This document shows positions 1 to 64,000 of a DNA stretch of 64,000 nucleotides, piece after piece. Every line of letters begins with the position of its first letter. Positions within the stretch are counted from its first letter, which is position 1. Made by a program: the position numbers and the translations under genes. A model generated the notes under the pieces. The model was not told the origin of the DNA, made no database searches, and saw nothing but the letters and a program-made list of their open reading frames with translations. This DNA is from Pandoraea aquatica (GTDB taxonomy: Bacteria > Pseudomonadota > Gammaproteobacteria > Burkholderiales > Burkholderiaceae): NCBI RefSeq assembly GCF_902459565.1, contig NZ_CABPSN010000002.1:930001-994000 (forward strand). The letters run 5' to 3'.

Positions 1-1
1 G

Positions 2-1411
2 GTGCTGTTCTACGCGGCGGCATCGATTGGTGCGGTCGCGGTGCCCGTCAATACCCGATTCAAGTCCGACGAACTGAACTACTGCCTGAGTCAGGGCGAC
101 GTGCGCGTGCTGTTCTACGTCGACACGTTCCTCAACATCGACTACACGGCGCTGCTACGCAGTGTCGAGCCGGCGTTCGATGCGCAACTGCCGGGGGACT
201 TTCTGCCGCTGCTGCGTCGCGCTGTGATGGTGGGCAATAGCACACGTGGTTTGCCGGAAGGCGTCGAGCATTTCGATGCATTGCCGGACACGCCTGCGTT
301 GCGTGACGAAGTCGCGCGCCGCTCAGCGGCCGTCTCGCCCGACGACGTGCTGCTCATTCAGTACACCTCCGGTACGACGTCGTTCCCGAAGGGCGTGCTG
401 CTGCGCCATCGCAACATGCTGATGAATGCTGCCGCATCGGCGCAGCGCATCGGTGTGCGTGCCGACGATCGCTACTTCAGCGTGCGCCCGTTCTTTCACG
501 TGGCGGGCACGACGATGTCGCTGCTCGTCTCGCTCGTGACCGGCGCGTGCTTGCTGTCGGTGCCGTCGTTCGATGTCGCACGCGTGCTGACCATTCTCGA
601 TGAAGAGCGCTGCACGCTGACGTCCGGCAACGACACGATTTTCCTGATGATGATGGGCCACCCCGAATTCCGTCGCGAGCGCATTCACCTGCGTGGCGGC
701 TGGGCGGCGGCCGGGCCGGAGATCATGCAGAAGATTCACGACGTGATGGGCGTGCCTTACATGGTCGGCGCATACGGACAGTCGGAAGCGTCGCCCAACG
801 TGGTGCTCAACGACTGGCGCGATCCGCTCGAACTGCGTGTGGGCGGCTGGGCGAGTCCGCATCCCGGTATCGAGATCCGCACGGTGTCCCCGGAGACGGG
901 TGACGTGCTCCGTGCAGACGAGCCCGGAGAGATTCAGGTGCGCGGCTGGAGCGTGATGAAGGGCTACTACAACAAGCCGAAAGAGACGGCGCAGGCGTTC
1001 AGCGACGACGGCTGGCTGCGCACGGGCGATCTCGGCGTGATCGACGGCGAGGGGCGCATGCGCATGCTCGGCCGTCTGAAGGATGTGTTCCGCGTCGGTG
1101 GCGAGAACGTCGCGCCCGCCGAAGTGGAAGAGACGCTGTTCACACACCCGGCGGTGCAATTGGCGCAGGTCGTAGGTGTGCCCGACGCCCGTCTGGGCGA
1201 AGTGCCTGCCGCGTTCGTGGTGCTGCGCCCCGGTGCGGACGTCACGAGCGAAGCGCTGATCGACTGGTGCAAAGCGCGCGCCGCGAATTTCAAGGTGCCG
1301 AGATACCTGCGATTCGTCGATTCGTTCGACGGCATCGGCATGACGGGTAGCTCGAAAGTGCAGAAGAACAAGCTGCGCGACTACGCGATTCGGGAGTTCG
1401 GTTTGTCCTGA
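2..1411 (+). CDS. Acyl-CoA ligase (class I adenylate-forming), 5' end outside window
   Basis: Activates a carboxylic acid with ATP and joins it to CoA. The AMP-binding P-loop motif YTSGTTSFPKG is at residues 121-131 of the visible part. The later core motifs GAYGQSEA and GWLRTGDLG, and the C-terminal hinge GRLKD, follow in the usual order. About 470 residues are visible; family members are 510-560, so the first 50-80 residues lie upstream and the apparent GTG start at base 2 is not the real one. The substrate cannot be read from the sequence; fatty acid or aromatic acid are both possible. The MFS importer 78 bp downstream on the same strand suggests import and activation of the same acid. Confidence 0.9.
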   Translation: MLFYAAASIGAVAVPVNTRFKSDELNYCLSQGDVRVLFYVDTFLNIDYTALLRSVEPAFDAQLPGDFLPLLRRAVMVGNSTRGLPEGVEHFDALPDTPALRDEVARRSAAVSPDDVLLIQYTSGTTSFPKGVLLRHRNMLMNAAASAQRIGVRADDRYFSVRPFFHVAGTTMSLLVSLVTGACLLSVPSFDVARVLTILDEERCTLTSGNDTIFLMMMGHPEFRRERIHLRGGWAAAGPEIMQKIHDVMGVPYMVGAYGQSEASPNVVLNDWRDPLELRVGGWASPHPGIEIRTVSPETGDVLRADEPGEIQVRGWSVMKGYYNKPKETAQAFSDDGWLRTGDLGVIDGEGRMRMLGRLKDVFRVGGENVAPAEVEETLFTHPAVQLAQVVGVPDARLGEVPAAFVVLRPGADVTSEALIDWCKARAANFKVPRYLRFVDSFDGIGMTGSSKVQKNKLRDYAIREFGLS

Positions 1412-1489
1412 CACCTGACGGCCGGGCGTCGATGGACACGACGTCGGCCCCCATCCGAACCTCATCAAAAAATCAAGATTGGAGGAGAC

Positions 1490-2866
1490 ATGACTTCACA
1501 TACGACGACGGCTTCACAGCCGTTCGGCGGGACAGACACGCCCGGCGCAAACGCGGCCGGTCAGGTGGTTGAGGAATCGACCTACCGCAAGATCGCCTGG
1601 CGCACGCTGCCGTTGCTGTTCGTTTGCTACATCATCAACTACATCGACCGGGCGAACATCGGCATCGCGCAGATTCAGTTCAAGGCGGATTTGCATTTCA
1701 GCGATCTCGTCTACGGTATCGGCGCGGGATTGTTCTTCGTCGGCTTTCTGCTGTTCGAGGTGCCGAGCAATCTGATGCTCGCCCGCATGGGCGCACGCAA
1801 GACGCTGTTGCGCATCATGACGCTCTGGGGCGCAGTCTCGTGCGCGATGATGTTCGTGCGAACGCCCACGGAGTTCTATGTCGCGCGCATGTTGCTCGGC
1901 GCGGCCGAGGCGGGCTTCTTCCCCGGACTGATTCTGTATCTCAGCTACTGGTTTCCGGCGGAGCGGCGCGCGCGTGTGACGGCGTTGTCGTTCGTCGCGA
2001 TTCCGATTGCGACGATGATCGGCGCGCCGACGTCGGGCTGGATCATGCGCAGCTTCCATCAGATTCACGGGCTCGCAGGCTGGCAGTGGATGTTCCTGCT
2101 CGAAGGCATTCCCGCCATCGTGCTCGGTGTCGTGGTGTTCTTCGCGCTGGAGGATCGGCCGGAGCAGGCCAAATGGCTGAGCGACGACGAAAAGGCACGG
2201 TTGACGCATGTGCTGAACGAGGAACGTCGTCAAAAGGCAAGCAAGGGTGGTCATGGCCACGGCGGTACGCTGGCGGCGCTGGGCGACTGGCGCGTCTACG
2301 TGGCGGGGCTGGTGTCGTTCTGCGCTTACGTGCTGGCGAGCACCATCGCGTTCTTCGCGCCGCTGGTGATTCAGTCCACTGGTGTGAAAGATCCGTTCCA
2401 CGTGGGTCTGCTCTCGGCGATTCCGCCGGTGGTCGGTATCGTATCGATGCTGATCGTAAGCCGTCATTCGGACCGTCAGCGCGAGCGTCGCTGGCACGCC
2501 TCGGTACCGCTGATGTTTGCGGCGGCGAGTCTCATGGTCATGCCGTATCTGTCGCACAACGTCGAGTTGGCCGTGATCTTGCTGGCGGTGGCGACGGCGG
2601 GGCACCTGTCGAGCTTGTCCGTCTTCTGGACCATTCCATCGACGTATCTCGCCCCCGCCAGTGCGGCGGCCGGGATCGCCGTGGTGAGCAGCATCGGTGC
2701 GCTGGGCGGGCTGGTCGGGCCGAGCGTGATCGGCTACGTGAAGACGACGACGGGCAGCCTCGCACTCGGCTTGCAGGTCGCCGGATGCTTCGTGCTGTTC
2801 GGCAGCATTCTGTTGCTCGTGGGTATTCCTGCGCGGCTGTTGCCCAAGGGTGTTTCGCGTCAGTGA
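1490..2866 (+). CDS. MFS transporter, anion:cation symporter (ACS) family
   Basis: Inner-membrane carrier of 458 residues, the usual length for 12 membrane segments. The first segment carries the ACS signature NYIDRANIGIA (residues 50-60), shared with importers of sugar acids, phthalate and 4-hydroxyphenylacetate. It starts with ATG after a clear GGAGGAGA ribosome site. It follows the acyl-CoA ligase by 78 bp and precedes a MarR regulator, so a catabolic cassette for an organic acid is likely: import here, CoA activation by the ligase. The substrate is not determined. Confidence 0.88.
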   Translation: MTSHTTTASQPFGGTDTPGANAAGQVVEESTYRKIAWRTLPLLFVCYIINYIDRANIGIAQIQFKADLHFSDLVYGIGAGLFFVGFLLFEVPSNLMLARMGARKTLLRIMTLWGAVSCAMMFVRTPTEFYVARMLLGAAEAGFFPGLILYLSYWFPAERRARVTALSFVAIPIATMIGAPTSGWIMRSFHQIHGLAGWQWMFLLEGIPAIVLGVVVFFALEDRPEQAKWLSDDEKARLTHVLNEERRQKASKGGHGHGGTLAALGDWRVYVAGLVSFCAYVLASTIAFFAPLVIQSTGVKDPFHVGLLSAIPPVVGIVSMLIVSRHSDRQRERRWHASVPLMFAAASLMVMPYLSHNVELAVILLAVATAGHLSSLSVFWTIPSTYLAPASAAAGIAVVSSIGALGGLVGPSVIGYVKTTTGSLALGLQVAGCFVLFGSILLLVGIPARLLPKGVSRQ

Positions 2867-2998
2867 TTGCTCCCGTGATTGCGTTCCCGCGACGGTGCGC
2901 AATCCGTGTGGAATCAAGGCATGTGCGGGTTTGACCGGGCACGGGCGAGGCGATAGCATGACGCCATTCCTTTCCCCGCCTACCGGCTGAATCGTCAC

Positions 2999-3514
2999 AT
3001 GCCCAAGCCCAACCCCTCGCGCTCGCCCGAACCGGCGAGCGCAGCACCGTCCGACTTGCGGCACCTCACGTCGTTTCAACTGCGCCAACTGACGAACATC
3101 TACACGAAGGGTTCGTCCAGCGTGTACGAACGCAACTTCGGTCTGACGCTCAACGAATGGCGCTCCATCGCATTGCTGCACAGCAGCGACGGCATGTCGC
3201 TCAACCGGCTCGCCGAGCAGGCGCAGTTCGATCGCGGGCTGATGAGCCGTACGGTGACCGCGCTTGAAGCGCGCGGCATTCTTCAGCGCAGCACCGACAG
3301 CGCCGATGCGCGCGGTGTCGTCATCTCGCTCACGGCCCACGGCCGTGACCTCGTAAAGCAAGTATTCCCCGTCGCCGAAGAACTCAACGACCGTCTGTTG
3401 TCCGTGCTCACACGGGCAGAGCGCGATGCATTGCCGAAGATACTTGACAAGCTCACGTATCAGGCAAGGATCATGCTGGATCAGGAGCGGGAAGAGGCTG
3501 GAGAAGGGCTCTGA
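2999..3514 (+). CDS. MarR-family transcriptional regulator
   Basis: 171 residues with the MarR winged-helix layout: a dimerisation helix at residues 20-50, a recognition helix around SLNRLAEQAQFDRGLMSRTV, and the wing RSTDSADARGVVISLT. MarR proteins usually repress a neighbouring operon and release DNA when they bind a phenolic or acyl-CoA ligand. A strong promoter with a perfect palindrome follows 55-73 bp after its stop codon, in front of the nitronate monooxygenase. That is a plausible target, as is the upstream ligase/MFS operon. The start has no good ribosome site, so a few residues at the N-terminus are uncertain. Confidence 0.85.
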   Translation: MPKPNPSRSPEPASAAPSDLRHLTSFQLRQLTNIYTKGSSSVYERNFGLTLNEWRSIALLHSSDGMSLNRLAEQAQFDRGLMSRTVTALEARGILQRSTDSADARGVVISLTAHGRDLVKQVFPVAEELNDRLLSVLTRAERDALPKILDKLTYQARIMLDQEREEAGEGL

Positions 3515-3542
3515 TTGAGTTGCCGGTTTTGCGGTAAATTGT

Positions 3543-3587
3543 TTGACAATGCATCATATGTCCCTTAGATTGACGAGCATCGTCAAT
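3543..3587 (+). promoter_or_regulatory. Sigma-70 promoter with overlapping palindromic operator
   Basis: The -35 hexamer TTGACA (3543-3548) is followed by a 17-bp spacer and the -10 hexamer TAGATT (3566-3571). A perfect inverted repeat ATTGACGA-GCA-TCGTCAAT (3569-3587) overlaps the end of the -10 and the start site. This is where a repressor such as the adjacent MarR protein would block transcription of the nitronate monooxygenase gene at 3620. Confidence 0.75.
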
Positions 3588-3619
3588 GCGCGTCTACGCG
3601 GTATTTCGAGGGACTTTTC

Positions 3620-4564
3620 ATGCTTCAGACCCGCCTCACTCGGCTGTTGAATATCAAATATCCCATCATCCAGGCCGGGATGAGCTGGGCGTCGTCCAAC
3701 GCGGCGTTGCCGACTGCCGTCTCGAATGCGGGCGGGCTAGGCGTGATCGCCGCCGGACCGATGTACCTCGATGCCTTTCGTGACACCGTGCGCGAAGTGA
3801 AGGCCGCCACCGACGGCGCATTCGCCGTGAACATTCCGTTGTATCGCCCGCAGGCCGAGCAGTTTCTCGACGTCATCGAAGAGGAAGGCGTGCCGGTGGT
3901 GATTGCGTCGCAGGGCGGACCGAAAGCGCATCTCGAACGCTTTCAATCGCGCGGCGTTCGCTGGATTCACGTGGTCTCGACGATGCCGCACGCGCGTAAG
4001 GCGGCGGATGCGGGCGTAGATGCGCTCGTCGTCGTGGGCGCAGAGGCAGGCGGGCATCCACCGGTGAACGGCGTGAGCACGCTTGTGGCCGTACGTCGCG
4101 CGGTCGTCGAATTCGATCTGCCGATTGTGGCGGGCGGCGGCGTCGCGGACGGTTATGGCGTGGCGGCGCTGCTGGCGCTCGGTGCGGATGCCGTGCAACT
4201 CGGCACGCGGTTCCTCGCCACGCGCGAAGCGGGCGTGCACGAGAACTACAAGCGCGCGGTGCTCGATACCGATATCGACGGCACGACGCTCGTCGGCGTG
4301 CGCGGCCTGCCTGTTCGCATGACGCGCAACCAGTTTGCCGAGCGCGTGTTGCTGGCCGACAAGGAAGAGCCGGACGCCGCTGCGTACGACACGCTGTTCA
4401 AATCCAGCTCGCTCAAGCAGGCCGCGCTCGATGGCGACGTCGAGTGGGGCAAGGTCGAACTCGGTCAGTCGGCCGGGCTGATCGCCGATCTGCCCGCAGC
4501 GGCAGACGTCATGGCGCGTCTGGTGGAGGAGTGCGAGCGCGCGGCACGGCGATTGGCCGGTTGA
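3620..4564 (+). CDS. Nitronate monooxygenase (NMO/2-nitropropane dioxygenase family)
   Basis: FMN-dependent TIM-barrel enzyme of 314 residues that oxidises alkyl nitronates such as propionate-3-nitronate, probably for detoxification. The motif AEAGGH (141-146) carries the conserved active-site histidine (H146). The phosphate-binding glycines appear as VAGGGVADG near residue 175, followed by the ADAVQLGTRF segment. Related enoyl reductases (FabK-like) share this fold, but the N-terminal NIKYPIIQAGMSWAS segment and the length fit NMO better. It has its own promoter with an operator-like palindrome and lies next to a MarR gene. Confidence 0.88.
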   Translation: MLQTRLTRLLNIKYPIIQAGMSWASSNAALPTAVSNAGGLGVIAAGPMYLDAFRDTVREVKAATDGAFAVNIPLYRPQAEQFLDVIEEEGVPVVIASQGGPKAHLERFQSRGVRWIHVVSTMPHARKAADAGVDALVVVGAEAGGHPPVNGVSTLVAVRRAVVEFDLPIVAGGGVADGYGVAALLALGADAVQLGTRFLATREAGVHENYKRAVLDTDIDGTTLVGVRGLPVRMTRNQFAERVLLADKEEPDAAAYDTLFKSSSLKQAALDGDVEWGKVELGQSAGLIADLPAAADVMARLVEECERAARRLAG

Positions 4565-4728
4565 ACGCTCGCCCTGTCCGCAGACCACCGATTTCGTCAT
4601 TTTTTTGTAATTTCTGCGTCAGTTCGCTGACGCCCCTCGCTCCTTAGACTGGCTTCACGTTGTTCACCGCAACGTCCCAATACCGGTTGTGAAGCCACGA
4701 CGTTATCCCGTCAATCTAAGGAGCTACC

Positions 4729-5535
4729 ATGCCCACTCGTCAACTGCGCGCCATTGCGGCGCGTACCGCCACCGCCGGCGCGCTGCTTGCCGCCGCCGTC
4801 TTCCCCGCACTGTCGGCCCATGCCGCGACGACGGATTCATCGGCTAGCGGTCCGATCAAGAACATCGTGCTCGTGCATGGCGCGTTCGTGGGTGGCGCGG
4901 GCTGGCGTCCGGTCTACGACCTGCTGGTCAAGGACGGCTATCACGTCACGCTGGTGCAGGAGCCGCTGACGTCGTTCCAGGAAGACGTGACCGCGACCAA
5001 GCGTGTGCTCGACGGCCTCGACGGCCCGGCGGTGCTCGTCGGCCACAGCTACGGCGGTGCGATCATCACCGAGGCGGGTAACGATGCGCATGTGAAGGCG
5101 CTGGTCTATATCGCGGCGCATGCGCTCGACGTGGGCGAGACCGAAGCCAGCAACGGCAAGAAGTTTCCGAATCTGACCAAGGCCGTCGTGAAGACGCCCG
5201 ACAACTATCTCTACCTGAATCCGAAGGACTATCCGGCCGACTTCGCCGCCGATCTGCCGCGTGCGCAGGCCGAGTTCGAAGCCAACGCGCAGATGCCGAC
5301 GGCCGCGTCCGTGTTCACGGCGCTGATCCCCGATCCGGCCTGGAAGACGAAGCCGTCGTGGTATATGGTCGCGAAGGCCGACCGAATCATCAACCCGGAT
5401 CTGGAGCGGATGTATGCTGCACGTGCGCACGCGCACACCGTGGAGATCGAAGGCGCAAGCCACTCGGTGTATGAGTCGCACCCGCAGGCGGTGGCCCGTC
5501 TGATCGAAGAAGCCGCAACGGCCGCAGGCAAGTAA
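4729..5535 (+). CDS. Secreted alpha/beta hydrolase
   Basis: 268 residues. An N-terminal signal peptide is evident: arginines in the first 13 residues, a hydrophobic alanine-rich core (about 15-28) and an AHA site near residue 32, so the enzyme is exported. The oxyanion-hole HGAF follows strand 3 (residues 50-53), and the nucleophile elbow is GHSYGG (105-110, Ser107). The likely catalytic histidine is in EGASHSVYESHP near the C-terminus. This salicylate-esterase/hydroxynitrile-lyase-like subgroup acts on small esters, but no substrate can be assigned. AAGGAG precedes the ATG. Confidence 0.87.
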   Translation: MPTRQLRAIAARTATAGALLAAAVFPALSAHAATTDSSASGPIKNIVLVHGAFVGGAGWRPVYDLLVKDGYHVTLVQEPLTSFQEDVTATKRVLDGLDGPAVLVGHSYGGAIITEAGNDAHVKALVYIAAHALDVGETEASNGKKFPNLTKAVVKTPDNYLYLNPKDYPADFAADLPRAQAEFEANAQMPTAASVFTALIPDPAWKTKPSWYMVAKADRIINPDLERMYAARAHAHTVEIEGASHSVYESHPQAVARLIEEAATAAGK

Positions 5536-5557
5536 GTTCGCGGCGCAGGCAGTTTAG

Positions 5558-5600
5558 GCCAATGGGATGGCGGTCCGCTCGGGCCGCCGTCGCCATTGGC
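5558..5600 (+). repeat. Intergenic stem-loop
   Basis: Outer arms GCCAATGG (5558-5565) and CCATTGGC (5593-5600) enclose an inner stem GGCGG/CCGCC. It lies between the alpha/beta hydrolase and the response regulator. There is no T-run, so it is a weak terminator at best, or a processing or attenuation hairpin. Confidence 0.55.
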
Positions 5601-5621
5601 GTGCTGGATGAGTGAGACACC

Positions 5622-6296
5622 ATGCGCATTCTGGTCATAGAAGACGAAGCGAAGACGGGTGAGTATCTGCAAAACGGGCTGACCGAGGCGGGCTATGTCG
5701 TGGACGTCGCGCCGAACGGTATCGACGGCCTTCACATGGCGCAGGAACTCGCGTACGACCTGATTCTGCTCGACGTCATGATGCCCGCGATGGACGGCTG
5801 GACCGTCATGCGCAAGCTCGGCGACCGCACCCGTACACCGGTGTTGTTCCTGAGCGCGCGCGGCACGCTCGAAGACCGGCTCAAGGGGCTCGATCTCGGT
5901 GCCGACGATTATCTCGTCAAGCCGTTCTCGTTTGCGGAGTTGCTCGCGCGCATCCGCATCATCCTGCGACGCGGGCAGCCGCAGCCGGTCGACGACGTGC
6001 TGCGTGTCGGCGACCTTTGCGTGGACGTGACGAAGCGTCGCGTCGAGCGCAGCGGCACGCGCATCGCGCTCACCAACAAGGAATTCAATCTGCTGCTGTT
6101 CTTCGTGCAGCATCCCGGCGAAGTCCTTTCGCGCGCGCTGATCGCGTCGCGCGTGTGGGACATGAATTTCGACAGCGACACGAATGTGGTCGACGTGGCG
6201 GTGCGGCGTCTGCGTCAGAAAATCGACGAGCCGTTTGCGACCCGTCTGATCCATACGGTGCACGGCGTAGGTTATCGCTGCGAGGCCATCGAATGA
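5622..6296 (+). CDS. OmpR-type response regulator, CusR/IrlR-like
   Basis: 224 residues: receiver domain (1-115) with acidic pocket E7/D8/E9, phospho-acceptor D51 in LLDVMMP and the conserved lysine in LVKPFSF, then an OmpR/PhoB winged helix (about 125-222). The opening [20 protein letters not shown] is characteristic of the heavy-metal response group (CusR, IrlR, CopR). Its stop overlaps the start of the sensor kinase gene by 4 bp (ATGA), so the two are translationally coupled. No metal efflux genes lie nearby in the window, so the signal is unassigned. Confidence 0.92.
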
Positions 6297-7702
6297 CGGA
6301 CACACCGGTGACTGGCAAGCGGATGTCGCTCAGCACGCGTCTGGCGTTCGGCTTCGCGCTGATGGCGTTCGTGGCGATGGCCGTCGTCGGCTTCGTGCTG
6401 TACTGGAAGCTGGAAGCGCAACTGGTCGTGCGTGACGACGGCGCGCTGGTGACGCGTGTAGACCAGTTGCGCACGCTGATGCAGGACGTCGACGCGCACG
6501 ATCTCATTCGCGACAAGCCGCATCTGTTCGCCAATATGCTCGGCAATACGGAGTCGCTGCTGGTCGTGGGCTACCCGGGCGAGTCGCCGCTCATCGAAGT
6601 CAATCCGGGGCATGCGCGCGTGCCACCGGTCACGCCTGTCGGGCCGGACACGCCGCTCACGCTCGACGCCGTCCATCACACGCAAGCGACCGATGGCACA
6701 CCGTTCATCTATGTCGCCGCGACGGCGCACGGTGTAGCGGGGCAGCGCGATCTGCAAATCATGTCGGGACGCCTGATGACCGAGCGCACGCGCATGCTCG
6801 GTGACTACCGGACGCAGATTTTCCTGTTCGCGACGACGGCCGCGTGCCTGGCGGCGCTGTTCGCGTTCTGGCTGGCGCGACGTGGCATGCGTCCGCTGCG
6901 ACGGCTGGCGGGGCAGACGGCGTCCATCGGCGTGGGTACGCTCTCTACCCGTCTTCCGCAGCGCGACACGCCGGCAGAACTGGACGTGCTTGTCTCATCG
7001 ATCAACGCAATGCTCGGCCGGCTTGAGCGAGGCTTCACGCAGTTGCAGCAGGTCTCGGCGGATATGGCGCACGACCTGCGCACGCCGATCGGCAACTTGC
7101 TCGGGCAGACGGAAGTGGGTTTAAGCCAGACGCGCGATCCGGCGTATTACCAGCGGCTGCTGGGATCGAACTTCGAGGAGTTGCAACGCCTCTCGAAGAT
7201 GATCGACAACATGCTCTTTCTCGCGCGCGCGGAACATGCCGATCACGCCATCGACCGGCACTCGCTGTCGGTGGAGAACGAATTCGAGCGCATTGCCGAT
7301 TACTTCGAAGGGCTGGCTGACGAGCGCGGCGTGCGTATCGAGCGCGAAGGCGGCGGTGAAGTGCTGGCCGACGCGCAACTCCTGCGTCGCGCGATGGCGA
7401 ACCTGCTGGCCAACGCAGTGCGGCACGCGGACGAGGGCAGTGTGATTCGTCTGATTGCGGAGCAGCACGCGGGGGAGACGTGGCTGCACGTCGAGAATCG
7501 TGGCCCGACGATTGAACCGGCACATCGCGAGCGGCTGTTCGACCGCTTCTACCGTGCCGACGCGTCGCGACAACGCTCGTCGGAGTCGAGCGGGCTGGGG
7601 CTGTCGATCGTGCGCAGCATCATGCAGTTGCACGGTGGTGCGTGGCGCGTGACCAGCGACGACGGGGTCACGCGCTTTACGCTGGTGTTTCCGAAGGGGT
7701 GA
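6293..7702 (+). CDS. Sensor histidine kinase, CusS-like
   Basis: 469-residue inner-membrane kinase. Layout: membrane segment near 17-38, periplasmic sensor region to about 165, second membrane segment around 168-190, HAMP linker, HisKA domain with the phospho-acceptor in MAHDLRTP (H260), then an ATPase domain with the N box [10 protein letters not shown] and G box SSGLGLSIV. It starts at the ATG that overlaps the response-regulator stop; a longer upstream reading in the same frame lies inside that gene and is rejected. It phosphorylates the preceding regulator. The periplasmic domain gives no recognisable ligand. Confidence 0.92.
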
Positions 7703-7756
7703 CGCCGGTCGCGGGGGCGCCGCTGTTTGCCGTTCAGTTGTCCCTCGTGTCCTGCA

Positions 7757-8641
7757 TCAGCGCATGCCGCCGTTGATGGGGAAGTCGGGTTTGGCGTCCT
7801 TGGTGGCGAGTCCCCATTTCTTCATCAGCGCGTCATAGGTGCCGTCTCGTTGCAGTTTGAGCAGGGCCTGCCGCATGACGCTCGCGAGTTGCCGTCCCTT
7901 CTCGTCGACACCGAAGCCGATGCCATAGGGCGCTTCGGCGTTGTAGTGAATGACCTTGTACTTCGCGGGAAACTTGGCCTCGTTGTAGTAGCCGACCGGC
8001 GAATCGACCCAGGCGACCTGGCTGGCACCGGTGGATAGCGAGAGCAGCGTCATGTTCGAGTCGGGGTACGTCGCCACCGAAATAGGCTGCTTGCCGTCTT
8101 TCTGGCATTTTTCACTCAGCTTGGTCGCTTTTTCCATGGAAGCCGTGCCGCGCGGCAAGGCGAGTTGCATACCGCAGAGCGCGTCGAGCGACGGGATTGT
8201 GACTGCCTTGGAGGGCATGGCGACGACCGTCATGCCCATGTCGAGGTAATCGACGAAGGTCACCACTTTTTGACGCGACGAAAAGTCTGCAAGCGAGAGC
8301 AGTACGTCGAAGCGGCTGGCACCCAGACCGGGGATGAGGGCGTCGAACGACGATTGCGCAAGCTTTATCTTCAGATCCAGCACCGCCGCCGCCGCAGAGA
8401 GCAGTTCCGGGGTGAACCCCACGATGTTGCCGTCGCCGTCGACGAACTTGATCGGCGCCACGTCGGGATTGACCCCGGCGGTCAGTGTGCCGCGCTCACG
8501 GTAGAACTTCGGGACTTGTGCCGCGAGCGCGGGGTCGACCTTGATGGCCGGACGAGCGGAGGGATCCAGCGCGCGCGCGGGACTCACGATTCCGAGCCAG
8601 GCGAAGACACATGCTGTCGCGAACTTGAATTCGATCTTCAT
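7757..8641 (-). CDS. Amino-acid ABC transporter substrate-binding protein
   Basis: Periplasmic type II binding protein, 294 residues, with a signal peptide ending near SPARA (about residues 1-24). The SBP family 3 layout is visible: LTAGVNPDVAPIKFVDGDGNIVGFTPEL near residues 52-80, then two alpha/beta lobes. It is the first gene of a minus-strand set by function but the last by position. The permease and ATPase for the same importer lie 2-4 kb upstream on the same strand, with two flavin enzymes in between. AGAGG precedes the ATG. Confidence 0.9.
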   Translation of the reverse strand: MKIEFKFATACVFAWLGIVSPARALDPSARPAIKVDPALAAQVPKFYRERGTLTAGVNPDVAPIKFVDGDGNIVGFTPELLSAAAAVLDLKIKLAQSSFDALIPGLGASRFDVLLSLADFSSRQKVVTFVDYLDMGMTVVAMPSKAVTIPSLDALCGMQLALPRGTASMEKATKLSEKCQKDGKQPISVATYPDSNMTLLSLSTGASQVAWVDSPVGYYNEAKFPAKYKVIHYNAEAPYGIGFGVDEKGRQLASVMRQALLKLQRDGTYDALMKKWGLATKDAKPDFPINGGMR

Positions 8642-8676
8642 ACGAAAACCTCTGGATGTCGGCAGATCGGGGGGTA

Positions 8677-9177
8677 TCAGGCGGCTTGTTGAACGGTGCG
8701 GGCGAAATCGCGGTGATGCCAGAGCAGACAGTCGGCAGCCCCCTCGTCGTTGACCGTCGCGCGGGTAATCTGGCCGACGATAATGCTGTGCGTAAAACCG
8801 TCATGCACTTTAGCCAACTGGCATTCGAATACGACGACCGCTCCCGTCAGTGTGGGGACGTCGAGTTCCCCGGCTTGCCAGTGCACCGGATCGAAGCGCT
8901 CGGGGCCGCGCAACGAAGTGAAGCGCTTCGCCACCGCCAGTTGTTCTGCGGACAACAGGTTGACGGCAAAGCGCCGTGTTCGAAGGATGACGTCATGCGC
9001 CGACGCTGTCTTGTTCACGCACACCAGGATCGTGGCGGGATCGGCCGACAGGCTGCACACCGAAGTGGCGATCAGGCCGGACGGCACGCGGTCTTCATAC
9101 GTGGTCACCGCGGTGATGCCGCTGGCGAAGCACGTCATGGCATGTCGAAAGACGTCGGAGGAAACTTGGTCGTTCAT
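8677..9177 (-). CDS. Flavin reductase (FMN reductase-like domain)
   Basis: 166 residues, a single flavin-reductase split-barrel domain (HpaC/NtaB type). The opening FRHAMTCFASGITAVTT, the TSVCSLSADPATILVCVNK stretch and F-AVN-LS are standard for the family. It supplies reduced FMN to a partner monooxygenase, almost certainly the NtaA-type enzyme encoded directly upstream (9256-10572), since both are on the same strand 78 bp apart. Its translation start region is nearly identical to that of the substrate-binding protein gene. Confidence 0.9.
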   Translation of the reverse strand: MNDQVSSDVFRHAMTCFASGITAVTTYEDRVPSGLIATSVCSLSADPATILVCVNKTASAHDVILRTRRFAVNLLSAEQLAVAKRFTSLRGPERFDPVHWQAGELDVPTLTGAVVVFECQLAKVHDGFTHSIIVGQITRATVNDEGAADCLLWHHRDFARTVQQAA

Positions 9178-9255
9178 ACGAATACCTCTAGAGTTCTGAT
9201 GTATCGCGCGACGTGTGCGGCAACTCCGGGCCGCACGCGTCGCGCCAGATCGCCT

Positions 9256-10572
9256 TCAGCCGCCGAATAAGGGCGCACCGAGTCCGAGATTGCCTCGCAG
9301 CGTCTGTGCTGCGTACTCGGTTCGGAACAGGCCGCGACGACGCAGTTCGGGAAGAATGAATTCGATGAAGTCGTCGAGGCCGCCGGGAAGCGTCGCGGGA
9401 CAGAGATTGAAGCCGTCGGCGGCACCTTCTCGGAACCACGACTCCATATCGTCGACGATGTCCTGCGCCGTGCCGATCAACTGGCGTCCGCCCGAGGCGC
9501 GAATCTTGTAGAGCTGGCGAATCGTGAGGTTGTCGCGACGGGCCATCTCCAGCAATCCATTGCCGATGCTGCTGACGGGACCGGCGCTGGTGGCCGGCAC
9601 CGGGCCGTCCAGGTCGTAGCCGGACAGGTCGCCGAGCACGCTATAGAGAATCGACAGACCGCTTAGCGGGTCGATCAGCTCCTGCAACTGATCGAACTTG
9701 TCTTGCGCCTCCTGCCGTGTGCGGCCCACATAGGGCGTGAGCCCCGGCATGATCAGGAGTTGGTCCGGCGTGCGACCGTATTTCGCGAGTCGGCCTTTCA
9801 AATCGTCGTAATACGCCTTGGCCGATTGAATGTCGAACGATACGCTGTACACCACGTCGGCGTTCTTCGCGGCAATCTCTCGCCCGGCGTCGGCAGCGCC
9901 GGCCTGAACGATGATGGGCCGGCCCTGCGGCGTGCGTGCCGAATTCAGCGGACCGCGCACCTTGAAGTGTTTGCCCTTGTGGTGCGGGACGTGCAGTTTG
10001 CTCTCGTCATAGAAGATGCCGCTGGCCTTGTCGCGGATAAACGCATCGTCTTCCCAGCTGTCCCAGAGCTTCTTGACGACGTCCACGAACTCGTCGGCCC
10101 GCTCGTATCGCTCCTCATAGCCCAGATGTTCGTCGCGGTTGAAGTTCCACGCTTCTTGCTGAGACCACGACGTGACCACGTTCCAGCCTGCACGTCCGGC
10201 GCTGATGTGATCGATCGAGGCGTACTTTCGTGCGATATGGAACGGCTCGTTATAGGTGGTCGAGGCCGTCCCTACGAGGCCGATATGCTTCGTGCAGGCG
10301 CCGATTGCCGCGAGCAGCGTCAAAGGTTCGAGTTCTGCGTTTTTCGCATCGCGCGCCGCCGATCCCGGGGGCGTGTCGGAGGCTCGCACGCCAACGCCGT
10401 CCGCGAAGAAAATCATGTCGAATTTCGCCGCTTCGGCCTTGCGCGCGCTCTCAAGGAAGTAGTGAAAGTCGATTGCGCCGTCGGCGGGAACATCGGGATG
10501 CCGCCACGCCGCCATGTGATAGCCCAGATAGCGCATGGAGACACCCAGTCTCATCATTCCGTCGTTTGACAT
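9256..10572 (-). CDS. FMN-dependent monooxygenase, NtaA/SnaA/DszA family
   Basis: 438-residue luciferase-like TIM barrel that uses reduced FMN and oxygen. Features of the NtaA/DszA subgroup: the W-HP motif near the N-terminus, FDMIFFAD, the HISAGRAGWNVVTS segment and the PQGRPIIVQAGAADAGREIAA segment. Members cleave C-N or C-S bonds in nitrilotriacetate, dibenzothiophene sulfone, or S-substituted N-acetylcysteines (CmoJ). The setting between parts of a polar amino-acid ABC importer recalls the Bacillus ytmI operon, where TcyJKLMN transport is combined with such monooxygenases. An amino-acid-like or cysteine-conjugate substrate is therefore a reasonable inference. AGGA precedes the ATG. Confidence 0.88.
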   Translation of the reverse strand: MSNDGMMRLGVSMRYLGYHMAAWRHPDVPADGAIDFHYFLESARKAEAAKFDMIFFADGVGVRASDTPPGSAARDAKNAELEPLTLLAAIGACTKHIGLVGTASTTYNEPFHIARKYASIDHISAGRAGWNVVTSWSQQEAWNFNRDEHLGYEERYERADEFVDVVKKLWDSWEDDAFIRDKASGIFYDESKLHVPHHKGKHFKVRGPLNSARTPQGRPIIVQAGAADAGREIAAKNADVVYSVSFDIQSAKAYYDDLKGRLAKYGRTPDQLLIMPGLTPYVGRTRQEAQDKFDQLQELIDPLSGLSILYSVLGDLSGYDLDGPVPATSAGPVSSIGNGLLEMARRDNLTIRQLYKIRASGGRQLIGTAQDIVDDMESWFREGAADGFNLCPATLPGGLDDFIEFILPELRRRGLFRTEYAAQTLRGNLGLGAPLFGG

Positions 10573-10645
10573 TTCGAATCCTGTTTAATCGAGTGTGATG
10601 GCGGGGCGCGCGTCGCCCGAGCGTCGCGCGCACGACTCGCCAGAC

Positions 10646-11449
10646 TTATGCGCGAGCGTTCGCGAGAAAGCGTTGGCTTCGCGCCGTGCCACCGCCCTGG
10701 AAGATGTGCTCGGGCGAGCCGTGATCGACGATGCGGCCACTGTCCATGAAGACGACGTGATTCGAGACCTTTCGGGCGAATTCCATTTCATGGGTGACGA
10801 CCACCATCGTGGTGCCGGTGCTCGCGAGTTCTTTCATGACGTCGAGCACCTCCTGAACCAGTTCCGGGTCGAGTGCGCTGGTCGGTTCGTCGAACAACAT
10901 GACTTCCGGCTCCATGGCCAGCGCCCGGGCGATCGCGACTCGCTGCTTTTGCCCGCCGGAGAGCTGCGACGGGTAATGATTCATCTTGTCGGACAGGCCG
11001 ACGCGGACAAGCAGCGACTTGCCACGCTCCACGACGTCCTTACGCGCGGCACCACCGACGATGCGCGGCCCGGAAAGCACGTTGTCGAGCACTGTGTAGT
11101 GGGGAAACAGATGAAACCCCTGGAACACCATGCCGAAGTACCGGCGCTGCCTGTCCAGTTCCTTTTTCGGCAACCTGACGCAGCGTGTTCCACGCATCTC
11201 GCTGCCGAGCACTTCGCCGTTGAACGTCACGACGCCGGAGTCGATCAGATCGAGCATGTTGATGCAGCGAAGCAGGGTGCTTTTGCCCGATCCCGACGGG
11301 CCGATGATGGCAACGACGTCGCCGCGATACAGATTGAAATCGATGCCGTGCAGCGCGGTAAATGCGCCGAACTGCTTCGTCACGTTGCGCATTTGCAGCA
11401 ACGGTGGCTGCGCTTGCAGATGAAGGGCGTCATGGTGTGAGTCGATCAC
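10646..11449 (-). CDS. Amino-acid ABC transporter ATP-binding protein
   Basis: 267 residues with Walker [10 protein letters not shown], the signature [15 protein letters not shown], Walker [13 protein letters not shown] and the H-loop histidine in VVVTHEME, close to GlnQ/TcyN. I place the start at the GTG that overlaps the permease stop by 4 bp (GTGA); reading further upstream in this frame only runs antisense-like through the permease gene. It energises the permease encoded just upstream. The substrate class (polar amino acids or cystine-like compounds) is known only from the family. Confidence 0.9.
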
Positions 11450-12342
11450 GGGTGGACTCCTTTGCCGAAGCGCTTTTCGAGGAGGAGCTGCCCGCACATG
11501 GCCAGACTGGTCAGGAACAGGTACCAGAGGCAGGCGACGGTCAGCAGCGGAATGGTTTCGAAGGTCGTCGAATAGATCAGTTGGACGGTCGTCAGTAGCT
11601 CGACGTAACCAATGACCGAGGCCAGGGACGTGTTCTTGAACATCGTGATGAGTTCGTTGGCCAGCGGCGGAATGATGACGCGAACCGCCTGGGGAATGAC
11701 GACGTGCCACATCATCCGCATGTCGCTCATGCCCATCGCTTTGCAGGCTTCGCGTTGTCCCTTGTCGACTGCGCCGAGGCCGCTTCGGAAAATCTCCGCA
11801 CTGTGGCCGCCGAGATAGATCGCCAGTCCGATCGTGGCAGCGCTCAGTCGCGAGATCACGTTGCTGGTATCGATGTCGAACAGATTCAGGTTCAGAAGCG
11901 GTATCGGCAGATAGAGCCGAGGTACGAGCGCCGAGATGAAAAACAGGAACAACAGCATCGCCAGCGTCGGCGTCGCACGAATGATCCAGATGTAGGCGAA
12001 CGCCGCACCGCGCAATACCGGGTTGGTGGACATGCGGCACGCCGCCACGATGGCGCCGAGCACGAGGCCGAGGGCACTGGCAAGTGCCGTAAGGATCAGC
12101 GTGTTTCCAAGGCCCGCGAGCACACGGGCGTTGAAGAGGTAACGGGCGACGACGTCCCACTGCCAGCGCGGGTTGTCGATGAACCATTGGTAGAAAAGGA
12201 TCAAGGCGACGCCGAACACCCCGTACCAGAGCCAGTCCGATTTCTTCGGGCGCGGGTGAATACGCACGTCCGGTGCGGGCGCGGGTGAGGTGTCGTCACG
12301 CGTCGCCGGGGGCGGGAGCGTGTACGCAGTTTCGTTGCTCAT
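11446..12342 (-). CDS. Amino-acid ABC transporter permease
   Basis: About 298 residues from the ATG at 12342. GGAGG lies 12 bp upstream; an upstream ATG directly abuts the GGAGG and cannot use it. It carries a cytoplasmic N-terminal tail, a membrane segment around [18 protein letters not shown], and the HisM/GlnP-type core with the EAA loop ([22 protein letters not shown]). It pairs with the overlapping ATPase gene and the binding protein at 7757-8641. It is the first gene of the minus-strand operon, divergent from a LysR gene. Confidence 0.9.
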
Positions 12343-12522
12343 AAGGTGAGTCATCCTCCGGAAGATTGGGGTAAACCCCCTTTCCAACACATATCGTTAT
12401 TGCTGATGATCTCCCCGTACAACCAAATAGAATTGGGGATATCGGAAGATTAGAAAGTCAAAATCCGCTTGTGAAATGCTTTCTTTTTGCAAATCGATAA
12501 TGTTTTGTTATTGGATGCTCAC
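12343..12522. promoter_or_regulatory. AT-rich divergent control region, LysR regulator / ABC-monooxygenase operon
   Basis: This stretch is clearly lower in GC than its surroundings and separates the divergent operon and LysR gene. It contains a short inverted repeat around ATCTCCCC (about 12405) and TTGGGGATAT (about 12433), a plausible LysR-type binding site. No single promoter stands out. Confidence 0.5.
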
Positions 12523-13434
12523 GTGAAACTCCGCCAACTCGAAGCCTTTCGCGCCGTGATGCTGCATCAGACGGTGACGCTCGCCAGCGAGATGCTGCAC
12601 ATTTCCCAGCCCGCGACCACACGATTGATCGCCGATCTGGAGCGATCGCTGAAATTCACGCTGTTCGAACGGGTCAAGGGACGGCTGTATCCGACGGTGG
12701 AAGCCCGTGCGTTGTACGAGGAGGTCCAGCGCTCGTTGGTCGGCGTCGACCGGATCGCGCGGGCGGCCGACGAGATCCGGAATATGCAACGGGGCACGCT
12801 TCACGTTGCGGCGGCACCCGCGTTGGCGCTTTCTTTTATGCCGCACGCGATTGCGGATTACCTGAAGACACGACCGGAGGCGCATGTGTCGATGGTCATG
12901 CACTCAACACGCTCCATCGTCGATATGGTCATGGGGCAACGCTGCGATGTGGGCTTCGCCCGGCTGTCGCTGAGTCATCCGACGGCGAACGCCTCGCGAC
13001 TTGTCGCGGCCAAGATGATTTGTGCCTTGCCCGCAGGACATCGCCTTTGCGAGCGTGATGTCGTTGGGCCGAGCGATCTCGACGGCGAGCGATTTGTCGC
13101 GCACCCGCGCAGCGTGGAAGCGCGATTGCAGATCGATGCATTGCTCGCGTCGCACGGCGTGGAAGTCAAAATGCAGATGGAGAGTCAGATTTCGTACGCC
13201 ATCTGCTCATTTGTCGAAGCGGGGGCCGGCGTTGCGCTGATCGACGCGTTCAGTGCGTGGAGTTACCGTGGCACCGGTGTGGTGTTCAAGCGCTTCGAAC
13301 CGGCAATATTCACCGACACTTCGGTGCTGACGCCTTCGCAGCGTCCGGTGCCGCTGTTGCTCAATTCATTTGTGGAGCATGTGCGGGCGTTTGCTCGTGA
13401 GAAGCTGGGCGACGGCAATCTTGCGGGGGCATAG
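12523..13434 (+). CDS. LysR-family transcriptional regulator
   Basis: 303 residues from the GTG at 12523, which gives the standard LysR opening MKLRQLEAF. An in-frame TTG 36 bp upstream would add 12 atypical residues. The N-terminal helix-turn-helix (about 3-62) is followed by a periplasmic-binding-fold effector domain. It most resembles the octopine/nopaline or CysB-like regulators that sense amino-acid derivatives. Divergent from the ABC/monooxygenase operon, it is the likely activator of that operon. The effector is unknown. Confidence 0.85.
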   Translation: MKLRQLEAFRAVMLHQTVTLASEMLHISQPATTRLIADLERSLKFTLFERVKGRLYPTVEARALYEEVQRSLVGVDRIARAADEIRNMQRGTLHVAAAPALALSFMPHAIADYLKTRPEAHVSMVMHSTRSIVDMVMGQRCDVGFARLSLSHPTANASRLVAAKMICALPAGHRLCERDVVGPSDLDGERFVAHPRSVEARLQIDALLASHGVEVKMQMESQISYAICSFVEAGAGVALIDAFSAWSYRGTGVVFKRFEPAIFTDTSVLTPSQRPVPLLLNSFVEHVRAFAREKLGDGNLAGA

Positions 13435-13509
13435 CGACGCCGCTACGCAAATCCGCTTTTCGTATAATCCTGCGCTGACCTCTCACCTTCCATCGACGCA
13501 GGCAACCGC

Positions 13510-14418
13510 ATGAACAGCAGGAACAAGGCGACACTCATTGGACTGAGCGCAGTGGTGCTCTGGGCGTCGATTGTGGCGCTGATTCGCGGCGTGAGCGAAA
13601 GCTTGGGTGCGACGGGCGGCGCTGCGGCGATTTACTCGGTGGCCTCGCTGTTCCTCGTGCTGACGGTCGGCTTCCCGAAGCTCAGCACGTTTCCGCGCCG
13701 CTATCTGCTATGGGGCGGCTTGCTGTTCGTCGCCTATGAACTGTGTCTGTCGCTGTCCATCGGCTACGCGAACACGGCGCGTCAGGCGATTGAAGTCGGT
13801 ATGGTGAATTACCTTTGGCCGACGTTCACGCTGGTTTCCGCCATTCTCTTTAACAAGCAGCGCGCGAACTGGCTGGTGGTGCCCGGCTTCTTGTTGTCGA
13901 TGCTCGGCATCTGCTGGGTGCTCGGTGGCGATCAGGGGCTCGATCTGCCCGGCATGCTCGTCAACATCGCCGATAATCCGCTGAGCTACGGACTGGCGTT
14001 CGTCGGCGCGATTATCTGGGCGGGGTATTGCACGGTGACGGCGCGCATCGCAGACGGCAAGAATGGCGTGACACCGTTCTTCATGCTGGTGGCCGTTGCG
14101 CTCTGGATCAAGTATTTCGCCGGTGGTGGCGGCGCGATGTCGCTGGACCTGCACTCGGGGATCTACCTCGTACTGGCCGCCGCTGCAATGGGTTTCGGTT
14201 ATGCGGCATGGAACGTGGGCATTCTGCGCGGCAATGTGACGATCCTCGTCGGCGCGTCGTATTTCATCCCCGTGCTGTCTGCGGCGCTCGCCGCGTTGCT
14301 GCTGCACACGCCGCTGTCCGCACCGTTCTGGCAGGGTGCGTGCATGGTCTGCGGCGGTTCGATCCTCTGTTGGCGGGCGACGCGCTCCCGGAAAGCGCGC
14401 GTCGCCACGTCGTCGTGA
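13510..14418 (+). CDS. yddG: Aromatic amino-acid exporter YddG (DMT superfamily)
   Basis: 302 residues with 10 predicted membrane segments in two EamA repeats. It agrees closely with YddG in recall: KATLIGLSAVVLWASIVALI at the start, IEVGMVNYLWP in the middle and the AAWNVGILRGNVTI segment near residue 235. YddG exports aromatic amino acids and related compounds such as paraquat in enterobacteria. A -10 like TATAAT sits at 13463-13468, but I see no good -35. It is transcribed alone, convergent with the ene-reductase gene. Confidence 0.93.
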   Translation: MNSRNKATLIGLSAVVLWASIVALIRGVSESLGATGGAAAIYSVASLFLVLTVGFPKLSTFPRRYLLWGGLLFVAYELCLSLSIGYANTARQAIEVGMVNYLWPTFTLVSAILFNKQRANWLVVPGFLLSMLGICWVLGGDQGLDLPGMLVNIADNPLSYGLAFVGAIIWAGYCTVTARIADGKNGVTPFFMLVAVALWIKYFAGGGGAMSLDLHSGIYLVLAAAAMGFGYAAWNVGILRGNVTILVGASYFIPVLSAALAALLLHTPLSAPFWQGACMVCGGSILCWRATRSRKARVATSS

Positions 14419-14437
14419 AGTCCGCTCAGGCGTCTAG

Positions 14438-15562
14438 TCAGGCCGCCTCTTTGACCATCGTCGGATAATCCGTCAGGCCGCGTGCGCCACCACCGAACAG
14501 CGTGTCGCGATGGTGCAATGCCAGCGGCGCACCGACACGCACGCGCTCCGGCAGATCCGGATTGGCTACGAATGGACGCCCGAAACCGATGAGATCGGCC
14601 CATCCCTCCGAGACAGCTTCACGCGCACGCTCCGCCGTGTAACCCCCTGCGTAAATCAGCACGCCCGGATACACCGCACGCAACTTCAGCTTGAACTCGA
14701 CCGGCATTACCGGCGCGTCGTCCCAGTCGGCTTCTGCGATGTGGATGTAGCCGACGCCGAGGTCACCCAACAACTTCGCTGCGGCGAGATACGTCGTTTC
14801 CGGATCGGCATCGACGCAGCCGTTAAGTGTGGTCAGCGGCGCGAGACGGATGCCGACGCGCTTCGCATCGCCCACGCCGTCGATTAGCGCTTCGGTCACT
14901 TCGCGCAAGAAGCGCAGGCGGTTTTCCAGCGAACCGCCGTAGGCGTCCGTCCGCGTGTTGGCGTTCGAGTCGATGAACTGGTTTACGAGATAGCCATTGG
15001 CGCCGTGCAACTCCACGCCGTCGAATCCGGCTTCGATGGCGTTGCGGGCCGCCGCACGGTACTGGTCGACGATCTCACCGATTTCCTTGATGCTCAGCGC
15101 GCGCGGTGCCGATGCCTGCACAAAGCCGGGCGTCGTGCCGTCTTCGCCAGCGATGAAGACGTTCACGCCTTCCGCCTGAATCGGCGACGACGACACGGGC
15201 TGACGGCCGCCGAGCAGGCTTGTGTGGCTCAGACGTCCCACGTGCCACAGCTGCGCGAAGATATGACCGCCAGCGGCATGCACTGCCTCGGTCACGGTGC
15301 GCCAGCCAGCGACCTGCGCAGGTGAATGGATGCCGGGCGTCCACGCATAACCTTTGCCGAGCGGCGCGATGTAGGTGCCTTCGCTGACGATCAGACCGGC
15401 ACCGGCGCGTTGCGCGTAGTACTCGGCCATTAGCGCGTTGGGGACATCGCCGGGCTGGCTCGCACGCGAGCGGGTCATCGGCGGCATCACGATACGGTTC
15501 GGCAGCGTAAGTGGGGTATGCGCGCCGAGTTGCAGCGGTTGAAACAGAGGGTCCTGAGTCAT
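14438..15562 (-). CDS. Old yellow enzyme family ene-reductase (NemA-like)
   Basis: 374-residue FMN TIM barrel from the ATG at 15562. It reduces activated C=C bonds (N-ethylmaleimide, enones) or nitro groups with NAD(P)H. Visible family marks: PNRIVMPPMTRSRA near the N-terminus, AQLWHVGRLSH, and HGANGYLVNQFIDSNANTR with the substrate-binding His-Ala-Asn. Upstream codons in frame overlap an intergenic hairpin and are excluded. It is the third gene of an MFS/AKR/ene-reductase run on this strand, consistent with handling of reactive electrophiles. Confidence 0.9.
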   Translation of the reverse strand: MTQDPLFQPLQLGAHTPLTLPNRIVMPPMTRSRASQPGDVPNALMAEYYAQRAGAGLIVSEGTYIAPLGKGYAWTPGIHSPAQVAGWRTVTEAVHAAGGHIFAQLWHVGRLSHTSLLGGRQPVSSSPIQAEGVNVFIAGEDGTTPGFVQASAPRALSIKEIGEIVDQYRAAARNAIEAGFDGVELHGANGYLVNQFIDSNANTRTDAYGGSLENRLRFLREVTEALIDGVGDAKRVGIRLAPLTTLNGCVDADPETTYLAAAKLLGDLGVGYIHIAEADWDDAPVMPVEFKLKLRAVYPGVLIYAGGYTAERAREAVSEGWADLIGFGRPFVANPDLPERVRVGAPLALHHRDTLFGGGARGLTDYPTMVKEAA

Positions 15563-15580
15563 GATGTGTGCTGTGTTGTC

Positions 15581-15602
15581 GTCGTTGCCCGCAGGCAACG
15601 AC
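15581..15602. repeat. Perfect 9-bp inverted repeat between AKR and ene-reductase genes
   Basis: Arms GTCGTTGCC (15581-15589) and GGCAACGAC (15594-15602) around a 4-nt loop, just 5' of the ene-reductase start. It can act as an operator or as an RNA hairpin in the operon transcript. There is no T-run on the coding side. Confidence 0.6.
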
Positions 15603-15626
15603 TTAAAGGTTCGATAGCGGACGCGA

Positions 15627-16436
15627 TCAGTCGTCCCACTTGGCGGCCAGCCCGTCCGGGCTGACTTCGCGGCCGTTGCGGTCGAGCGCGGCGATCTGCG
15701 CCATGTCGTCGTCCGTCAGACGCAGCGTTTGCGCCAGCAGATTGCTCGCCAGATTCTCGCGCTTGGTCGACGACGGAATCACCGAGAAGCCGCGTTGCAG
15801 CGCCCAGGCGAGCACCACTTGCGCGGGCGTGGCCTGATGACGTTGCGCGATCTTGCCGATCACGGCGTCGCCAAGCACCTTGCCGTAGGCGAGCGTCATG
15901 TACGACGTGACGTGAATGCCCTGTTCTTCAAGGAAGCCCACGAGCTTCGGGTTTTGCAGATACGGGCTCAGCTCGATCTGGTTGGTGGCGATGGCGTCCT
16001 TGCCGACGGCGGCCATCGCCTGCTTCGTCAGTTCGATGTTGAAGTTCGAAATGCCGATCTCGCGCGTGAGGCCCTTGGCCTTTGCGTCGGCCAGTGCCGT
16101 CATGAATTCGTCGAGCGACACGCCGTTGTCCGGCGCGGGCCAGTGGATCAGCGTGAGGTCGACGTAGTCGGTGCGCAGCTTCTTGAGGCTGTCTTCGAGG
16201 CTGGCAGCGAGCTTGCCCTTCGAATAGTTCTCGACCCAGATCTTCGTGGTGAGGAACAGATCGTCGCGGGCGACGCCGGACGCGGCAATCGCCTGCCCGA
16301 CTTCGGCTTCGTTGCCGTAGATCTGTGCGGTGTCGATGGCGCGGTAGCCGAGTTCAAGGCCGGTACGCACGGAATCGATGACAACCTGGTCCTTGAGGCG
16401 GAACGTGCCGAGACCGAAAGCGGGAATGTGGCTCAT
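15627..16436 (-). CDS. Aldo/keto reductase (2,5-diketo-gluconate reductase-like)
   Basis: 269-residue NADPH-dependent TIM barrel that reduces aldehydes and ketones. The catalytic tetrad is intact: D35 and Y40 in [12 protein letters not shown]65 in TTKIW and H98 in LIHWP. The C-terminal NADPH-binding segment [11 protein letters not shown] is also present. The start at 16436 has AAGGA about 8 bp upstream; a longer frame upstream adds a cysteine-rich tail with no family match. It lies between the MFS and ene-reductase genes, probably in one operon for detoxifying carbonyl and enone compounds. Confidence 0.9.
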
Positions 16437-16503
16437 TGTGAAATCCTTAATCAATTGGGTGACGAAAAACGTGCTGCTGTGTGTTGTGAGTTGAAACCGG
16501 CGC

Positions 16504-17709
16504 TCAGTTACCGACTGTCTGCATCGGCGTGCGGTGCATCGCCATTTGCAGCAGCACCAGCAACAGGCCCGATCCGGCAATCAGCGCACCGACGATGGGC
16601 ACGGCCGTGTAGCCATAACCGGCGGAAATCACGGCACCACCGGCCGCGGCCCCCACGGCATTACCGAGGTTGAAGGCACCGACATTGACCGACGACGCCA
16701 GTCCCGGCGCTTCCGAGGCGGCACGCATCACACGCATTTGCAGCGGCGGCACGAGGGCGAACGTCGCGATGCCCCAGACCACGACCGCAAGGGCGGTGCC
16801 GATATGCGTGCGGGCCAGAATGGGGAAGGCGAGCATGATCGCGACGAGCAGCACCAGAAAGACGATCAGGCTGGTGTTGATCGAGCGGTCGGCGAGCTTG
16901 CCGCCGGCGATGTTGCCGACCGAGAAGCCGACACCGACCAGCACGAGCATCGCGGTGACAAAGCCGGGCGATGCGCCAGTGATGGTTTGCAGCGTCGGCG
17001 CGATGTACGTGTACAGCGTGAACATGGCGCCTGCACCCAGCACGGTCGTCGCCATCGCCATCAGCACGACCGGGCGTGTGAGCACCGACAACTCGCGACG
17101 GACATCAGGCATGCGGCCAGCTTCGCCCGTGGGCAGCGCGAAACGCAGTGTGAGCATGGTGATCAGGCCAAGCCCTGCCGTGGCAGCGAACGACATGCGC
17201 CAGCCGATGGTCTGGCCGAGCCACGTGGCAGCAGGCACCCCGCCGATATTCGCAATCGTCAGCCCCATGAACATGGTGGCGACAGCGCTGGCCTGCTTCT
17301 CACGCGGTACTACGCTGGCGGCAACGATGGAGCCCAGCCCGAAGAACGCGCCGTGGTTCAGGCTCGTCACGAGGCGGGCGAGCAGCAGCGTCGTGTAGTT
17401 GGCGGAGACGGCCGAGAGCAGGTTGCCGATGGTGAAGATGGCCATCAGCGCGATCAGTGCCGTGCGGCGCGACCAGCGCGACATGATGAGCGTCATGATG
17501 GGCGCACCGATCATCACGCCCAGGGCGTAAGTCGTAATCAGCATGCCTGCGGTCGGAATCGAGACATGGACGCCCTCGGCAATCACGGGGAGCAGACCCA
17601 TCGGCGAGAACTCCGTCGTGCCGATGCTGAACGCGCCGATGGCCAGGGCCAGAAGGGACAGCGTGGCATGTGCCGACGATGTCGAGGTTTGGGGGGAGGA
17701 CTGGTTCAT
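16504..17709 (-). CDS. MFS transporter, DHA1 (AraJ/NepI-like) efflux family
   Basis: 401 residues with 12 membrane segments. The N-terminal half has [20 protein letters not shown], typical of AraJ/YdhP-type drug or sugar exporters, and the loop 2-3 motif A region is [11 protein letters not shown]. It heads the minus-strand operon followed by an aldo/keto reductase and an ene-reductase, and is divergent from a LysR gene. Likely role: export of a toxic electrophile or its reduced product. The substrate is not readable. Confidence 0.88.
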
Positions 17710-17794
17710 GACGGGAATTCCCGGGTCGGTGAAGTTGAAGCGCAGTCTGCGCTCTTTACTTTTGCGGAAAAAGTAGCCTATAAACGAAATTATT

Positions 17795-17809
17795 TTGATT
17801 TCAGATCAA
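17795..17809. promoter_or_regulatory. LysR-type operator (T-N11-A palindrome)
   Basis: TTGAT-TTCAG-ATCAA is a 15-bp palindrome that contains the LysR T-N11-A core (17796-17808). It ends 2 bp before the LysR start codon in the MFS/LysR divergent region, an arrangement that fits autorepression plus control of the divergent operon. GCGCA-GTC-TGCGC (around 17739) is a second short palindrome nearby. Confidence 0.6.
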
Positions 17810-17811
17810 CA

Positions 17812-18738
17812 ATGAAGATCACGCTCGACGAACTGCAAGCCTTTGTGGCCGTGGTGGATACGGGGTCGATCACGGCAGCGGCCCAGCAGCTGGACCTGAC
17901 GGTGTCGGCCACCAGCCGGACATTGGGGCGTTTGGAAGAGAAGCTGAAGACGACGCTACTGCGCCGCACGACCCGCCGGTTGGAACTGACGGAGGAGGGC
18001 AACGCGTTCTTGCTGAACGCGCGCGCGATCATCGATTCGGTCGAAAGTGCGGAAGAGCAGATGGTCACGCGGCGCGAAAAGCCGTCCGGCCGACTGCGTG
18101 TCGATGCCGCAACGCCGTTCATGCTGCACGTGATCGTGCCGTTGGTACCGGGCTATCGCGAGCGCTATCCCGAGGTGGAACTGGAACTCAACAGCAACGA
18201 GGGTTTCATCGATCTGCTGGAGCGTCGCACGGATGTCGCCATCCGGATTGGACGGCTGAAGGACTCGACGCTGCATAGCCGGCTCATCGGCAACAGTCGT
18301 ACGCGCATGTTCGCGAGTCCGGCGTATCTGGAAAAGCACGGGCATCCGCGCCGAGTGGAGGATCTCGCGAAACACACGCTGCTTGGCTTCTCGCAACCGG
18401 AGTCGCTGAACGTGTGGCCGATTCTCGGCGCAGACGGCGAGCCCTATCGAATCGTGCCGGATGTGATGTCGTCGAGCGGGGAGACGCTGCGGCAACTCGC
18501 GTTGGAAGGGACGGGCATCGTGTGCCTGTCCGATTTCATGACGGTGCGTGACTGCGAGGCGGGCCGTCTCGCGCCGGTGCTGGCGCGTCAGGCGCAGGAC
18601 GTGCGTCAGCCGATTCACGCCGTGTACTACCGCAACACGGCGATTTCGGCGCGCATCGCCTCATTCGTCGATTATCTGGTGGCCGAGCTTCGCGCGCAGA
18701 TGGCGACGGGACAAGCGAAAGGATGGGTGGCGCAGTAG
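17812..18738 (+). CDS. LysR-family transcriptional regulator
   Basis: 308 residues from the ATG at 17812, giving the opening MKITLDELQAFVAVVDTGS. The frame stays open far upstream, but that is antisense to the MFS gene and rejected. The HTH lies at about 5-64 and the substrate-binding fold at about 90-295. Close in pattern to the DsdC/GcvA-type LTTR group that controls quinone, oxidoreductase and MFS genes. Probably regulates the divergent MFS/AKR/ene-reductase operon. Confidence 0.88.
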   Translation: MKITLDELQAFVAVVDTGSITAAAQQLDLTVSATSRTLGRLEEKLKTTLLRRTTRRLELTEEGNAFLLNARAIIDSVESAEEQMVTRREKPSGRLRVDAATPFMLHVIVPLVPGYRERYPEVELELNSNEGFIDLLERRTDVAIRIGRLKDSTLHSRLIGNSRTRMFASPAYLEKHGHPRRVEDLAKHTLLGFSQPESLNVWPILGADGEPYRIVPDVMSSSGETLRQLALEGTGIVCLSDFMTVRDCEAGRLAPVLARQAQDVRQPIHAVYYRNTAISARIASFVDYLVAELRAQMATGQAKGWVAQ

Positions 18739-18760
18739 CGCACGACTGCCGCAATGCATT

Positions 18761-18792
18761 GGCGCGGTGGGCCGGGGGGATCCCACCGCGCC
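18761..18792. terminator. Bidirectional stem-loop between convergent genes
   Basis: Perfect 11-bp arms GGCGCGGTGGG (18761-18771) and CCCACCGCGCC (18782-18792) with a 10-nt loop. It sits between the converging LysR and oxidoreductase genes. The T-tract is missing, so any terminator activity would depend on stem strength or Rho. Confidence 0.6.
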
Positions 18793-18798
18793 GCCACA

Positions 18799-20016
18799 TT
18801 ACGCGACCACCGCCTGACGCGGGTCTGCGCTCGCCAATGCCTCGGCACGGGTGGCGTTGCTCGGCGGATAGATCCACTGCGTGTTGATCTCCGTCTTCAG
18901 CTTCTTGCCTTGCGCACCCTGCAACACGACCTGACGATCCCAGCCTTCCGTGTAGACAGCGCCCCACGGACCGAGGTCGAGACACGTCACGTATTTCGGC
19001 TGGTTGTAGGGGATCGGTGCTTCGCCGATCAGGTCTGCTGCCACGTTGTGGCCTGCCGAGCGTCCCAGTGAAATCGCGTGCTGGCATGCCATCATGGTGG
19101 CCTTGTCGCCGCCGTCGGTGGTCGTCGCACGGGCGCAGTCGCCCGTAGCGTAGACAGCGTCCAGACCGATCACTTTCAGGTTAGCGTCGACATACAGACG
19201 GCCGAAGGCGTCGCGCTCAGCCGGAATCTGCGCCGTGAGCGTGTTGGCGCGCGCGCCGGCCGTCCAGATGACGGTGTCCGCGTCGATGCGCTCACCGTTC
19301 TCCAGCGTCACACCATTGGCGTCGATATTCGCGACGCCCGATCCCAGTTTCCACGTCACACCCAGTTCCTGAAGCGCCTGCGTAATCACGGGGCGCGGAC
19401 CCGGACCGAGATCCGGGCCGATGGCGTCGTTGCGCTCGACCATGATCACGCGCACGTCAGCGCTCTCGCCAAGGATTTCGCGCAGTCGCGACGGCATTTC
19501 AGCGGCGGTTTCGATGCCGGTGAAACCTGCACCGGCGACCACCACGGTGTTGCGGCTGGCCGTTGCCGGGCGGCTCGCCAGACCGTCGAGATGCGCTTCG
19601 AGCTTCACGGCGTCGGCAATCTGGTCGACGTTGAACGCGTGTTCCTGAATGCCCGGAATCGGCGGGCTGAACAGGCGGCTGCCTGCGGCGAGCACCAGAC
19701 GGTCGTAGCTGATGGCGCCATGCGGGGTCTGGGCGTCGAGATCGGCGATCGTCACCATCTTGTGTTCCACATCGATGTGCGCGACACGCCCCTGAATGAA
19801 CTGCACGCCAACCGTGTCGAAAAGCTTCTGCAACGGGGCTTTCATACCGCCGGGGTTCTTCTCGTACAGACGGGGACGAATATGAAGATGCGGCTCCGGC
19901 GCGACGAGGACGATTTCCACGTCGGTGCGTCCGGCCATGTCAAGCAGACGCGCAGAAGCCAGAGCGCTCCACGTGCCGGCGAAGCCTGCGCCGATGACAA
20001 GAATACGTTGGGTCAT
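18799..20016 (-). CDS. NAD(P)/FAD-dependent oxidoreductase, NDH-2-like
   Basis: 405 residues from the ATG at 20016 (AGGAGCAATCAGC upstream). The FAD-binding GAGFAG motif lies at residues 10-15, a second Rossmann motif GAGFTGIETAAEM in the NADH domain, and the C-terminal FAD motif YATGDCARA. This is the type II NADH:quinone oxidoreductase/ferredoxin-reductase group. The usual C-terminal amphipathic anchor of respiratory Ndh is not obvious, and the tail is short, so the electron acceptor (quinone or soluble) remains open. Confidence 0.85.
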   Translation of the reverse strand: MTQRILVIGAGFAGTWSALASARLLDMAGRTDVEIVLVAPEPHLHIRPRLYEKNPGGMKAPLQKLFDTVGVQFIQGRVAHIDVEHKMVTIADLDAQTPHGAISYDRLVLAAGSRLFSPPIPGIQEHAFNVDQIADAVKLEAHLDGLASRPATASRNTVVVAGAGFTGIETAAEMPSRLREILGESADVRVIMVERNDAIGPDLGPGPRPVITQALQELGVTWKLGSGVANIDANGVTLENGERIDADTVIWTAGARANTLTAQIPAERDAFGRLYVDANLKVIGLDAVYATGDCARATTTDGGDKATMMACQHAISLGRSAGHNVAADLIGEAPIPYNQPKYVTCLDLGPWGAVYTEGWDRQVVLQGAQGKKLKTEINTQWIYPPSNATRAEALASADPRQAVVA

Positions 20017-20227
20017 GCTGATTGCTCCTGAAAACTCGGGGGGAGGAGTGAATTGGGGGCGGTCGTCGTTGTGAACCGCTAACGCCGATTCTATGAGTCG
20101 GAGTTTCGTCGCGCAAGTCTTTTTTTGCAAAGGACGTGTCTTGTCCCGGAAGTTTCGACAGTTCTTGTCACTGGTCCATCTCATACCCGGCGGATAGAGT
20201 CTTCAGTGAACGACTGTCAGAGAGATC

Positions 20228-20686
20228 ATGAATACGTTGCTAACTTTCAAACACCTTGAGACGCCCGGCGCGGTACACGCGGCCTATCCCGTCATGAAGG
20301 AACTTCGTCCGCATCTGGCCAGCGCCGAGGCTTTCGTCGAGCAGGTGGAGGCTCAGCGCAAAGAGTCTTACCGCCTGTTGGGCGCGTTCGACGGCGAACG
20401 CCTGGTGGGCCTTGCGGGCTACCGTCACGTGACGAACCTGCTGTATGGCCGCTTCGTCTATGTCGACGATCTTGTCGTGGCGGCCGACAACAAGCGGGGC
20501 GGCGCGGGGTCGCAACTGCTGGGCGAGGTCAAGGCGATTGCCCGTGAGGCGGGATGTGCCAACTTCGTGCTCGATACCGGGCTGCATATGCCGCTCGCAC
20601 AACGGTTCTATTTCCGCAACGGTCTGCTCGCGAAAGGCATGCACTTCATGGAACCGTTGACGCCTTTGGGCGAGGCGAGCCGATGA
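20228..20686 (+). CDS. GNAT-family N-acetyltransferase
   Basis: 152 residues with the GNAT fold: beta-4 region FVYVDDLVVAADNKRGGAGSQLL, including the acetyl-CoA pyrophosphate-binding R/Q-x-x-G-x-G/A variant KRGGAG. It then has NFVLDTGLHMPLAQRFYFRNG, typical of the motif A/B segments. The substrate is unknown. Its stop overlaps the start of an azoreductase-like gene by 4 bp (ATGA), so the two are co-translated. It is divergent from the NDH-2-like gene. Confidence 0.85.
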   Translation: MNTLLTFKHLETPGAVHAAYPVMKELRPHLASAEAFVEQVEAQRKESYRLLGAFDGERLVGLAGYRHVTNLLYGRFVYVDDLVVAADNKRGGAGSQLLGEVKAIAREAGCANFVLDTGLHMPLAQRFYFRNGLLAKGMHFMEPLTPLGEASR

Positions 20687-21276
20687 GAAGTCTTCTGCTC
20701 AACGCCAGCCCGCATGGTCCGGCCAGCCGCGCATTCGGCATGGCCCAGACGTTTCTGGAGAACAATGCCCGGCGATATGGCGATGCCCCGGCGATCGTGC
20801 GCGATCTGGTGGCGTCGCCGTTGCCGCCGATCTCTGTCGAATACGCCACGGCGATTACGTCTAGAGAGCCGGATCCGGCGCATTTCGTCTTGTCCGAGCA
20901 ACTGATCGAAGAGATCGAGGCGACGTCGTTTCTCGCGATTGCCACACCGATGCATAACTTCACGGTGCCGGCGGCGCTCAAGTTGTGGATTGATTATGTG
21001 TTGCGCATCGGGCGCACGTTCGCGAGCACGCCCGAAGGCAAGGTGGGATTGCTCAAGGACCGGCCGACCATCGTCATCATCGGGTCCGGCGGTTTTCACA
21101 CCGGTGAGAATGCGCGGCAGCCGGACTTTCTGACGCCGTATCTCCGGCACGCACTGAGCTGCATCGGTATCAAGGATGTGACGTTCTTCCCCATGCAGGG
21201 GATGGTCATGCCGCCGCAGGCCGAGCAGGCGATGCTCGACTGCCAAAAGGATCTGAGCCGTTATCTCGAACGGTGA
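20683..21276 (+). CDS. FMN-dependent NADH-azoreductase-like flavodoxin-fold enzyme
   Basis: 197 residues from the ATG that overlaps the acetyltransferase stop. The flavodoxin-like N-terminus LLLNASPHGPASRAF binds the FMN phosphate. PMHNFTVPAALKLWIDYVLRIGRTF (split motif, residues about 88-112) is the AzoR signature. Such enzymes reduce quinones and azo compounds using NADH. Coupling with a GNAT suggests a two-step modification of an arylamine or quinone, but that is inference. Confidence 0.88.
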   Translation: MRSLLLNASPHGPASRAFGMAQTFLENNARRYGDAPAIVRDLVASPLPPISVEYATAITSREPDPAHFVLSEQLIEEIEATSFLAIATPMHNFTVPAALKLWIDYVLRIGRTFASTPEGKVGLLKDRPTIVIIGSGGFHTGENARQPDFLTPYLRHALSCIGIKDVTFFPMQGMVMPPQAEQAMLDCQKDLSRYLER

Positions 21277-21287
21277 AGAATGGGAAG

Positions 21288-21312
21288 CGGTCGCGCAAGG
21301 GTTGCGCGACCG
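21288..21312. terminator. Bidirectional stem-loop between convergent genes
   Basis: CGGTCGCGCAA (21288-21298), a GGG loop and TTGCGCGACCG (21302-21312) form a perfect 11-bp stem between the azoreductase-like gene and the Rrf2 gene. No clear T-run follows on either strand. Confidence 0.65.
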
Positions 21313-21358
21313 TCAGGCATTGCGTGCGCGTTAGTGCCGGTGTTTGGCATTAGTGCGA

Positions 21359-21877
21359 TTAATGCGCACGTCGTGCCGCAGCGCGATCGTCGAACCACGT
21401 GATGACGCGCTTGCCATACGCCGCCGGCGCTTTCGCGTTCACACCCGCAGCCAGATCGGCGAGCGTGTGCTTGCGCAACTCGGCCCGCATGCTTTCCTCG
21501 GCCGATTGCATGATCGCGTTGATCGAGCATTTGCCTTTCGACGCCCACGCGGGCGGATCCCCTTCGAACAACGCGCACTGACGTCGCACTTCGCGGCAAT
21601 CGAACAATCCCTTCTCGCCGTCGATGGCGACCACGACGTCATGCACCGTGATGTCCTTGCTGTGCTTCGCCAGCGAGTAGCCGCCACGCACCCCTTCCGT
21701 CGCCACGACCAGCCCTGCCTTTGACAGACGGGTGAAGAGCTTGGCGGCATACTCCACCGGAATGCCCTGCATCTCTGCGAGATCGCGCACGCTGGCGTCG
21801 CGAACACCGGCAGACGAATCCGCGAGGTAGAGCAGGCAGTGCAGGCTGTATTCGACGCCGGTGCTGATGAAGGACAT
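21359..21877 (-). CDS. Rrf2-family transcriptional regulator
   Basis: 172 residues. A winged helix (about 1-70) has the Rrf2 opening SFISTGVEYSLHCLLYLA and the wing GVRGGYSLAK. Three cysteines follow in the pattern C-x6-C-x15-C (CREVRRQC then KGKC), close to the Fe-S ligand arrangement in NsrR/IscR/RirA proteins but with a longer second gap. A redox- or NO-sensing Fe-S regulator is likely, though which type is unclear. The C-terminal 40 residues extend beyond a minimal Rrf2. Target candidates are its own promoter and the neighbouring azoreductase. Confidence 0.85.
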   Translation of the reverse strand: MSFISTGVEYSLHCLLYLADSSAGVRDASVRDLAEMQGIPVEYAAKLFTRLSKAGLVVATEGVRGGYSLAKHSKDITVHDVVVAIDGEKGLFDCREVRRQCALFEGDPPAWASKGKCSINAIMQSAEESMRAELRKHTLADLAAGVNAKAPAAYGKRVITWFDDRAAARRAH

Positions 21878-21973
21878 GGTATTGAGTGTGACGTTGTGAC
21901 GGGCACAGGCCGAGGTGGCAAGGCGCGTCGTTGTGTTCGCGAGCGACGTTTCATAACGGCGACCGAGCGGATC

Positions 21974-21990
21974 GGCGTAATTATAACGCC
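21974..21990 (-). promoter_or_regulatory. Palindrome containing TATAAT, Rrf2 gene promoter
   Basis: GGCGT and ACGCC arms (21974-21978, 21986-21990) surround an AT-rich core that reads TATAAT on the minus strand, correctly oriented for the Rrf2 gene about 100 bp downstream. A palindrome over a -10 box is a classical autorepression site. The -35 is not obvious. Confidence 0.5.
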
Positions 21991-22148
21991 AACCCGACGC
22001 CGATACCCATCCGATGCTGTTAGCTCATCCCGGTGTTGAGCACCCGGGGTACGATGACACCTGTCTGTCACACGCTATTCTTGCGCGACGGGCATTGTTG
22101 GCCCATCCCTACGACACCAGTTCCTTCCCCCCGGGAAAGCGTATCCGC

Positions 22149-22955
22149 ATGGCAAAGTTCATTCATATCACCGACACCCACCTGGTCACGCCCGGCGAGC
22201 CGTTGTACGGGCTCGATCCTTACGCGCGTCTGGTCGCGTGCGTCGACGACATTCTCGAGCATCACACCGACGCACAATGCTGCGTCATCACCGGTGACCT
22301 GACGCATCGTGGTGAAGCGACAGGCTATGCCGCATTGCGCGAGCAACTTGACCGTCTGCCGTTCCCCGTCTTCCCGCTGATGGGCAACCACGACCTGCGC
22401 TCGGCATTTACCGGATCGTTTCCGGACCGCCTGCGCGACGCCGATGGTTTCGTGCAAGGCCGCTTCGATATCGGTGACGGCACGCTGCTGATGCTCGACA
22501 CGCTGGACGAAGGCCAGCATGGCGGGTTGTACTGCGAAGCGCGGCTGGCGTGGCTTGCGCGTCAACTGGATGAGGCCGGAGATCGTCCGGTGTATCTGTT
22601 CATGCATCATCCGCCGTTCGACATCGGCATTCCGAGCCTCGATCACATCGGTCTCGCGAATCCCGAGGCATTCCTGAAGTGCGTGGGCGGACGCAAGAAC
22701 GTTCGACATCTGTTCTTCGGCCACGTCCATCGTCCGGTGTGCGGAAGCTGGCACGGCATTCCGTATTCGACGATGCGCGGCCTGAACCATCAGGTGCCGT
22801 TCGACATGCACACGGTGGATCTGGTCCGCCAGAGTCATGAGCCGCCTGCCTACGCTGTCGTGCTGCTCGCCGCCGATCAGGTGACGGTGCACTTCCACGA
22901 CTATCTCGACAAGTCGGCGCTCGTGGACGAGGACGCAGGCATGCGCAGCATGTAA
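22149..22955 (+). CDS. Class III 3',5'-cyclic nucleotide phosphodiesterase (CpdA/Rv0805-like)
   Basis: 268 residues from the ATG at 22149. All metallophosphoesterase motifs are present in order: ITDTHL (D9, H11), TGDLTHRG, MGNHD, HHPP and FGHVHRP. They bind a dinuclear Fe/Mn centre. The protein hydrolyses cAMP or related phosphodiesters; glycerophosphodiesters (GpdQ-like) are the main alternative. The upstream frame extends into non-coding DNA without a ribosome site. Its own transcription unit. Confidence 0.88.
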   Translation: MAKFIHITDTHLVTPGEPLYGLDPYARLVACVDDILEHHTDAQCCVITGDLTHRGEATGYAALREQLDRLPFPVFPLMGNHDLRSAFTGSFPDRLRDADGFVQGRFDIGDGTLLMLDTLDEGQHGGLYCEARLAWLARQLDEAGDRPVYLFMHHPPFDIGIPSLDHIGLANPEAFLKCVGGRKNVRHLFFGHVHRPVCGSWHGIPYSTMRGLNHQVPFDMHTVDLVRQSHEPPAYAVVLLAADQVTVHFHDYLDKSALVDEDAGMRSM

Positions 22956-23086
22956 GTCAGCGGTGGGTGTCGCCGGGGGCATGGGGAGCCCCGGTCGGGC
23001 TGGGGGCTTTCCATCAGGGCGCTGGCAATGGGATTTCGTTAGAATCTGTTCCAGACCGATTCACATAACTATTATCGGAGGCAGAC

Positions 23087-24217
23087 ATGCCAGGATTACT
23101 CCCCGACGTCGACCGCGACGGCTTGCTCGAATACTCGGTCGTCTACACCGACCGTTCCGTCAATCATATGTCGCAGCGCTTTCAGGGCGTGATGCGCGAT
23201 ATTTCCGATGGCCTGAAGAAGGTCTACAACGCGACGTCGGTCGTTGTTGTGCCGGGCAGCGGCACGTTCGGTATGGAAGCCGTGGCGCGTCAGTTCGCGA
23301 CGAACAAGAAGTGTCTGGTCATTCGCAACGGCTGGTTCAGCTTCCGCTGGTCACAGATTTTCGACATGGGCAACATTCCGTCGGAGACGGTGGTGCTCAA
23401 GGCGCGCCCCGTTCAGGAAGGACGACAAGCGCCGTTTGCCCCCGCACCGATCGATGAAGTGGTCGCCGCCATCAAGGCAGAGAAGCCGGATCTGGTGTTT
23501 GCGCCGCACGTTGAGACGGCCTCCGGCATGATGCTGCCCGACGCGTATCTTCGCGCTGTGGCCGACGCGGTGCATTCGGTCGGCGGTATGTTCGTGCTTG
23601 ATTGCATTGCATCGGGGACGGTGTGGGTCGATATGCAGGCGTGCGGCGTGGACGTGCTGATCAGCGCTCCGCAGAAGGGCTGGAGCGCATCGCCGTGCTG
23701 CGCACTGGTGATGCTCGGCGCACTCGCGCGTGAGCGCATCGATAGCACCACGAGCACCAGCTTCGCGTGCGATCTTCGCCAGTGGCTCCAGATCATGGAA
23801 GCGTACGAGAAGGGCGGCTTCGCCTATCACGCCACCATGCCGACCGACAGCCTGGCCGTGCTGCGCGACGTCATCAAGGAAACCGAAGCCGATGGTCTCG
23901 AGAAGGTCCGCGACGAACAGCTCGAACTCGGCCGACGCATCCGTGCGCTGCTGGCGGAGAAGGGCTTTAAGAGCGTGGCGGCGGAAGGCTTCGAAGCACC
24001 GGGCGTCGTCGTCTGCTATACCGACGACGATGGCATTCGCACAGGGAAGAAGTTTGCCGACGTGGGTGTGCAGACCGCTGCCGGTGTGCCGCTGCGATGC
24101 GACGAGCCGGAAGACTTCAAGACGTTCCGTATCGGCCTGTTCGGCCTGGACAAACTGAACGATGTCGACGCTGCCGTGAATCGATTCGCGAAGGCGCTGG
24201 ACAGCGTGCTGAAGTAA
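23087..24217 (+). CDS. Class V PLP-dependent aminotransferase (alanine-glyoxylate type)
   Basis: 376 residues, fold type I. The PLP-phosphate loop is PGSGTFGMEA (56-65), the pyridine-nitrogen aspartate lies in FVLDCIASGT (D172) and the Schiff-base lysine is K197 in SAPQKGWS. This subgroup (alanine:glyoxylate, serine:glyoxylate or 2-aminoethylphosphonate aminotransferases) often acts in glyoxylate or photorespiration-like metabolism. The exact amino donor cannot be decided. GGAGG precedes the ATG; LysP is encoded convergently. Confidence 0.85.
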   Translation: MPGLLPDVDRDGLLEYSVVYTDRSVNHMSQRFQGVMRDISDGLKKVYNATSVVVVPGSGTFGMEAVARQFATNKKCLVIRNGWFSFRWSQIFDMGNIPSETVVLKARPVQEGRQAPFAPAPIDEVVAAIKAEKPDLVFAPHVETASGMMLPDAYLRAVADAVHSVGGMFVLDCIASGTVWVDMQACGVDVLISAPQKGWSASPCCALVMLGALARERIDSTTSTSFACDLRQWLQIMEAYEKGGFAYHATMPTDSLAVLRDVIKETEADGLEKVRDEQLELGRRIRALLAEKGFKSVAAEGFEAPGVVVCYTDDDGIRTGKKFADVGVQTAAGVPLRCDEPEDFKTFRIGLFGLDKLNDVDAAVNRFAKALDSVLK

Positions 24218-24236
24218 TTGGTGAAGTCGTAAATCA

Positions 24237-24277
24237 CTGCAAGGGCGGGCTGAGGATCAACAACCTCGCCCTTGCAG
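24237..24277. terminator. Stem-loop between convergent aminotransferase and lysP genes
   Basis: CTGCAAGGGCG (24237-24247) and CGCCCTTGCAG (24267-24277) are perfect 11-bp arms with a 19-nt loop. Placed between convergent stops it probably ends both transcripts. T-tract absent. Confidence 0.6.
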
Positions 24278-24310
24278 AACATCCGAATGTACGTCTGAAG
24301 CGTCAGCCTT

Positions 24311-25888
24311 TCAGGCCGTCTCTCCAACCGATTCCCCATCCGTCGAACCCGTGCGGGCGCGCATTTGTCCCATTTGTCCATGGGGGAAATGCATGTCGCG
24401 GTACTTCACGAAATGCGACCCGCGCACCAACCGGTAGCCCGCCCAGATCAACAAGAAAAGCGGAATGCCGATGTACGTCGCCACCACGCCGCCCCAATCG
24501 ATCTTGTCCTGAAGGAACGCTTCGTAGTTCTGGCCCAGCGTGATGATCAGGCACAGCACGAAGGCGAAGATCGGACCGAACGGGAAGAACGGCGAGACGT
24601 AAGGCAGATTGGCCAGATCGTGGCCTTGCCGGACGTACCCGCGACGGAAGCGGTAATGGCTGATGGCAATGCCCAGCCAAGCGATGAAGCCCGTCATGCC
24701 GGAGGTGTTGAGCAGCCAGATGTAGACGGCGTTGGGGCTGAACACGAACGTGAAGAAGCACAGGGCGGCGACGGCGGCCGTCGCCAGCAGCGCCGACATC
24801 GGCACGCCGTTGCGAGAGATGTTGCCGAAGATCTTCGGTGCTTTGCCGTCGCGCGCGAGGCTATAGAGCATGCGCGTTGCAGCGTACATCCCCGAGTTGC
24901 CCGCCGAGAGCACGGAGGTCAGCACCACGGCATTCATGACCGAGGCCGCACCCAGCAGTCCCGCGCGCTCGAAGATCAGGGCGAACGGGCTGACGCTGAT
25001 ATCGGTGACGTCATTACGCAGCAAATGCGGATCGGTGTACGGAATCAGCAGGCCGATCACGAGAATCGCTGCCACGTAGAACAGCAGAATGCGCCAGAAG
25101 ACCTGACGCACGGCGCGCGGCAGATTGCGCGCCGGGTCCTTGGACTCGCCCGCTGCGATCCCGATGAGTTCGGTGCCCTGGAACGAGAAGCCCACGACCA
25201 TCGCCACACCGATGAGCGCCGCGAAACCGCCCGCGAAGGGCGCGTCGCCTATCGTCCAGTTGGCGACACCCCCCGTCTCGCCACCGCGAATGATGCCCAG
25301 CAGCATCATCACGCCCATGACCACGAAGGCCAGCACGGCAATCACCTTGATGAGCGCGAACCAGAATTCGGCTTCACCGAAGCCGCGTGCCGATAACGCA
25401 TTCAGACCGAAGGTGATGGCGAGGAAGAGGGCGCTCCAGTAGACCCCGGGAACGTCGGGAAACCAGTACGCCATGACGAGCTGCGCGGCCACGAGGTCCA
25501 CGGCGACGGTAACGGCCCAGTTGTACCAGTAGTTCCAGCCCAGCGCGAAGCCGAAGCCTTCGTCGACGTAGCGCGCGCCATAGGTCGAAAACGAACCGGA
25601 CACGGGCATGGCGGCGGCCAGCTCGCCCAGACTGGTCATCAGGAAGTAGACCATCAGGCCGATCAGCACATAACCGAGCAGCGCCCCGCCGGGGCCCGCC
25701 TGCGCGATGGTGGCGCCCGAGGCGACAAACAGGCCGGTGCCGATGGACCCGCCGACGGCGATCATCGTCAGGTGGCGCGCCGACAGGGAGCGGCGCAATT
25801 CGGTCGGTGCGCCCGGGGCCGATGCGCCCGGCTCGCCGCCAGCGCGGGACGGGTCGTGTTCCGATGAAGCCAAAGTTCTGTTCCTCAA
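24311..25888 (-). CDS. lysP: Lysine-specific permease LysP
   Basis: 525 residues, 12 membrane segments of the APC superfamily. Extended stretches match LysP as I recall it: ARHLTMIAVGGSIGTGLFVA near residue 38, GFALGWNYWYNWAVTVAVDL near 112 and IIPYTDPHLLRNDV near 283. The first 30 residues and the last 15 are extra compared with the E. coli protein. Imports lysine with protons. A long leader of about 300 bp lies upstream. Confidence 0.93.
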   Translation of the reverse strand: MRNRTLASSEHDPSRAGGEPGASAPGAPTELRRSLSARHLTMIAVGGSIGTGLFVASGATIAQAGPGGALLGYVLIGLMVYFLMTSLGELAAAMPVSGSFSTYGARYVDEGFGFALGWNYWYNWAVTVAVDLVAAQLVMAYWFPDVPGVYWSALFLAITFGLNALSARGFGEAEFWFALIKVIAVLAFVVMGVMMLLGIIRGGETGGVANWTIGDAPFAGGFAALIGVAMVVGFSFQGTELIGIAAGESKDPARNLPRAVRQVFWRILLFYVAAILVIGLLIPYTDPHLLRNDVTDISVSPFALIFERAGLLGAASVMNAVVLTSVLSAGNSGMYAATRMLYSLARDGKAPKIFGNISRNGVPMSALLATAAVAALCFFTFVFSPNAVYIWLLNTSGMTGFIAWLGIAISHYRFRRGYVRQGHDLANLPYVSPFFPFGPIFAFVLCLIITLGQNYEAFLQDKIDWGGVVATYIGIPLFLLIWAGYRLVRGSHFVKYRDMHFPHGQMGQMRARTGSTDGESVGETA

Positions 25889-26218
25889 GTGCGAATAAAG
25901 CGTCCCCCCCGGCCCGGGTCGTCAGGCATTCGCGGGTCTGACGAGGTTGCGCTCATCCCCGGCGTATGGACATCAGACGTCTTGTGGAAGTCCCGGGGAA
26001 ATGGCGTGCCCGGCTCGGAATCACCGAACCGGCCAACGGAGGGGAATGCGGAGTGGGGGGGATTGTACTGCGGGAGACCGGTCGGGGACTACTTTTCGCT
26101 ACCGCCTGCCGCTTTGGCGCAACAAATCGCCCTCTGGGGCGCTGAGCGTGACGGAATGGTGCGGTGCAGCGAGGCGGCGGCGCTGGCGGGGAGGGGGCGT
26201 CTCCGCCAGCCGTGGACG
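25889..26218 (-). other. Leader/promoter region upstream of lysP; no gene seen
   Basis: 330 bp without a credible gene. On the minus strand a -10-like TACAAT lies at about 26066-26071, giving a lysP leader of roughly 170 nt. The leader contains CGTCAG/CTGACG arms (about 25919 to 25942) that could form a hairpin. I see no lysine riboswitch core. Confidence 0.4.
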
Positions 26219-26722
26219 TCAGAGCGTCATCACCATTTCATGCCAAGCCATGCCGCCATGGTCCGACGGCGAGGGTTTGACGTACGTGTACCCGAAGCGC
26301 TCGTACAGCGGGACATGCCGCTCCTTGCACATCAGGTGGATGGTTGCCTTACCGGCCGCGCGCATGCGCTCGACGAAGGCCGTCATCAGCATGCGGGCGT
26401 AGCCTTTGCCCTGCTCGTCCGGGGAGAGCACGACGGACATGATCACGACGTTGGGCGCGGCCGCGTCATGACCGACCAATTCCTTGAACGCTTCGTCGGA
26501 CATGACGACGTCGTGCGCGCAACCCGAATTGATGAAACCGACGATTTGCTCGTCGCGCGTCAGAACAAGAAAGCCTTCGGGGTATTGGTCGATACGCGTG
26601 GCGATTTTCTCGCGCGTGGCGGCTTCGTCGCCTTCATACGCGCTGATCTCGATCTCGTAGCAGCGGTCGACGTCGGCCGGGCGCGCGTTGCGCAGTTGCA
26701 GCAGGGGTTCCATGGTGTGCAT
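26219..26722 (-). CDS. GNAT-family N-acetyltransferase
   Basis: 167 residues from the ATG at 26722; a TTG one codon upstream and another ATG 9 bp downstream are alternatives, and none has a clear ribosome site. The fold is a GNAT of the arylalkylamine/RimI type: LRNARPADVDRCYEIE at the start, a beta-4/alpha-3 acetyl-CoA site in VVLSPDEQGKGYARMLMTAFVERM (Q-G-K-G-Y-A) and LMCKERHVPLYERFGY at the end. Substrate unknown, possibly a polyamine or peptide N-terminus. Stands alone. Confidence 0.85.
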   Translation of the reverse strand: MHTMEPLLQLRNARPADVDRCYEIEISAYEGDEAATREKIATRIDQYPEGFLVLTRDEQIVGFINSGCAHDVVMSDEAFKELVGHDAAAPNVVIMSVVLSPDEQGKGYARMLMTAFVERMRAAGKATIHLMCKERHVPLYERFGYTYVKPSPSDHGGMAWHEMVMTL

Positions 26723-26912
26723 CAATTGGGGGGGAGGGGACGCAGTATAAGGTCAACGCTTAAACGTCCGAAAGGTTCGGAATGTCGGCGTTCCTTGTCG
26801 ATTCGTTTCGTCATCCAAACAAATGGAACCGCCTCACGCCGGATGCGGCACCGCGCGACAAGCGCACGCGCGATGCCTGTGGTCGTCACTTCCCTGTGTG
26901 CCTATCGAGCGT

Positions 26913-27491
26913 TCAGGGCATCAGCACCTTGTCCACGACGTGAATCACGCCGTTGGACTGGAACACGTCGCCGATGGTGACTTTGGCGACGTTGCCTTTG
27001 TCATCGGTGACGGTCAAACCATTACCGCTCTGCTGGACGGTCAGCGAGTCGCCTTCCACGGTCTTGAGCATCGCCTTGCCGCCACCGCTTTTCACCATGC
27101 CCATCAGTTCTTGTGCGCCCAGCTTGCCGGGGACGACGTGATACGTCAGCACCTTGACCAGTGTCGGCTTGTTCTCCGGTTTGAGCAGCGTGTCGACGGT
27201 GCCGGCGGGAAGCGCGGCAAAGGCCTCGTTGGTCGGCGCGAAGACGGTGAACGGCCCCGGCCCGGACAGCGTGTCGACGAGACCGCCTGCCTTCACGGCC
27301 GCGACCAGTGTTGTGTGGTCCTTCGAGTTCACGGCGTTTTCGACGATGTTCTTCGATGGGTACATCGCCGCCCCGCCCACCATGACGGTCTTCTCGCTGC
27401 CGTCCATCGACGCCGCTGTGGCGTGCATGCCCGGGAAGTAACCGGCGGCGAGAAGTACCAGCAGAAATCCACCAAATCGTTGCGTTCTCAT
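26913..27491 (-). CDS. Secreted fasciclin (FAS1) domain protein
   Basis: 192 residues: a signal peptide (about 1-27, core GFLLVLLAAGYF, site near HATAA) and one FAS1 domain. The H1 motif GPFTVFAPTNEAFAALP (around residues 94-110) and the H2-type segment VLTYHVVPGKL are intact. FAS1 proteins mediate adhesion or polymer binding outside the cell. It is divergent from an ECF sigma/anti-sigma pair, exactly as MPT70/MPT83-type fasciclin proteins accompany SigK/RskA in mycobacteria, so it is the most likely regulon member. Confidence 0.92.
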   Translation of the reverse strand: MRTQRFGGFLLVLLAAGYFPGMHATAASMDGSEKTVMVGGAAMYPSKNIVENAVNSKDHTTLVAAVKAGGLVDTLSGPGPFTVFAPTNEAFAALPAGTVDTLLKPENKPTLVKVLTYHVVPGKLGAQELMGMVKSGGGKAMLKTVEGDSLTVQQSGNGLTVTDDKGNVAKVTIGDVFQSNGVIHVVDKVLMP

Positions 27492-27510
27492 GTCTTCACC
27501 CGTTCTATAG

Positions 27511-27524
27511 CGCTTCGCGAAGCG
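27511..27524. promoter_or_regulatory. 14-bp perfect palindrome upstream of the fasciclin gene
   Basis: CGCTTCGCGAAGCG begins 20 bp upstream of the fasciclin start codon. It may be an operator or an RNA hairpin in the leader. An ECF-type -35/-10 pair could not be identified with certainty. Confidence 0.45.
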
Positions 27525-27779
27525 GAAGCAACGACAAATACGAGTCGACTTCGTCGTCGGATGCGAAGGCGCAAAAAGATGCGCTTGTCGTGGAGAGGAC
27601 AGGGAGAATAGCGGGCGCGGTGCATCCGCGCGGGCTCCCCGCTCGTATGTGTGGACAGGTACGCCGTTCCCCGCTCGTCGCGCGAATGGCTGAATTGTCG
27701 AGGCATCTCCCGACGGGAGGCGAAGGTGCTATATTCCGCTGAACTCCACCGTAGTGATTTTCGCGAGTGCCTTACACGC

Positions 27780-28394
27780 ATGAACGAGTCCCGGGAAAAC
27801 GAAGATCAGCCACGCTCAGCATCTGCACAACCGCCTGCGGACGCGGCACGCATGGCTGCGCGCGAGGAGCTAGGCGCGCTGCTGAGCGCCGTCGCGAACG
27901 AAGATCGCGAGGCGTTCGCCGCGCTCTATCGAAAGACGTCTGCACGGATCTTCGGCGTGATCCTGCGCATGGTGTCCGACCGTGCGGAAGCCGAGGATCT
28001 GCTGCAGGACGTCTACGTCAACGTGTGGCGGCGAGCTTCGGCATTCGATGCCACCCGTGGCACGGCGATGACCTGGCTGATTACGCTGGCTCGCAACCGC
28101 GTGATCGACCGCCTGCGGCAGTCTCGCGAAGCGTCGCTAGACGAGGACCACGCTCTCAATATCCCCGCCGAGACCCCCTCGCCGTTGCGGATGGCGGAGG
28201 CCAGCGAAGCACGGCGTCGGCTGGAACACTGTCTGCAACTTCTTCCGCCACAACAACGCAATGCCGTGTGCGAGGCATTTTTCAGCGGGCTGGCATACAG
28301 CGAGCTTGCGGAGCGCCTTGCCGTCCCGCTCGGCACCGTGAAGAGCTGGATACGTCGCAGCCTAATGCAGCTAAAACGGTGTCTTGAGCCATGA
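27780..28394 (+). CDS. ECF RNA polymerase sigma factor (SigK/RpoE-like)
   Basis: 204 residues from the ATG at 27780. Region 2 spans about residues 43-105 (AALYRKTSARIFGVILRM, then DLLQDVYVNVWRRASAFD) and region 4 about 140-200, with the HTH at YSELAERLAVPLGTVKSWIRR. Sequence type is the SigK group. The stop overlaps the anti-sigma start by 4 bp, so the two are made together. Directs polymerase to the fasciclin gene and possibly to its own promoter. Confidence 0.9.
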   Translation: MNESRENEDQPRSASAQPPADAARMAAREELGALLSAVANEDREAFAALYRKTSARIFGVILRMVSDRAEAEDLLQDVYVNVWRRASAFDATRGTAMTWLITLARNRVIDRLRQSREASLDEDHALNIPAETPSPLRMAEASEARRRLEHCLQLLPPQQRNAVCEAFFSGLAYSELAERLAVPLGTVKSWIRRSLMQLKRCLEP

Positions 28395-29137
28395 ACACGC
28401 CCGCGCATTCCGACGACGATCTGCGTTGCGCCGAGCACGTGCTCGGCGTGATGGAGGCGGACGAACGTCTGGCGCTGGAGCGGGAGGCATTGGCGAATCC
28501 GGCATTACAGGCGCAACTGACGTTCTGGCAGGATCGTCTGACGCCGCTGACCGAAGACTTGCCGCACGAAGCGCCACCAGATCGAGTGTGGCAGCGTGTC
28601 GAGCAGGCGATCCGGTCGACGCAACCGGGTGCAACAACCCGTGCGATGCCACATGCGCCGCCGGTTGAGCTCTGGGACTCTCTGCCACTGTGGCGATGGC
28701 TGGGCATCGGTGCGAGCGTTGCGGCGCTGGTGCTGCTTGCCGTGGCGCTCAAGTTCGCCTTGCCGGGTGGCGCGCCGACGCCATCCGTCTCGCTCAACTA
28801 TCGCGTCGCAACCATCGCGCGGCAGGATGGCGTTGCACATTGGACTGCGACCATCGCGTCGCAACAGGATCAGTTGCTCATTGTCCCCGCAACCCATCCC
28901 ACGATTGCCGCAGACAAGGTGACGGAGTTGTGGCTAGTGCAGGGGGATGCCAAACCCGTCCCGCTCGGCGTTTTCGATCCCGCACAAACGGTGACGATCC
29001 CGCTGTCTCGCACGACGGCCGACGCGCTGCGCGGTACCGCCGCTGTCCTCGCCGTCTCCCTCGAACCGCCTGGGGGATCGCCCACCGGGCAACCGACCGG
29101 CCCTGTCATCGCGACGGGGGCGCTTCATCCGGCTTGA
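28391..29137 (+). CDS. RskA-type transmembrane anti-sigma factor
   Basis: 248 residues. The cytoplasmic N-terminal sigma-binding domain has the RskA/anti-sigma-K opening CAEHVLGVMEADERLALERE. One membrane segment follows (WLGIGASVAALVLLAVALKF, about 100-119), then a periplasmic RskA domain (LLIVPATHPTIAADKVTELW...). It holds the co-translated sigma factor until a signal triggers proteolysis. Immediately follows the sigma gene with a 4-bp overlap. Confidence 0.9.
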   Translation: MNTPAHSDDDLRCAEHVLGVMEADERLALEREALANPALQAQLTFWQDRLTPLTEDLPHEAPPDRVWQRVEQAIRSTQPGATTRAMPHAPPVELWDSLPLWRWLGIGASVAALVLLAVALKFALPGGAPTPSVSLNYRVATIARQDGVAHWTATIASQQDQLLIVPATHPTIAADKVTELWLVQGDAKPVPLGVFDPAQTVTIPLSRTTADALRGTAAVLAVSLEPPGGSPTGQPTGPVIATGALHPA

Positions 29138-29205
29138 TCGCTGTGGTGGAGCGCATGGCAAGCGCGGTGTTCTATGACGTAAAATCCCGGCATCGCAACG
29201 AAATA

Positions 29206-29218
29206 TGAATTTTGCTCA
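29206..29218. promoter_or_regulatory. MetR-type box upstream of the metR-like gene
   Basis: TGAA-TTTTG-CTCA matches the MetR consensus TGAA-N5-TTCA in 7 of 8 defined positions and lies just 6 bp before the start codon of the LysR gene. It supports autoregulation, the normal behaviour of MetR. Confidence 0.6.
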
Positions 29219-29224
29219 TCCATC

Positions 29225-30115
29225 ATGCTTGACCGTATCCATTTGTCCATCGTTCAGGAGGTGGAAAAGCAGGGGTCGCTGACCGCCGCCGCAGGTGTGC
29301 TGCACGTAACGCAGTCGGCGCTCAGCCACAGCATGAAGAAGTTGGAGCAGCAGTTGGGCACCAACATCTGGTTGCGCGAAGGCCGAAGCCTGCGTCTGAC
29401 GCAGGCCGGTCAATACTTGCTGGCCGTGGCCAACCGGGTCTTGCCGCAACTGGATCTGGCCGAAGAACGCTTGCAGCAGTTCGCGCAGGGTGAGCGGGGC
29501 GCGCTGCGCATCGGCATGGAGTGCCACCCTTGCTACCAGTGGCTGCTCAAGGTCGTGTCGCCCTATCTGGCCGCTTGGCCGGACGTCGATGTCGACGTCA
29601 AACAGAAATTCCAGTTCGGGGGCATCGGCGCGCTGTTCGGTTACGAGATCGACCTGCTGGTCACGCCCGATCCGCTAAACAAGCCCGGGCTCGTCTTCGA
29701 GCCGGTGTTCGATTACGAACAGGTGCTGGTCGTTGCCAGCAACCATGCGCTGGCCAAAGAGGAATACATCAAGCCCAAGCAACTGACCAACGAGGTGCTG
29801 GTGGCTTATCCGGTGCCGGTCGACCGTCTGGATATCTACAACATGTTCCTCACGCCGGCGGGCATCACACCTCGGCGTCATAAGCCTATCGAGACGACCG
29901 ACATCATGATGCAGATGGTCGCGAGCGGCCGGGGCGTGGCGGCGCTACCCCGCTGGCTGGTGCTGGAGTACGCGGACAAGATGGATGTCGTGCCCGTTCG
30001 GCTGGGGAAGAACGGCATCGCCAAACACATCTATCTGGGCGCGCGCGAGGCCGATATGGGTACCGATTACCTGCGCGCCTTTATCGAGCAGGCGAAGAAG
30101 CCCGCCAAGGCCTGA
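29225..30115 (+). CDS. metR: MetR-like LysR-family regulator of methionine synthesis
   Basis: 296 residues. The HTH (1-62, LDRIHLSIVQEVEKQGSLTA) and the effector domain with the central segment RIGMECHPCYQWLLKVVSPYL resemble MetR, whose coinducer is homocysteine. The MetR boxes before it (29206) and before the following queH/mesX/mesD run (30137) back the assignment. Same strand as that run, 135 bp away. MetR normally activates metE; here no full metE is present, and the core synthase MesD is the apparent target. Confidence 0.87.
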   Translation: MLDRIHLSIVQEVEKQGSLTAAAGVLHVTQSALSHSMKKLEQQLGTNIWLREGRSLRLTQAGQYLLAVANRVLPQLDLAEERLQQFAQGERGALRIGMECHPCYQWLLKVVSPYLAAWPDVDVDVKQKFQFGGIGALFGYEIDLLVTPDPLNKPGLVFEPVFDYEQVLVVASNHALAKEEYIKPKQLTNEVLVAYPVPVDRLDIYNMFLTPAGITPRRHKPIETTDIMMQMVASGRGVAALPRWLVLEYADKMDVVPVRLGKNGIAKHIYLGAREADMGTDYLRAFIEQAKKPAKA

Positions 30116-30136
30116 CGCCTCGTTGTAGCGTTCTGT

Positions 30137-30202
30137 ATGAACGGTATTCATGGAAATATGAGAATTTATCGATTTTCATAATGGTGGGGTGGGCACCATA
30201 AT
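30137..30202 (+). promoter_or_regulatory. Perfect MetR box with LysR-activated promoter
   Basis: ATGAA-CGGTA-TTCAT (30137-30151) contains the exact MetR consensus TGAA-N5-TTCA. Downstream, TTTTCA (30173-30178), an 18-bp spacer and CATAAT (30197-30202) make a weak promoter. The box centre would be near -65, the standard activation position for LysR regulators. A degenerate second dyad (TATGAGAA/TTTTCATA, about 30158-30180) covers the -35 area. Confidence 0.75.
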
Positions 30203-30250
30203 CCGAAGCTCTTAGTCCGACGTAAGCGGGCGTTATTCATGGAGCTTCTC

Positions 30251-30922
30251 ATGGCGTCCGCAGCCGAACGCAAGCCATTGGCATTACCCGGCGGGCACAA
30301 GAAGGTGCTGCTGCACTCATGCTGCGCGCCGTGCTCCGGTGAAGTCATGGAAGCCATTCAGGCTTCCGGCATCGACTTCACGATCTTCTTCTACAACCCG
30401 AATATCCATCCGCTCAAGGAATACGAACTTCGCAAGAACGAGAACATCCGTTTTGCCGAGAAGTTCGGGATTCCGTTCGTCGACGCCGATTACGACCGCG
30501 ATAACTGGTTCGAACGTGCCAAAGGCATGGAGCACGAACCGGAGCGCGGCGTGCGTTGCACGATGTGCTTCGACATGCGCTTCGAGCGCACCGCGCTGTA
30601 CGCCCATGAACATGGCTTTCCGGTCATCACGAGTTCGCTCGGGATCTCGCGCTGGAAGAACATGCAGCAGATCAACGATTGCGGCGTGCGTGCCGCGTCT
30701 CACTATCCCGACATGCTGTACTGGGAATACAACTGGCGCAAAGGCGGCGGGTCCGCCCGCATGATCGAGATCAGCAAGCGCGAGAACTTCTATCAGCAAG
30801 AGTATTGCGGCTGCGTCTATTCGCTGCGCGACACGAATAAGCATCGTGTGGAAAACGGTCGTGAGCGCATTCAGCTCGGCGTGACGTTCTACGGTGACGA
30901 CACCGCAGAACAGGGCAAGTAA
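30251..30922 (+). CDS. queH: Epoxyqueuosine reductase QueH
   Basis: 223 residues from the ATG at 30251, which has GGAG 6 bp upstream; the ATG 12 bp earlier lacks a site. Non-B12 enzyme for the last step of queuosine tRNA modification. Metal and Fe-S ligand candidates are all present: C24-C25 and C28 (HSCCAPC), C103/C106 (RCTMC) and C186/C188 (YCGC). It lies first in a run with mesX and mesD (33 bp and 27 bp gaps), so it is probably MetR-controlled, which is unusual for a queuosine gene. QueF, an earlier enzyme in the same pathway, is encoded 13 kb away. Confidence 0.92.
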
Positions 30923-30955
30923 GTTCCAATTTCAGAATCAGAGCGTCAGATCATC

Positions 30956-31939
30956 ATGAGCCAAGATTTCACATTCGCCATCAAGCGCATTAGTTTCGAC
31001 GAGGACTATCGTCCGTCGGACAATACGCGCATCACGACCAACTTCGCCAATTTGGCGCGTGGCAGCAGCCGTCAGGAAAACCTGCGCAACACCCTCCAGA
31101 TGATCGACAACCGTTTCAATGCGCTGGCGCATTGGGACAATCCGAAGGGCGACCGTTACACCGTCAAGCTCGACATCATTTCCGTCGAAATGAGCATTGG
31201 CGGTGAGAGTCATGGAAGCGCGCTGCCGCTGATCGAAATACTGAAAACCAGCATCTTCGACAAGAAGAACAACGTGCTGATCGACGGCATGGCGGGGAAC
31301 AACTTCTCGTCGTACGTGCGCGATTACGACTTCAGCGTGCTCCTGCTGGCGCATAACAAGGATCAGCCGAAGTTCGGCACGCCGGAGAATTTCGGCGACC
31401 TGCATGGCAAGTTGTTCAGGGCGTTCGTGAGTTCGGACGCTTACAAGGCCAACTTCAACAAGCAGCCTGTCATTTGCCTGAGCGTATCGAGCACGCGTAC
31501 CTATCGTCGGACGGCCAATGTGCACCCTGTGCTGGGCACCGAATACTTGCAGGACGAGTATTCGCTCACCGACGAATACTTCGCGAAGATGGGCTTGCGA
31601 GTTCGCTATTTCATGCCGCGCAATAGCGTCGCGCCTTTGGCTTTCTATTTCTCCGGCGACTTGCTGGGCGATTACACGGATCTCGAACTGATCAGCACCA
31701 TCAGCACGATGGACACGTTCCAGAAGATCTATCGCCCCGAGATTTACAACGCGAATTCCGCCGCCGGGGAATCCTATCAGCCGAGTCTGAAGCATCAGGA
31801 TTACTCGCTGACTCGCATTGTCTACGATCGAGAAGAACGTAGCCGTCTGGCTATCGAGCAGGGAAAGTTTGTTGAGGAACACTTCGTCAAACCCTACCGC
31901 GCAACGCTTGATCAGTGGTCCGCTAATTACGCTCATTGA
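30956..31939 (+). CDS. mesX: DUF1852 protein, MesX (needed for MesD methionine synthase)
   Basis: 327 residues that match the DUF1852 family: IKRISFDEDYRPSDNTRITT near the N-terminus and the conserved stretches NNVLIDGMAGNNFSSYVRD and YTDLELISTISTMDTFQKIY. This family always accompanies MesD in aerobic bacteria and was shown genetically to be needed, together with oxygen, for MesD to make methionine. The reaction is unknown, and I see no cofactor motif. It could supply the methyl donor by an oxygenase-type step. Confidence 0.88.
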   Translation: MSQDFTFAIKRISFDEDYRPSDNTRITTNFANLARGSSRQENLRNTLQMIDNRFNALAHWDNPKGDRYTVKLDIISVEMSIGGESHGSALPLIEILKTSIFDKKNNVLIDGMAGNNFSSYVRDYDFSVLLLAHNKDQPKFGTPENFGDLHGKLFRAFVSSDAYKANFNKQPVICLSVSSTRTYRRTANVHPVLGTEYLQDEYSLTDEYFAKMGLRVRYFMPRNSVAPLAFYFSGDLLGDYTDLELISTISTMDTFQKIYRPEIYNANSAAGESYQPSLKHQDYSLTRIVYDREERSRLAIEQGKFVEEHFVKPYRATLDQWSANYAH

Positions 31940-31966
31940 CTCACTTAAAACGCAAGGTCATTCATC

Positions 31967-32995
31967 GTGAAAAAATTGTTGCCGACTTCGACTGCTGGTA
32001 GTTTGCCGAAACCGTCCTGGCTCGCAGAACCCGAGAAACTCTGGTCGCCGTGGAAGCTGGAAGGTGAAGAATTGGTGCAGGGCAAGCAAGATGCGCTGCG
32101 TTTGTCTCTGCAAGAGCAACAACACGCGGGCATCGATATCGTCAGCGACGGCGAGCAAACGCGTCAGCATTTCGTGACGACGTTTATCGAACACCTCGAC
32201 GGCGTCGATTTCAACAATCGTCAGACCGTGCGAATTCGTGACCGCTACGACGCGAGCGTGCCGACAGTCGTGGGTGCTGTCGCCCGCCAAAAGCCGGTGT
32301 TCGTCGAAGACGCGAAGTTCCTGCGCGCGCAAACTAAGCAACCGATCAAGTGGGCGCTGCCCGGCCCGATGACGATGATCGACACGCTGTACGACGATCA
32401 TTACAAGAGCCGTGAAAAGCTGGCCTGGGAATTCGCAAAGATCCTCAATGAGGAAGCGAGGGAACTGGAAGCGGCAGGCGTCGACATCATTCAATTCGAC
32501 GAGCCGGCTTTCAACGTCTTCTTCGACGAAGTCAACGAATGGGGCGTGGCGACGCTGGAGCGCGCCATTGAAGGCCTGAAGTGCGAAACGGCCGTTCACA
32601 TTTGCTACGGCTATGGCATCAAGGCCAATACGGACTGGAAGAAGTCGCTGGGTTCGGAATGGCGTCAATACGAAGAAGCCTTCCCGAAGCTGCAAAAATC
32701 CAGCATCGACATGATCTCGCTGGAATGCCACAACTCGCATGTGCCCATCGATCTGATCGAACTCATTCGCGGCAAGAAGGTGATGGTCGGAGCCATCGAC
32801 GTAGCGTCCGAAACCATTGAAACGCCGGAAGAGGTCGCCAGCACGCTGCGCAAGGCGTTGAAGTTTGTCGATGCCGACAAGCTCTTCCCGTGCACCAACT
32901 GCGGTATGGCACCGCTGCCCCGTTCGGTGGCACGCGGCAAGCTGGCTGCACTGAGTGCCGGCGCGGAAATCGTGCGTCGAGAACTGTCGAACTAA
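31967..32995 (+). CDS. mesD: Core methionine synthase MesD (folate-independent)
   Basis: 342 residues, equivalent only to the C-terminal catalytic half of MetE, whose full length is about 750. The zinc ligands are complete: H211 and C213 (VHICYG), E253 (SLECHNS) and C312 (PCTNCG). The homocysteine site opening PTSTAGSLPKPSWL is also intact. The folate-binding N-terminal half is absent, not broken. Starts at GTG 31967 with AAGG upstream. Transfers a methyl group to homocysteine; the donor in vivo is unresolved. Forms a run with mesX and a flavin reductase. Confidence 0.9.
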   Translation: MKKLLPTSTAGSLPKPSWLAEPEKLWSPWKLEGEELVQGKQDALRLSLQEQQHAGIDIVSDGEQTRQHFVTTFIEHLDGVDFNNRQTVRIRDRYDASVPTVVGAVARQKPVFVEDAKFLRAQTKQPIKWALPGPMTMIDTLYDDHYKSREKLAWEFAKILNEEARELEAAGVDIIQFDEPAFNVFFDEVNEWGVATLERAIEGLKCETAVHICYGYGIKANTDWKKSLGSEWRQYEEAFPKLQKSSIDMISLECHNSHVPIDLIELIRGKKVMVGAIDVASETIETPEEVASTLRKALKFVDADKLFPCTNCGMAPLPRSVARGKLAALSAGAEIVRRELSN

Positions 32996-33115
32996 GTTCT
33001 GAGCCATCCGGCGCAAGCCAGCCCGTAAGACGTTGTGGCCGATCTGAAAGGATCGGGTGCACGACGGACGGGTTGGTTTGTGCCAGTTGAATTGCCCCCG
33101 GTATTTCCCCCAGCT

Positions 33116-33625
33116 ATGTCACTTCCCAGTCCGGCCATCGAGCCACTGCGCTTTCGCGAAGCGCTCGGGCACTACGCCTCCGGTATCACGATCATTACGT
33201 CGCACATCGACGACGAGCCGCTAGGCTTCACCTGTCAGTCGTTCTACAGCGTGTCGACGAATCCGCCGCTGGTGTCGTTCAGCGTCATGGCTACGTCGGC
33301 CAGTTATCCCAAGATCCGTCAGGCGGGACGCTTCGCCGTCAACATCCTCTCGGGAGCGCAAGCGGACATTTCCAACCAGTTCGCCCGGCGAGGCACGGAC
33401 AAATGGCGTGGCGTCGACTGGCAGATTTCGCCGCTGGGCAATCCCATCATTCCGGGCAGTCTTCACTGGCTGGATTGCGAAATCTACGCGGAGCACGCCG
33501 CAGGCGATCACATGATTGTGATCGGTGAAGTCAAAGCGTTAGACGCACAGAACGCTGCGGCGAATCAGCCGTTGCTGTATTTCAAAGGGCAGTATCGCAA
33601 CATCGCCGATCACAACGGGGTGTGA
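33116..33625 (+). CDS. Flavin reductase family protein
   Basis: 169 residues from the ATG at 33116; a GTG at 33035 would add 27 residues, and neither start has a clear ribosome site. Single flavin-reductase domain: FREALGHYASGITIITSHID, TCQSFYSVSTNPPLVSFSV and AVNIL. Provides reduced FMN or FAD to an oxygenase. It lies 120 bp after mesD on the same strand. As MesD activity needs oxygen and DUF1852, this reductase is a candidate third component; that link is inference. Confidence 0.88.
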   Translation: MSLPSPAIEPLRFREALGHYASGITIITSHIDDEPLGFTCQSFYSVSTNPPLVSFSVMATSASYPKIRQAGRFAVNILSGAQADISNQFARRGTDKWRGVDWQISPLGNPIIPGSLHWLDCEIYAEHAAGDHMIVIGEVKALDAQNAAANQPLLYFKGQYRNIADHNGV

Positions 33626-33637
33626 GCGAGGGCGCGA

Positions 33638-35092
33638 TTATTTTTCCGGTGTCGAGTCGACGACCGCGAACCATTCGGGCCACGAGCTTCGGTGCCGGTT
33701 GCCTGCTTCGATGTTGGGAATGAGTGTGTGCGCGAGCACGGGCAATTGATCGACTGACTTGGCGATCCGGTATTTGACGCTGTGGACACACTCGCGGTCG
33801 CCAAACTCGCAACGATTGAGCCGGGTGCCGCCACAGGGGCCGTTTGCCAGGCCTTTCGGGCACGTCTCGGGGCATACGTAGAGGGTGTCCTGCAAGCGGC
33901 AGTGTCCGCAGGTATCGCAGCCGACCAGCGGCCGTTTCAGCGTTCGTTCGACTGCATGAAGGGCTCGCGCTGCGACGCCTGACTTCCAGAGTGGCTGCGA
34001 CACGGTCCAGCCGAACGCTTTGCCAAGCCATCCCGTGCGGTTGAAGAACTGTTCATGCACGGACGAGAGCAGCGTGTATCGCAGCCGCTCGCTGCGGGTC
34101 GCGACGACGTTTGACTGCCCCATCTCCCACGCGTCGGTGTCCGGCGCAAAGCAAACCGGCGACGCCCCCGGCATCTGCCAGCTTGCATGCCACCGTTCAT
34201 GCCAATCGGCCAGTGAGGTCACGCTGTCGCGCTGAACGGTGATCGCTTGCTCCAACGCAAGCAGCTCATCCAGCGTGTGCACACCGGACACGTGCACCCC
34301 GGCATACCCCATCCATTGCAGGCCGACGATCTGTAATGCCATGCGTTCGAGGGTTCGCGCGCTGGCGTAGTCCGGCGACACCTCTCGCTCCTTGCTCAGT
34401 AGCTCACGCATGGAGTCGGTGACGACGATGCCGGGCACGTTCTGCAGAACGGCCGCGCGCTTTTCGGTCAGTCGCATCACGCAGGCCATCATGCGTCGGC
34501 TGATGGGCTGAGCTGCCATCCATGTCTGCGCTTCCCGATGCTTGGCGGCATCGAAACCCAGTTGCAGGGTGAAGAAATCGGCACCCGCGAGCAGCTTCTT
34601 CTGCGCCTTAAGGTACTGCGCACCGCCTTCTTCTTCGCGATATTTGAAGGGATTCAACGCTGCGCCCAGCAACCAGTCGGGGCATTGCTCGCGGGCGATT
34701 TGCAACGCGGGCACCGACTCCAGATAGCGCACTGGTTTCTGACCGGGATGGTGGCCCGGCAGGCGGTCCCCGCTGAGCAACAGCAATTGATTCAGCCCCT
34801 GAGCCTTCATCGACGCGATGTGACGAATCAGGTCTGCGCGCTCACGATCCTTGCCGGAGAAATGCAGTAGCGATGAGGCCGGGTTGCCTGACGCGTCCGC
34901 GCCTTCCAGAGGACTCAGGTCCGAGTGCAGGCCAACGCGATCGGCGAAGGCGGGCAGCAGCGGCCAGCCCGCCAGATGCCCGCGTTGCAGGATCTGCGCA
35001 AGGGAAGCCAAACGTGAAGGGGATTGTTGAGGAACGACCTCTAGCACGCAGACGAAATGGCCTTCGTTCAGCGCCTGTTTCAATGCACTCAA
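33638..35092 (-). CDS. MetF-like methylenetetrahydrofolate reductase fused to cysteine-rich MTHFR_C domain
   Basis: About 484 residues from the TTG at 35092. The frame is open to 35257, but the additional residues look non-coding, and the start is uncertain. The N-terminal TIM-barrel half resembles MetF: E18 in VCVLEVVPQQ, the LLLLSGDR loop, and the DFFTLQLGFD strand. The C-terminal part has GCDTCGHCRL (391-400), YVCPETCPKGLANGPCGG and RCEFG, the MTHFR_C (MetV-type) metal-binding motif. In acetogens this domain is a separate subunit paired with MetF. Converges on the flavin reductase with 12 bp between stops. Confidence 0.82.
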   Translation of the reverse strand: MSALKQALNEGHFVCVLEVVPQQSPSRLASLAQILQRGHLAGWPLLPAFADRVGLHSDLSPLEGADASGNPASSLLHFSGKDRERADLIRHIASMKAQGLNQLLLLSGDRLPGHHPGQKPVRYLESVPALQIAREQCPDWLLGAALNPFKYREEEGGAQYLKAQKKLLAGADFFTLQLGFDAAKHREAQTWMAAQPISRRMMACVMRLTEKRAAVLQNVPGIVVTDSMRELLSKEREVSPDYASARTLERMALQIVGLQWMGYAGVHVSGVHTLDELLALEQAITVQRDSVTSLADWHERWHASWQMPGASPVCFAPDTDAWEMGQSNVVATRSERLRYTLLSSVHEQFFNRTGWLGKAFGWTVSQPLWKSGVAARALHAVERTLKRPLVGCDTCGHCRLQDTLYVCPETCPKGLANGPCGGTRLNRCEFGDRECVHSVKYRIAKSVDQLPVLAHTLIPNIEAGNRHRSSWPEWFAVVDSTPEK

Positions 35093-35289
35093 GACAGCTC
35101 GATACCTTGTGAATCGGAGGAATGTCGTGGCCGCCGTCGTTGGGCGACGGGGTAGAGCAACGACAGCAAGGATGGCCGGCCAGCGAATCGGCGGCGCGGA
35201 AGCAGAACAATAGCGCGGGCGGGGGACGTGCGTCCAGCCGCAAGCCGTCGTGATCACCCGTGCTCGAATCCCCTACGCACCAAACGTGC

Positions 35290-35318
35290 TAGAATCGTTG
35301 ACTGATCAAACATTGATC
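35290..35318 (+). promoter_or_regulatory. Promoter with palindromic operator for the efflux operon
   Basis: A -10-like TAGAAT (35290-35295) is followed by GATCA-AACAT-TGATC (35304-35318), a 15-bp palindrome that would cover the transcription start. This position is typical of MarR-type repression, and the downstream gene of the operon encodes a MarR protein. The -35 is poor. Confidence 0.55.
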
Positions 35319-35327
35319 CATCCAAAA

Positions 35328-36923
35328 ATGGCTCCCAGTCCTAGCACCCCGCACTCGGCGGGGCAGGTGTTGCCCTTCCGGCAGTCGCTCGTGGCGATGC
35401 TCGGCCTTTGTTTCTGCACGATGATGGTGGCGCTCGACCAGACTGTGGTCGGGACAGCACTGCCGACCATCGTCGCGGAACTCAAGGGGTTCGAGTACTA
35501 CGCGTGGGTCGCAACGTCGTATCTCCTCACCTCCGTCATCACCGTCCCCATCTTCGGACGCCTCGGCGATTTCTATGGCCGCAAGCGATTCGTCATGGCG
35601 GCGATCATCGTCTTCACCGCAGCGTCGGTTCTCTGCGGTGCGGCCAACAGCATGCCGTTCCTCGTTTTCGCCCGCGCCTTGCAGGGCATCGGCGGCGGCA
35701 TGCTCGTCGGCACCGCGTTCGCGTGTGTGCCGGAACTGTTCCCCGATCCTCACGTGCGTCTGCGCTGGCAGGTCATGCTCAGTTCCGCCTTCGGCATTGC
35801 GAACGCCATCGGGCCGTCGCTGGGCGGTTTCCTCACCGAAGCCTACGGTTGGCGCTCGGTCTTCTACGTCAATCTGCCCGTCGGTTTGCTCGGCATCTGG
35901 TTCATCGGACGCCACCTGCCGCAAATGCGCGCCGAAGAACACAGCAAGGCCAGCATCGACTGGCTCGGCGCGGTGCTCATCACCGCAGCGCTCGGCAGTT
36001 TGCAGATGCTCGTCGAATGGCTGCCTGCCGACGGTCTCTCGCGCGGCGTGGTGACGCTGGCTGTCGTGCTGGTCGTCTCGTCGTTCGCGCTCTATCGGTG
36101 GGAGCAACGCACCTCGCATCCGATTCTGCCGTTCGAGATGTTCCGCGACAAATCGCTCGCGCCGCTGTTCGTGCTGTCCGTCTTTGCCGGATTCTCGATG
36201 TTCGGGTTGCTGTTCTACGCGCCGCTGCTGCTGCAAGGCGGGTTCGGACTCTCGCCGCGTGAAACCGGTCTGCTCATCACGCCGCTGGTCGTGTGTATCA
36301 CCGTGGGCAGCATCGTGAACGGTCGTCTGATCACCCGTCTGCCCAATCCGAACGTGATGTTGTACGGCGGCTTCCTGCTGCTTGCACTGGCCTGCGCGGG
36401 CATCATCACCACGCATCGCGGCACCTCGCATCTGCTGATCGCCGCGTACATGTTCCTTGCCGGGCTGGGCCTCGGCTTCGTGATGCCGAACCTGACGGTC
36501 TTCGCACAGGAAGTCGCAGGACGTGCGCACCTCGGGATCGCCACCGCGCTGATGCAATCGCTGCGCATGATCGGCGGGATGCTCGGCACGGCCATCGTCG
36601 GCACGCTGGTAAATCACAGCTATACGGCGCGCGTCACCGACGCGCTGGCGGCCAACGAAGGCACGCGTTTCACGTCGCAACTCTCCGATCCGCAGATCCT
36701 CGTGAATGCCACGGCACAGAGCGATTTTCTGATGACGCTCGCGCACATGGGCCAGAACGGCGCGCTGTTTATCGAATCGGCGCGCACGTCGCTCGTTGCT
36801 GCCATTCACAGCGGGCAGATGGTGTCGCTCGCGGCGGCGCTTGCCGGGTTGTGGTTTGTGCGGCGCGTGCCGCTCATTCGTCTGACGCGCGGCGCGAAAC
36901 CGCAGCCGCCAGCAGGGGAGTGA
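35328..36923 (+). CDS. MFS multidrug efflux transporter, DHA2 (EmrB/QacA) family
   Basis: 531 residues from the ATG at 35328, with 14 predicted membrane segments as in DHA2 pumps. The D-Q-T-V-V-G-TALP motif near residue 40 (MVALDQTVVGTALPTI) is the DHA2 motif D1. It exports hydrophobic drugs or solvents using the proton gradient. The MarR repressor gene follows after 4 bp, so the operon is likely self-controlled through the palindrome at 35304. No EmrA-type adaptor is encoded next to it. Confidence 0.9.
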   Translation: MAPSPSTPHSAGQVLPFRQSLVAMLGLCFCTMMVALDQTVVGTALPTIVAELKGFEYYAWVATSYLLTSVITVPIFGRLGDFYGRKRFVMAAIIVFTAASVLCGAANSMPFLVFARALQGIGGGMLVGTAFACVPELFPDPHVRLRWQVMLSSAFGIANAIGPSLGGFLTEAYGWRSVFYVNLPVGLLGIWFIGRHLPQMRAEEHSKASIDWLGAVLITAALGSLQMLVEWLPADGLSRGVVTLAVVLVVSSFALYRWEQRTSHPILPFEMFRDKSLAPLFVLSVFAGFSMFGLLFYAPLLLQGGFGLSPRETGLLITPLVVCITVGSIVNGRLITRLPNPNVMLYGGFLLLALACAGIITTHRGTSHLLIAAYMFLAGLGLGFVMPNLTVFAQEVAGRAHLGIATALMQSLRMIGGMLGTAIVGTLVNHSYTARVTDALAANEGTRFTSQLSDPQILVNATAQSDFLMTLAHMGQNGALFIESARTSLVAAIHSGQMVSLAAALAGLWFVRRVPLIRLTRGAKPQPPAGE

Positions 36924-36927
36924 CGCG

Positions 36928-37443
36928 ATGCCGACGGCTTTGAAACGTAACGTCATTCAGCAACTGAGTCTGACGTACCGCGCGATGATGCTCGCCTTCG
37001 ACGCGCAGGTCGGGCATCCGCTGCCGCGCTGGCGCATCATTCTTTCGCTGGCCGAACGCGGTACTTGCTCGCAGAAGTTTCTCGCGGAGCATTGCCGACT
37101 CGATCCGGCCTCGCTCACGCGTCAGCTTCAGTCGATGGAAGCGCTCGGCTGGCTGTCGCGCGCAACCGACCCGGACGACAATCGTCTGACGAATGTGACG
37201 CTGACGGACGCGGGCATGGCCGTGCACGACGAGGCAACGCCGCGCCGTCAGGCCTTCTTCGACGACACGCTCGAAGGCATGACGCCCGACGAGATCGCCA
37301 CGCTGGAGAGCGCGCTCGTGCATCTGGAGGCGCAGTTCAAGTCGGTGGCGTCGCGAGCGAAATCGGGCGCTGCCGCACCTGCTGCACCGAACGCCAAGGA
37401 CACCACGCCTGCGCGGAAGCGAGCCACCAAAAACGCCTCATAG
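36928..37443 (+). CDS. MarR-family regulator of the adjacent efflux pump
   Basis: 171 residues. MarR winged helix at about 25-125 (HPLPRWRIILSLAERGTCSQ, then a recognition helix around HCRLDPASLTRQLQSME, wing RATDPDDNRLTNVTLT). A lysine/alanine-rich tail after residue 142 is likely disordered. Only 4 bp separate it from the DHA2 stop, so both share one mRNA. Expected to repress the operon until a substrate drug binds. A strong terminator follows. Confidence 0.88.
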   Translation: MPTALKRNVIQQLSLTYRAMMLAFDAQVGHPLPRWRIILSLAERGTCSQKFLAEHCRLDPASLTRQLQSMEALGWLSRATDPDDNRLTNVTLTDAGMAVHDEATPRRQAFFDDTLEGMTPDEIATLESALVHLEAQFKSVASRAKSGAAAPAAPNAKDTTPARKRATKNAS

Positions 37444-37471
37444 ATCGCTCGCCTCGGTGGACGTCGGCCAC

Positions 37472-37508
37472 AAAAAAAGCCGCTTCGGATTCGAAGCGGC
37501 TTTTTCTT
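37472..37508. terminator. Strong bidirectional intrinsic terminator
   Basis: The stem GCCGCTTCG/CGAAGCGGC (37479-37487, 37492-37500) has a 4-nt loop, with an A-run before and a T-run after, so it works on both strands. It separates the convergent marR and D-amino-acid deaminase genes. Confidence 0.92.
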
Positions 37509-37538
37509 TGCGACGTTGAAGATGAGCAGTGACGACGA

Positions 37539-38810
37539 TCAGAAGAACGTCTGCACGATCTCCACGACGTTGTAATCACCGTCGACGACCGGCAGATGAC
37601 GCCACTTGTCGAACGTCAGGCACGGGTGCGAGATGTCGAACGCAATCATGTCGCCCACGCGGATGTCGTCGCCCGGGGCGATGCGCAGATAGGCGTGCTG
37701 ATCCATCATGCCGGTGACTTCCCAGTGCTCGGGCGTCGCCTTCGGTGACTTGCTCTCACCCGGACGGAACTGCTGCGCCGGTTCCGGCATGCCCGCATCG
37801 AACGCGGCGTCGCGCTTGCCCAGCGCAATGATGGCGCGCTCGGGCTCAGGAATCGATTGCACGTACGCCCACAGTTGCAGCGCCGGTTGCAGTTGCGAGC
37901 GCATCTGCTTCGCGATGGGATTGCGCGTCGCGATCTGTGCCTGTGCCGCTTTGTAGATGCCCACGTCGTGCGTGAGATAGCAGCCGGGACGCAGTACTAC
38001 GTCCAGCGGCGCGCCCACGTCCTTGTGTGCGAACTCGTCCGCGACCACGTCGTACCATGCCGACCCCGCACCCGAGAGCACCGCCGGGTTGCGCTCGACG
38101 CGACCCGCTGCGACCAGTTCGCGCGTGATGCCCACCGCGCGTTGCAGGAAAGCGCGGATGTCGGCTTCCGTGCTCAGCACGCCCTCGTACACTTCCACGC
38201 CCGCGAGTTTGACGGCGTCGTGATATTGCGTGAGCGCATCGAGTACAGCCTGCTGTTGCGCTGCGTCGCGCACACCCGTGCGGCCACCCGTCACGCCGAG
38301 TTCGATCAATACCTGAATCGTCTGGCCGCGCGCGCGAAAGAACTCGCCTAGATGGACCACCGCAGCGGCGGAATCCACCAGACAGAAGTATTCGAAGTCG
38401 GGATCCTTCAGCAGGTCGGCAATCATCGTCATGTTGCGTTTGCCGACGAGCTGGTTCGCCATGAGCACGCGGCGCACGCCGTGGTGATAGGCCGCGTACG
38501 TCTGCTGTGCCGTGGCGAGCGTGATGCCCCATGCGCCGCCGTCCAATTGACGACGGAACAGCTTCGGAGCCATCGTCGTCTTGCCGTGCGGGGCGAGCTT
38601 CACGCCGTACTCATGCACGAAACGCTGCATCCACGCGAGGTTGTGACGAATCTTGTCTTCATAGAGCACCGCCGTGGGCAGGCTCAGGTCTTCGTTCAGC
38701 AGATTCCAACCCAGACCGGTCGCGGCTGACGGGGCGAGCGGCGCGTCCAGCGCACCCAGACCCTTGTTGAGGGTATCGATCATGCCGTGTTGATAGTTTG
38801 TATCACTCAT
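37539..38810 (-). CDS. D-amino-acid deaminase, type III PLP fold (DSD1-like)
   Basis: 423 residues from the ATG at 38810 (GAGGAG 8 bp upstream); a GAGGAG-adjacent ATG 6 bp earlier is less well spaced. The alanine-racemase-type N-terminal barrel carries the PLP lysine in APHGKTT (K77), followed by the C-terminal D-serine dehydratase-like metal domain with DISHPCLTFDKW (His/Cys zinc ligands). It probably removes ammonia from a D-amino acid, giving a 2-oxo acid. Divergent from rpiR and the D-aminoacylase/RidA genes, which complete a D-amino-acid degradation set. Confidence 0.85.
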   Translation of the reverse strand: MSDTNYQHGMIDTLNKGLGALDAPLAPSAATGLGWNLLNEDLSLPTAVLYEDKIRHNLAWMQRFVHEYGVKLAPHGKTTMAPKLFRRQLDGGAWGITLATAQQTYAAYHHGVRRVLMANQLVGKRNMTMIADLLKDPDFEYFCLVDSAAAVVHLGEFFRARGQTIQVLIELGVTGGRTGVRDAAQQQAVLDALTQYHDAVKLAGVEVYEGVLSTEADIRAFLQRAVGITRELVAAGRVERNPAVLSGAGSAWYDVVADEFAHKDVGAPLDVVLRPGCYLTHDVGIYKAAQAQIATRNPIAKQMRSQLQPALQLWAYVQSIPEPERAIIALGKRDAAFDAGMPEPAQQFRPGESKSPKATPEHWEVTGMMDQHAYLRIAPGDDIRVGDMIAFDISHPCLTFDKWRHLPVVDGDYNVVEIVQTFF

Positions 38811-38882
38811 TCCCATTTCTCCTCATGTCTGTGCGCTGAAAGCCGCTGGATGGCTCCTATAATAGCGTTTAATTACCAGTGT

Positions 38883-38908
38883 TTGACAGTTTTGTTATAA
38901 AGTAACAA
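38883..38908. promoter_or_regulatory. Palindromic operator in the divergent D-amino-acid control region
   Basis: TTGTTA-TAAAG-TAACAA (38892-38908) is a perfect 6-bp inverted repeat within an AT-rich spacer. A consensus -35 TTGACA precedes it at 38883-38888 on the plus strand, and TATTAT (38859-38864, minus strand) fits a -10 for the deaminase gene. The RpiR protein encoded downstream is the natural candidate binder. Confidence 0.6.
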
Positions 38909-38951
38909 ATATTGAGCGTCCGACCCTTGGGACGCCGCTTAGACCGGATAT

Positions 38952-39833
38952 ATGGCCGAAACCTTCGATATCGTGACCCGCGTTGCAGAACGCAGCGACG
39001 CGCTGAGTCAGGCGGAACGCAAAGTCGCACAGGTCGTACTGGAAGACGTGGCGGGTGCCGCCGCGGCGTCGATCAACGTGCTTGCCGAGCGCGCGGGCGT
39101 GAGCGAGGCGAGCGTGACCCGCTTCGCCAAGGCGATGGGCTGCCGCGACGTGCGCGACCTCAAGTTGCGACTGGCGCAGGCTGCGGTCGTCGGCCAGCGC
39201 TTTCTTGGCGCGAGCGCGGCCAACGGGCAGGATGGCGGCGGCGAGACCATCGACCGGATTGCCGACGATATTCAGACGACGTTGCAGGTGCATCGCGGAT
39301 TGATCAAGCCCGATACCGTGCGACGTGCCGCCACGCGACTGCTCTCGGCGCGCATGGTGTACGCGTTCGGGATGGGCGGCGGGTCGTCGCTGCTGGCGGA
39401 CGAGGCGCGCTACCGACTCGTGCGTCTGGGCCGCCCGGTCGCGAGCTATCAGGATGCCGTGCTTGCGCGCATGGTCGCGGGAACGCTCGGTCGTGACGAC
39501 GTCGTACTCGCCTTCTCGGTAAGCGGCCACACGCCGGAGCTGCTGTCCGCCTGCGAGATTGCGCGCGAATACGGCGCGCAGGTCGTGGCCGTCACGGCGA
39601 CCGGCTCGCCGCTCGCGGCGCTCGCCGACGAGGTGTTGCCGATCCGCGCGCTGGAAACCGATTTCATTTTTAAACCGTCGTCGTCGCGTTACGCGATGCT
39701 GCTTGCCATGGACGTGCTGGCTACGGAACTGGCGTTGCTCGCCAAGCCGCAGAGTCAGGCGCTGTTGCGACGAATCAAATATGTGCTCGACACACATCGG
39801 GGCGGCGGCGATCGTCAGCCTCTGGGAGACTGA
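38952..39833 (+). CDS. MurR/RpiR-family transcriptional regulator
   Basis: 293 residues: N-terminal HTH (about 1-78, with VLAERAGVSEASVTRFAKAMGC as the recognition part) and a C-terminal SIS sugar-phosphate-binding domain (about 110-260, containing VYAFGMGGGSSLLADEARYR and VLAFSVSGHTPELLSACEIA). In D-amino-acid clusters of betaproteobacteria an RpiR regulator is common. The D-aminoacylase gene starts 1 bp after its stop, so they are co-transcribed. Confidence 0.9.
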   Translation: MAETFDIVTRVAERSDALSQAERKVAQVVLEDVAGAAAASINVLAERAGVSEASVTRFAKAMGCRDVRDLKLRLAQAAVVGQRFLGASAANGQDGGGETIDRIADDIQTTLQVHRGLIKPDTVRRAATRLLSARMVYAFGMGGGSSLLADEARYRLVRLGRPVASYQDAVLARMVAGTLGRDDVVLAFSVSGHTPELLSACEIAREYGAQVVAVTATGSPLAALADEVLPIRALETDFIFKPSSSRYAMLLAMDVLATELALLAKPQSQALLRRIKYVLDTHRGGGDRQPLGD

Positions 39834-39834
39834 C

Positions 39835-41343
39835 ATGACTGACATCATGGATCGCAGCGGAAATCTTGCCGATCGCACGGTCGATACGCTGATCACCGAC
39901 GTTCGTCTGGCGGACGGCTCCGGCACCCCCATGACGGACGATCGCTTCGACGTGGCTTTGCGCGATGGCCGCATCCACGCGATTACGCCAGCGGGCGAGC
40001 GCTCGGGCTGGCAGGCGACGCAAGTCGTCGCAGGCAATGGCAACGTGCTGAGTCCCGGCTTCATCGACGTCCATACGCACGACGACACCAACGTTGTGCG
40101 CGCGCCGGAAATGACGCCGAAGCTGTCGCAGGGCGTGACGACGGTGGTCGTGGGCAACTGCGGCATCAGCGCCTCGCCGGTTACGCTCAAGGGCGATCCG
40201 CCCGATCCGATGAATCTGCTGGGCGAGGCTAACGCGTTCCAATACCCGACGTTCGCCGCGTATGTCGAGGCGCTGGAAAAGGCGCAACCGTCGATCAATG
40301 TGGCGGCGCTTATCGGCCACACGGCGCTGCGCAACAACCATATGGATCGTCTCGACCGGCCCGCAACCGAAGCCGAAATCGAAGGCATGCGCGCGCAATT
40401 GCGCGAGGCGCTGGCTAACGGTGCGCTGGGGTTGTCGACGGGGCTGGCTTACGCGAACGCCAATGCGGCACCGACGGAGGAAGTCCTCGCGCTGGCCGAA
40501 CCGCTGGCGGAAGCGGGCGGCCTTTATGCGACGCACTTGCGTACCGAGTTCGCCGAGATTCTTGAGGCACTCGATGAAGCCTTCCGCATCGGACGTCATG
40601 CGCGCGTGCCGGTGGTCGTCTCGCATCTGAAGTGCGCGGGCGTCGACAACTGGGGGCGCAGCACCGAAATTCTCGAAGCACTCGACAAGGCACAGCGCTT
40701 TCAGCCGGTCGGCTGCGACTGCTATCCGTACACGGCGAGTTCGTCGACGCTCGATCTCAAGCAGGTCACCGACGACTTCGACATTCTCGTCACCTGGTCG
40801 CAGCCGCATCCCGATCAGGGCGGCAAGCTGCTCGCGACGATTGCCGCCGACTGGGGCGTCGATCTGATGGAAGCGGCGAAGCGTCTGCAACCGGCCGGTG
40901 CCGTGTATCACTGCATGGAAGAAGACGACGTTCGCCGCATCTTGCGTCACCCGGCGACGGTCGTCGGCTCGGACGGTCTGCCCAACGACCCGCTGCCGCA
41001 CCCGCGTCTGTGGGGCGCGTTCCCCCGAGTGCTGGGACGCTACAGCCGCGAGCAGGCACTGTTCCCGCTGGCGGAAGCCGTCCACAAGATGACGGGGCTT
41101 TCCGCCGAGCGTTTCGGTCTGAGCGAGCGCGGATTCGTGCGCGAAGGGTATTGGGCCGATCTGGTGTTGTTCGATCCGGCGACCGTGGCCGACGCCGCGA
41201 CGTTTACCGATCCGATGCAACCCGCCTATGGCATTTCGGCGGTGTGGGTCAACGGTGTGCTTTCGTGGCAAGACCGCGCACCGACGCAGAACGCGCGCGC
41301 CGGACGCTTCGTGCGTCGCGGCACGCCGCAGCCGGTGCTGTGA
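39835..41343 (+). CDS. N-acyl-D-amino-acid deacylase (D-aminoacylase)
   Basis: 502 residues from the ATG at 39835. Amidohydrolase-superfamily TIM barrel with the metal-binding HTHDD (H80, H82) and the characteristic GNCGISASP near residue 114. LKCAG supplies a later zinc histidine region, and the catalytic Asp is in VGSDGLPND. It removes the acyl group from N-acyl-D-amino acids, and the D-amino acid would then be deaminated by the divergently encoded type III PLP enzyme. Acyl-D-Glu or acyl-D-Asp specificity is not ruled out. Confidence 0.9.
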   Translation: MTDIMDRSGNLADRTVDTLITDVRLADGSGTPMTDDRFDVALRDGRIHAITPAGERSGWQATQVVAGNGNVLSPGFIDVHTHDDTNVVRAPEMTPKLSQGVTTVVVGNCGISASPVTLKGDPPDPMNLLGEANAFQYPTFAAYVEALEKAQPSINVAALIGHTALRNNHMDRLDRPATEAEIEGMRAQLREALANGALGLSTGLAYANANAAPTEEVLALAEPLAEAGGLYATHLRTEFAEILEALDEAFRIGRHARVPVVVSHLKCAGVDNWGRSTEILEALDKAQRFQPVGCDCYPYTASSSTLDLKQVTDDFDILVTWSQPHPDQGGKLLATIAADWGVDLMEAAKRLQPAGAVYHCMEEDDVRRILRHPATVVGSDGLPNDPLPHPRLWGAFPRVLGRYSREQALFPLAEAVHKMTGLSAERFGLSERGFVREGYWADLVLFDPATVADAATFTDPMQPAYGISAVWVNGVLSWQDRAPTQNARAGRFVRRGTPQPVL

Positions 41344-41395
41344 ACTGTTGTGATGAACCGGCGTTGTTGAAAACGATTCGTTGAAAGGAGCGATG

Positions 41396-41788
41396 ATGAG
41401 CATCAAACGATATGGCGTGGAAGGCGGGCAGGGCACTGGCGGCCAGCGCATGCCCTTTGCGCGAGCGACCGAAGCCGACGGCTTTCTGTTCGTCTCGGGG
41501 CAGACCCCGATGAAAGACGGTGAAGTGATCGACGGGGGCATCGTCGCCCAGTCGCATCAGGCGATCCAGAACATGATCGCGATTCTGACCGAAGCCGGTT
41601 ACGGCACCGAGCACGTCATGCGCATCGGCGTGTGGCTGGACGACCCGCGCGACTTCGCGTCGTTCAACAAGGTGTTTAAGGAGTACTTCGGCGACCACCC
41701 GCCCGCACGCGCTTGCGTCGTGTCGAGCATGGTCATCGACTGCAAGGTGGAAGTGGACTGCGTGGCGTACAAGAAGCCGGCGGCGTAA
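41396..41788 (+). CDS. RidA-family enamine/imine deaminase
   Basis: 130 residues from the ATG at 41396; AAGGAG is 5 bp upstream (an overlapping ATG at 41393 would be too close). The RidA/YjgF fold is clear: FARATEADGFLFVSGQTPM, the AIQNMIAIL helix and the terminal RACVVSSMVIDCKVEVDCVAY. RidA hydrolyses 2-aminoacrylate-type intermediates that PLP deaminases release, which matches its place after the D-amino-acid enzymes. A terminator ends the operon. Confidence 0.92.
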   Translation: MSIKRYGVEGGQGTGGQRMPFARATEADGFLFVSGQTPMKDGEVIDGGIVAQSHQAIQNMIAILTEAGYGTEHVMRIGVWLDDPRDFASFNKVFKEYFGDHPPARACVVSSMVIDCKVEVDCVAYKKPAA

Positions 41789-41820
41789 GACGCCTGCGCT
41801 TAACTGCGCGCATCAGGAGA

Positions 41821-41847
41821 AAGCCGACGATCATCGTCGGCTTTTTT
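41821..41847 (+). terminator. Intrinsic terminator of the D-amino-acid operon
   Basis: AAGCCGACGA (41821-41830) and TCGTCGGCTT (41833-41842) form a stem followed by a six-T run (41842-41847). Placed 33 bp after the RidA stop. Confidence 0.92.
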
Positions 41848-41987
41848 CATTTCGACGTTGCCAACGCTGTGCCTTCCGGTTGACCGATACGGACGTTACC
41901 GTTTCGCAAAGTCTGCGGTTTGCCTTCGATGGTCGGTTGTCCCGGAAGCGCGCAAGCTTCAGCCTCCTATCCCGAAAGGAGGTCAAT

Positions 41988-42464
41988 GTGAGAGCTGGAT
42001 TTAGCGAAGGAGCCGGGCCGAGCGCACAGGTTGCACCCACATATCGGGCGATTATCGAGTCTGCCGACGACGCTCGCATCTCGATCGACTTCCCTGTGAC
42101 GCCGGACGACGTCCGCTTGCGCTCGCAGACCATGAGCCGGTTGCAGCACGGCGGACTGTCGGATGGACTGACCGGCGTGGCCATTACGGTGCTCGGCATG
42201 CTGGGGCTTGCGTCCGGCGCGTACTACTGCCTTGAAGCCTCCCTGGCGGACGACGCGTCGGACGCCACGAGGCAGGGCCAGTGGATCGCGGTAGGCGTTG
42301 GCGGCGGGATGGCGGTGCTGTCGTCGATTGCCGTGACGTTCGGTCTCGCGCAGATCTGCCGGTGCATGAAGAAGCAGCGTGACGCCGGACGGGAGATGAC
42401 GACGCTCAGCACGCGTGTGCAATTCGAAGCCGCGCGGGATGTGCGGCCTCGTGACTATGTTTGA
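41988..42464 (+). CDS. Small two-segment membrane protein beside a T3SS-like chaperone
   Basis: 158 residues starting at GTG 41988, 5 bp after a very strong AAAGGAGG; frames opening further upstream lack a ribosome site. Not recognised. Two hydrophobic segments, LTGVAITVLGMLGLASGAYY (about 63-82) and WIAVGVGGGMAVLSSIAVTF (about 104-123), flank a short acidic loop, with a hydrophilic N-terminus and a basic RCMKKQRDAGRE after the second. Two membrane spans with small residues, next to an LcrH-like chaperone gene, fit the pattern of type III translocator or effector proteins, but no homologue is known to me. Confidence 0.65.
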   Translation: MRAGFSEGAGPSAQVAPTYRAIIESADDARISIDFPVTPDDVRLRSQTMSRLQHGGLSDGLTGVAITVLGMLGLASGAYYCLEASLADDASDATRQGQWIAVGVGGGMAVLSSIAVTFGLAQICRCMKKQRDAGREMTTLSTRVQFEAARDVRPRDYV

Positions 42465-42972
42465 CGATCCGTCGGGACACGCGCTCTCGTCGACCTCCGT
42501 AGCGGGGAAGATCGATGAGGCGTTGGCGGCGGTGCGCGACGCCGAAGCGCAACGCGAGGCGATGGACTTGCCGCGTCCCGGCGAATGGGACGCCGCGCAG
42601 TGCGACGCCGTCTATCGCTGTGGCTACGGGGCGTTTGAGCGCGGCGACTTTGTGCAGGCTATCGAGTGTTTTGCGCCGCTGCTGTCTGCGTGTCCGCTCG
42701 AAGCGGACTACGCGGTGGCGCTCGCGCTATCGATGCAACGTCAGGGCGAGCCCGAGGCGGCGCTGCCGCTGTTCATGGCGGCGGCGCTCATGGACCAGGA
42801 CGCGCCCGGACCGATGTATCGCGTGGGGGAGTGTCTGATCGAACTGCGGCAGTTCGACGCCGCGAGCCAAGCGTTGAAGCAGACGATGGCGCGTTGCGGC
42901 GGTGAGCCGAGATACGCCAACGTCAGAAACGTCGCGCTGAAACTGATCGCGAAGTTGGGCTATCTCGGATGA
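42457..42972 (+). CDS. TPR protein similar to LcrH/SycD-type type III secretion chaperones
   Basis: 171 residues from the ATG at 42457, overlapping the preceding stop by 8 bp; ATG 42439 and GTG 42415 are alternatives. Three TPR-like repeats span about 40-140: YGAFERGDFVQAIECFAPLL, VALALSMQRQGEPEAALPLF and YRVGECLIELRQFDAASQAL. The pattern (Y..G.....G....A...F, then GECL..L....A...L) is that of class II T3SS chaperones that hold translocators. No T3SS apparatus gene is in the window. Co-translated with the two-segment membrane protein, which may be its client. Confidence 0.72.
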   Translation: MFDDPSGHALSSTSVAGKIDEALAAVRDAEAQREAMDLPRPGEWDAAQCDAVYRCGYGAFERGDFVQAIECFAPLLSACPLEADYAVALALSMQRQGEPEAALPLFMAAALMDQDAPGPMYRVGECLIELRQFDAASQALKQTMARCGGEPRYANVRNVALKLIAKLGYLG

Positions 42973-42987
42973 CAGCCCAGCTTTCGC

Positions 42988-43815
42988 TTACTGACGTGCC
43001 GTGCGTGCGTTGTCCGGCATCGGCAACGTGAAGTTGGTACGGAACGGGTTGATGTCGAGGCCACCGCGTCGCGTGTAACGGGCGTAGACAGCCAACTGGG
43101 TCGGCTTGCACTGGCGCATGATGTCCATGAAGATCCCTTCCACGCATTGCTCGTGAAAGCCGGTGTGACGCCGGTACGAAATCACGTACTTGAGCAAGCC
43201 TTCCTGCTTGATCGGCGGGCCGACGTAGCGGATCTGCAAGCTGCCCCAGTCGGGCTGGCCGGTGACCGGGCAGTTCGATTTGAGCAGGTTGGACACGAGC
43301 GTTTCGTCCACGGGCGCTTCGTCGAACGCGGCGGTAAGCAGCGATGCATCCGGCACGTAGATGTCGGTATCGATGTCGAGCCGGTCGACGAGCAGACCGT
43401 CGAGTTCGTCGAGTTCGAGCTTGGCAAAACCGCTCGGCTCCACGAGCTTCACTTGCACCGGTGCGCCTGCCGCTTCCGACAGGTCTTGCTGGATGAGGGC
43501 GCGCGCAGCGTCCACATTTGCGAGCTTCGTCTGCGCGAACGAGCCGAGATACAGCTTGAACGACTTCGACTCGATGATGAACGGCGAGTCGGCCGGCACC
43601 ATGGCGGTCAGCAGCGCGATTTGCGGCTTGCCCTTCTCGTTGAGCCACGAGAGTTCGTAGCCGTTCCAGATGTCCGCGCCGAAGAACGGCAGGGTGTCGG
43701 GCACGCCGATTTCCGCACGCGCGGGCGCACGGGCGATCGGGAAGAGTTGGGACGGGTCGTACTGCTCGGTGTAGGCAACTTCCTTGCCGAGCGAAGATTG
43801 TTCAGGCGTGGTCAT
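42988..43815 (-). CDS. queF: NADPH-dependent 7-cyano-7-deazaguanine reductase QueF
   Basis: 275 residues (unimodular long QueF, about the length of the 282-residue E. coli enzyme). Start at ATG 43815; a GTG 15 bp earlier is the alternative. Motifs: substrate loop [12 protein letters not shown] (82-93), catalytic C182 in [12 protein letters not shown] with proton donor D189, and [11 protein letters not shown] with the NADPH/binding glutamate. Reduces preQ0 to preQ1 in queuosine biosynthesis. Its start overlaps the upstream 5'-nucleotidase stop by 14 bp, so the two are coupled. Confidence 0.95.
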
Positions 43816-44773
43816 GATTGGCGATGCCACTGATGACGTGACCGGTCGGAGAGACGCGGGCCGCCGATTCGCAGTGGCGAGTCTGATCGTCGAAGAAGAA
43901 ATCGGGCTCGAACTCGCGCAGGAATGCGCCTTTGTCCAGCCCGCCCAGGAACATCGCCTCGTCGATGTCGATTTTCCAGTCCATCAGCGTGCGGATGGCA
44001 CGTTCGTGCGCCGGGGCCGAACGCGCTGTGACGAGCGCGGTGCGGATTTTGACCGGCACTTCGTGGCCTGCGAGGGTTTGCAAACGGTGCAGCGCGAGCA
44101 GCAGCGGCTTGAACGGGCCGGGCGGCAACGGCGTGGCGGCGCGCTCGATTTCGTGCTGCTGAAAGGCGTCGAGGCCGTTGCGCTGGAAGACCTGCTCGGC
44201 CTCGTCGGAGAAGAGCACCGCGTCGCCGTCGAAAGCGATGCGGATTTCGTCGGGATGCAATTCGGCTTTCTTCGCAGAGTCCGGGTACACGCGTGCGGCC
44301 GGAAAACCGGCGGCAAGGGCACCGCGCACGTCGCGCTCGTTCGCCGACAGGAACAGATGTGCCCCCAGCGCGTTGAGATAGCCGAACGGGTCGCGTCCGC
44401 GCGTGAACACGCCGCGCTCGATCTTGAGATCGAGTTGTCGTGCCGAGCGGAACACGCGCATGCCGCTCACGGGATCGTTGCGCGAGAGCACCACGACTTC
44501 CACGCGATGCTTGTCTTTCGTGTCACCGGCACCGCTGGCGCCGTTCGCTCCGCTGGTATCGCTCCCCTGATTGAACGCGAGCAGTTTCTGCACGAGCGGG
44601 AAAGCGACGCCTGCCGGTGCCGGCGTGTCGAGGCGGTCGAGCTGATACTGCATGTACGACTGATCGTCGCCGCTCGCTACGCCAGCATCGAACACGCGGT
44701 TCTCTTCTTCGAAGTCGAACAGCGCGCGCGACGAGATCGCGACAACGAGTTTGTTCTCGAGCGTGATGGGCAT
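43802..44773 (-). CDS. Cytosolic 5'-nucleotidase family protein
   Basis: 323 residues of the cytosolic 5'-nucleotidase (type I/PF06189-like) family: [20 protein letters not shown] at the start, [19 protein letters not shown], and the HAD-like aspartates in [16 protein letters not shown]. It hydrolyses nucleoside monophosphates. A low-complexity insert ([18 protein letters not shown], about 72-89) is not typical. It overlaps queF by 14 bp and follows ilvA by about 48 bp, so all three share an operon. The relation to queuosine is open. Confidence 0.85.
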
Positions 44774-44821
44774 GGCGGCGGCGATTTCCTGTCGTGTGTC
44801 GATGATTGAAGACGTTGCGAC

Positions 44822-46351
44822 TTACCCGAGAAACAGCTTGTACACGGGGTTGTCGCTTTCGTCCCAGTAAGGATAGCCGAGCGTTGCGAGGAAGTCGCGG
44901 AAGGCGGCCTTCTCGTCGGTCGGGACCTGAATCCCCACGAGGATGTTGCTGTAGTCCGCGCCCTGATTCCGGTAATGGAACAGGCTGATGTTCCAGTTCG
45001 GGCTCATGGCCGAGAGGAACTTCATCAGCGCGCCCGGACGCTCCGGAAACTCGAAGCGATACAGCACTTCGTGGCTCGCCAGCGCCGAACGGCCACCCAC
45101 CATGTAGCGGATGTGCTGCTTGGAGAGTTCGTCGTTGGACAGATCGAGCGTCGGGAAGCCGTGGCGCTCGAAACCGGCCTTGATACGCTCGCCTTCGTCG
45201 CGGTTATGCATCTGGATACCCACGAAGATGTGGGCGCTGGACGCTTCACTAATTCGGTAGTTGAACTCGGTCACATTGCGGCTGCCCACCACTTCGGTGA
45301 AGCGCTTGAAGCTGCCGCGCGCCTCCGGAATGGTGACGGCGAACACGGCTTCGCGTGCTTCACCGACTTCGGCGCGCTCGGCGACGAAACGCAGGCGGTC
45401 GAAGTTCATGTTCGCGCCCGAGGTGATCGCGACGAGTGTTTCGCCCTTGAGCTTCTCACGCTCGGCGTACAGCTTCGCGCCCGCCACGGACAGCGCGCCG
45501 GACGGCTCCAGCACGCTGCGCGTGTCCTGGAACACATCCTTGATGGCGGCGCAGAGCTGGTCGGTGTCGACACGCACGACTTCGTCGAGATATTCGCTGC
45601 ATAGGCGGAAGGTTTCTTCGCCCACGTACTTGACGGCGGTGCCGTCAGCAAAGAGGCCGACGTCGTTCAACAGAACCCGCTCGCCCGCGTGGATGGATTG
45701 CGCCATGGCGTCGGAGTCGACCGATTGCACGCCGATGACTTTGATCTCCGGACGCACGGCTTTGACGTACGCGGCGACACCAGCGGCCAGTCCGCCGCCA
45801 CCGATGGGCACGAAGATGGCATGCAGGGGGCCTTGATGCTGGCGCAGGATTTCCATGCCGATGGTGCCCTGACCGGCGATGACGTCGGGGTCGTCGAACG
45901 GCGGCACGAAGGTCAGGCCGCGCTCGGCTTGCAGCGTCATGGCGTGGGCGTAGGCGTCGCTATACGAGTCGCCGGCGAGCACGACTTCGACGGCGCGTCC
46001 GCCGTGGGTTTTCACGGCGTCGATCTTGACCTGCGGCGTGGTGACCGGCATGACGATGACGGCCTTGCAGCCCAGACGCGCGGCCGAGTACGCAACGCCC
46101 TGCGCGTGGTTCCCGGCGGAGGCGGTCAGCACGCCGCGCTCGCGCTCGGCCTCGCTGAGGTTGGCCATCTTGTTGTACGCGCCCCGAATCTTGAAGGAGA
46201 ACACCGTCTGGTTGTCTTCGCGCTTGAGATAAATTCGATTGTGCAGCCGCATGGAAAGCGTGCGAGCCGGTTCGAGTTCGCTCTCAAAGGCGACGTCGTA
46301 GACTTTGGCGGTCAGGATCTTCTTCAGGTAGTCAGGAGCTGCGTCAGACAT
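44822..46351 (-). CDS. ilvA: Threonine ammonia-lyase, biosynthetic
   Basis: 509 residues, full length (E. coli 514). Converts threonine to 2-oxobutanoate, the first step to isoleucine. Fold type II PLP domain with K54 in FSFKIRGAYNK, the glycine-rich phosphate loop IGGGGLAAGVAAY and the serine in TSGANMN. Two ACT-like regulatory domains follow (about 330-509), matching the isoleucine/valine-controlled form rather than the catabolic TdcB. First gene of the ilvA/5'-nucleotidase/queF run. Confidence 0.95.
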   Translation of the reverse strand: MSDAAPDYLKKILTAKVYDVAFESELEPARTLSMRLHNRIYLKREDNQTVFSFKIRGAYNKMANLSEAERERGVLTASAGNHAQGVAYSAARLGCKAVIVMPVTTPQVKIDAVKTHGGRAVEVVLAGDSYSDAYAHAMTLQAERGLTFVPPFDDPDVIAGQGTIGMEILRQHQGPLHAIFVPIGGGGLAAGVAAYVKAVRPEIKVIGVQSVDSDAMAQSIHAGERVLLNDVGLFADGTAVKYVGEETFRLCSEYLDEVVRVDTDQLCAAIKDVFQDTRSVLEPSGALSVAGAKLYAEREKLKGETLVAITSGANMNFDRLRFVAERAEVGEAREAVFAVTIPEARGSFKRFTEVVGSRNVTEFNYRISEASSAHIFVGIQMHNRDEGERIKAGFERHGFPTLDLSNDELSKQHIRYMVGGRSALASHEVLYRFEFPERPGALMKFLSAMSPNWNISLFHYRNQGADYSNILVGIQVPTDEKAAFRDFLATLGYPYWDESDNPVYKLFLG

Positions 46352-46472
46352 GATTTAGGGCTTCTTCAGGTTAGGCACATCAAGGAACAAAAGGACAATG
46401 ATAGACCAGCACTTCCGCCGGGGCGGTCGCGCTTGGTCTTTCGGGGAAAAGCAGGAAAGGGGAGTGCGCGCC

Positions 46473-47099
46473 CTAGCGTAGGTCGTCTGGGGTGTCGATG
46501 TCGCGCACGATTCCGGCGTCGTCGACATCGACGATCGTAATGTGCTCGCTAATCAACAGGTCGCGCGCGCCGATGTCGCCATCGAGGGCGGCAAGGCGTG
46601 AGGTATAGGCGGAACCGAACGCGACAGGATGGCCGCGCTGTCCCTGATAACTCGGGGCGACGATGGCTTCGGGCGACGTGAGGCCGTTCGCAATCGCGCG
46701 CAGGGTATTCGGGTGGATGTAGGGCATGTCGGCCAGCGCGACGAGCCAACCGTCGAGATGCTCGAGCCCCGGGGGCGGATCTTCGTCGGTGGCGGCATTG
46801 ATGCCGGCCGCGAGCGTCGCACCCATGCCGCGCTTGGTGGCGTGGCTCATGACAACTTCACAACCCGCCTGCAACAGCACGTTCTCCAGCTCGGCCGAGT
46901 CCGGTCGCACCACCGCGATCACGCGCGGCAATACCGCCAGCAGCGCGTGGGCGCTGGCGAGGGCAACGGGTCGGTTCAGGGGATCTCCGGGCAGCGGCGC
47001 GAGCAGCTTGTTCCGGCGCCCCGCCGCGTCGAAGCGGGTACCGAGTCCGCCTGCCAGTAGAATGGCCACGGGCGGCGTCGAGGGTCGGGTCATGGTCAC
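46473..47099 (-). CDS. MobA/MocA-like molybdenum cofactor nucleotidyltransferase
   Basis: 208 residues. The nucleotide-binding loop LLAGGLGTRFDAAGRRNKLL (about 14-33), the SHATKRGMGATLAAGI segment and VALADMPYIHP (metal Asp) match MocA-type cytidylyltransferases, which make molybdopterin cytosine dinucleotide for the xanthine oxidase family. A molybdenum hydroxylase with its iron-sulfur subunit is encoded about 1 kb away, so the two functions fit. GTP-using MobA is the less likely alternative. Confidence 0.85.
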   Translation of the reverse strand: MTMTRPSTPPVAILLAGGLGTRFDAAGRRNKLLAPLPGDPLNRPVALASAHALLAVLPRVIAVVRPDSAELENVLLQAGCEVVMSHATKRGMGATLAAGINAATDEDPPPGLEHLDGWLVALADMPYIHPNTLRAIANGLTSPEAIVAPSYQGQRGHPVAFGSAYTSRLAALDGDIGARDLLISEHITIVDVDDAGIVRDIDTPDDLR

Positions 47100-47246
47100 G
47101 CATTATGCGCCAGACTTTTTGTTTCTGCCAAACGCGTGTGCACGCATTCGCTGTGTCGTTGGCCGACCGTCTGGTCGGTTGGGGACGGCGGAGATGCGGT
47201 GTCAATGCGGTGTTTTTCGGTCGGATTTTGCTTTCTGCGGAGCTGC

Positions 47247-47858
47247 ATGGAGTCGTTTATCACCTGGCTGCTGGGCGTGTTGGCGCTACCCGGCGTGGGC
47301 TTGCCCGCCATTTTTCTCGTGTCGTTTCTCTCCGCCACACTGCTGCCGATGGGCTCGGAACCCGCGCTCTTCGGCTATGTGGCGCTCAATCCGCATATGT
47401 TCTGGGCCGCCATCGTTGTGGCCAGCGTGGGCAATACGCTCGGCGGCATGCTGGACTGGTGGATGGGGTTCGCGGCGCGTCGCGCATTCGTGCGGCTCAA
47501 GGCGCGTCGGCGCGCGCATGCGCGGGCGGCGGCCTGTGGTGTCGCCGTTAATGTCGATGTGCCGCAGGGGAAGGCAGGCAAAGTTGACGCGGATGGCAAA
47601 GCGCCCATGAACGAGCGCTACACCCGCTGGATGCGCCGCTTCGGACCGCCGCTGCTTCTGCTCTCGTGGCTGCCGGTCGTTGGCGACCCGCTTTGCACCC
47701 TCGCCGGATGGCTCCGGCTCTCATGGCGCTCATGCCTCGTCTACATCGCCGTCGGCAAGACACTCCGCTACATCGCCATCACCTATCTGATGCTGCGTGT
47801 GCCCGAATCCTTCTGGCAAGGCATCTTCGCGCCCTTTAAGCATCTGCTTATCGGGTGA
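47247..47858 (+). CDS. YqaA/DedA-like (VTT domain) membrane protein
   Basis: 203 residues from the ATG at 47247 with GGAG 5 bp upstream; upstream in-frame residues are cysteine-rich and rejected. Three to four membrane segments with the YqaA family features PMGSEPALFGYVALNP, NTLGGMLDWWMGFAAR and the VTT motif LLSWLPVVGDPLCTLAGWLR. These resemble undecaprenyl-phosphate or lipid flippases of the DedA superfamily. A basic, alanine-rich insert (about 85-128) is longer than usual. Function not proven. Confidence 0.85.
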   Translation: MESFITWLLGVLALPGVGLPAIFLVSFLSATLLPMGSEPALFGYVALNPHMFWAAIVVASVGNTLGGMLDWWMGFAARRAFVRLKARRRAHARAAACGVAVNVDVPQGKAGKVDADGKAPMNERYTRWMRRFGPPLLLLSWLPVVGDPLCTLAGWLRLSWRSCLVYIAVGKTLRYIAITYLMLRVPESFWQGIFAPFKHLLIG

Positions 47859-47869
47859 CGTTCTGACTC

Positions 47870-47895
47870 GCGGTTCTCACAATTGCGGTTCTCAC
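47870..47895. repeat. Short tandem direct repeat
   Basis: GCGGTTCTCAC occurs at 47870-47880 and again at 47885-47895, a 15-bp period. It directly precedes a large inverted repeat in the gap between convergent genes. Confidence 0.6.
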
Positions 47896-47906
47896 GAAGT
47901 CCGGAG

Positions 47907-47977
47907 GCCGGACCGGAGCCCCTTTCCGCCCCTCAGACATAGACCCAACTCGGTTCAGAAAGGGGCCCCGGTCCGGC
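47907..47977. repeat. 20-bp imperfect inverted repeat (large hairpin)
   Basis: The left arm (47907-47926, beginning GCCGGACCGG) and right arm (47958-47977, ending CGGTCCGGC) pair at 19 of 20 positions, with a 31-nt loop. It lies between convergent genes and no T-run follows, so it may be a Rho-assisted terminator, a REP-like unit, or the terminal repeats of a lost small element. Confidence 0.7.
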
Positions 47978-48038
47978 TCACCATCATGCTTTCCCAGGAC
48001 CCACCTTCTTTATCCCTCGTGAGTGACGCTCTTCCTGC

Positions 48039-50258
48039 TTACGTTGTGACTTCGAACGGCAACGCGCGCTGACGCTTGCCCGTCAACGCAAACACGGCAT
48101 TGGCATACGCCGGGGCCAACGGCGGCAACCCCGGCTCACCCATCCCCGTCGGGGCATCGCCCGAACTCACCACGTGCACGCTAATCGCAGGCATGTCGGT
48201 CAACCGCGCCACGGTGTACTGGTGGAAGTTGCTCTGCTCAACCTCACCATCCTTCATCGTGATCGCCGCTCCCGGCAACGTTGTGCCCAATCCCATCAAC
48301 GCAGCACCTTCGACCTGCGCGGCGACCGTCAGCGGGTTTACCGCGAAGTTGCAATGAACACCGGCCACAGCGCTGACCAACCGCGGTGCGTTGTTGCGCA
48401 TTTCGGCAACGACTACATACGCCACCACCGAGTCGAACGACTCATGCACGGCCACACCCCAGGCCTGTCCCGCAGGCAACTTGGTCTTGCCGTATCCCGA
48501 ACGCTCCACAGCCAGCGCCAGCGCCTCGCGATGACGCGGGTGCTTGTCGCCCCGCAACGCATAGCGGTACGCGACAGGGTCCTGGCCCGCGTTCTTCGCC
48601 AACTCGTCGATCAACGTCTCCATGACGAACGCCGTGTGGGTGTTGCCCACCGAACGCCACCACAACACCGGCACGTTGACCTTCGGGCTATGCAGCGTCA
48701 GACGTAGCGGCACGGCGTAAGGTGTGCCGGAGACACCCTCGACACTCGTGCCGTCGATGCCGTTCTTCACCATCATCTTCTCGAACGGCGTGCCCGCCAG
48801 AATCGACTGACCAACGATGGTGTGATTCCACGCCAGTACGTTGCCCTTGGCATCCAGACCGATCTCGGCACGGTGCACGTACATCGGACGGTAGTAGCCA
48901 CCGTGAATGTCGTCTTCACGACTCCAGATGACCTTGACCGGCTCGCGATGCCCCGCGCCGTGCCATGCCTTCGCGACCTGCGCGGCTTCAACACCGTAGT
49001 CCGACGTCGGTACCGCACGACGGCCGAAGCCGCCACCCGCCATGAGCGTATGCAGTTTCACTTGCTCAGGCTTGAGACCCAGCGTTTGCGCGATGGCTGC
49101 CTGATCGACGGTCTGGAACTGGGTGCCGGTCCACACTTCTGCGCCTTTGCCCGAGATCTGCACGGTGCAGTTCAGTGGCTCCATCGGCGCGTGAGCGAGG
49201 TACGGGAAGCTGTACTCGGCCACCAGCGTTTTCGGTGCGCCCTTGAGTTTGGAGACGTCGGTGTCGATCGCGACGGTGCCCGGCGTCTTCGCCATCTCTT
49301 TGTACTTGGCCAACTGCGCCGTGGTGTCGACATGCTCGACGCCGCTGGTGTCCCACTCGGCCTTGAGCGCGTCGCGGCCGGTCTTCGCCTGCCAATAGCC
49401 GTCGGCGATGACGGCGACGGCGGTACCGCCACGGTCGTCAGGAATTTCGAGGACGTCGCGCACGCCCTTGATGGCCTTTGCCGCCTTGGCGTCGAATGAC
49501 TTCACCTTTGCGCCGAACACGGGCGGACGCGCCACGACCGCCACCTTGAGGTTGGGCAGCTTGAAGTCCATGCCGTACATCGGCGTGCCGGTCGACTTGG
49601 CCTTGGCGTCCAGACGACCCGTCGGCTTGCCGAGCAGACGGAAAGCCGATGGATCCTTAAGCGCAACGTTGGCGGGCACCGGCATGGCCTGCGCCTTTGC
49701 GGCGAGGCTGCCGTAGGTGGCGCGCTTGCCGTTCGGGCCGAGGACGACGCCCTTCTCGGTGCGCAACTGATCGGCCGGGACTTTCCATTGCTGAGCCGCC
49801 GCCGCAATCAGCATCGCGCGCGCCGACGCACCGATGCGCCGGTACTGCATCCACGAGTGCGCGATGGAACCGGAGCCGCCCGTCATCTGGATGCCGAACA
49901 TCGGGTCTTTGTAGACGTCGGCGGCCGGGGCCAGCTCGCCACGGACCTTCGACCAGTCGCAATCGAGTTCTTCGGCGACGAGCATCGGCAGCGCCGTTTG
50001 TACGCCCTGTCCGAAATCGAGTCGGTTAACCTGAATGGTGACGGTGTCGTCCGGGGCGATGTGCACGAAGGCGGACGGCACGACTGCGGCCGGGGCCGCC
50101 CCCTGCGCACTGGCCGTGCGCATCATGCCGGGCAGCGACATTTCCAGCATCAGGCCGCCCGCGGCAATGGCGGACGTCTTGAGGAAGCCACGACGGCTCA
50201 CGCCGGTGAAGTCGCCCACGGCCACGCCGGGACGTTGGGAGAAACGAAGTTCACGCAT
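48039..50258 (-). CDS. Molybdenum hydroxylase large subunit (IorB-like), Tat-exported
   Basis: 739 residues from the ATG at 50258 (GAGGAG upstream). The twin-arginine motif SRRGFLK (R22-R23) followed by a hydrophobic stretch indicates folded export to the periplasm. Molybdopterin-binding features of the xanthine-oxidase family: GGSGSIAHSWMQ, LMAGGGFGRRAVPTSDY and VLWWRSVGNTHTAFVMETLIDE. The closest named type is isoquinoline 1-oxidoreductase beta, with aldehyde dehydrogenase as alternative. Pairs with the 2Fe-2S subunit 17 bp upstream. No cytochrome subunit gene is adjacent. Confidence 0.9.
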   Translation of the reverse strand: MRELRFSQRPGVAVGDFTGVSRRGFLKTSAIAAGGLMLEMSLPGMMRTASAQGAAPAAVVPSAFVHIAPDDTVTIQVNRLDFGQGVQTALPMLVAEELDCDWSKVRGELAPAADVYKDPMFGIQMTGGSGSIAHSWMQYRRIGASARAMLIAAAAQQWKVPADQLRTEKGVVLGPNGKRATYGSLAAKAQAMPVPANVALKDPSAFRLLGKPTGRLDAKAKSTGTPMYGMDFKLPNLKVAVVARPPVFGAKVKSFDAKAAKAIKGVRDVLEIPDDRGGTAVAVIADGYWQAKTGRDALKAEWDTSGVEHVDTTAQLAKYKEMAKTPGTVAIDTDVSKLKGAPKTLVAEYSFPYLAHAPMEPLNCTVQISGKGAEVWTGTQFQTVDQAAIAQTLGLKPEQVKLHTLMAGGGFGRRAVPTSDYGVEAAQVAKAWHGAGHREPVKVIWSREDDIHGGYYRPMYVHRAEIGLDAKGNVLAWNHTIVGQSILAGTPFEKMMVKNGIDGTSVEGVSGTPYAVPLRLTLHSPKVNVPVLWWRSVGNTHTAFVMETLIDELAKNAGQDPVAYRYALRGDKHPRHREALALAVERSGYGKTKLPAGQAWGVAVHESFDSVVAYVVVAEMRNNAPRLVSAVAGVHCNFAVNPLTVAAQVEGAALMGLGTTLPGAAITMKDGEVEQSNFHQYTVARLTDMPAISVHVVSSGDAPTGMGEPGLPPLAPAYANAVFALTGKRQRALPFEVTT

Positions 50259-50275
50259 GTGGGTGTCTCCTCGCC

Positions 50276-50734
50276 TCAAGCCAGCGACGATGCAGCGTCT
50301 TTGATGGCCGCGCGAATGCGGGCGTACGTGCCGCAACGACAGATGTTGCCCGCCATCGCGGTATCGATCTGTTCGTCGTTCGGCGATTTGTTATCGCGCA
50401 GCAGGGCGGTGGCCGACATGATCTGGCCGCTCTGGCAGTAGCCGCACTGCGGCACGTCGTGCTTGACCCATGCGGCCTGCACGGCAGCGCCGACCGGATC
50501 GGCACCGACGTTCTCGATGGTGGTGATCTTCTTGCCTTCGACGGCGGAGACGGGGGTGACGCAGCTACGGATGGGCTGGCCGTCCATATGGACGGTGCAG
50601 GCCCCGCACAGCGCCATGCCACAACCGAATTTAGTGCCGGTCATGTTCAGCGCGTCGCGCAAGGTCCAGAGCAGGGGAGTGGCGGGGTCGACGTCGACCT
50701 TCACCGTTTTGCCGTTCAGTTGGAACGAAGCCAT
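50276..50734 (-). CDS. 2Fe-2S subunit of molybdenum hydroxylase (IorA-like)
   Basis: 152 residues from the ATG at 50734 (AGAGGTG upstream). The plant-ferredoxin-type cluster motif is [17 protein letters not shown] plus RSC, and the second cluster motif is CGYCQSGQ plus NICRCGTY, both complete. Transfers electrons from the molybdenum subunit encoded 17 bp downstream. Exported by hitchhiking with the Tat-dependent large subunit, as known for this family. Confidence 0.93.
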
Positions 50735-51320
50735 GGAAACACCTCTTGATGGGTGGATAAGTCGGGGGACGGCTAGAACATACTCCCATTCCATGGAAAT
50801 TTCAGTTCAGAAGTGCGAGGCAAGTCGTTGTATCTAAAGGAATATAGCGGTCTGCTTTTATGGTGAAAGTGATGTTCGGTGGCGGGCGGCGATGGCGTTG
50901 TGAAGCTGTTATCAACGCAACGATGAGGCGTTCGGCGGGGTCGCAAACGATGGAAAAGAGGGGATTGGCGCGTCACGCAGGGGTTTTCGGCGCGGCGCCG
51001 ACGTGTTGCGGTGCAATGAAGTACAATTCGACCTACATTCCCCTACCAACACTTTCCCAAGCCGGAAGAAAGATCTGGGCATGCGCACCAACTGCCTCAC
51101 CCCTCTGTGCTTCTGCTCGATGACCGAACACGATTCGTCATCGACGTCCTTGCACGGCAGTCGTCGATCTCGTTGACCGCAGATTGACCGTTGCCGGCCC
51201 GCGCGCACCCCTTGCGCCTGCGGTCGGCACGCCCCGCGCATACCCGATTTTGACTTTCGGCGCGTCCCGCGAGACGAACGCCGACGGCGGATGCACCGCC
51301 GCAATGACGAGCCCGACAAG
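50735..51320. other. Intergenic control region, divergent operons
   Basis: 586 bp with no credible gene. Lower-GC stretches occur near 50820-50870. A TACAAT -10 candidate (51022-51027) is oriented toward the large oxidoreductase but lacks a good -35. TTGACC occurs twice at 51173 and 51184 (11-bp period), a possible regulator half-site pair. Confidence 0.4.
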
Positions 51321-54300
51321 ATGAACGCACCCTTGCCTGCCTTCGAGCCGCACGACGCTAAGCATGCCGTAGCCGCTCAACCCCCGCGTCTGCGTGAAAT
51401 TCCCTATAACTACACGTCGTTTTCGGACCGCGAAATCGTCATGCGCCTGCTCGGCGCGGACGCTTGGGCCATCCTCGACGAACTTCGCGCAGAACGCCGT
51501 ACCGGCCGCTCGGCGCGCATGCTGTACGAAGTGCTCGGCGACATCTGGGTGGTGCGCCGTAACCCGTATCTGCAGGACGACCTGCTCGACAATCCGAAGC
51601 GCCGCAAGCTGCTGATCGACGCGCTCGATCACCGTCTGAACGAGATCGACAAGCGTCGCCGTGCCGACGTCGCCGAACACGCCGACGCGCATGGCCGCGA
51701 ACGTGCGGCCCGCGTCGAGCAACTGGAAGTGGCCGCACGCCGCGCCGTGGCGGATTTCGCCGCCGAGTTCGAGAAGATGGCGGAACTGCGCCGTCGCGCG
51801 AAGAAGGTGCTCGGCCGCACGACCGCCAGCGACAACATCAAGTTCGACGGCCTGTCGCGCGTCTCGCACGTGACGGACGCCACCGACTGGCGTGTGGAAT
51901 ATCCGTTCGTGGTGCTCACCCCGGATAGCGAAGCCGAAATGGCGTCGCTGGTGAAGGGCTGCTTCGAACTCGGGCTGACGGTGATCCCGCGTGGAGGCGG
52001 CACGGGTTACACAGGCGGCGCGATTCCGCTCACGCCGTTCTCGGCCGTCATCAATACGGAAAAGCTGGAACAGCTCGACGAGGTCGAATACTCGCAACTG
52101 CCGGGCGTCGACAAGCCGGTCGGCACGATCTTCTCGGGTGCTGGTGTGGTCACGCGCCGTGTGGCGGAAGCCGCTGAGCGCGCCGGTCTGGTGTTCGCCG
52201 TGGACCCGACGTCGATCGACGCTTCGTGCATCGGCGGCAACGTCGCCATGAACGCCGGCGGCAAGAAGGCCGTGCTGTGGGGCACCGCGCTGGATAACCT
52301 CGCCTGGTGGCGCATGGTCGATCCGCAGGGCAACTGGCTGGAAGTTACGCGTCACGATCACAACCTCGGCAAGATTCACGACATTCCGGTCGCGCGCTTC
52401 GAACTGAAATGGTTCGACGGCAATCACGCCCCGGGTGAAGTGCTGCTCAAGACCGAAATGTTGGAGATCGAGGGCAAGCGTTTCCGTAAGGAAGGCCTCG
52501 GCAAGGACGTCACGGACAAGTTCCTCGCCGGTCTGCCCGGTATTCAGAAGGAAGGCTGCGACGGTCTGATCACGAGCGCGCGCTGGATTCTGCACAAGAT
52601 GCCGGCGCACACGCGCACGGTGTGTCTGGAGTTCTTCGGCCAGGCGAAGGAAGCAATTCCGAGCATCGTCGAAATCAAGGACTACATGTTCGCGCAGACG
52701 GCCGCAGGCGGCGCGATTCTTGCAGGTCTGGAGCATCTGGACGAACGCTATCTGCGCGCCGTGGGCTACGCCACGAAGTCGAAGCGCAACGCGTTCCCGA
52801 AGATGGTGCTGATCGGCGATATCGTCGGCGACGACGACAACGCGGTCGCACAAGCGACGTCGGAAGTCATCCGCATGGCCAACGGCAAGAGCGGCGAAGG
52901 GTTCGTCGCCGTGTCGGCCGAAGCGCGCAAGAAGTTCTGGCTCGACCGCTCGCGCACTGCCGCCATCGCGCGTCACACGAACGCCTTCAAGATCAACGAA
53001 GACGTGGTGATTCCGCTGCATCGCATGGGCGAGTACACGGATCACATCGAACGCATCAATATCGAGCTTTCGCTCAAGAACAAGCTGCAACTGGTCGACG
53101 CGCTCGAAACGTTCTTCGAAGCCGGTAATCTGCCGCTCGGCAAGACCGACGACGCGAACGAAATTCCGTCGGCCGAAATTCTCGAAGATCGCGTGCAGAC
53201 GGCGCTCACGATGCTGCGCGAAGTGCGCGCACGCTGGGAGTACCTGCGCGACAACTTCGAGATGTCGCTCGCCGACGCTATTCCGCTGCTCAACCGTCAC
53301 GGCATTCGCGATATCAACGTCGCGCTGAACGACCGTCTGAACAAGCATCCGGAGACGCGCCTCATCGATCTGCTGCAAGACCGCACGGTGCGCATTTCGT
53401 GGAAGCAGGAGATTCGCGCAGAACTGCGTCAGATCTTCACGGGCGGCGAGTTCAAGCCGATCCTCGACGAAGCGCAGGCGATCCACAAGCGCGTGCTGCA
53501 CGGTCGTGTGTTCGTCGCTCTGCACATGCACGCGGGCGACGGCAACGTGCACACGAACATCCCGGTGAACTCGGACAACTACGAGATGCTCCAGGATGCG
53601 CACAAGGCGGTGGCTCGCATCATGGACATCGCCCGCTCGCTCGACGGCGTGATCTCGGGCGAACACGGTATCGGCATCACCAAGCTGGAGTTCCTGACGG
53701 AAGCCGAAATCGGCGAATTCCGCGCGTACAAGATGCGCGTGGACCCGGAAGGGCGCTTCAACAAGGGCAAGCTGCTCAATCTGCCCGAGCTGCCCGCCGA
53801 TCTGCGCAACGCCTATACGCCCAGCTTCGGGCTGATGGGCTACGAGTCGCTGATCATGCAGCAATCGGACATCGGCGCGATTGCCGACAGCGTGAAGGAC
53901 TGTCTGCGCTGCGGCAAGTGCAAGCCGGTGTGCGCCACGCACGTGCCGCGCGCGAATCTGCTTTACAGCCCGCGTAACAAGATTCTCGCAACGTCGCTGC
54001 TCATCGAGGCGTTCCTGTACGAAGAGCAGACGCGCCGTGGCGTGTCGATCAAGCACTGGGACGAGTTCAACGACGTGGCCGATCACTGCACGGTCTGCCA
54101 CAAGTGCGCCACGCCTTGCCCGGTCAAGATCGACTTCGGCGACGTGACGATGAACATGCGCAATCTGCTGCGCAAGATGGGCAAGAAGAAGTTCAACCCG
54201 GGCGCGGCCGCCGGTATGTTCTTCCTGAATGCGACTAACCCCGAGACGATCAACATCACCCGCAAGGTGATGATCGACTGGGGCTACAAGGCGCAACGCT

Positions 54301-55316
54301 TCGGTGCGGACATCTTCAAGAAGATTGCCAAGAAGCAGACGGCACACCCGCCGGCAACGGTCGGTAAGCCGCCGCTGCGCGAAGAGGTGATCCACTTCGT
54401 CAACAAGAAGATGCCGGGCAACCTGCCGAAGAAGACGGCGCGCGCGCTGCTCGACATCGAAGACAACAAGGTGGTGCCGATCATTCGCAATCCGAAGGCC
54501 ACCACGGTGGATTCGGAAGCGGTGTTCTACTTCCCGGGCTGCGGCTCGGAGCGTCTGTTCTCGCAGGTCGGTCTCGCCACGCAGGCGATGCTCTGGCATG
54601 TGGGCGTGCAGACGGTGCTGCCGCCGGGCTATCTGTGCTGCGGCTATCCGCAACGCGGATCGGGCCAGGGCGAGAAGGCCGAGAAGATCGTGACGGACAA
54701 CCGCGTGCTCTTCCACCGCATGGCCAACACGCTGAACTACCTCGACATCAAGACGGTGGTCGTGTCGTGCGGTACTTGCTACGATCAGCTCGCCGGCTAC
54801 GAATTCGAGAAGATCTTCCCGGGCTGCCGTATCGTGGACATCCACGAGTACCTGCTTGAGAAGAACGTGAAGCTCGAAGGCGTGAACGGTACGCGCTACA
54901 TGTATCACGATCCGTGCCACACGCCGATCAAGACGATGGACCCGGTCAAGCTCGTGAACCAGTTGATGGGCAGCGAGAACGACGGCTACAAGATCGAGAA
55001 GAACGATCGGTGCTGCGGCGAATCGGGTACGCTGGCGGTCACGCGTCCGGATATTTCGACGCAGATCCGCTTCCGCAAGGAAGAGGAGATGCGCAAGGGC
55101 GCGGCGAAGCTGCGGGCGGACGGCAAGGTGGAAGACGTCAAGATTCTGACGAGCTGCCCGTCGTGCCTGCAAGGTCTGTCGCGCTACAACGACGACGCCG
55201 ATGTCACCGCCGACTACATCGTCGTCGAGATCGCCAAGCACATTCTGGGCGATCAGTGGCTGGTGGACTACGTCAAGGATGCAAACAACGGCGGCATCGA
55301 ACGCGTGCTGGTCTGA
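51321..55316 (+). CDS. Giant FAD/Fe-S oxidoreductase with DUF3683, D-2-hydroxyacid dehydrogenase-like
   Basis: About 1331 residues from ATG 51321 (an ATG at 51291 adds 10). Domains in order: DUF3683 (about 20-200); FAD-binding type 4 with [14 protein letters not shown] (about 220-233) and an FAD-oxidase C-terminal region; two 4Fe-4S motifs [11 protein letters not shown] (about 860) and [12 protein letters not shown] (about 923); two CCG domains with [10 protein letters not shown] (about 1106), [16 protein letters not shown] and CCGESGTL (about 1231). This equals GlcD plus GlcF of glycolate oxidase in one chain. D-lactate or glycolate to quinone is the probable reaction. The sodium/proton antiporter follows after 70 bp. 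Confidence 0.87.
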
Positions 55317-55386
55317 TGCACCTCTCACCCCTCGTGCACCTCTGGGGGACGCGGCCGATGACTGACCGACGGACCACGGAGGTGGC

Positions 55387-57075
55387 ATGGAGGTAGTCTA
55401 CACAGCACTGATCCTGCTGTTCGTAGTGGCGCTGACCGGCGTGCTGGTCAGCTTCGTCAGATTCCTGCCTGTCCCGCTCGTGCAGATCGCCGTGGGTGCC
55501 GCGCTCGCTTATCCGGGCGCGGGTCTGCACATCGATCTCGATCCCGAGATATTCTTCCTGCTGTTCATCCCGCCCTTGCTGTTTGCCGACGGCTGGCGCA
55601 TGCCCAAGCGCGAGTTCTGGCACCTGCGCGTGCCGATCGTCGCCATGGCACTCGGCCTCGTGATCTTCACGGTGCTCGGCGTGGGCTACTTCATCCACTG
55701 GATGATCCCGTCGATTCCGCTGGCCGTCGCGTTTGCGCTCGGCGGCGTGCTCTCGCCGACGGACGCCGTCGCCGTCTCCGCGCTCACCGGGCGCATGCGC
55801 ATGCCCACGCGGCTGATGCACGTGCTCGAAGGCGAGGCGATGATGAATGACGCGTCGGGTCTCGTCGCGTTCAAGTTCGCACTGGTGGCTGCGACCACGG
55901 GCATCTTCTCCGTCGGTAACGCCACGTTCTCCTTTTTCGTCATCGCGCTGGGTGGCCTGCTCGCGGGCTGGGCGGTGACGTGGCTGTTCACGCAATTCCA
56001 CCGCCGGGTGCTGGACGCGTCGACAGAAGAGCCTGCGACCGTCGTGTTGCTGCTGCTGCTCATGCCGTTCGCGGCTTATCTGCTCGCCGAACACTTCGGT
56101 TTCTCGGGGATTCTCGCCGCGGTTGCGGCGGGCATGACCGTCAGTTCGACCGATCTGCTCAACAGCCGCACGGCCACCCGCATTCTCGGCAACGGGGTGT
56201 GGTCGATGCTCGAATTCGTTTTCAACGGCTCGGTGTTCGTGCTGCTCGGCCTGCAACTGCCGGACATCGTACGCGCGGCGCTGCGCCCGAGCGAGCATCT
56301 GTGGGGGACGCTGACGAATCTCGGCGAACTGATGTTCTACGTCGGCGCGATTTCCGCCGTACTCATCGTCCTGCGTTTCTGCTGGGTCTGGGTCGCGTGG
56401 CGCGTGATGTATTTCCTTGGCATGCGTCGCGGCGAAATCACGATGAAGCCGGGAATGCGCTTTACCGGTGTGACGGCGCTCTCGGGCGTGCGCGGCGCGG
56501 TGACGCTGGCCGGTGCGCTCTCCGTGCCGCTGGCGCTGCCGGGCGGTGCGCCGTTTCCGGGGCGCGATCTGCTGATCTTCCTCGCCGCTGGTGTGATTCT
56601 GCTGTCGCTGATCGGCGGCAGCCTCGGGTTGCCGATCCTGCTGCGCGGCGTGCGCTGGCCGGTGGAAGACCCACGCAATCGCGAGATGGGCGAGGCGCGG
56701 CTGGCGGCGTCCGAAGCGGCGATTCGTGCGGTGGAGTCTTTGCAGAAGATGATCGCCAAGTCGGGCGACGAACTGGATACGGCCGTGTGCGCGGAAGCGG
56801 CGGCGCGGGTGATGGGACGGTATCGCCGCACGCTCAACGCTGCGACGGCGACCGAAGAGATGCGTGAGCGCGCGGTGCGCGAGGTCGAGGTGGAGCGGCG
56901 TTTGCGGGCTGCCGCATTGCAGGCAGAGCGCGTGGAGTTGTCGCGCCTGCGCATCACGCACCGCATCAACGACGAAACGCTGCGCGAACTGCTTAGCGAA
57001 ATCGACTTCGCCGAACTCGCGCTGGGGCCGGTCGATCCGGCCACCGGCAAACGTCGCAAAGGAAAGAAGCACTGA
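55387..57075 (+). CDS. CPA1-family Na+/H+ antiporter
   Basis: 562 residues: 10-12 membrane segments to about residue 420, then a cytoplasmic tail rich in arginine and glutamate that looks coiled (about 430-545). Signature parts: LFADGWRMPKREFWHLR, the SPTDAVAVSALTG stretch and GEAMMNDASGLV, which contain the ion-binding aspartates. It exchanges sodium or potassium for protons. GGAGG lies right before the ATG; the long upstream FAD/Fe-S gene is the neighbour. Confidence 0.92.
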   Translation: MEVVYTALILLFVVALTGVLVSFVRFLPVPLVQIAVGAALAYPGAGLHIDLDPEIFFLLFIPPLLFADGWRMPKREFWHLRVPIVAMALGLVIFTVLGVGYFIHWMIPSIPLAVAFALGGVLSPTDAVAVSALTGRMRMPTRLMHVLEGEAMMNDASGLVAFKFALVAATTGIFSVGNATFSFFVIALGGLLAGWAVTWLFTQFHRRVLDASTEEPATVVLLLLLMPFAAYLLAEHFGFSGILAAVAAGMTVSSTDLLNSRTATRILGNGVWSMLEFVFNGSVFVLLGLQLPDIVRAALRPSEHLWGTLTNLGELMFYVGAISAVLIVLRFCWVWVAWRVMYFLGMRRGEITMKPGMRFTGVTALSGVRGAVTLAGALSVPLALPGGAPFPGRDLLIFLAAGVILLSLIGGSLGLPILLRGVRWPVEDPRNREMGEARLAASEAAIRAVESLQKMIAKSGDELDTAVCAEAAARVMGRYRRTLNAATATEEMRERAVREVEVERRLRAAALQAERVELSRLRITHRINDETLRELLSEIDFAELALGPVDPATGKRRKGKKH

Positions 57076-57140
57076 GGTGTGCCGTCCTTTCATTGCATTG
57101 AGGATGGCAGCACGACAGGCCAACGGGAGGGAGAATCATT

Positions 57141-57578
57141 ATGGAATGTCCGTTTTGCGCCGGTGATGGCGGCGAAGTGGTGTGGCGCGATCCGGTGTTG
57201 CGCGTGGTGTTGGCGAGCGAACCGGGGTATCCGGGCTTCGCACGTGTGATCTGGAGCGAGCACGTCGCAGAGATGAGCGATCTGCCGCAGGCGGCACGCG
57301 AGCATGTGATGCGTGCGGTGTTCGCCGTCGAGACCGCGCAGCGCACGGTGATGTCGCCGCATAAGGTCAACGTGGCGAGCCTGGGTAATATGGTGCCGCA
57401 CGTGCATTGGCACGTGATTCCGCGTTATCGCGACGACATCCACTTCCCCGGTTCGGTCTGGAGCGCGCCGCAGCGCGAGCTGCCGGATGCTGTGATCGCC
57501 GAGCGCTCGGCATGGCTGCCGGCGTTGCGCGAGGCCATCGTGGCAGAATTGGAACGCATGCCGGGCTGGCCGGCCTGA
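57141..57578 (+). CDS. HIT-family hydrolase
   Basis: 145 residues. The histidine-triad motif HVHWHVIPR (about 91-99) is intact, and CPFCAGDGGE (C3, C6) is near the start. HIT proteins split nucleoside phosphoramidates or dinucleotides. Between the antiporter and DUF971 genes. The preceding GGGAGGGAGA is the ribosome site. Confidence 0.93.
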   Translation: MECPFCAGDGGEVVWRDPVLRVVLASEPGYPGFARVIWSEHVAEMSDLPQAAREHVMRAVFAVETAQRTVMSPHKVNVASLGNMVPHVHWHVIPRYRDDIHFPGSVWSAPQRELPDAVIAERSAWLPALREAIVAELERMPGWPA

Positions 57579-57701
57579 TTCAGCGGCCTGACTGAGCAGA
57601 CTGACTGCGTGCGCCTGAGCGGCTATACTGCCGGCCGATGTGCCGTATTAGGCATACGCGCAGCAAGTTCGCGCGGCGACCGAATTTTCTGGAGCAAGAC
57701 C

Positions 57702-58115
57702 ATGGCTGGGCTGGAGAAAGATACGCCGATTCCCGTTTCCCTGACGCTGCATCGCGCATCAAAGGTGCTGGAACTCGGTTACGAAGACGGCAAGACCTAC
57801 CGCCTGCCGTTCGAAATGCTGCGCGTGCTTTCGCCGTCGGCGGAAGTGCGTGGTCACGGGCCGGGGCAGGAGACGCTGCAAACCGGCAAGCGTGACGTCA
57901 CGCTGAACGGTCTGGAACCGATCGGCAATTACGCCGTGCGTCCCGTCTTCTCGGACGGCCACGACACCGGCATCTATTCGTGGGATTACCTCTACGAGCT
58001 GTGCGTGCGTCAGGACGCGCTGTGGCAGGAATACCTGGACAAGCTCGCCGCAGCGGGTGTCGATCGCGACACGCCGATGGTGTCGCCGGCGGCCGGTGGC
58101 TGTCACCACCATTGA
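57702..58115 (+). CDS. DUF971 (gamma-butyrobetaine hydroxylase-like N-terminal domain) protein
   Basis: 137 residues from the ATG at 57702 (GGAG upstream). The DUF971 fold is visible: LTLHRASKVLELGYEDGKTY, LPFEMLRVLSPSAEV and the NYAVRPVFSDGHDTGIYSWDY signature. The protein ends GGCHHH, a possible metal site. It is a conserved partner of ubiE and of Fe-S cluster genes in proteobacteria (ApbC/Mrp fusion in some). The role is not proven. ubiE follows after 59 bp. Confidence 0.9.
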   Translation: MAGLEKDTPIPVSLTLHRASKVLELGYEDGKTYRLPFEMLRVLSPSAEVRGHGPGQETLQTGKRDVTLNGLEPIGNYAVRPVFSDGHDTGIYSWDYLYELCVRQDALWQEYLDKLAAAGVDRDTPMVSPAAGGCHHH

Positions 58116-58174
58116 GGCCCCGGCGCCGCACACACGCGAGTGTGTGCCCGCTTACCTGATTTTGGAGATGTGCA

Positions 58175-58909
58175 ATGGGTGATCAGACCCACTTCGGTTA
58201 TACGACCGTCGACGAAAAGGAAAAGGCCGGCAAGGTGGCCGAGGTGTTCCATTCCGTGGCGAGCAAGTACGACATCATGAATGACCTGATGTCGGGCGGC
58301 TTGCACCGCATCTGGAAGGCCTTCACGATCGGACGCGCGGCCGTGCGTCCCGGCTTCAAGGTACTCGACATCGCAGGTGGTACGGGCGATCTGTCGAAGG
58401 CGTTCGCGCGTGCGGCAGGTCCGACCGGCGAAGTCTGGCACACCGATATCAACGAATCGATGCTGCGTGTGGGTCGCGATCGTCTGCTCGACGACGGCAT
58501 CGTGACGCCGTCGCTGCTGTGCGACGCCGAGAAGCTGCCGTTCCCGTCGAACTATTTCGACGTGGTGACCGTGGCGTTCGGCCTGCGCAACATGACCCAC
58601 AAGGACGCCGCGCTCGCGGAAATGCGCCGCGTGATCAAGCCGGGCGGCAAGGTCATGGTGCTGGAGTTCTCGAAGGTCTGGCAGCCGTTGGAAAAGGCCT
58701 ACGACGCGTATTCCTTCAAAGTGCTGCCGTGGCTCGGCTCGCGTATCGCGGGCGACGCCGACAGCTATCGCTATCTGGCCGAATCGATCCGCATGCACCC
58801 GGATCAGGAAACGCTCAAGACGATGATGGAAGACGTCGGTCTCGAGCGCGTGGAGTATCACAACCTGACCGCCGGTGTCGTCGCCCTGCATATCGGGCGT
58901 AAGTTCTGA
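58175..58909 (+). CDS. ubiE: Ubiquinone/menaquinone C-methyltransferase UbiE
   Basis: 244 residues. Methylates the ring in ubiquinone (and menaquinone) biosynthesis with SAM. The start [20 protein letters not shown], the SAM motif [12 protein letters not shown] (63-74), the [21 protein letters not shown] stretch and the final [10 protein letters not shown] match UbiE. First enzyme gene of the ubiE/Tim44/ubiJ/ubiB series. Confidence 0.96.
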
Positions 58910-58948
58910 GTACACACTTACTTACCTGATCATCCAGACGACATGCAG

Positions 58949-58991
58949 CGCCCCGGATTGCGGAGAATCGCCGCGCCGGGGCGTTTTGTTT
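58949..58991 (+). terminator. Intrinsic terminator after ubiE
   Basis: CGCCCCGG (58949-58956) pairs with CCGGGGCG (58976-58983), followed by TTTTGTTTG. It partly separates ubiE from the Tim44-like gene. Confidence 0.8.
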
Positions 58992-59136
58992 GCCGTCCCC
59001 TAAGTACAAGCTAATTTTGCTGTGGCAGAATCGCCCATCGCCTTATCTGGTTTCAGTACGTAAAAAACGGCTGAACCATTTGGGTTGACGTCTGTCAGTA
59101 GACAGCAACCTATAACTCCACGGAGAGACCAGAACG

Positions 59137-60108
59137 ATGTTCCAGTTCCTGAAAAACAAGCTGTTGTTGGGCGTTGTGGCCGGCGTAGTGGCGGTCGGCA
59201 TGACGATCGCGGACGCTGACGCCAAGCGCGTTGGCGGCGGCCGGAGCATCGGCAAGCAGTCCAACACCGTGACGCAACGTCAGGCAACGCCGCAGCAGCC
59301 GGCGCAAGCCGCCCCGGGCGCAGCCCCGACTCAGGCCGCTCCGGCGGCCGCAGGCGCAGGTGCCGCAGGCGCGGCCGCAGCCGCCAAACCGGCCAACCGC
59401 TGGCTCGGACCGATCGCCGGTCTGGCCGCAGGCCTCGGTATTGCCGCGCTGTTGTCGCACTTCGGCATGGGTGGCGCGTTCGCCAGCATGATGGCCAACG
59501 TCATCATCATTGCGTTGATCGCGTTCGCCGTGATGTGGCTGATCCGCCGCTTCCGTGGCAATAAGTCGCAGTCGCAGACGCCGGCTTATGCAGGCGCAGG
59601 CAACGACGCATCGTCGAACAATTCGTTGCGTCAGCAATGGGATAGCCAGCAACAAACGCAGCAACCGCAGCAAACCGCCTTCCAGACGGCTGCTCCGGTC
59701 GCCGCAGGTGCCGCCGCAGCCGAGTCGTTCGGTGTGCCGGCTGGTTTCGACACGGAAGGCTTCCTGCGCAGCGCGAAGGTGTACTTCAACCGTCTGCAAG
59801 CCGCCTGGGACAAGGGCGATCAGGCCGACATCAACGAGTTCACCACGCCGCAGATGTTCGCGGAAATCAAGATGGACCTCGAAGAGCGCGGTAAGTCGAC
59901 CAACCGTACGGACGTCGTGCAACTGGACGCCGAACTCCTTGGCATCGAGCAATCGACCAGCGAGTACATGGCAAGCGTTCGCTTCTCGGGCCTGATCCGT
60001 GAAGCCGAAGGTGCCGCCGCCGAGCCGTTCAACGAGGTGTGGAACCTGACCAAGCCGGTGACCGGCAACGGTGGCTGGGTGCTCGCCGGGATTCAGCAGC
60101 TCGCTTAA
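59137..60108 (+). CDS. Tim44-like domain protein
   Basis: 323 residues. An N-terminal membrane segment or signal (LLLGVVAGVVAVGMTIADA), an alanine/glutamine/proline-rich linker (about 50-90), two more hydrophobic stretches (about 90-145, GLAAGLGIAALLSHFGM and VIIIALIAFAVMWLI) and a C-terminal Tim44/TIM44-like lipid-binding domain (about 195-323). The Gln-rich stretch QQWDSQQQTQQPQQ separates them. Anchored in the inner membrane. Conserved beside ubiE/ubiB in betaproteobacteria, so a role at the membrane in quinone synthesis is possible. Confidence 0.88.
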   Translation: MFQFLKNKLLLGVVAGVVAVGMTIADADAKRVGGGRSIGKQSNTVTQRQATPQQPAQAAPGAAPTQAAPAAAGAGAAGAAAAAKPANRWLGPIAGLAAGLGIAALLSHFGMGGAFASMMANVIIIALIAFAVMWLIRRFRGNKSQSQTPAYAGAGNDASSNNSLRQQWDSQQQTQQPQQTAFQTAAPVAAGAAAAESFGVPAGFDTEGFLRSAKVYFNRLQAAWDKGDQADINEFTTPQMFAEIKMDLEERGKSTNRTDVVQLDAELLGIEQSTSEYMASVRFSGLIREAEGAAAEPFNEVWNLTKPVTGNGGWVLAGIQQLA

Positions 60109-60165
60109 GCTGCCTTGATCTGAACTAGGCTGGCGACGTTTTTGGCGTAACCTGCCTTACAATGA

Positions 60166-60201
60166 GAGCCCGCGCGTCAATGCGCGGGCTCTTTTGTTTT
60201 T
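60166..60201 (+). terminator. Strong intrinsic terminator after the Tim44-like gene
   Basis: GAGCCCGCGC (60166-60175), a 6-nt loop and GCGCGGGCTC (60182-60191), followed by a T-run TTTTGTTTTT. It ends transcription before ubiJ, so ubiJ/ubiB need another promoter or read-through. Confidence 0.93.
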
Positions 60202-60274
60202 GCCGTCCGAAGGTTGTCTGCGGACGGCGTCTTTCGGTGCGACCGGTGTTCAGCGCCGGCCGGCCGCCAAGCTC

Positions 60275-60898
60275 ATGACCGTAGCCGCCAAAGCCTTTGC
60301 CGCCACCGTGAACCATTTGCTTGCCCGCGAACCGTGGGCACGCGACCGTCTGCGCCATCATGTCGGCGCATCCGCCCGGCTGGCCATGTCGGCAATCGAC
60401 GTGCGCTTGCGTGTCGGCGACGACGGCTATCTGGCCGCCACTGAGGCGGACTTCCCCTGCGACGTCAGCATCTCGGTGCCCCCGGCGGCGCTGGCCGACT
60501 TCGCGGGCGGTGGACAGGCCGCCGTGATGCGTCACGTCAAGATCGAGGGCGACGCCGAGTTCGCCAATACGGTGTCCTATCTGGCGCAGCATCTGCGCTG
60601 GGAAGTGGCCGAAGACCTCAGTAAGGTCATCGGCGACGCCGCAGCCCACCGCGTGACGGAGACGGGCCGCGCTGCTGTCGCAGGCGCTCGCCGCACAGGC
60701 GGCACTTTGGTGCGCTCGCTGGCCGACTACTTCGTGGAAGAGAACCCGCTGCTGGTCGCGCGTCCGCGGCTGGACGCGATGCGCTCCGACATCGGCACGT
60801 TGCGTGACGACCTCGCGCGGCTGGAAAAGCGTCTCGAGAAGCTCGAACGCCTGAAGGGATCGCCCGATGCGGCGTCCCGTACTACCGGAGGCCGCTGA
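60275..60898 (+). CDS. ubiJ: Ubiquinone biosynthesis accessory factor UbiJ (SCP2 domain)
   Basis: 207 residues from the ATG at 60275; upstream in-frame codons overlap the terminator. SCP2 sterol-carrier-type domain (about 20-125) followed by a C-terminal coiled stretch DIGTLRDDLARLEKRLEKLE (about 173-192). UbiJ binds the lipid quinone intermediates in the Ubi complex. The gene ends 3 bp before ubiB, so they are translated together. Confidence 0.88.
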   Translation: MTVAAKAFAATVNHLLAREPWARDRLRHHVGASARLAMSAIDVRLRVGDDGYLAATEADFPCDVSISVPPAALADFAGGGQAAVMRHVKIEGDAEFANTVSYLAQHLRWEVAEDLSKVIGDAAAHRVTETGRAAVAGARRTGGTLVRSLADYFVEENPLLVARPRLDAMRSDIGTLRDDLARLEKRLEKLERLKGSPDAASRTTGGR

Positions 60899-60901
60899 CC
60901 G

Positions 60902-62461
60902 ATGCGTCTCCTGCGTCTCATCAAGATTTTCTTCGTCTGCTATCGCTATGGGCTCGACGAGCTGGTGCTCTCAAGCATTCCCCATCCGGTTACGCGCGGG
61001 TTGCTGCGCGTGCTCACGATCGGCCGCAGCGGGCTGAAAGCGCCGCGCGGCGAGCGACTGCGTCTGGCGCTCGAATCGCTGGGTCCGATCTTCGTGAAGT
61101 TCGGGCAGGTGCTCTCGACGCGTCGCGATCTGATGCCGCCGGACATCGCACAGGAACTGGCGCGCTTGCAGGATCAGGTGCCGCCGTTCGATCCGCAGGT
61201 GGCACACGCGAGCATCGAGAAGTCGCTGGGCCGTCCGCTCGACGAAGTGTTCGTGGAGTTCGAGCGCACGCCGGTGGCGAGCGCATCGATTGCACAGGTG
61301 CACTTTGCACGGGTTCGCGACGGCGAGCACGCAGGCAAGGAGGTTGCGGTCAAGGTGCTGCGTCCGAACATGCTCAACGTGATCGACAGCGATCTGGCGC
61401 TCATGCGCGATCTGGCCGGTTGGGTGGAGCGTCTGTGGCCCGACGGCAAGCGCCTGAAGCCGCGTGAGGTCGTGGCCGAGTTCGACAAGTATCTGCACGA
61501 CGAACTCGACCTGATGCGCGAAGCCGCCAACGCTGCGCAGCTGCGTCGCAACTTCATCGATTCCGGCATGTTGATGGTGCCGGAGATCTATTGGGAATTC
61601 AGCTCCAGCTCCGTGCTCGTGATGGAGCGCATGCACGGTGTGCCGATCAGCCAGATCGAGGTGCTGCGCGAGGCGGGCGTCGATCTGAAGAAGCTGGCGC
61701 GCGAAGGCGTCGAGATCTTCTTTACGCAGTTCCTGCGCGACGGTTTCTTCCACGCCGACATGCATCCGGGCAACATTCTCGTGAGCCTGGATCCCGCAAC
61801 GTTCGGACGCTACATCGCGCTCGACTGCGGCATCGTCGGGGCGCTGTCCGAATTCGACAAGAACTATCTGGCGCAGAACTTCCTCGCGTTCTTCCGTCGC
61901 GACTATCACCGGGTGGCGTCGCTGCATCTGGAGTCGGGCTGGGTGCCGCCGGATACGCGTGTGGAAGAACTCGAAGGCGCGATCCGCGCGGTGTGTGAGC
62001 CGTACTTCGATCGTCCGCTCAAGGAGATCTCGCTGGGGCTGGTGCTGATGCGCCTGTTCCAGACGTCGCGCCGCTTCAACGTCGAAATTCAACCGCAGCT
62101 TGTGTTGCTGCAAAAGACGCTGCTCAATATCGAAGGGCTGGGACGTCAGCTCGATCCCGATCTCGATCTCTGGAAGACGGCCAAGCCGTTCCTGGAGCGC
62201 TGGATGGCCGAGCAGATTGGCCCGCGCGGCTGGCTGGAGCGTTTGAAAGCGGAAGTGCCGCAGTGGAGCAAGACGATGCCGCAATTGCCGCGGCTCATCC
62301 ATCAGGCACTGGCGGCGCACGCGCGCCCGCAGGACGATACATTGTTGCTCGCACTCCTTCAGGAGCAACGCCGCACTAACCGCCTGCTGACCGGCGCGTT
62401 CTGTCTGGTCGGTGGGATCGCTATCGGCGTGCTGACGGCGTTCGTGTGGTTGTATAGCTGA
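60902..62461 (+). CDS. ubiB: Ubiquinone biosynthesis regulatory kinase-like protein UbiB
   Basis: 519 residues. The KxGQ motif K66-F-G-Q69 ([17 protein letters not shown]), the alanine-rich loop, [20 protein letters not shown] and [12 protein letters not shown] are the ADCK/UbiB atypical kinase marks. A C-terminal membrane segment [20 protein letters not shown] anchors it. An ATPase in the Ubi complex needed for aerobic ubiquinone synthesis. 3 bp after ubiJ. Confidence 0.96.
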
Positions 62462-62501
62462 TTCTCGTTCGCCGATCTCTGCCGCTGAGGAGCGCCTGAG
62501 C

Positions 62502-63200
62502 ATGGTTGCAATTCGTAAGTCCTATACCGTGTTGCGCGCACCGCGCGAAGGCGATGCCGGCGAGAGTGGCGCAGCAGGAAACGGGGGCGACAAACCCGCT
62601 GTGCCGTCGTTTTCCCACCGCGATCCGTCGCGCGCCGAATTCTGGAACGAACGTTTCGCCAACGCCTTCATGCCGTGGGACGCCGCCGGCGTTCCGTCGG
62701 CACTGCGCGAGTTCGTGGCAGGCGAGGGTGCAGCACGCGCCGCCACGCTGATTCCCGGTTGCGGCGCGGCGTACGAAGCTGCGTGGCTCGACGCACAAGG
62801 CTGGCCGGTGCGCGCCATCGACTTCGCGCCGGGGGCCGTCGATGCAGCCAAAGCGCAATTGGGTGCGCGGGCGTCGCTCGTCGAACAAGCCGACTTCTTC
62901 ACCTACACGCCGCCATTCACGCTCGACGTAGTCTACGAACGTGCATTCCTCTGTGCGTTGCCGCGCGATCTCTGGCCGGGCTACGCCCGTCGCATGGCGC
63001 AACTGCTGCCCTCGGGCGGACGTCTTGCCGGATTCTTCTTCCTCAAGGAAACGCCCAAGGGGCCGCCGTTCGGTATGACGCCGGAGTCGCTCGACGCGCT
63101 GCTGTCGCCCGACTTCGTCTGCGAAGTCGACCGTCTCGTCGACGACTCGGTGCCGGTCTTTGCCGGAGCCGAACACTGGATGGTCTGGCGGCGTCGCTGA
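62502..63200 (+). CDS. TPMT-family SAM-dependent methyltransferase
   Basis: 232 residues. Thiopurine S-methyltransferase-type family: FWNERFANAFMPWDAAGVP (about 47-65) and the SAM loop TLIPGCGAAYEAAWLDAQGW, then VYERAFLCALP. In bacteria this group methylates selenium or tellurium compounds, thiols or halides. The substrate is not set. Follows ubiB in the ubiquinone locus, but a direct link is not clear. Confidence 0.87.
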   Translation: MVAIRKSYTVLRAPREGDAGESGAAGNGGDKPAVPSFSHRDPSRAEFWNERFANAFMPWDAAGVPSALREFVAGEGAARAATLIPGCGAAYEAAWLDAQGWPVRAIDFAPGAVDAAKAQLGARASLVEQADFFTYTPPFTLDVVYERAFLCALPRDLWPGYARRMAQLLPSGGRLAGFFFLKETPKGPPFGMTPESLDALLSPDFVCEVDRLVDDSVPVFAGAEHWMVWRRR

Positions 63201-63597
63201 AGTCTCGTCCCGGGTGGCCTGCTTGTCGAAGCGTCCTGGCGACGCGTTTGTGCAACACGTCGCTGACGTCAACTACGCCTAACCGCCTGGCAGTCACTCG
63301 GTATTTCCCGATATTTGCCACGATCCATCCGGGGATTTGTGACTTTTTTCCCCGCGCATCCCGCGCGCCGCTATAATCGGCCCAAAATTTTTTCCCCAGG
63401 TGGCAAAAACGGGCGCCCAAGAGCGCTGCATCGCATCAGCCCCGTCATGCACGACCTGATTTTCTGTTGCCCGGAAGGCTGCGGCCCAAGGCTCGGTTTC
63501 GTTGGCTTGCGCGGCGGCTTCTGTCGACCGGATCACGCGCGGCCTTTGACGTTTCCCTGCCGCAACCGTCGCTCTGGGGCTTGGCTGGGGCCGCGTT
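63201..63597. other. Intergenic region upstream of the symporter gene
   Basis: Nearly 400 bp without a credible gene. A -10-like TATAAT is at 63372-63377, preceded by a T-rich stretch. It would give the symporter mRNA a leader of more than 200 nt. A plus-strand reading frame in the leader (from 63315) overlaps the symporter start in another frame and has no family features. Confidence 0.45.
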
Positions 63598-64000
63598 ATG
63601 CTGATCTGGTTTGTCATTCTGTATTGGGTCATTTCGGTGGCTATCGGGCTGTTGGCCGCCCTCAAGGTCCGCAATACCAAGGATTTCACCGTCGCTGGCC
63701 GCCGCCTGCCTTATGGCATGGTCGTGGCTGTCGTGTTTGCGACCTGGTTCGGCTCTGAAGCGGTGCTCGGCATTCCCGCGACGTTCATCGGCGAGGGCCT
63801 GCGCGGCGTGGTCGCCGATCCGTTCGGCTCGTCGATGTGTCTGGTCCTCGTGGGCATGTTCTTCGCCCGAAAGCTGTATCGCATGAACCTCATGACGATC
63901 GGCGACTTCTACAAGCTCAAGTACAACCGGACGGTCGAAGTGGTGACGTCGGTGGCCATCGTCATCTCGTACCTCGGTTGGGTCGGCGCACAGATCAAGG
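63598..64000 (+). CDS. Sodium:solute symporter (SSS family), 3' end outside window
   Basis: 134 residues visible to the window end, with no stop. The first membrane segment is LIWFVILYWVISVAIGLLAA, followed by the conserved DFTVAGRRLPYGMVVAVVFA, ATWFGSEAVLGIPATFIGEG and MTIGDFYKLKYN. This is the N-terminal third of an SSS symporter (PutP/PanF/ActP-like). Substrate unknown. ATG at 63598; no clear ribosome site. Confidence 0.88.
   Translation, partial: MLIWFVILYWVISVAIGLLAALKVRNTKDFTVAGRRLPYGMVVAVVFATWFGSEAVLGIPATFIGEGLRGVVADPFGSSMCLVLVGMFFARKLYRMNLMTIGDFYKLKYNRTVEVVTSVAIVISYLGWVGAQIK

Follow-up and report, generated by a model that had tools for sequence, protein, structure and literature searches.

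A MetR-box-preceded queH-mesX-mesD gene run in Pandoraea aquatica as a candidate cobalamin-sparing operon

Vitamin B12 is required both by MetH, for methionine synthesis, and by QueG, for the last step of queuosine synthesis in tRNA. The Pandoraea aquatica locus examined here combines a methionine synthase lacking the folate domain with a queuosine gene, in a genome that also has queG and complete metE, metH, and metF, and the question that it raises is what these genes are doing together. The window, by which we mean the whole stretch of 64,000 nucleotides that was analysed, holds a single run of five intact genes at 29225-33625. The identities given to them in the first-pass annotation (metR-like, queH, mesX, mesD, and flavin reductase) were upheld by profile matches. 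The features are as follows.

29206..29218, no strand: MetR-type box TGAATTTTGCTCA, matching at 7/8 positions, before metR
29225..30115, + strand: MetR-like LysR regulator (PF00126 and PF03466)
30138..30150, no strand: exact MetR box TGAACGGTATTCA, lying some 100 nt upstream of queH
30239..30922, + strand: queH, B12-independent epoxyqueuosine reductase (PF02677, 221 bits)
30956..31939, + strand: mesX (DUF1852), required partner of MesD (PF08908, 610 bits)
31967..32995, + strand: mesD, core methionine synthase lacking the folate domain (NF006589, 707 bits, cut-off 392; 3RPD)
33116..33625, + strand: flavin reductase (PF01613, 146 bits)
33638..35257, - strand: MTHFR-like protein with a DUF5981 C-terminal domain (PF02219, 30 bits; PF12225, 70 bits)

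The spacers are 123 nt between metR and queH, 33 nt between queH and mesX, 27 nt between mesX and mesD, and 120 nt from mesD to the ATG at 33116, which is a likelier start for the flavin reductase than that of the longer reading frame at 33035. For comparison we used 94 mesX loci, namely the window, 13 from genomes of the family or class, and, out of 595 confirmed matches, the best 80, a sample that leans to close relatives. A gene for an MTHFR-like/DUF5981 protein lies near mesX in 8 of these 94 loci (7 in one cluster plus L055; best 80 of 595 matches included), and the membership of this neighbour in the module is uncertain.

The MetE catalytic domain is full-length in MesD (PF01717, residues 5-329), and the folate-binding half is missing. 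The motifs HIC at 211, SLEC at 251, and PCTNC at 308 we take, by comparison with MetE motifs, to hold the four zinc ligands. S12, E63, and D178, assigned as homocysteine-binding residues by the numbering of the close relative PDB 3RPD, are in place. Motifs and domain span thus agree with the first-pass description of a MesD with four zinc ligands, no folate half, and DUF1852 adjacent. MesX covers PF08908 from end to end (positions 1-323 of 323). Its C174, H150, and H190 were invariant in 48/48 aligned rows, and C174, the only cysteine of the protein, may carry the methyl group. PDB 2grk, the sole structural match to MesX, was rejected as a chance hit (profile match, E 0.57), so that there is no related solved structure.

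The window locus resembles the MesD/MesX synthase of Price et al. (2021; PMC7857596) in its families, the adjacency of the two genes, the reductase neighbor, and the frequent co-occurrence of metH and metE. Passages of that paper describe MesD as requiring MesX and oxygen, a flavin reductase as often adjacent and possibly the partner of MesX, mesX-mesD alone as functional in E. coli, and MesX-MesD of relatives as making methionine without B12 or methyl-folate (MetF is not needed). Methyl-folate is disfavored as the donor for MesD, since the same paper reports rescue of an E. coli metF mutant by mesD together with mesX. Under the published proposal, the methyl donor is probably a product of MesX, formed in an O2-dependent step with reduced flavin from the neighboring reductase. 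The dependence on MesX and O2, the reductase as a possible partner, and MetR control of PF08908-metE2 (the last in PMC4239095) are already in print, whereas the main text of PMC7857596 contains no QueH, QueG, riboswitch, or queuosine.

The first-pass annotation proposed surveying MesD loci for the flavin reductase. It co-occurs downstream of mesD in 54 of the 94 loci (best 80 of 595 matches included), always on the same strand, and the 54 proteins fall into two or more distant kinds: 42 resemble that of the window, for which the nearest NCBIfam model is HsaB, below cut-off, and 12 score only 39-53 bits against it (L063, L066, and L101 among these were checked with Pfam). By the same test, the remaining 40 of the 94 loci gave no reductase match after mesD; among them, L085 and L086 do carry a reductase, which escaped this test, and the sequences of L087 and L093 stop too soon to tell. 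The repeated appearance of distant reductases in this slot favors the first-pass reading of a stand-alone folate-independent methionine synthase that has its own flavin reductase and serves as the main methionine route, but the 40 loci lacking a match argue against it. The annotation had set against itself a complete metE or metH that makes the locus dispensable. As to the first half, both genes are complete in the genome, as is metF. The locus therefore adds an isozyme to methionine synthases that are already there, and the main-route reading is quite improbable.

The first-pass annotation named queH but made no use of it, although no new feature of the locus is more informative than its position. 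The window QueH matches T. maritima QueH (7LC5) at E 3e-26 and keeps CC, RCxxC, and YCGC, presumably the motifs whose cysteines serve its Fe-S and metal site. In 150 genomes of the family there were 10 QueH proteins over the cut-off (G149, with a QueH below cut-off and with stops, was kept outside the neighbor counts), and 9 of the 10 adjoin a methionine synthase that works without B12, mesX-mesD in 5 cases and a full-length metE in 4 (confirmed by Pfam in G016 and G113). In the class sample, 56 other genomes carry QueH, and no such link was found in the stretch fetched (0/56), although several of these loci lie near a contig edge, where a link could be missed (L188, 4.0 kb; L219, 3.1 kb).

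Linkage also went with QueG. All 24 genomes examined, 19 of them linked, had QueG over the cut-off, while 53 of the 56 other class genomes did not (9 of the 53 have matches below it); with kinship ignored, QueG presence and linkage were associated at a Fisher p of 4e-9 in 67 genomes. Four genomes (G090, G423, G442, and G486, the last on a contig of just 3.1 kb) have QueH and QueG yet no link. QueH is described in passages of PMC6461909 and PMC11906303 as the B12-independent alternative to QueG, the two forming a non-orthologous pair (Zallot et al. 2017). Compared with the QueH-alone state of those 53 genomes, the window genome has both enzymes, with QueH next to a methionine synthase. Because QueG is present in 19/19 linked genomes, QueH would be dispensable for queuosine when B12 is present, as expected if its iron-sulfur and metal center had been redirected from queuosine to MesX-MesD chemistry. 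This is very improbable: the cysteine motifs match those of T. maritima QueH, mesX-mesD suffice in E. coli according to a passage of PMC7857596, and QueH is linked also to metE, which involves no MesX chemistry, on which ground we rejected a repurposed enzyme.

The first-pass annotation also reported a perfect TGAA-N5-TTCA box at 30138-30150 and a 7/8 box at 29206 before metR. Both are present, the former exact and the sole copy within the 64-kb window. Since 0.46 copies are expected by chance per window, with at least one in 36 of 100 shuffles, the exact box alone is weak evidence. Across the 94 mesX loci (best 80 of 595 matches included), an exact box occurs within about 400 bp upstream in 36, compared to 0.6 expected from shuffles that preserve base composition only; many of the box-bearing loci are near relatives, and operon starts are estimates that assume a standard length before the stop codon. 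As for the claim that the box lies near -65 of a promoter, the spacing fits a promoter-like site at 30173/30175-30202, but the number of such sites, 4 against 2.1 +/- 1.3 expected, does not clearly exceed chance. We term the regulator MetR-like because its best NCBIfam model, MetR NF011950, scores 228 bits, below the cut-off of 382.

In the portions of Leyn et al. (2014; PMC4239095) cited here, an ATGAA-N5-TTCAT box likewise precedes metE and PF08908-metE2, MetR controls the latter, and beta-proteobacterial MetR regulons are mostly metE and metR; queH, queuosine, PF02677, DUF208, and COG1636 do not appear in the main text. At queH itself, an exact box occurs in the window, L028, and L029, as well as between metE and queH in G113, G144, and G137, which are three of the four metE-queH cases; both sets favor a B12-sparing role. 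Before unlinked QueH genes, exact boxes numbered 0/54 (0.44 expected by chance, again from shuffles preserving base composition only) and boxes with at most one mismatch 9/54. The three mesXD-linked loci with an exact box before queH are the window and its near kin among 15 such loci (best 80 of 595 matches included); the other 12 have no exact box, and 3 of these 12 have one with a single mismatch, which speaks against a B12-sparing role. In G016, a related regulator (490 bits) lies between queH and metE, and the region upstream of queH, which begins 15 nt after a PF01717 protein, lacks a MetR box. In L036, L049, and L056, queH comes after mesD or the reductase and might lack a separate promoter. 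As boxes are inexact elsewhere, the support for MetR control of queH is confined to the window's own genus and the metE cases.

The inexact boxes in 12 of the 15 linked loci (best 80 of 595 matches included) would suit an ordinary MetR-controlled MesX-MesD locus in which queH is a passenger that came under the promoter by chance and traveled along with the cluster. So would the 79 of 94 mesX loci with no queH nearby (best 80 of 595 matches included), which count against a B12-sparing role, and QueH was absent from 4/9 family mesX genomes. The cluster is GC-poor (0.573 versus 0.628) and patchy in the genus (4/15 genomes, among those listed), as expected of transferred DNA, and linked QueH genes fall in few clades. 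In the QueH tree (71 rows, without the pieces of <200 bits L024, L133, L219, L220, and L221, of which L024 and L133 have a broken or fragmentary queH), the mesXD label changes at least twice, in Burkholderiales and Pseudomonas, which favors a B12-sparing role; an independent-pairs test had 2 pairs only. Against a passenger, the Pseudomonas QueH proteins form a pair apart, located downstream of the flavin reductase, and queH is linked to metE too, in differing orientations and with exact MetR boxes in three spacers. A passenger queH is unlikely, though it deserves more weight than the two readings above.

The B12 status of the host was approached through CbiC, a single marker of corrin synthesis. 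No CbiC gene was found in the genome, indicating that the host probably depends on outside B12. CbiC is present in 8/19 linked versus 3/5 unlinked genomes, so linkage does not track the loss of B12 synthesis. An Rfam scan of the whole window found no cobalamin riboswitch, nor did scans of 36 other mesX sources among 44, some of which are short contigs (e.g., L084, L093, and L102). The other 7 of the 44, from rhizobia and their kin, carry one before mesX (L084 and L097) or on the divergent strand toward the metR-like gene (L063, L079, L098, L107, and L109). L098 and L109 have a second before nrdI-nrdE-nrdF, a third B12-independent isozyme. These riboswitches favor a B12-sparing role, and the lack of one in the window and the 36 sources speaks against it.

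Taken on comparative genomics, the locus is probably a cobalamin-sparing operon, a reserve for MetH and QueG in a genome that lacks CbiC. In E. coli, Salmonella, and Vibrio, MetR is an established sensor of homocysteine. A shortage of B12 would stall MetH and raise homocysteine; the MetR-like regulator would then bind the 30138 box and switch on a cotranscribed queH-mesX-mesD, perhaps with the flavin reductase. MesX-MesD would supply methionine without B12 or methyl-folate, as in relatives, and QueH would sustain queuosine synthesis without B12. The metE of the genome is already B12 independent, which makes MesD a second backup and counts against this interpretation.

A response of the family to B12 has been recorded in A. 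baumannii, where DUF1852 mRNA falls by log2 about -8 with B12 according to a passage of PMC12892962. In riboswitch-controlled B12-independent isozymes, as parts of PMC3766115 and PMC9600662 describe them, B12 sufficiency likewise shuts off the replacements; the window differs in its predicted control, a MetR box, and in its isozymes, MesX-MesD and QueH. The main text of PMC3766115 mentions neither DUF1852 nor COG1636, and that of PMC9600662 none of DUF1852, MesD, or QueH. In the open-access literature, we found no paper joining QueH with MetR, or a cobalamin riboswitch with DUF1852. The methionine half of the scheme is known, and its tie to the tRNA half appears to be new.

More broadly, and at slightly less than an even chance in our judgment, MetR may read homocysteine as a proxy for B12 in bacteria lacking the riboswitch, in a program that reaches tRNA modification through QueH in place of QueG; the rhizobial riboswitch version would add deoxynucleotides through NrdIEF, and the window operon, with its lower GC and patchy spread, would be a transferable copy. 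MetR boxes with paired B12-independent isozymes would then be a genomic signature for further members, and the one invariant cysteine of MesX is a lead on the methyl donor question. A shortage of B12, or its destruction by an agent such as N2O, would be expected to bring out the role of the MesX-MesD locus; according to a passage of PMC13059711, strains bearing MesD are insensitive to N2O. If the cobalamin-sparing interpretation is true, it would account for the retention of QueG alongside QueH in some genomes, and the supply of B12 would feed into decoding, through queuosine in tRNA, by way of a methionine regulator.

The locus carries the five genes claimed in the first-pass annotation, in the order metR-queH-mesX-mesD-flavin reductase and all on the plus strand.

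Features of the window and its module
26913-29137: genes ahead of metR for a fasciclin-domain protein, an ECF sigma factor and an anti-sigma factor of the RskA type
29225-33625, +: MetR-like LysR gene, queH, mesX, mesD and flavin reductase gene (open reading frames and family profile matches)
30138: exact MetR box TGAACGGTATTCA
33116: likely start of the flavin reductase
33638-35257, -: MTHFR-like protein with a DUF5981 C-terminal domain, adjoining the module

The spacers are 33 nt between queH and mesX and 27 nt between mesX and mesD. MesD, a complete core methionine synthase, has PDB 3RPD as a close relative by sequence search, and motif inspection found both the zinc-ligand motifs, as claimed, and the substrate residues. 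In the profile search, MesX was covered end to end by PF08908, which Pfam itself names "Putative oxygenase MesX." QueH matched PF02677 and Thermotoga maritima QueH (7LC5). The nearest NCBIfam model of the flavin reductase was HsaB, with a score under the HsaB cut-off. In genomes G133 and G082, too, the sigma and anti-sigma genes lie upstream. The MTHFR-like/DUF5981 gene, which coexists with an ordinary metF in this genome, recurs near mesX-mesD at L034 (split in two pieces), L037, L040, L044, L047, L055, and L102, in several genera and varied orientations. Rhizobium tropici PTD1 has a different, short MTHFR-like protein after mesX-mesD (L063 10071-10925, +; PF02219 at 21 bits, below the cut-off).

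The first-pass annotation read this locus as a MetR-controlled, folate-independent methionine synthase module with a flavin reductase, and its central idea is already printed in Price et al. 2021 (PMC7857596). The system is largely known, and the proposed tie between queuosine and the methionine regulon appears to be the new part. The proposed co-occurrence of the reductase was surveyed at 94 mesX loci (the window, 13 from family and class genomes, and the best 80 of 595 confirmed matches). By similarity to the window's reductase, one lies downstream of mesD in 54 of the 94, always on the same strand; 42 resemble the window's, and 12 score just 39 to 53 bits against it, three of them (L063, L066, and L101) confirmed by Pfam as flavin reductases. 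The similarity test missed two more, L085 and L086 (the latter confirmed by Pfam). Occupation of the same slot by distant subfamilies favors a functional tie of the reductase to mesX-mesD. The L085 record bears the title Bacillus subtilis and is probably mislabeled or contaminated, since its reductase hardly differs from the one in Pseudochrobactrum L086.

The clue at this locus is the position of queH. QueG and QueH catalyze the same final step of queuosine synthesis with and without B12, respectively (PMC11906303 and PMC6461909), and MesD/MetH is an isozyme pair of the same kind. Among 150 Burkholderiaceae genomes, QueH was found in 11 (10 over the cut-off), MesX in 9, and both in 5 (hypergeometric p of 9e-5, ignoring kinship). 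In all five, queH adjoins mesX (the G140 queH is a fragment). Four of the other five over-cut-off QueH genes adjoin a full-length metE (G016, G113, G144, and G137), and one (G090) adjoins neither; metE was confirmed by Pfam in G016 and G113, and the G137 queH is a fragment. Given these neighbors, QueH in Burkholderiaceae is mostly accompanied by a methionine synthase that does not need B12. G016 also encodes a further MetE-like protein (L129 8252-9427; PF01717 only, 56 bits, 391 aa) ending 15 nt before queH. Across the mesX loci, queH is a neighbor in 15 of 94; among the matches listed (best 80 of 595), kin include the named Pandoraea loci L041 and L048, and L041 carries the nearest named QueH in the tree.

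Outside these linked loci, where queH lies beside mesX-mesD or metE, the picture differs. QueH was present in 58 of 369 gammaproteobacterial genomes, namely, the window's, G373, and 56 others, and none of the 56 QueH neighborhoods contained MesX, MesD, or MetE inside the fetched stretch. QueG over the cut-off was missing in 53 of the 56, and 9 of these 53 had weak sub-cut-off matches. It was present throughout a set of 24 genomes that includes 19 linked ones. Over both samples, 10 of 14 QueG-positive QueH genomes (10 from the family plus G373, G423, G442, and G486) were linked versus 0 of 53 QueG-negative genomes (Fisher p of 4e-9, ignoring kinship). On the QueH tree the mesX-mesD label must change at least twice, once within Burkholderiales and once within Pseudomonas, and an independent-pairs test of the QueG correlation on it had two pairs only.

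The claimed perfect MetR box at position 30138 is an exact copy. A single copy per 64 kb is unremarkable (0.46 expected by chance), and the case for the box comes from its conservation across mesX loci. In the roughly 400 bp preceding the operon start, an exact box occurs at 36 of 94 loci versus 0.6 expected from shuffles, and a box with at most one mismatch at 76 versus 14.4, many of these loci being related, nonindependent Pseudomonas copies. Leyn et al. 2014 (PMC4239095) had already reconstructed PF08908-metE2 as being under MetR control. Before queH, exact boxes occur at 3 of 15 mesX-mesD-linked, 3 of 4 metE-linked, and 0 of 54 unlinked loci (0.44 expected by chance). The three mesX-mesD-linked exact boxes belong to the window and two near kin, and the other 12 such loci have inexact boxes only, which counts against this contrast. 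Exact boxes lie between metE and queH in G113, G144, and G137; the G016 queH has no upstream box, and the metR-metE spacer there has one with a mismatch. Exact boxes also precede mesX in Acinetobacter (L067 and L068). Since Leyn et al. report no MetR orthologue in Moraxellaceae, another regulator may read that site.

Signals of B12 status accompany mesX elsewhere. Rfam placed a cobalamin riboswitch near mesX in 7 of 44 mesX-bearing sources, titled Rhizobium, Agrobacterium, Devosia, Ochrobactrum, or Rhizobiales; it directly precedes mesX in L084 and L097 and points on the opposite strand to a metR-like gene in L063, L079, L098, L107 (with an intervening thioesterase gene), and L109. The same scan found none in L086. 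Beside mesX-mesD in two rhizobia, a second riboswitch lies ahead of nrdI-nrdE-nrdF (L098 1164-5422, by Pfam; L109 2830-3946, -, where nrdI alone was recognized, by sequence), which encode a B12-independent ribonucleotide reductase. In Acinetobacter baumannii given B12, DUF1852 mRNA fell by about log2 -8; for a flavin reductase whose locus tag is two removed, the drop was log2 -2.5 (PMC12892962). Among linked genomes 8 of 19 had a CbiC match, as did 3 of 5 unlinked ones, so linkage extends past B12 nonproducers.

A complete metE or metH had been named as evidence against the reading of the module if it made the locus dispensable and deletion of the reductase had no effect. Profile searches and Pfam found both in this genome, a two-domain metE (L134) and metH (L010), along with metF (L013); the locus is a further methionine synthase, not the genome's only one. 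The genome also has queG. CbiC had no match in it, suggesting that the organism is probably unable to build the corrin ring. Elsewhere, in Alcaligenes and Paraburkholderia oxyphila, a putative metE of MetE length, scoring like MetE against MesD, adjoins a metR-like gene and mesX-mesD (L105 4468-6759, L110 4442-6736, and L046 1613-3919). G373 has a second mesX in two pieces (L022 and L023), one with an internal stop, and an intact copy elsewhere.

The mechanism proposed here infers how B12 would act on MetR, as well as QueH activity. When B12 is low, MetH would stall and homocysteine would rise, and MetR would then activate the operon, with MesX-MesD making methionine and QueH making queuosine, both without B12. 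The structure-database search returned no solved relative of MesX. The sole cysteine of MesX, C174, is kept in all 48 of the sequences aligned, as are H150 and H190, and as the invariant only cysteine, C174 could be a natural candidate methyl carrier.

The lower GC content of the cluster (0.573 versus 0.628 for the window), the presence of mesX in 4 of 15 same-genus genomes listed (its own included), and the same order in Burkholderia sp. Ac-20379 (L055), metR-queH-mesX-mesD-flavin reductase followed by a convergent MTHFR-like gene, fit transfer of the cluster as a unit. The observation is real, and its testable twist would join queuosine to the methionine regulon.
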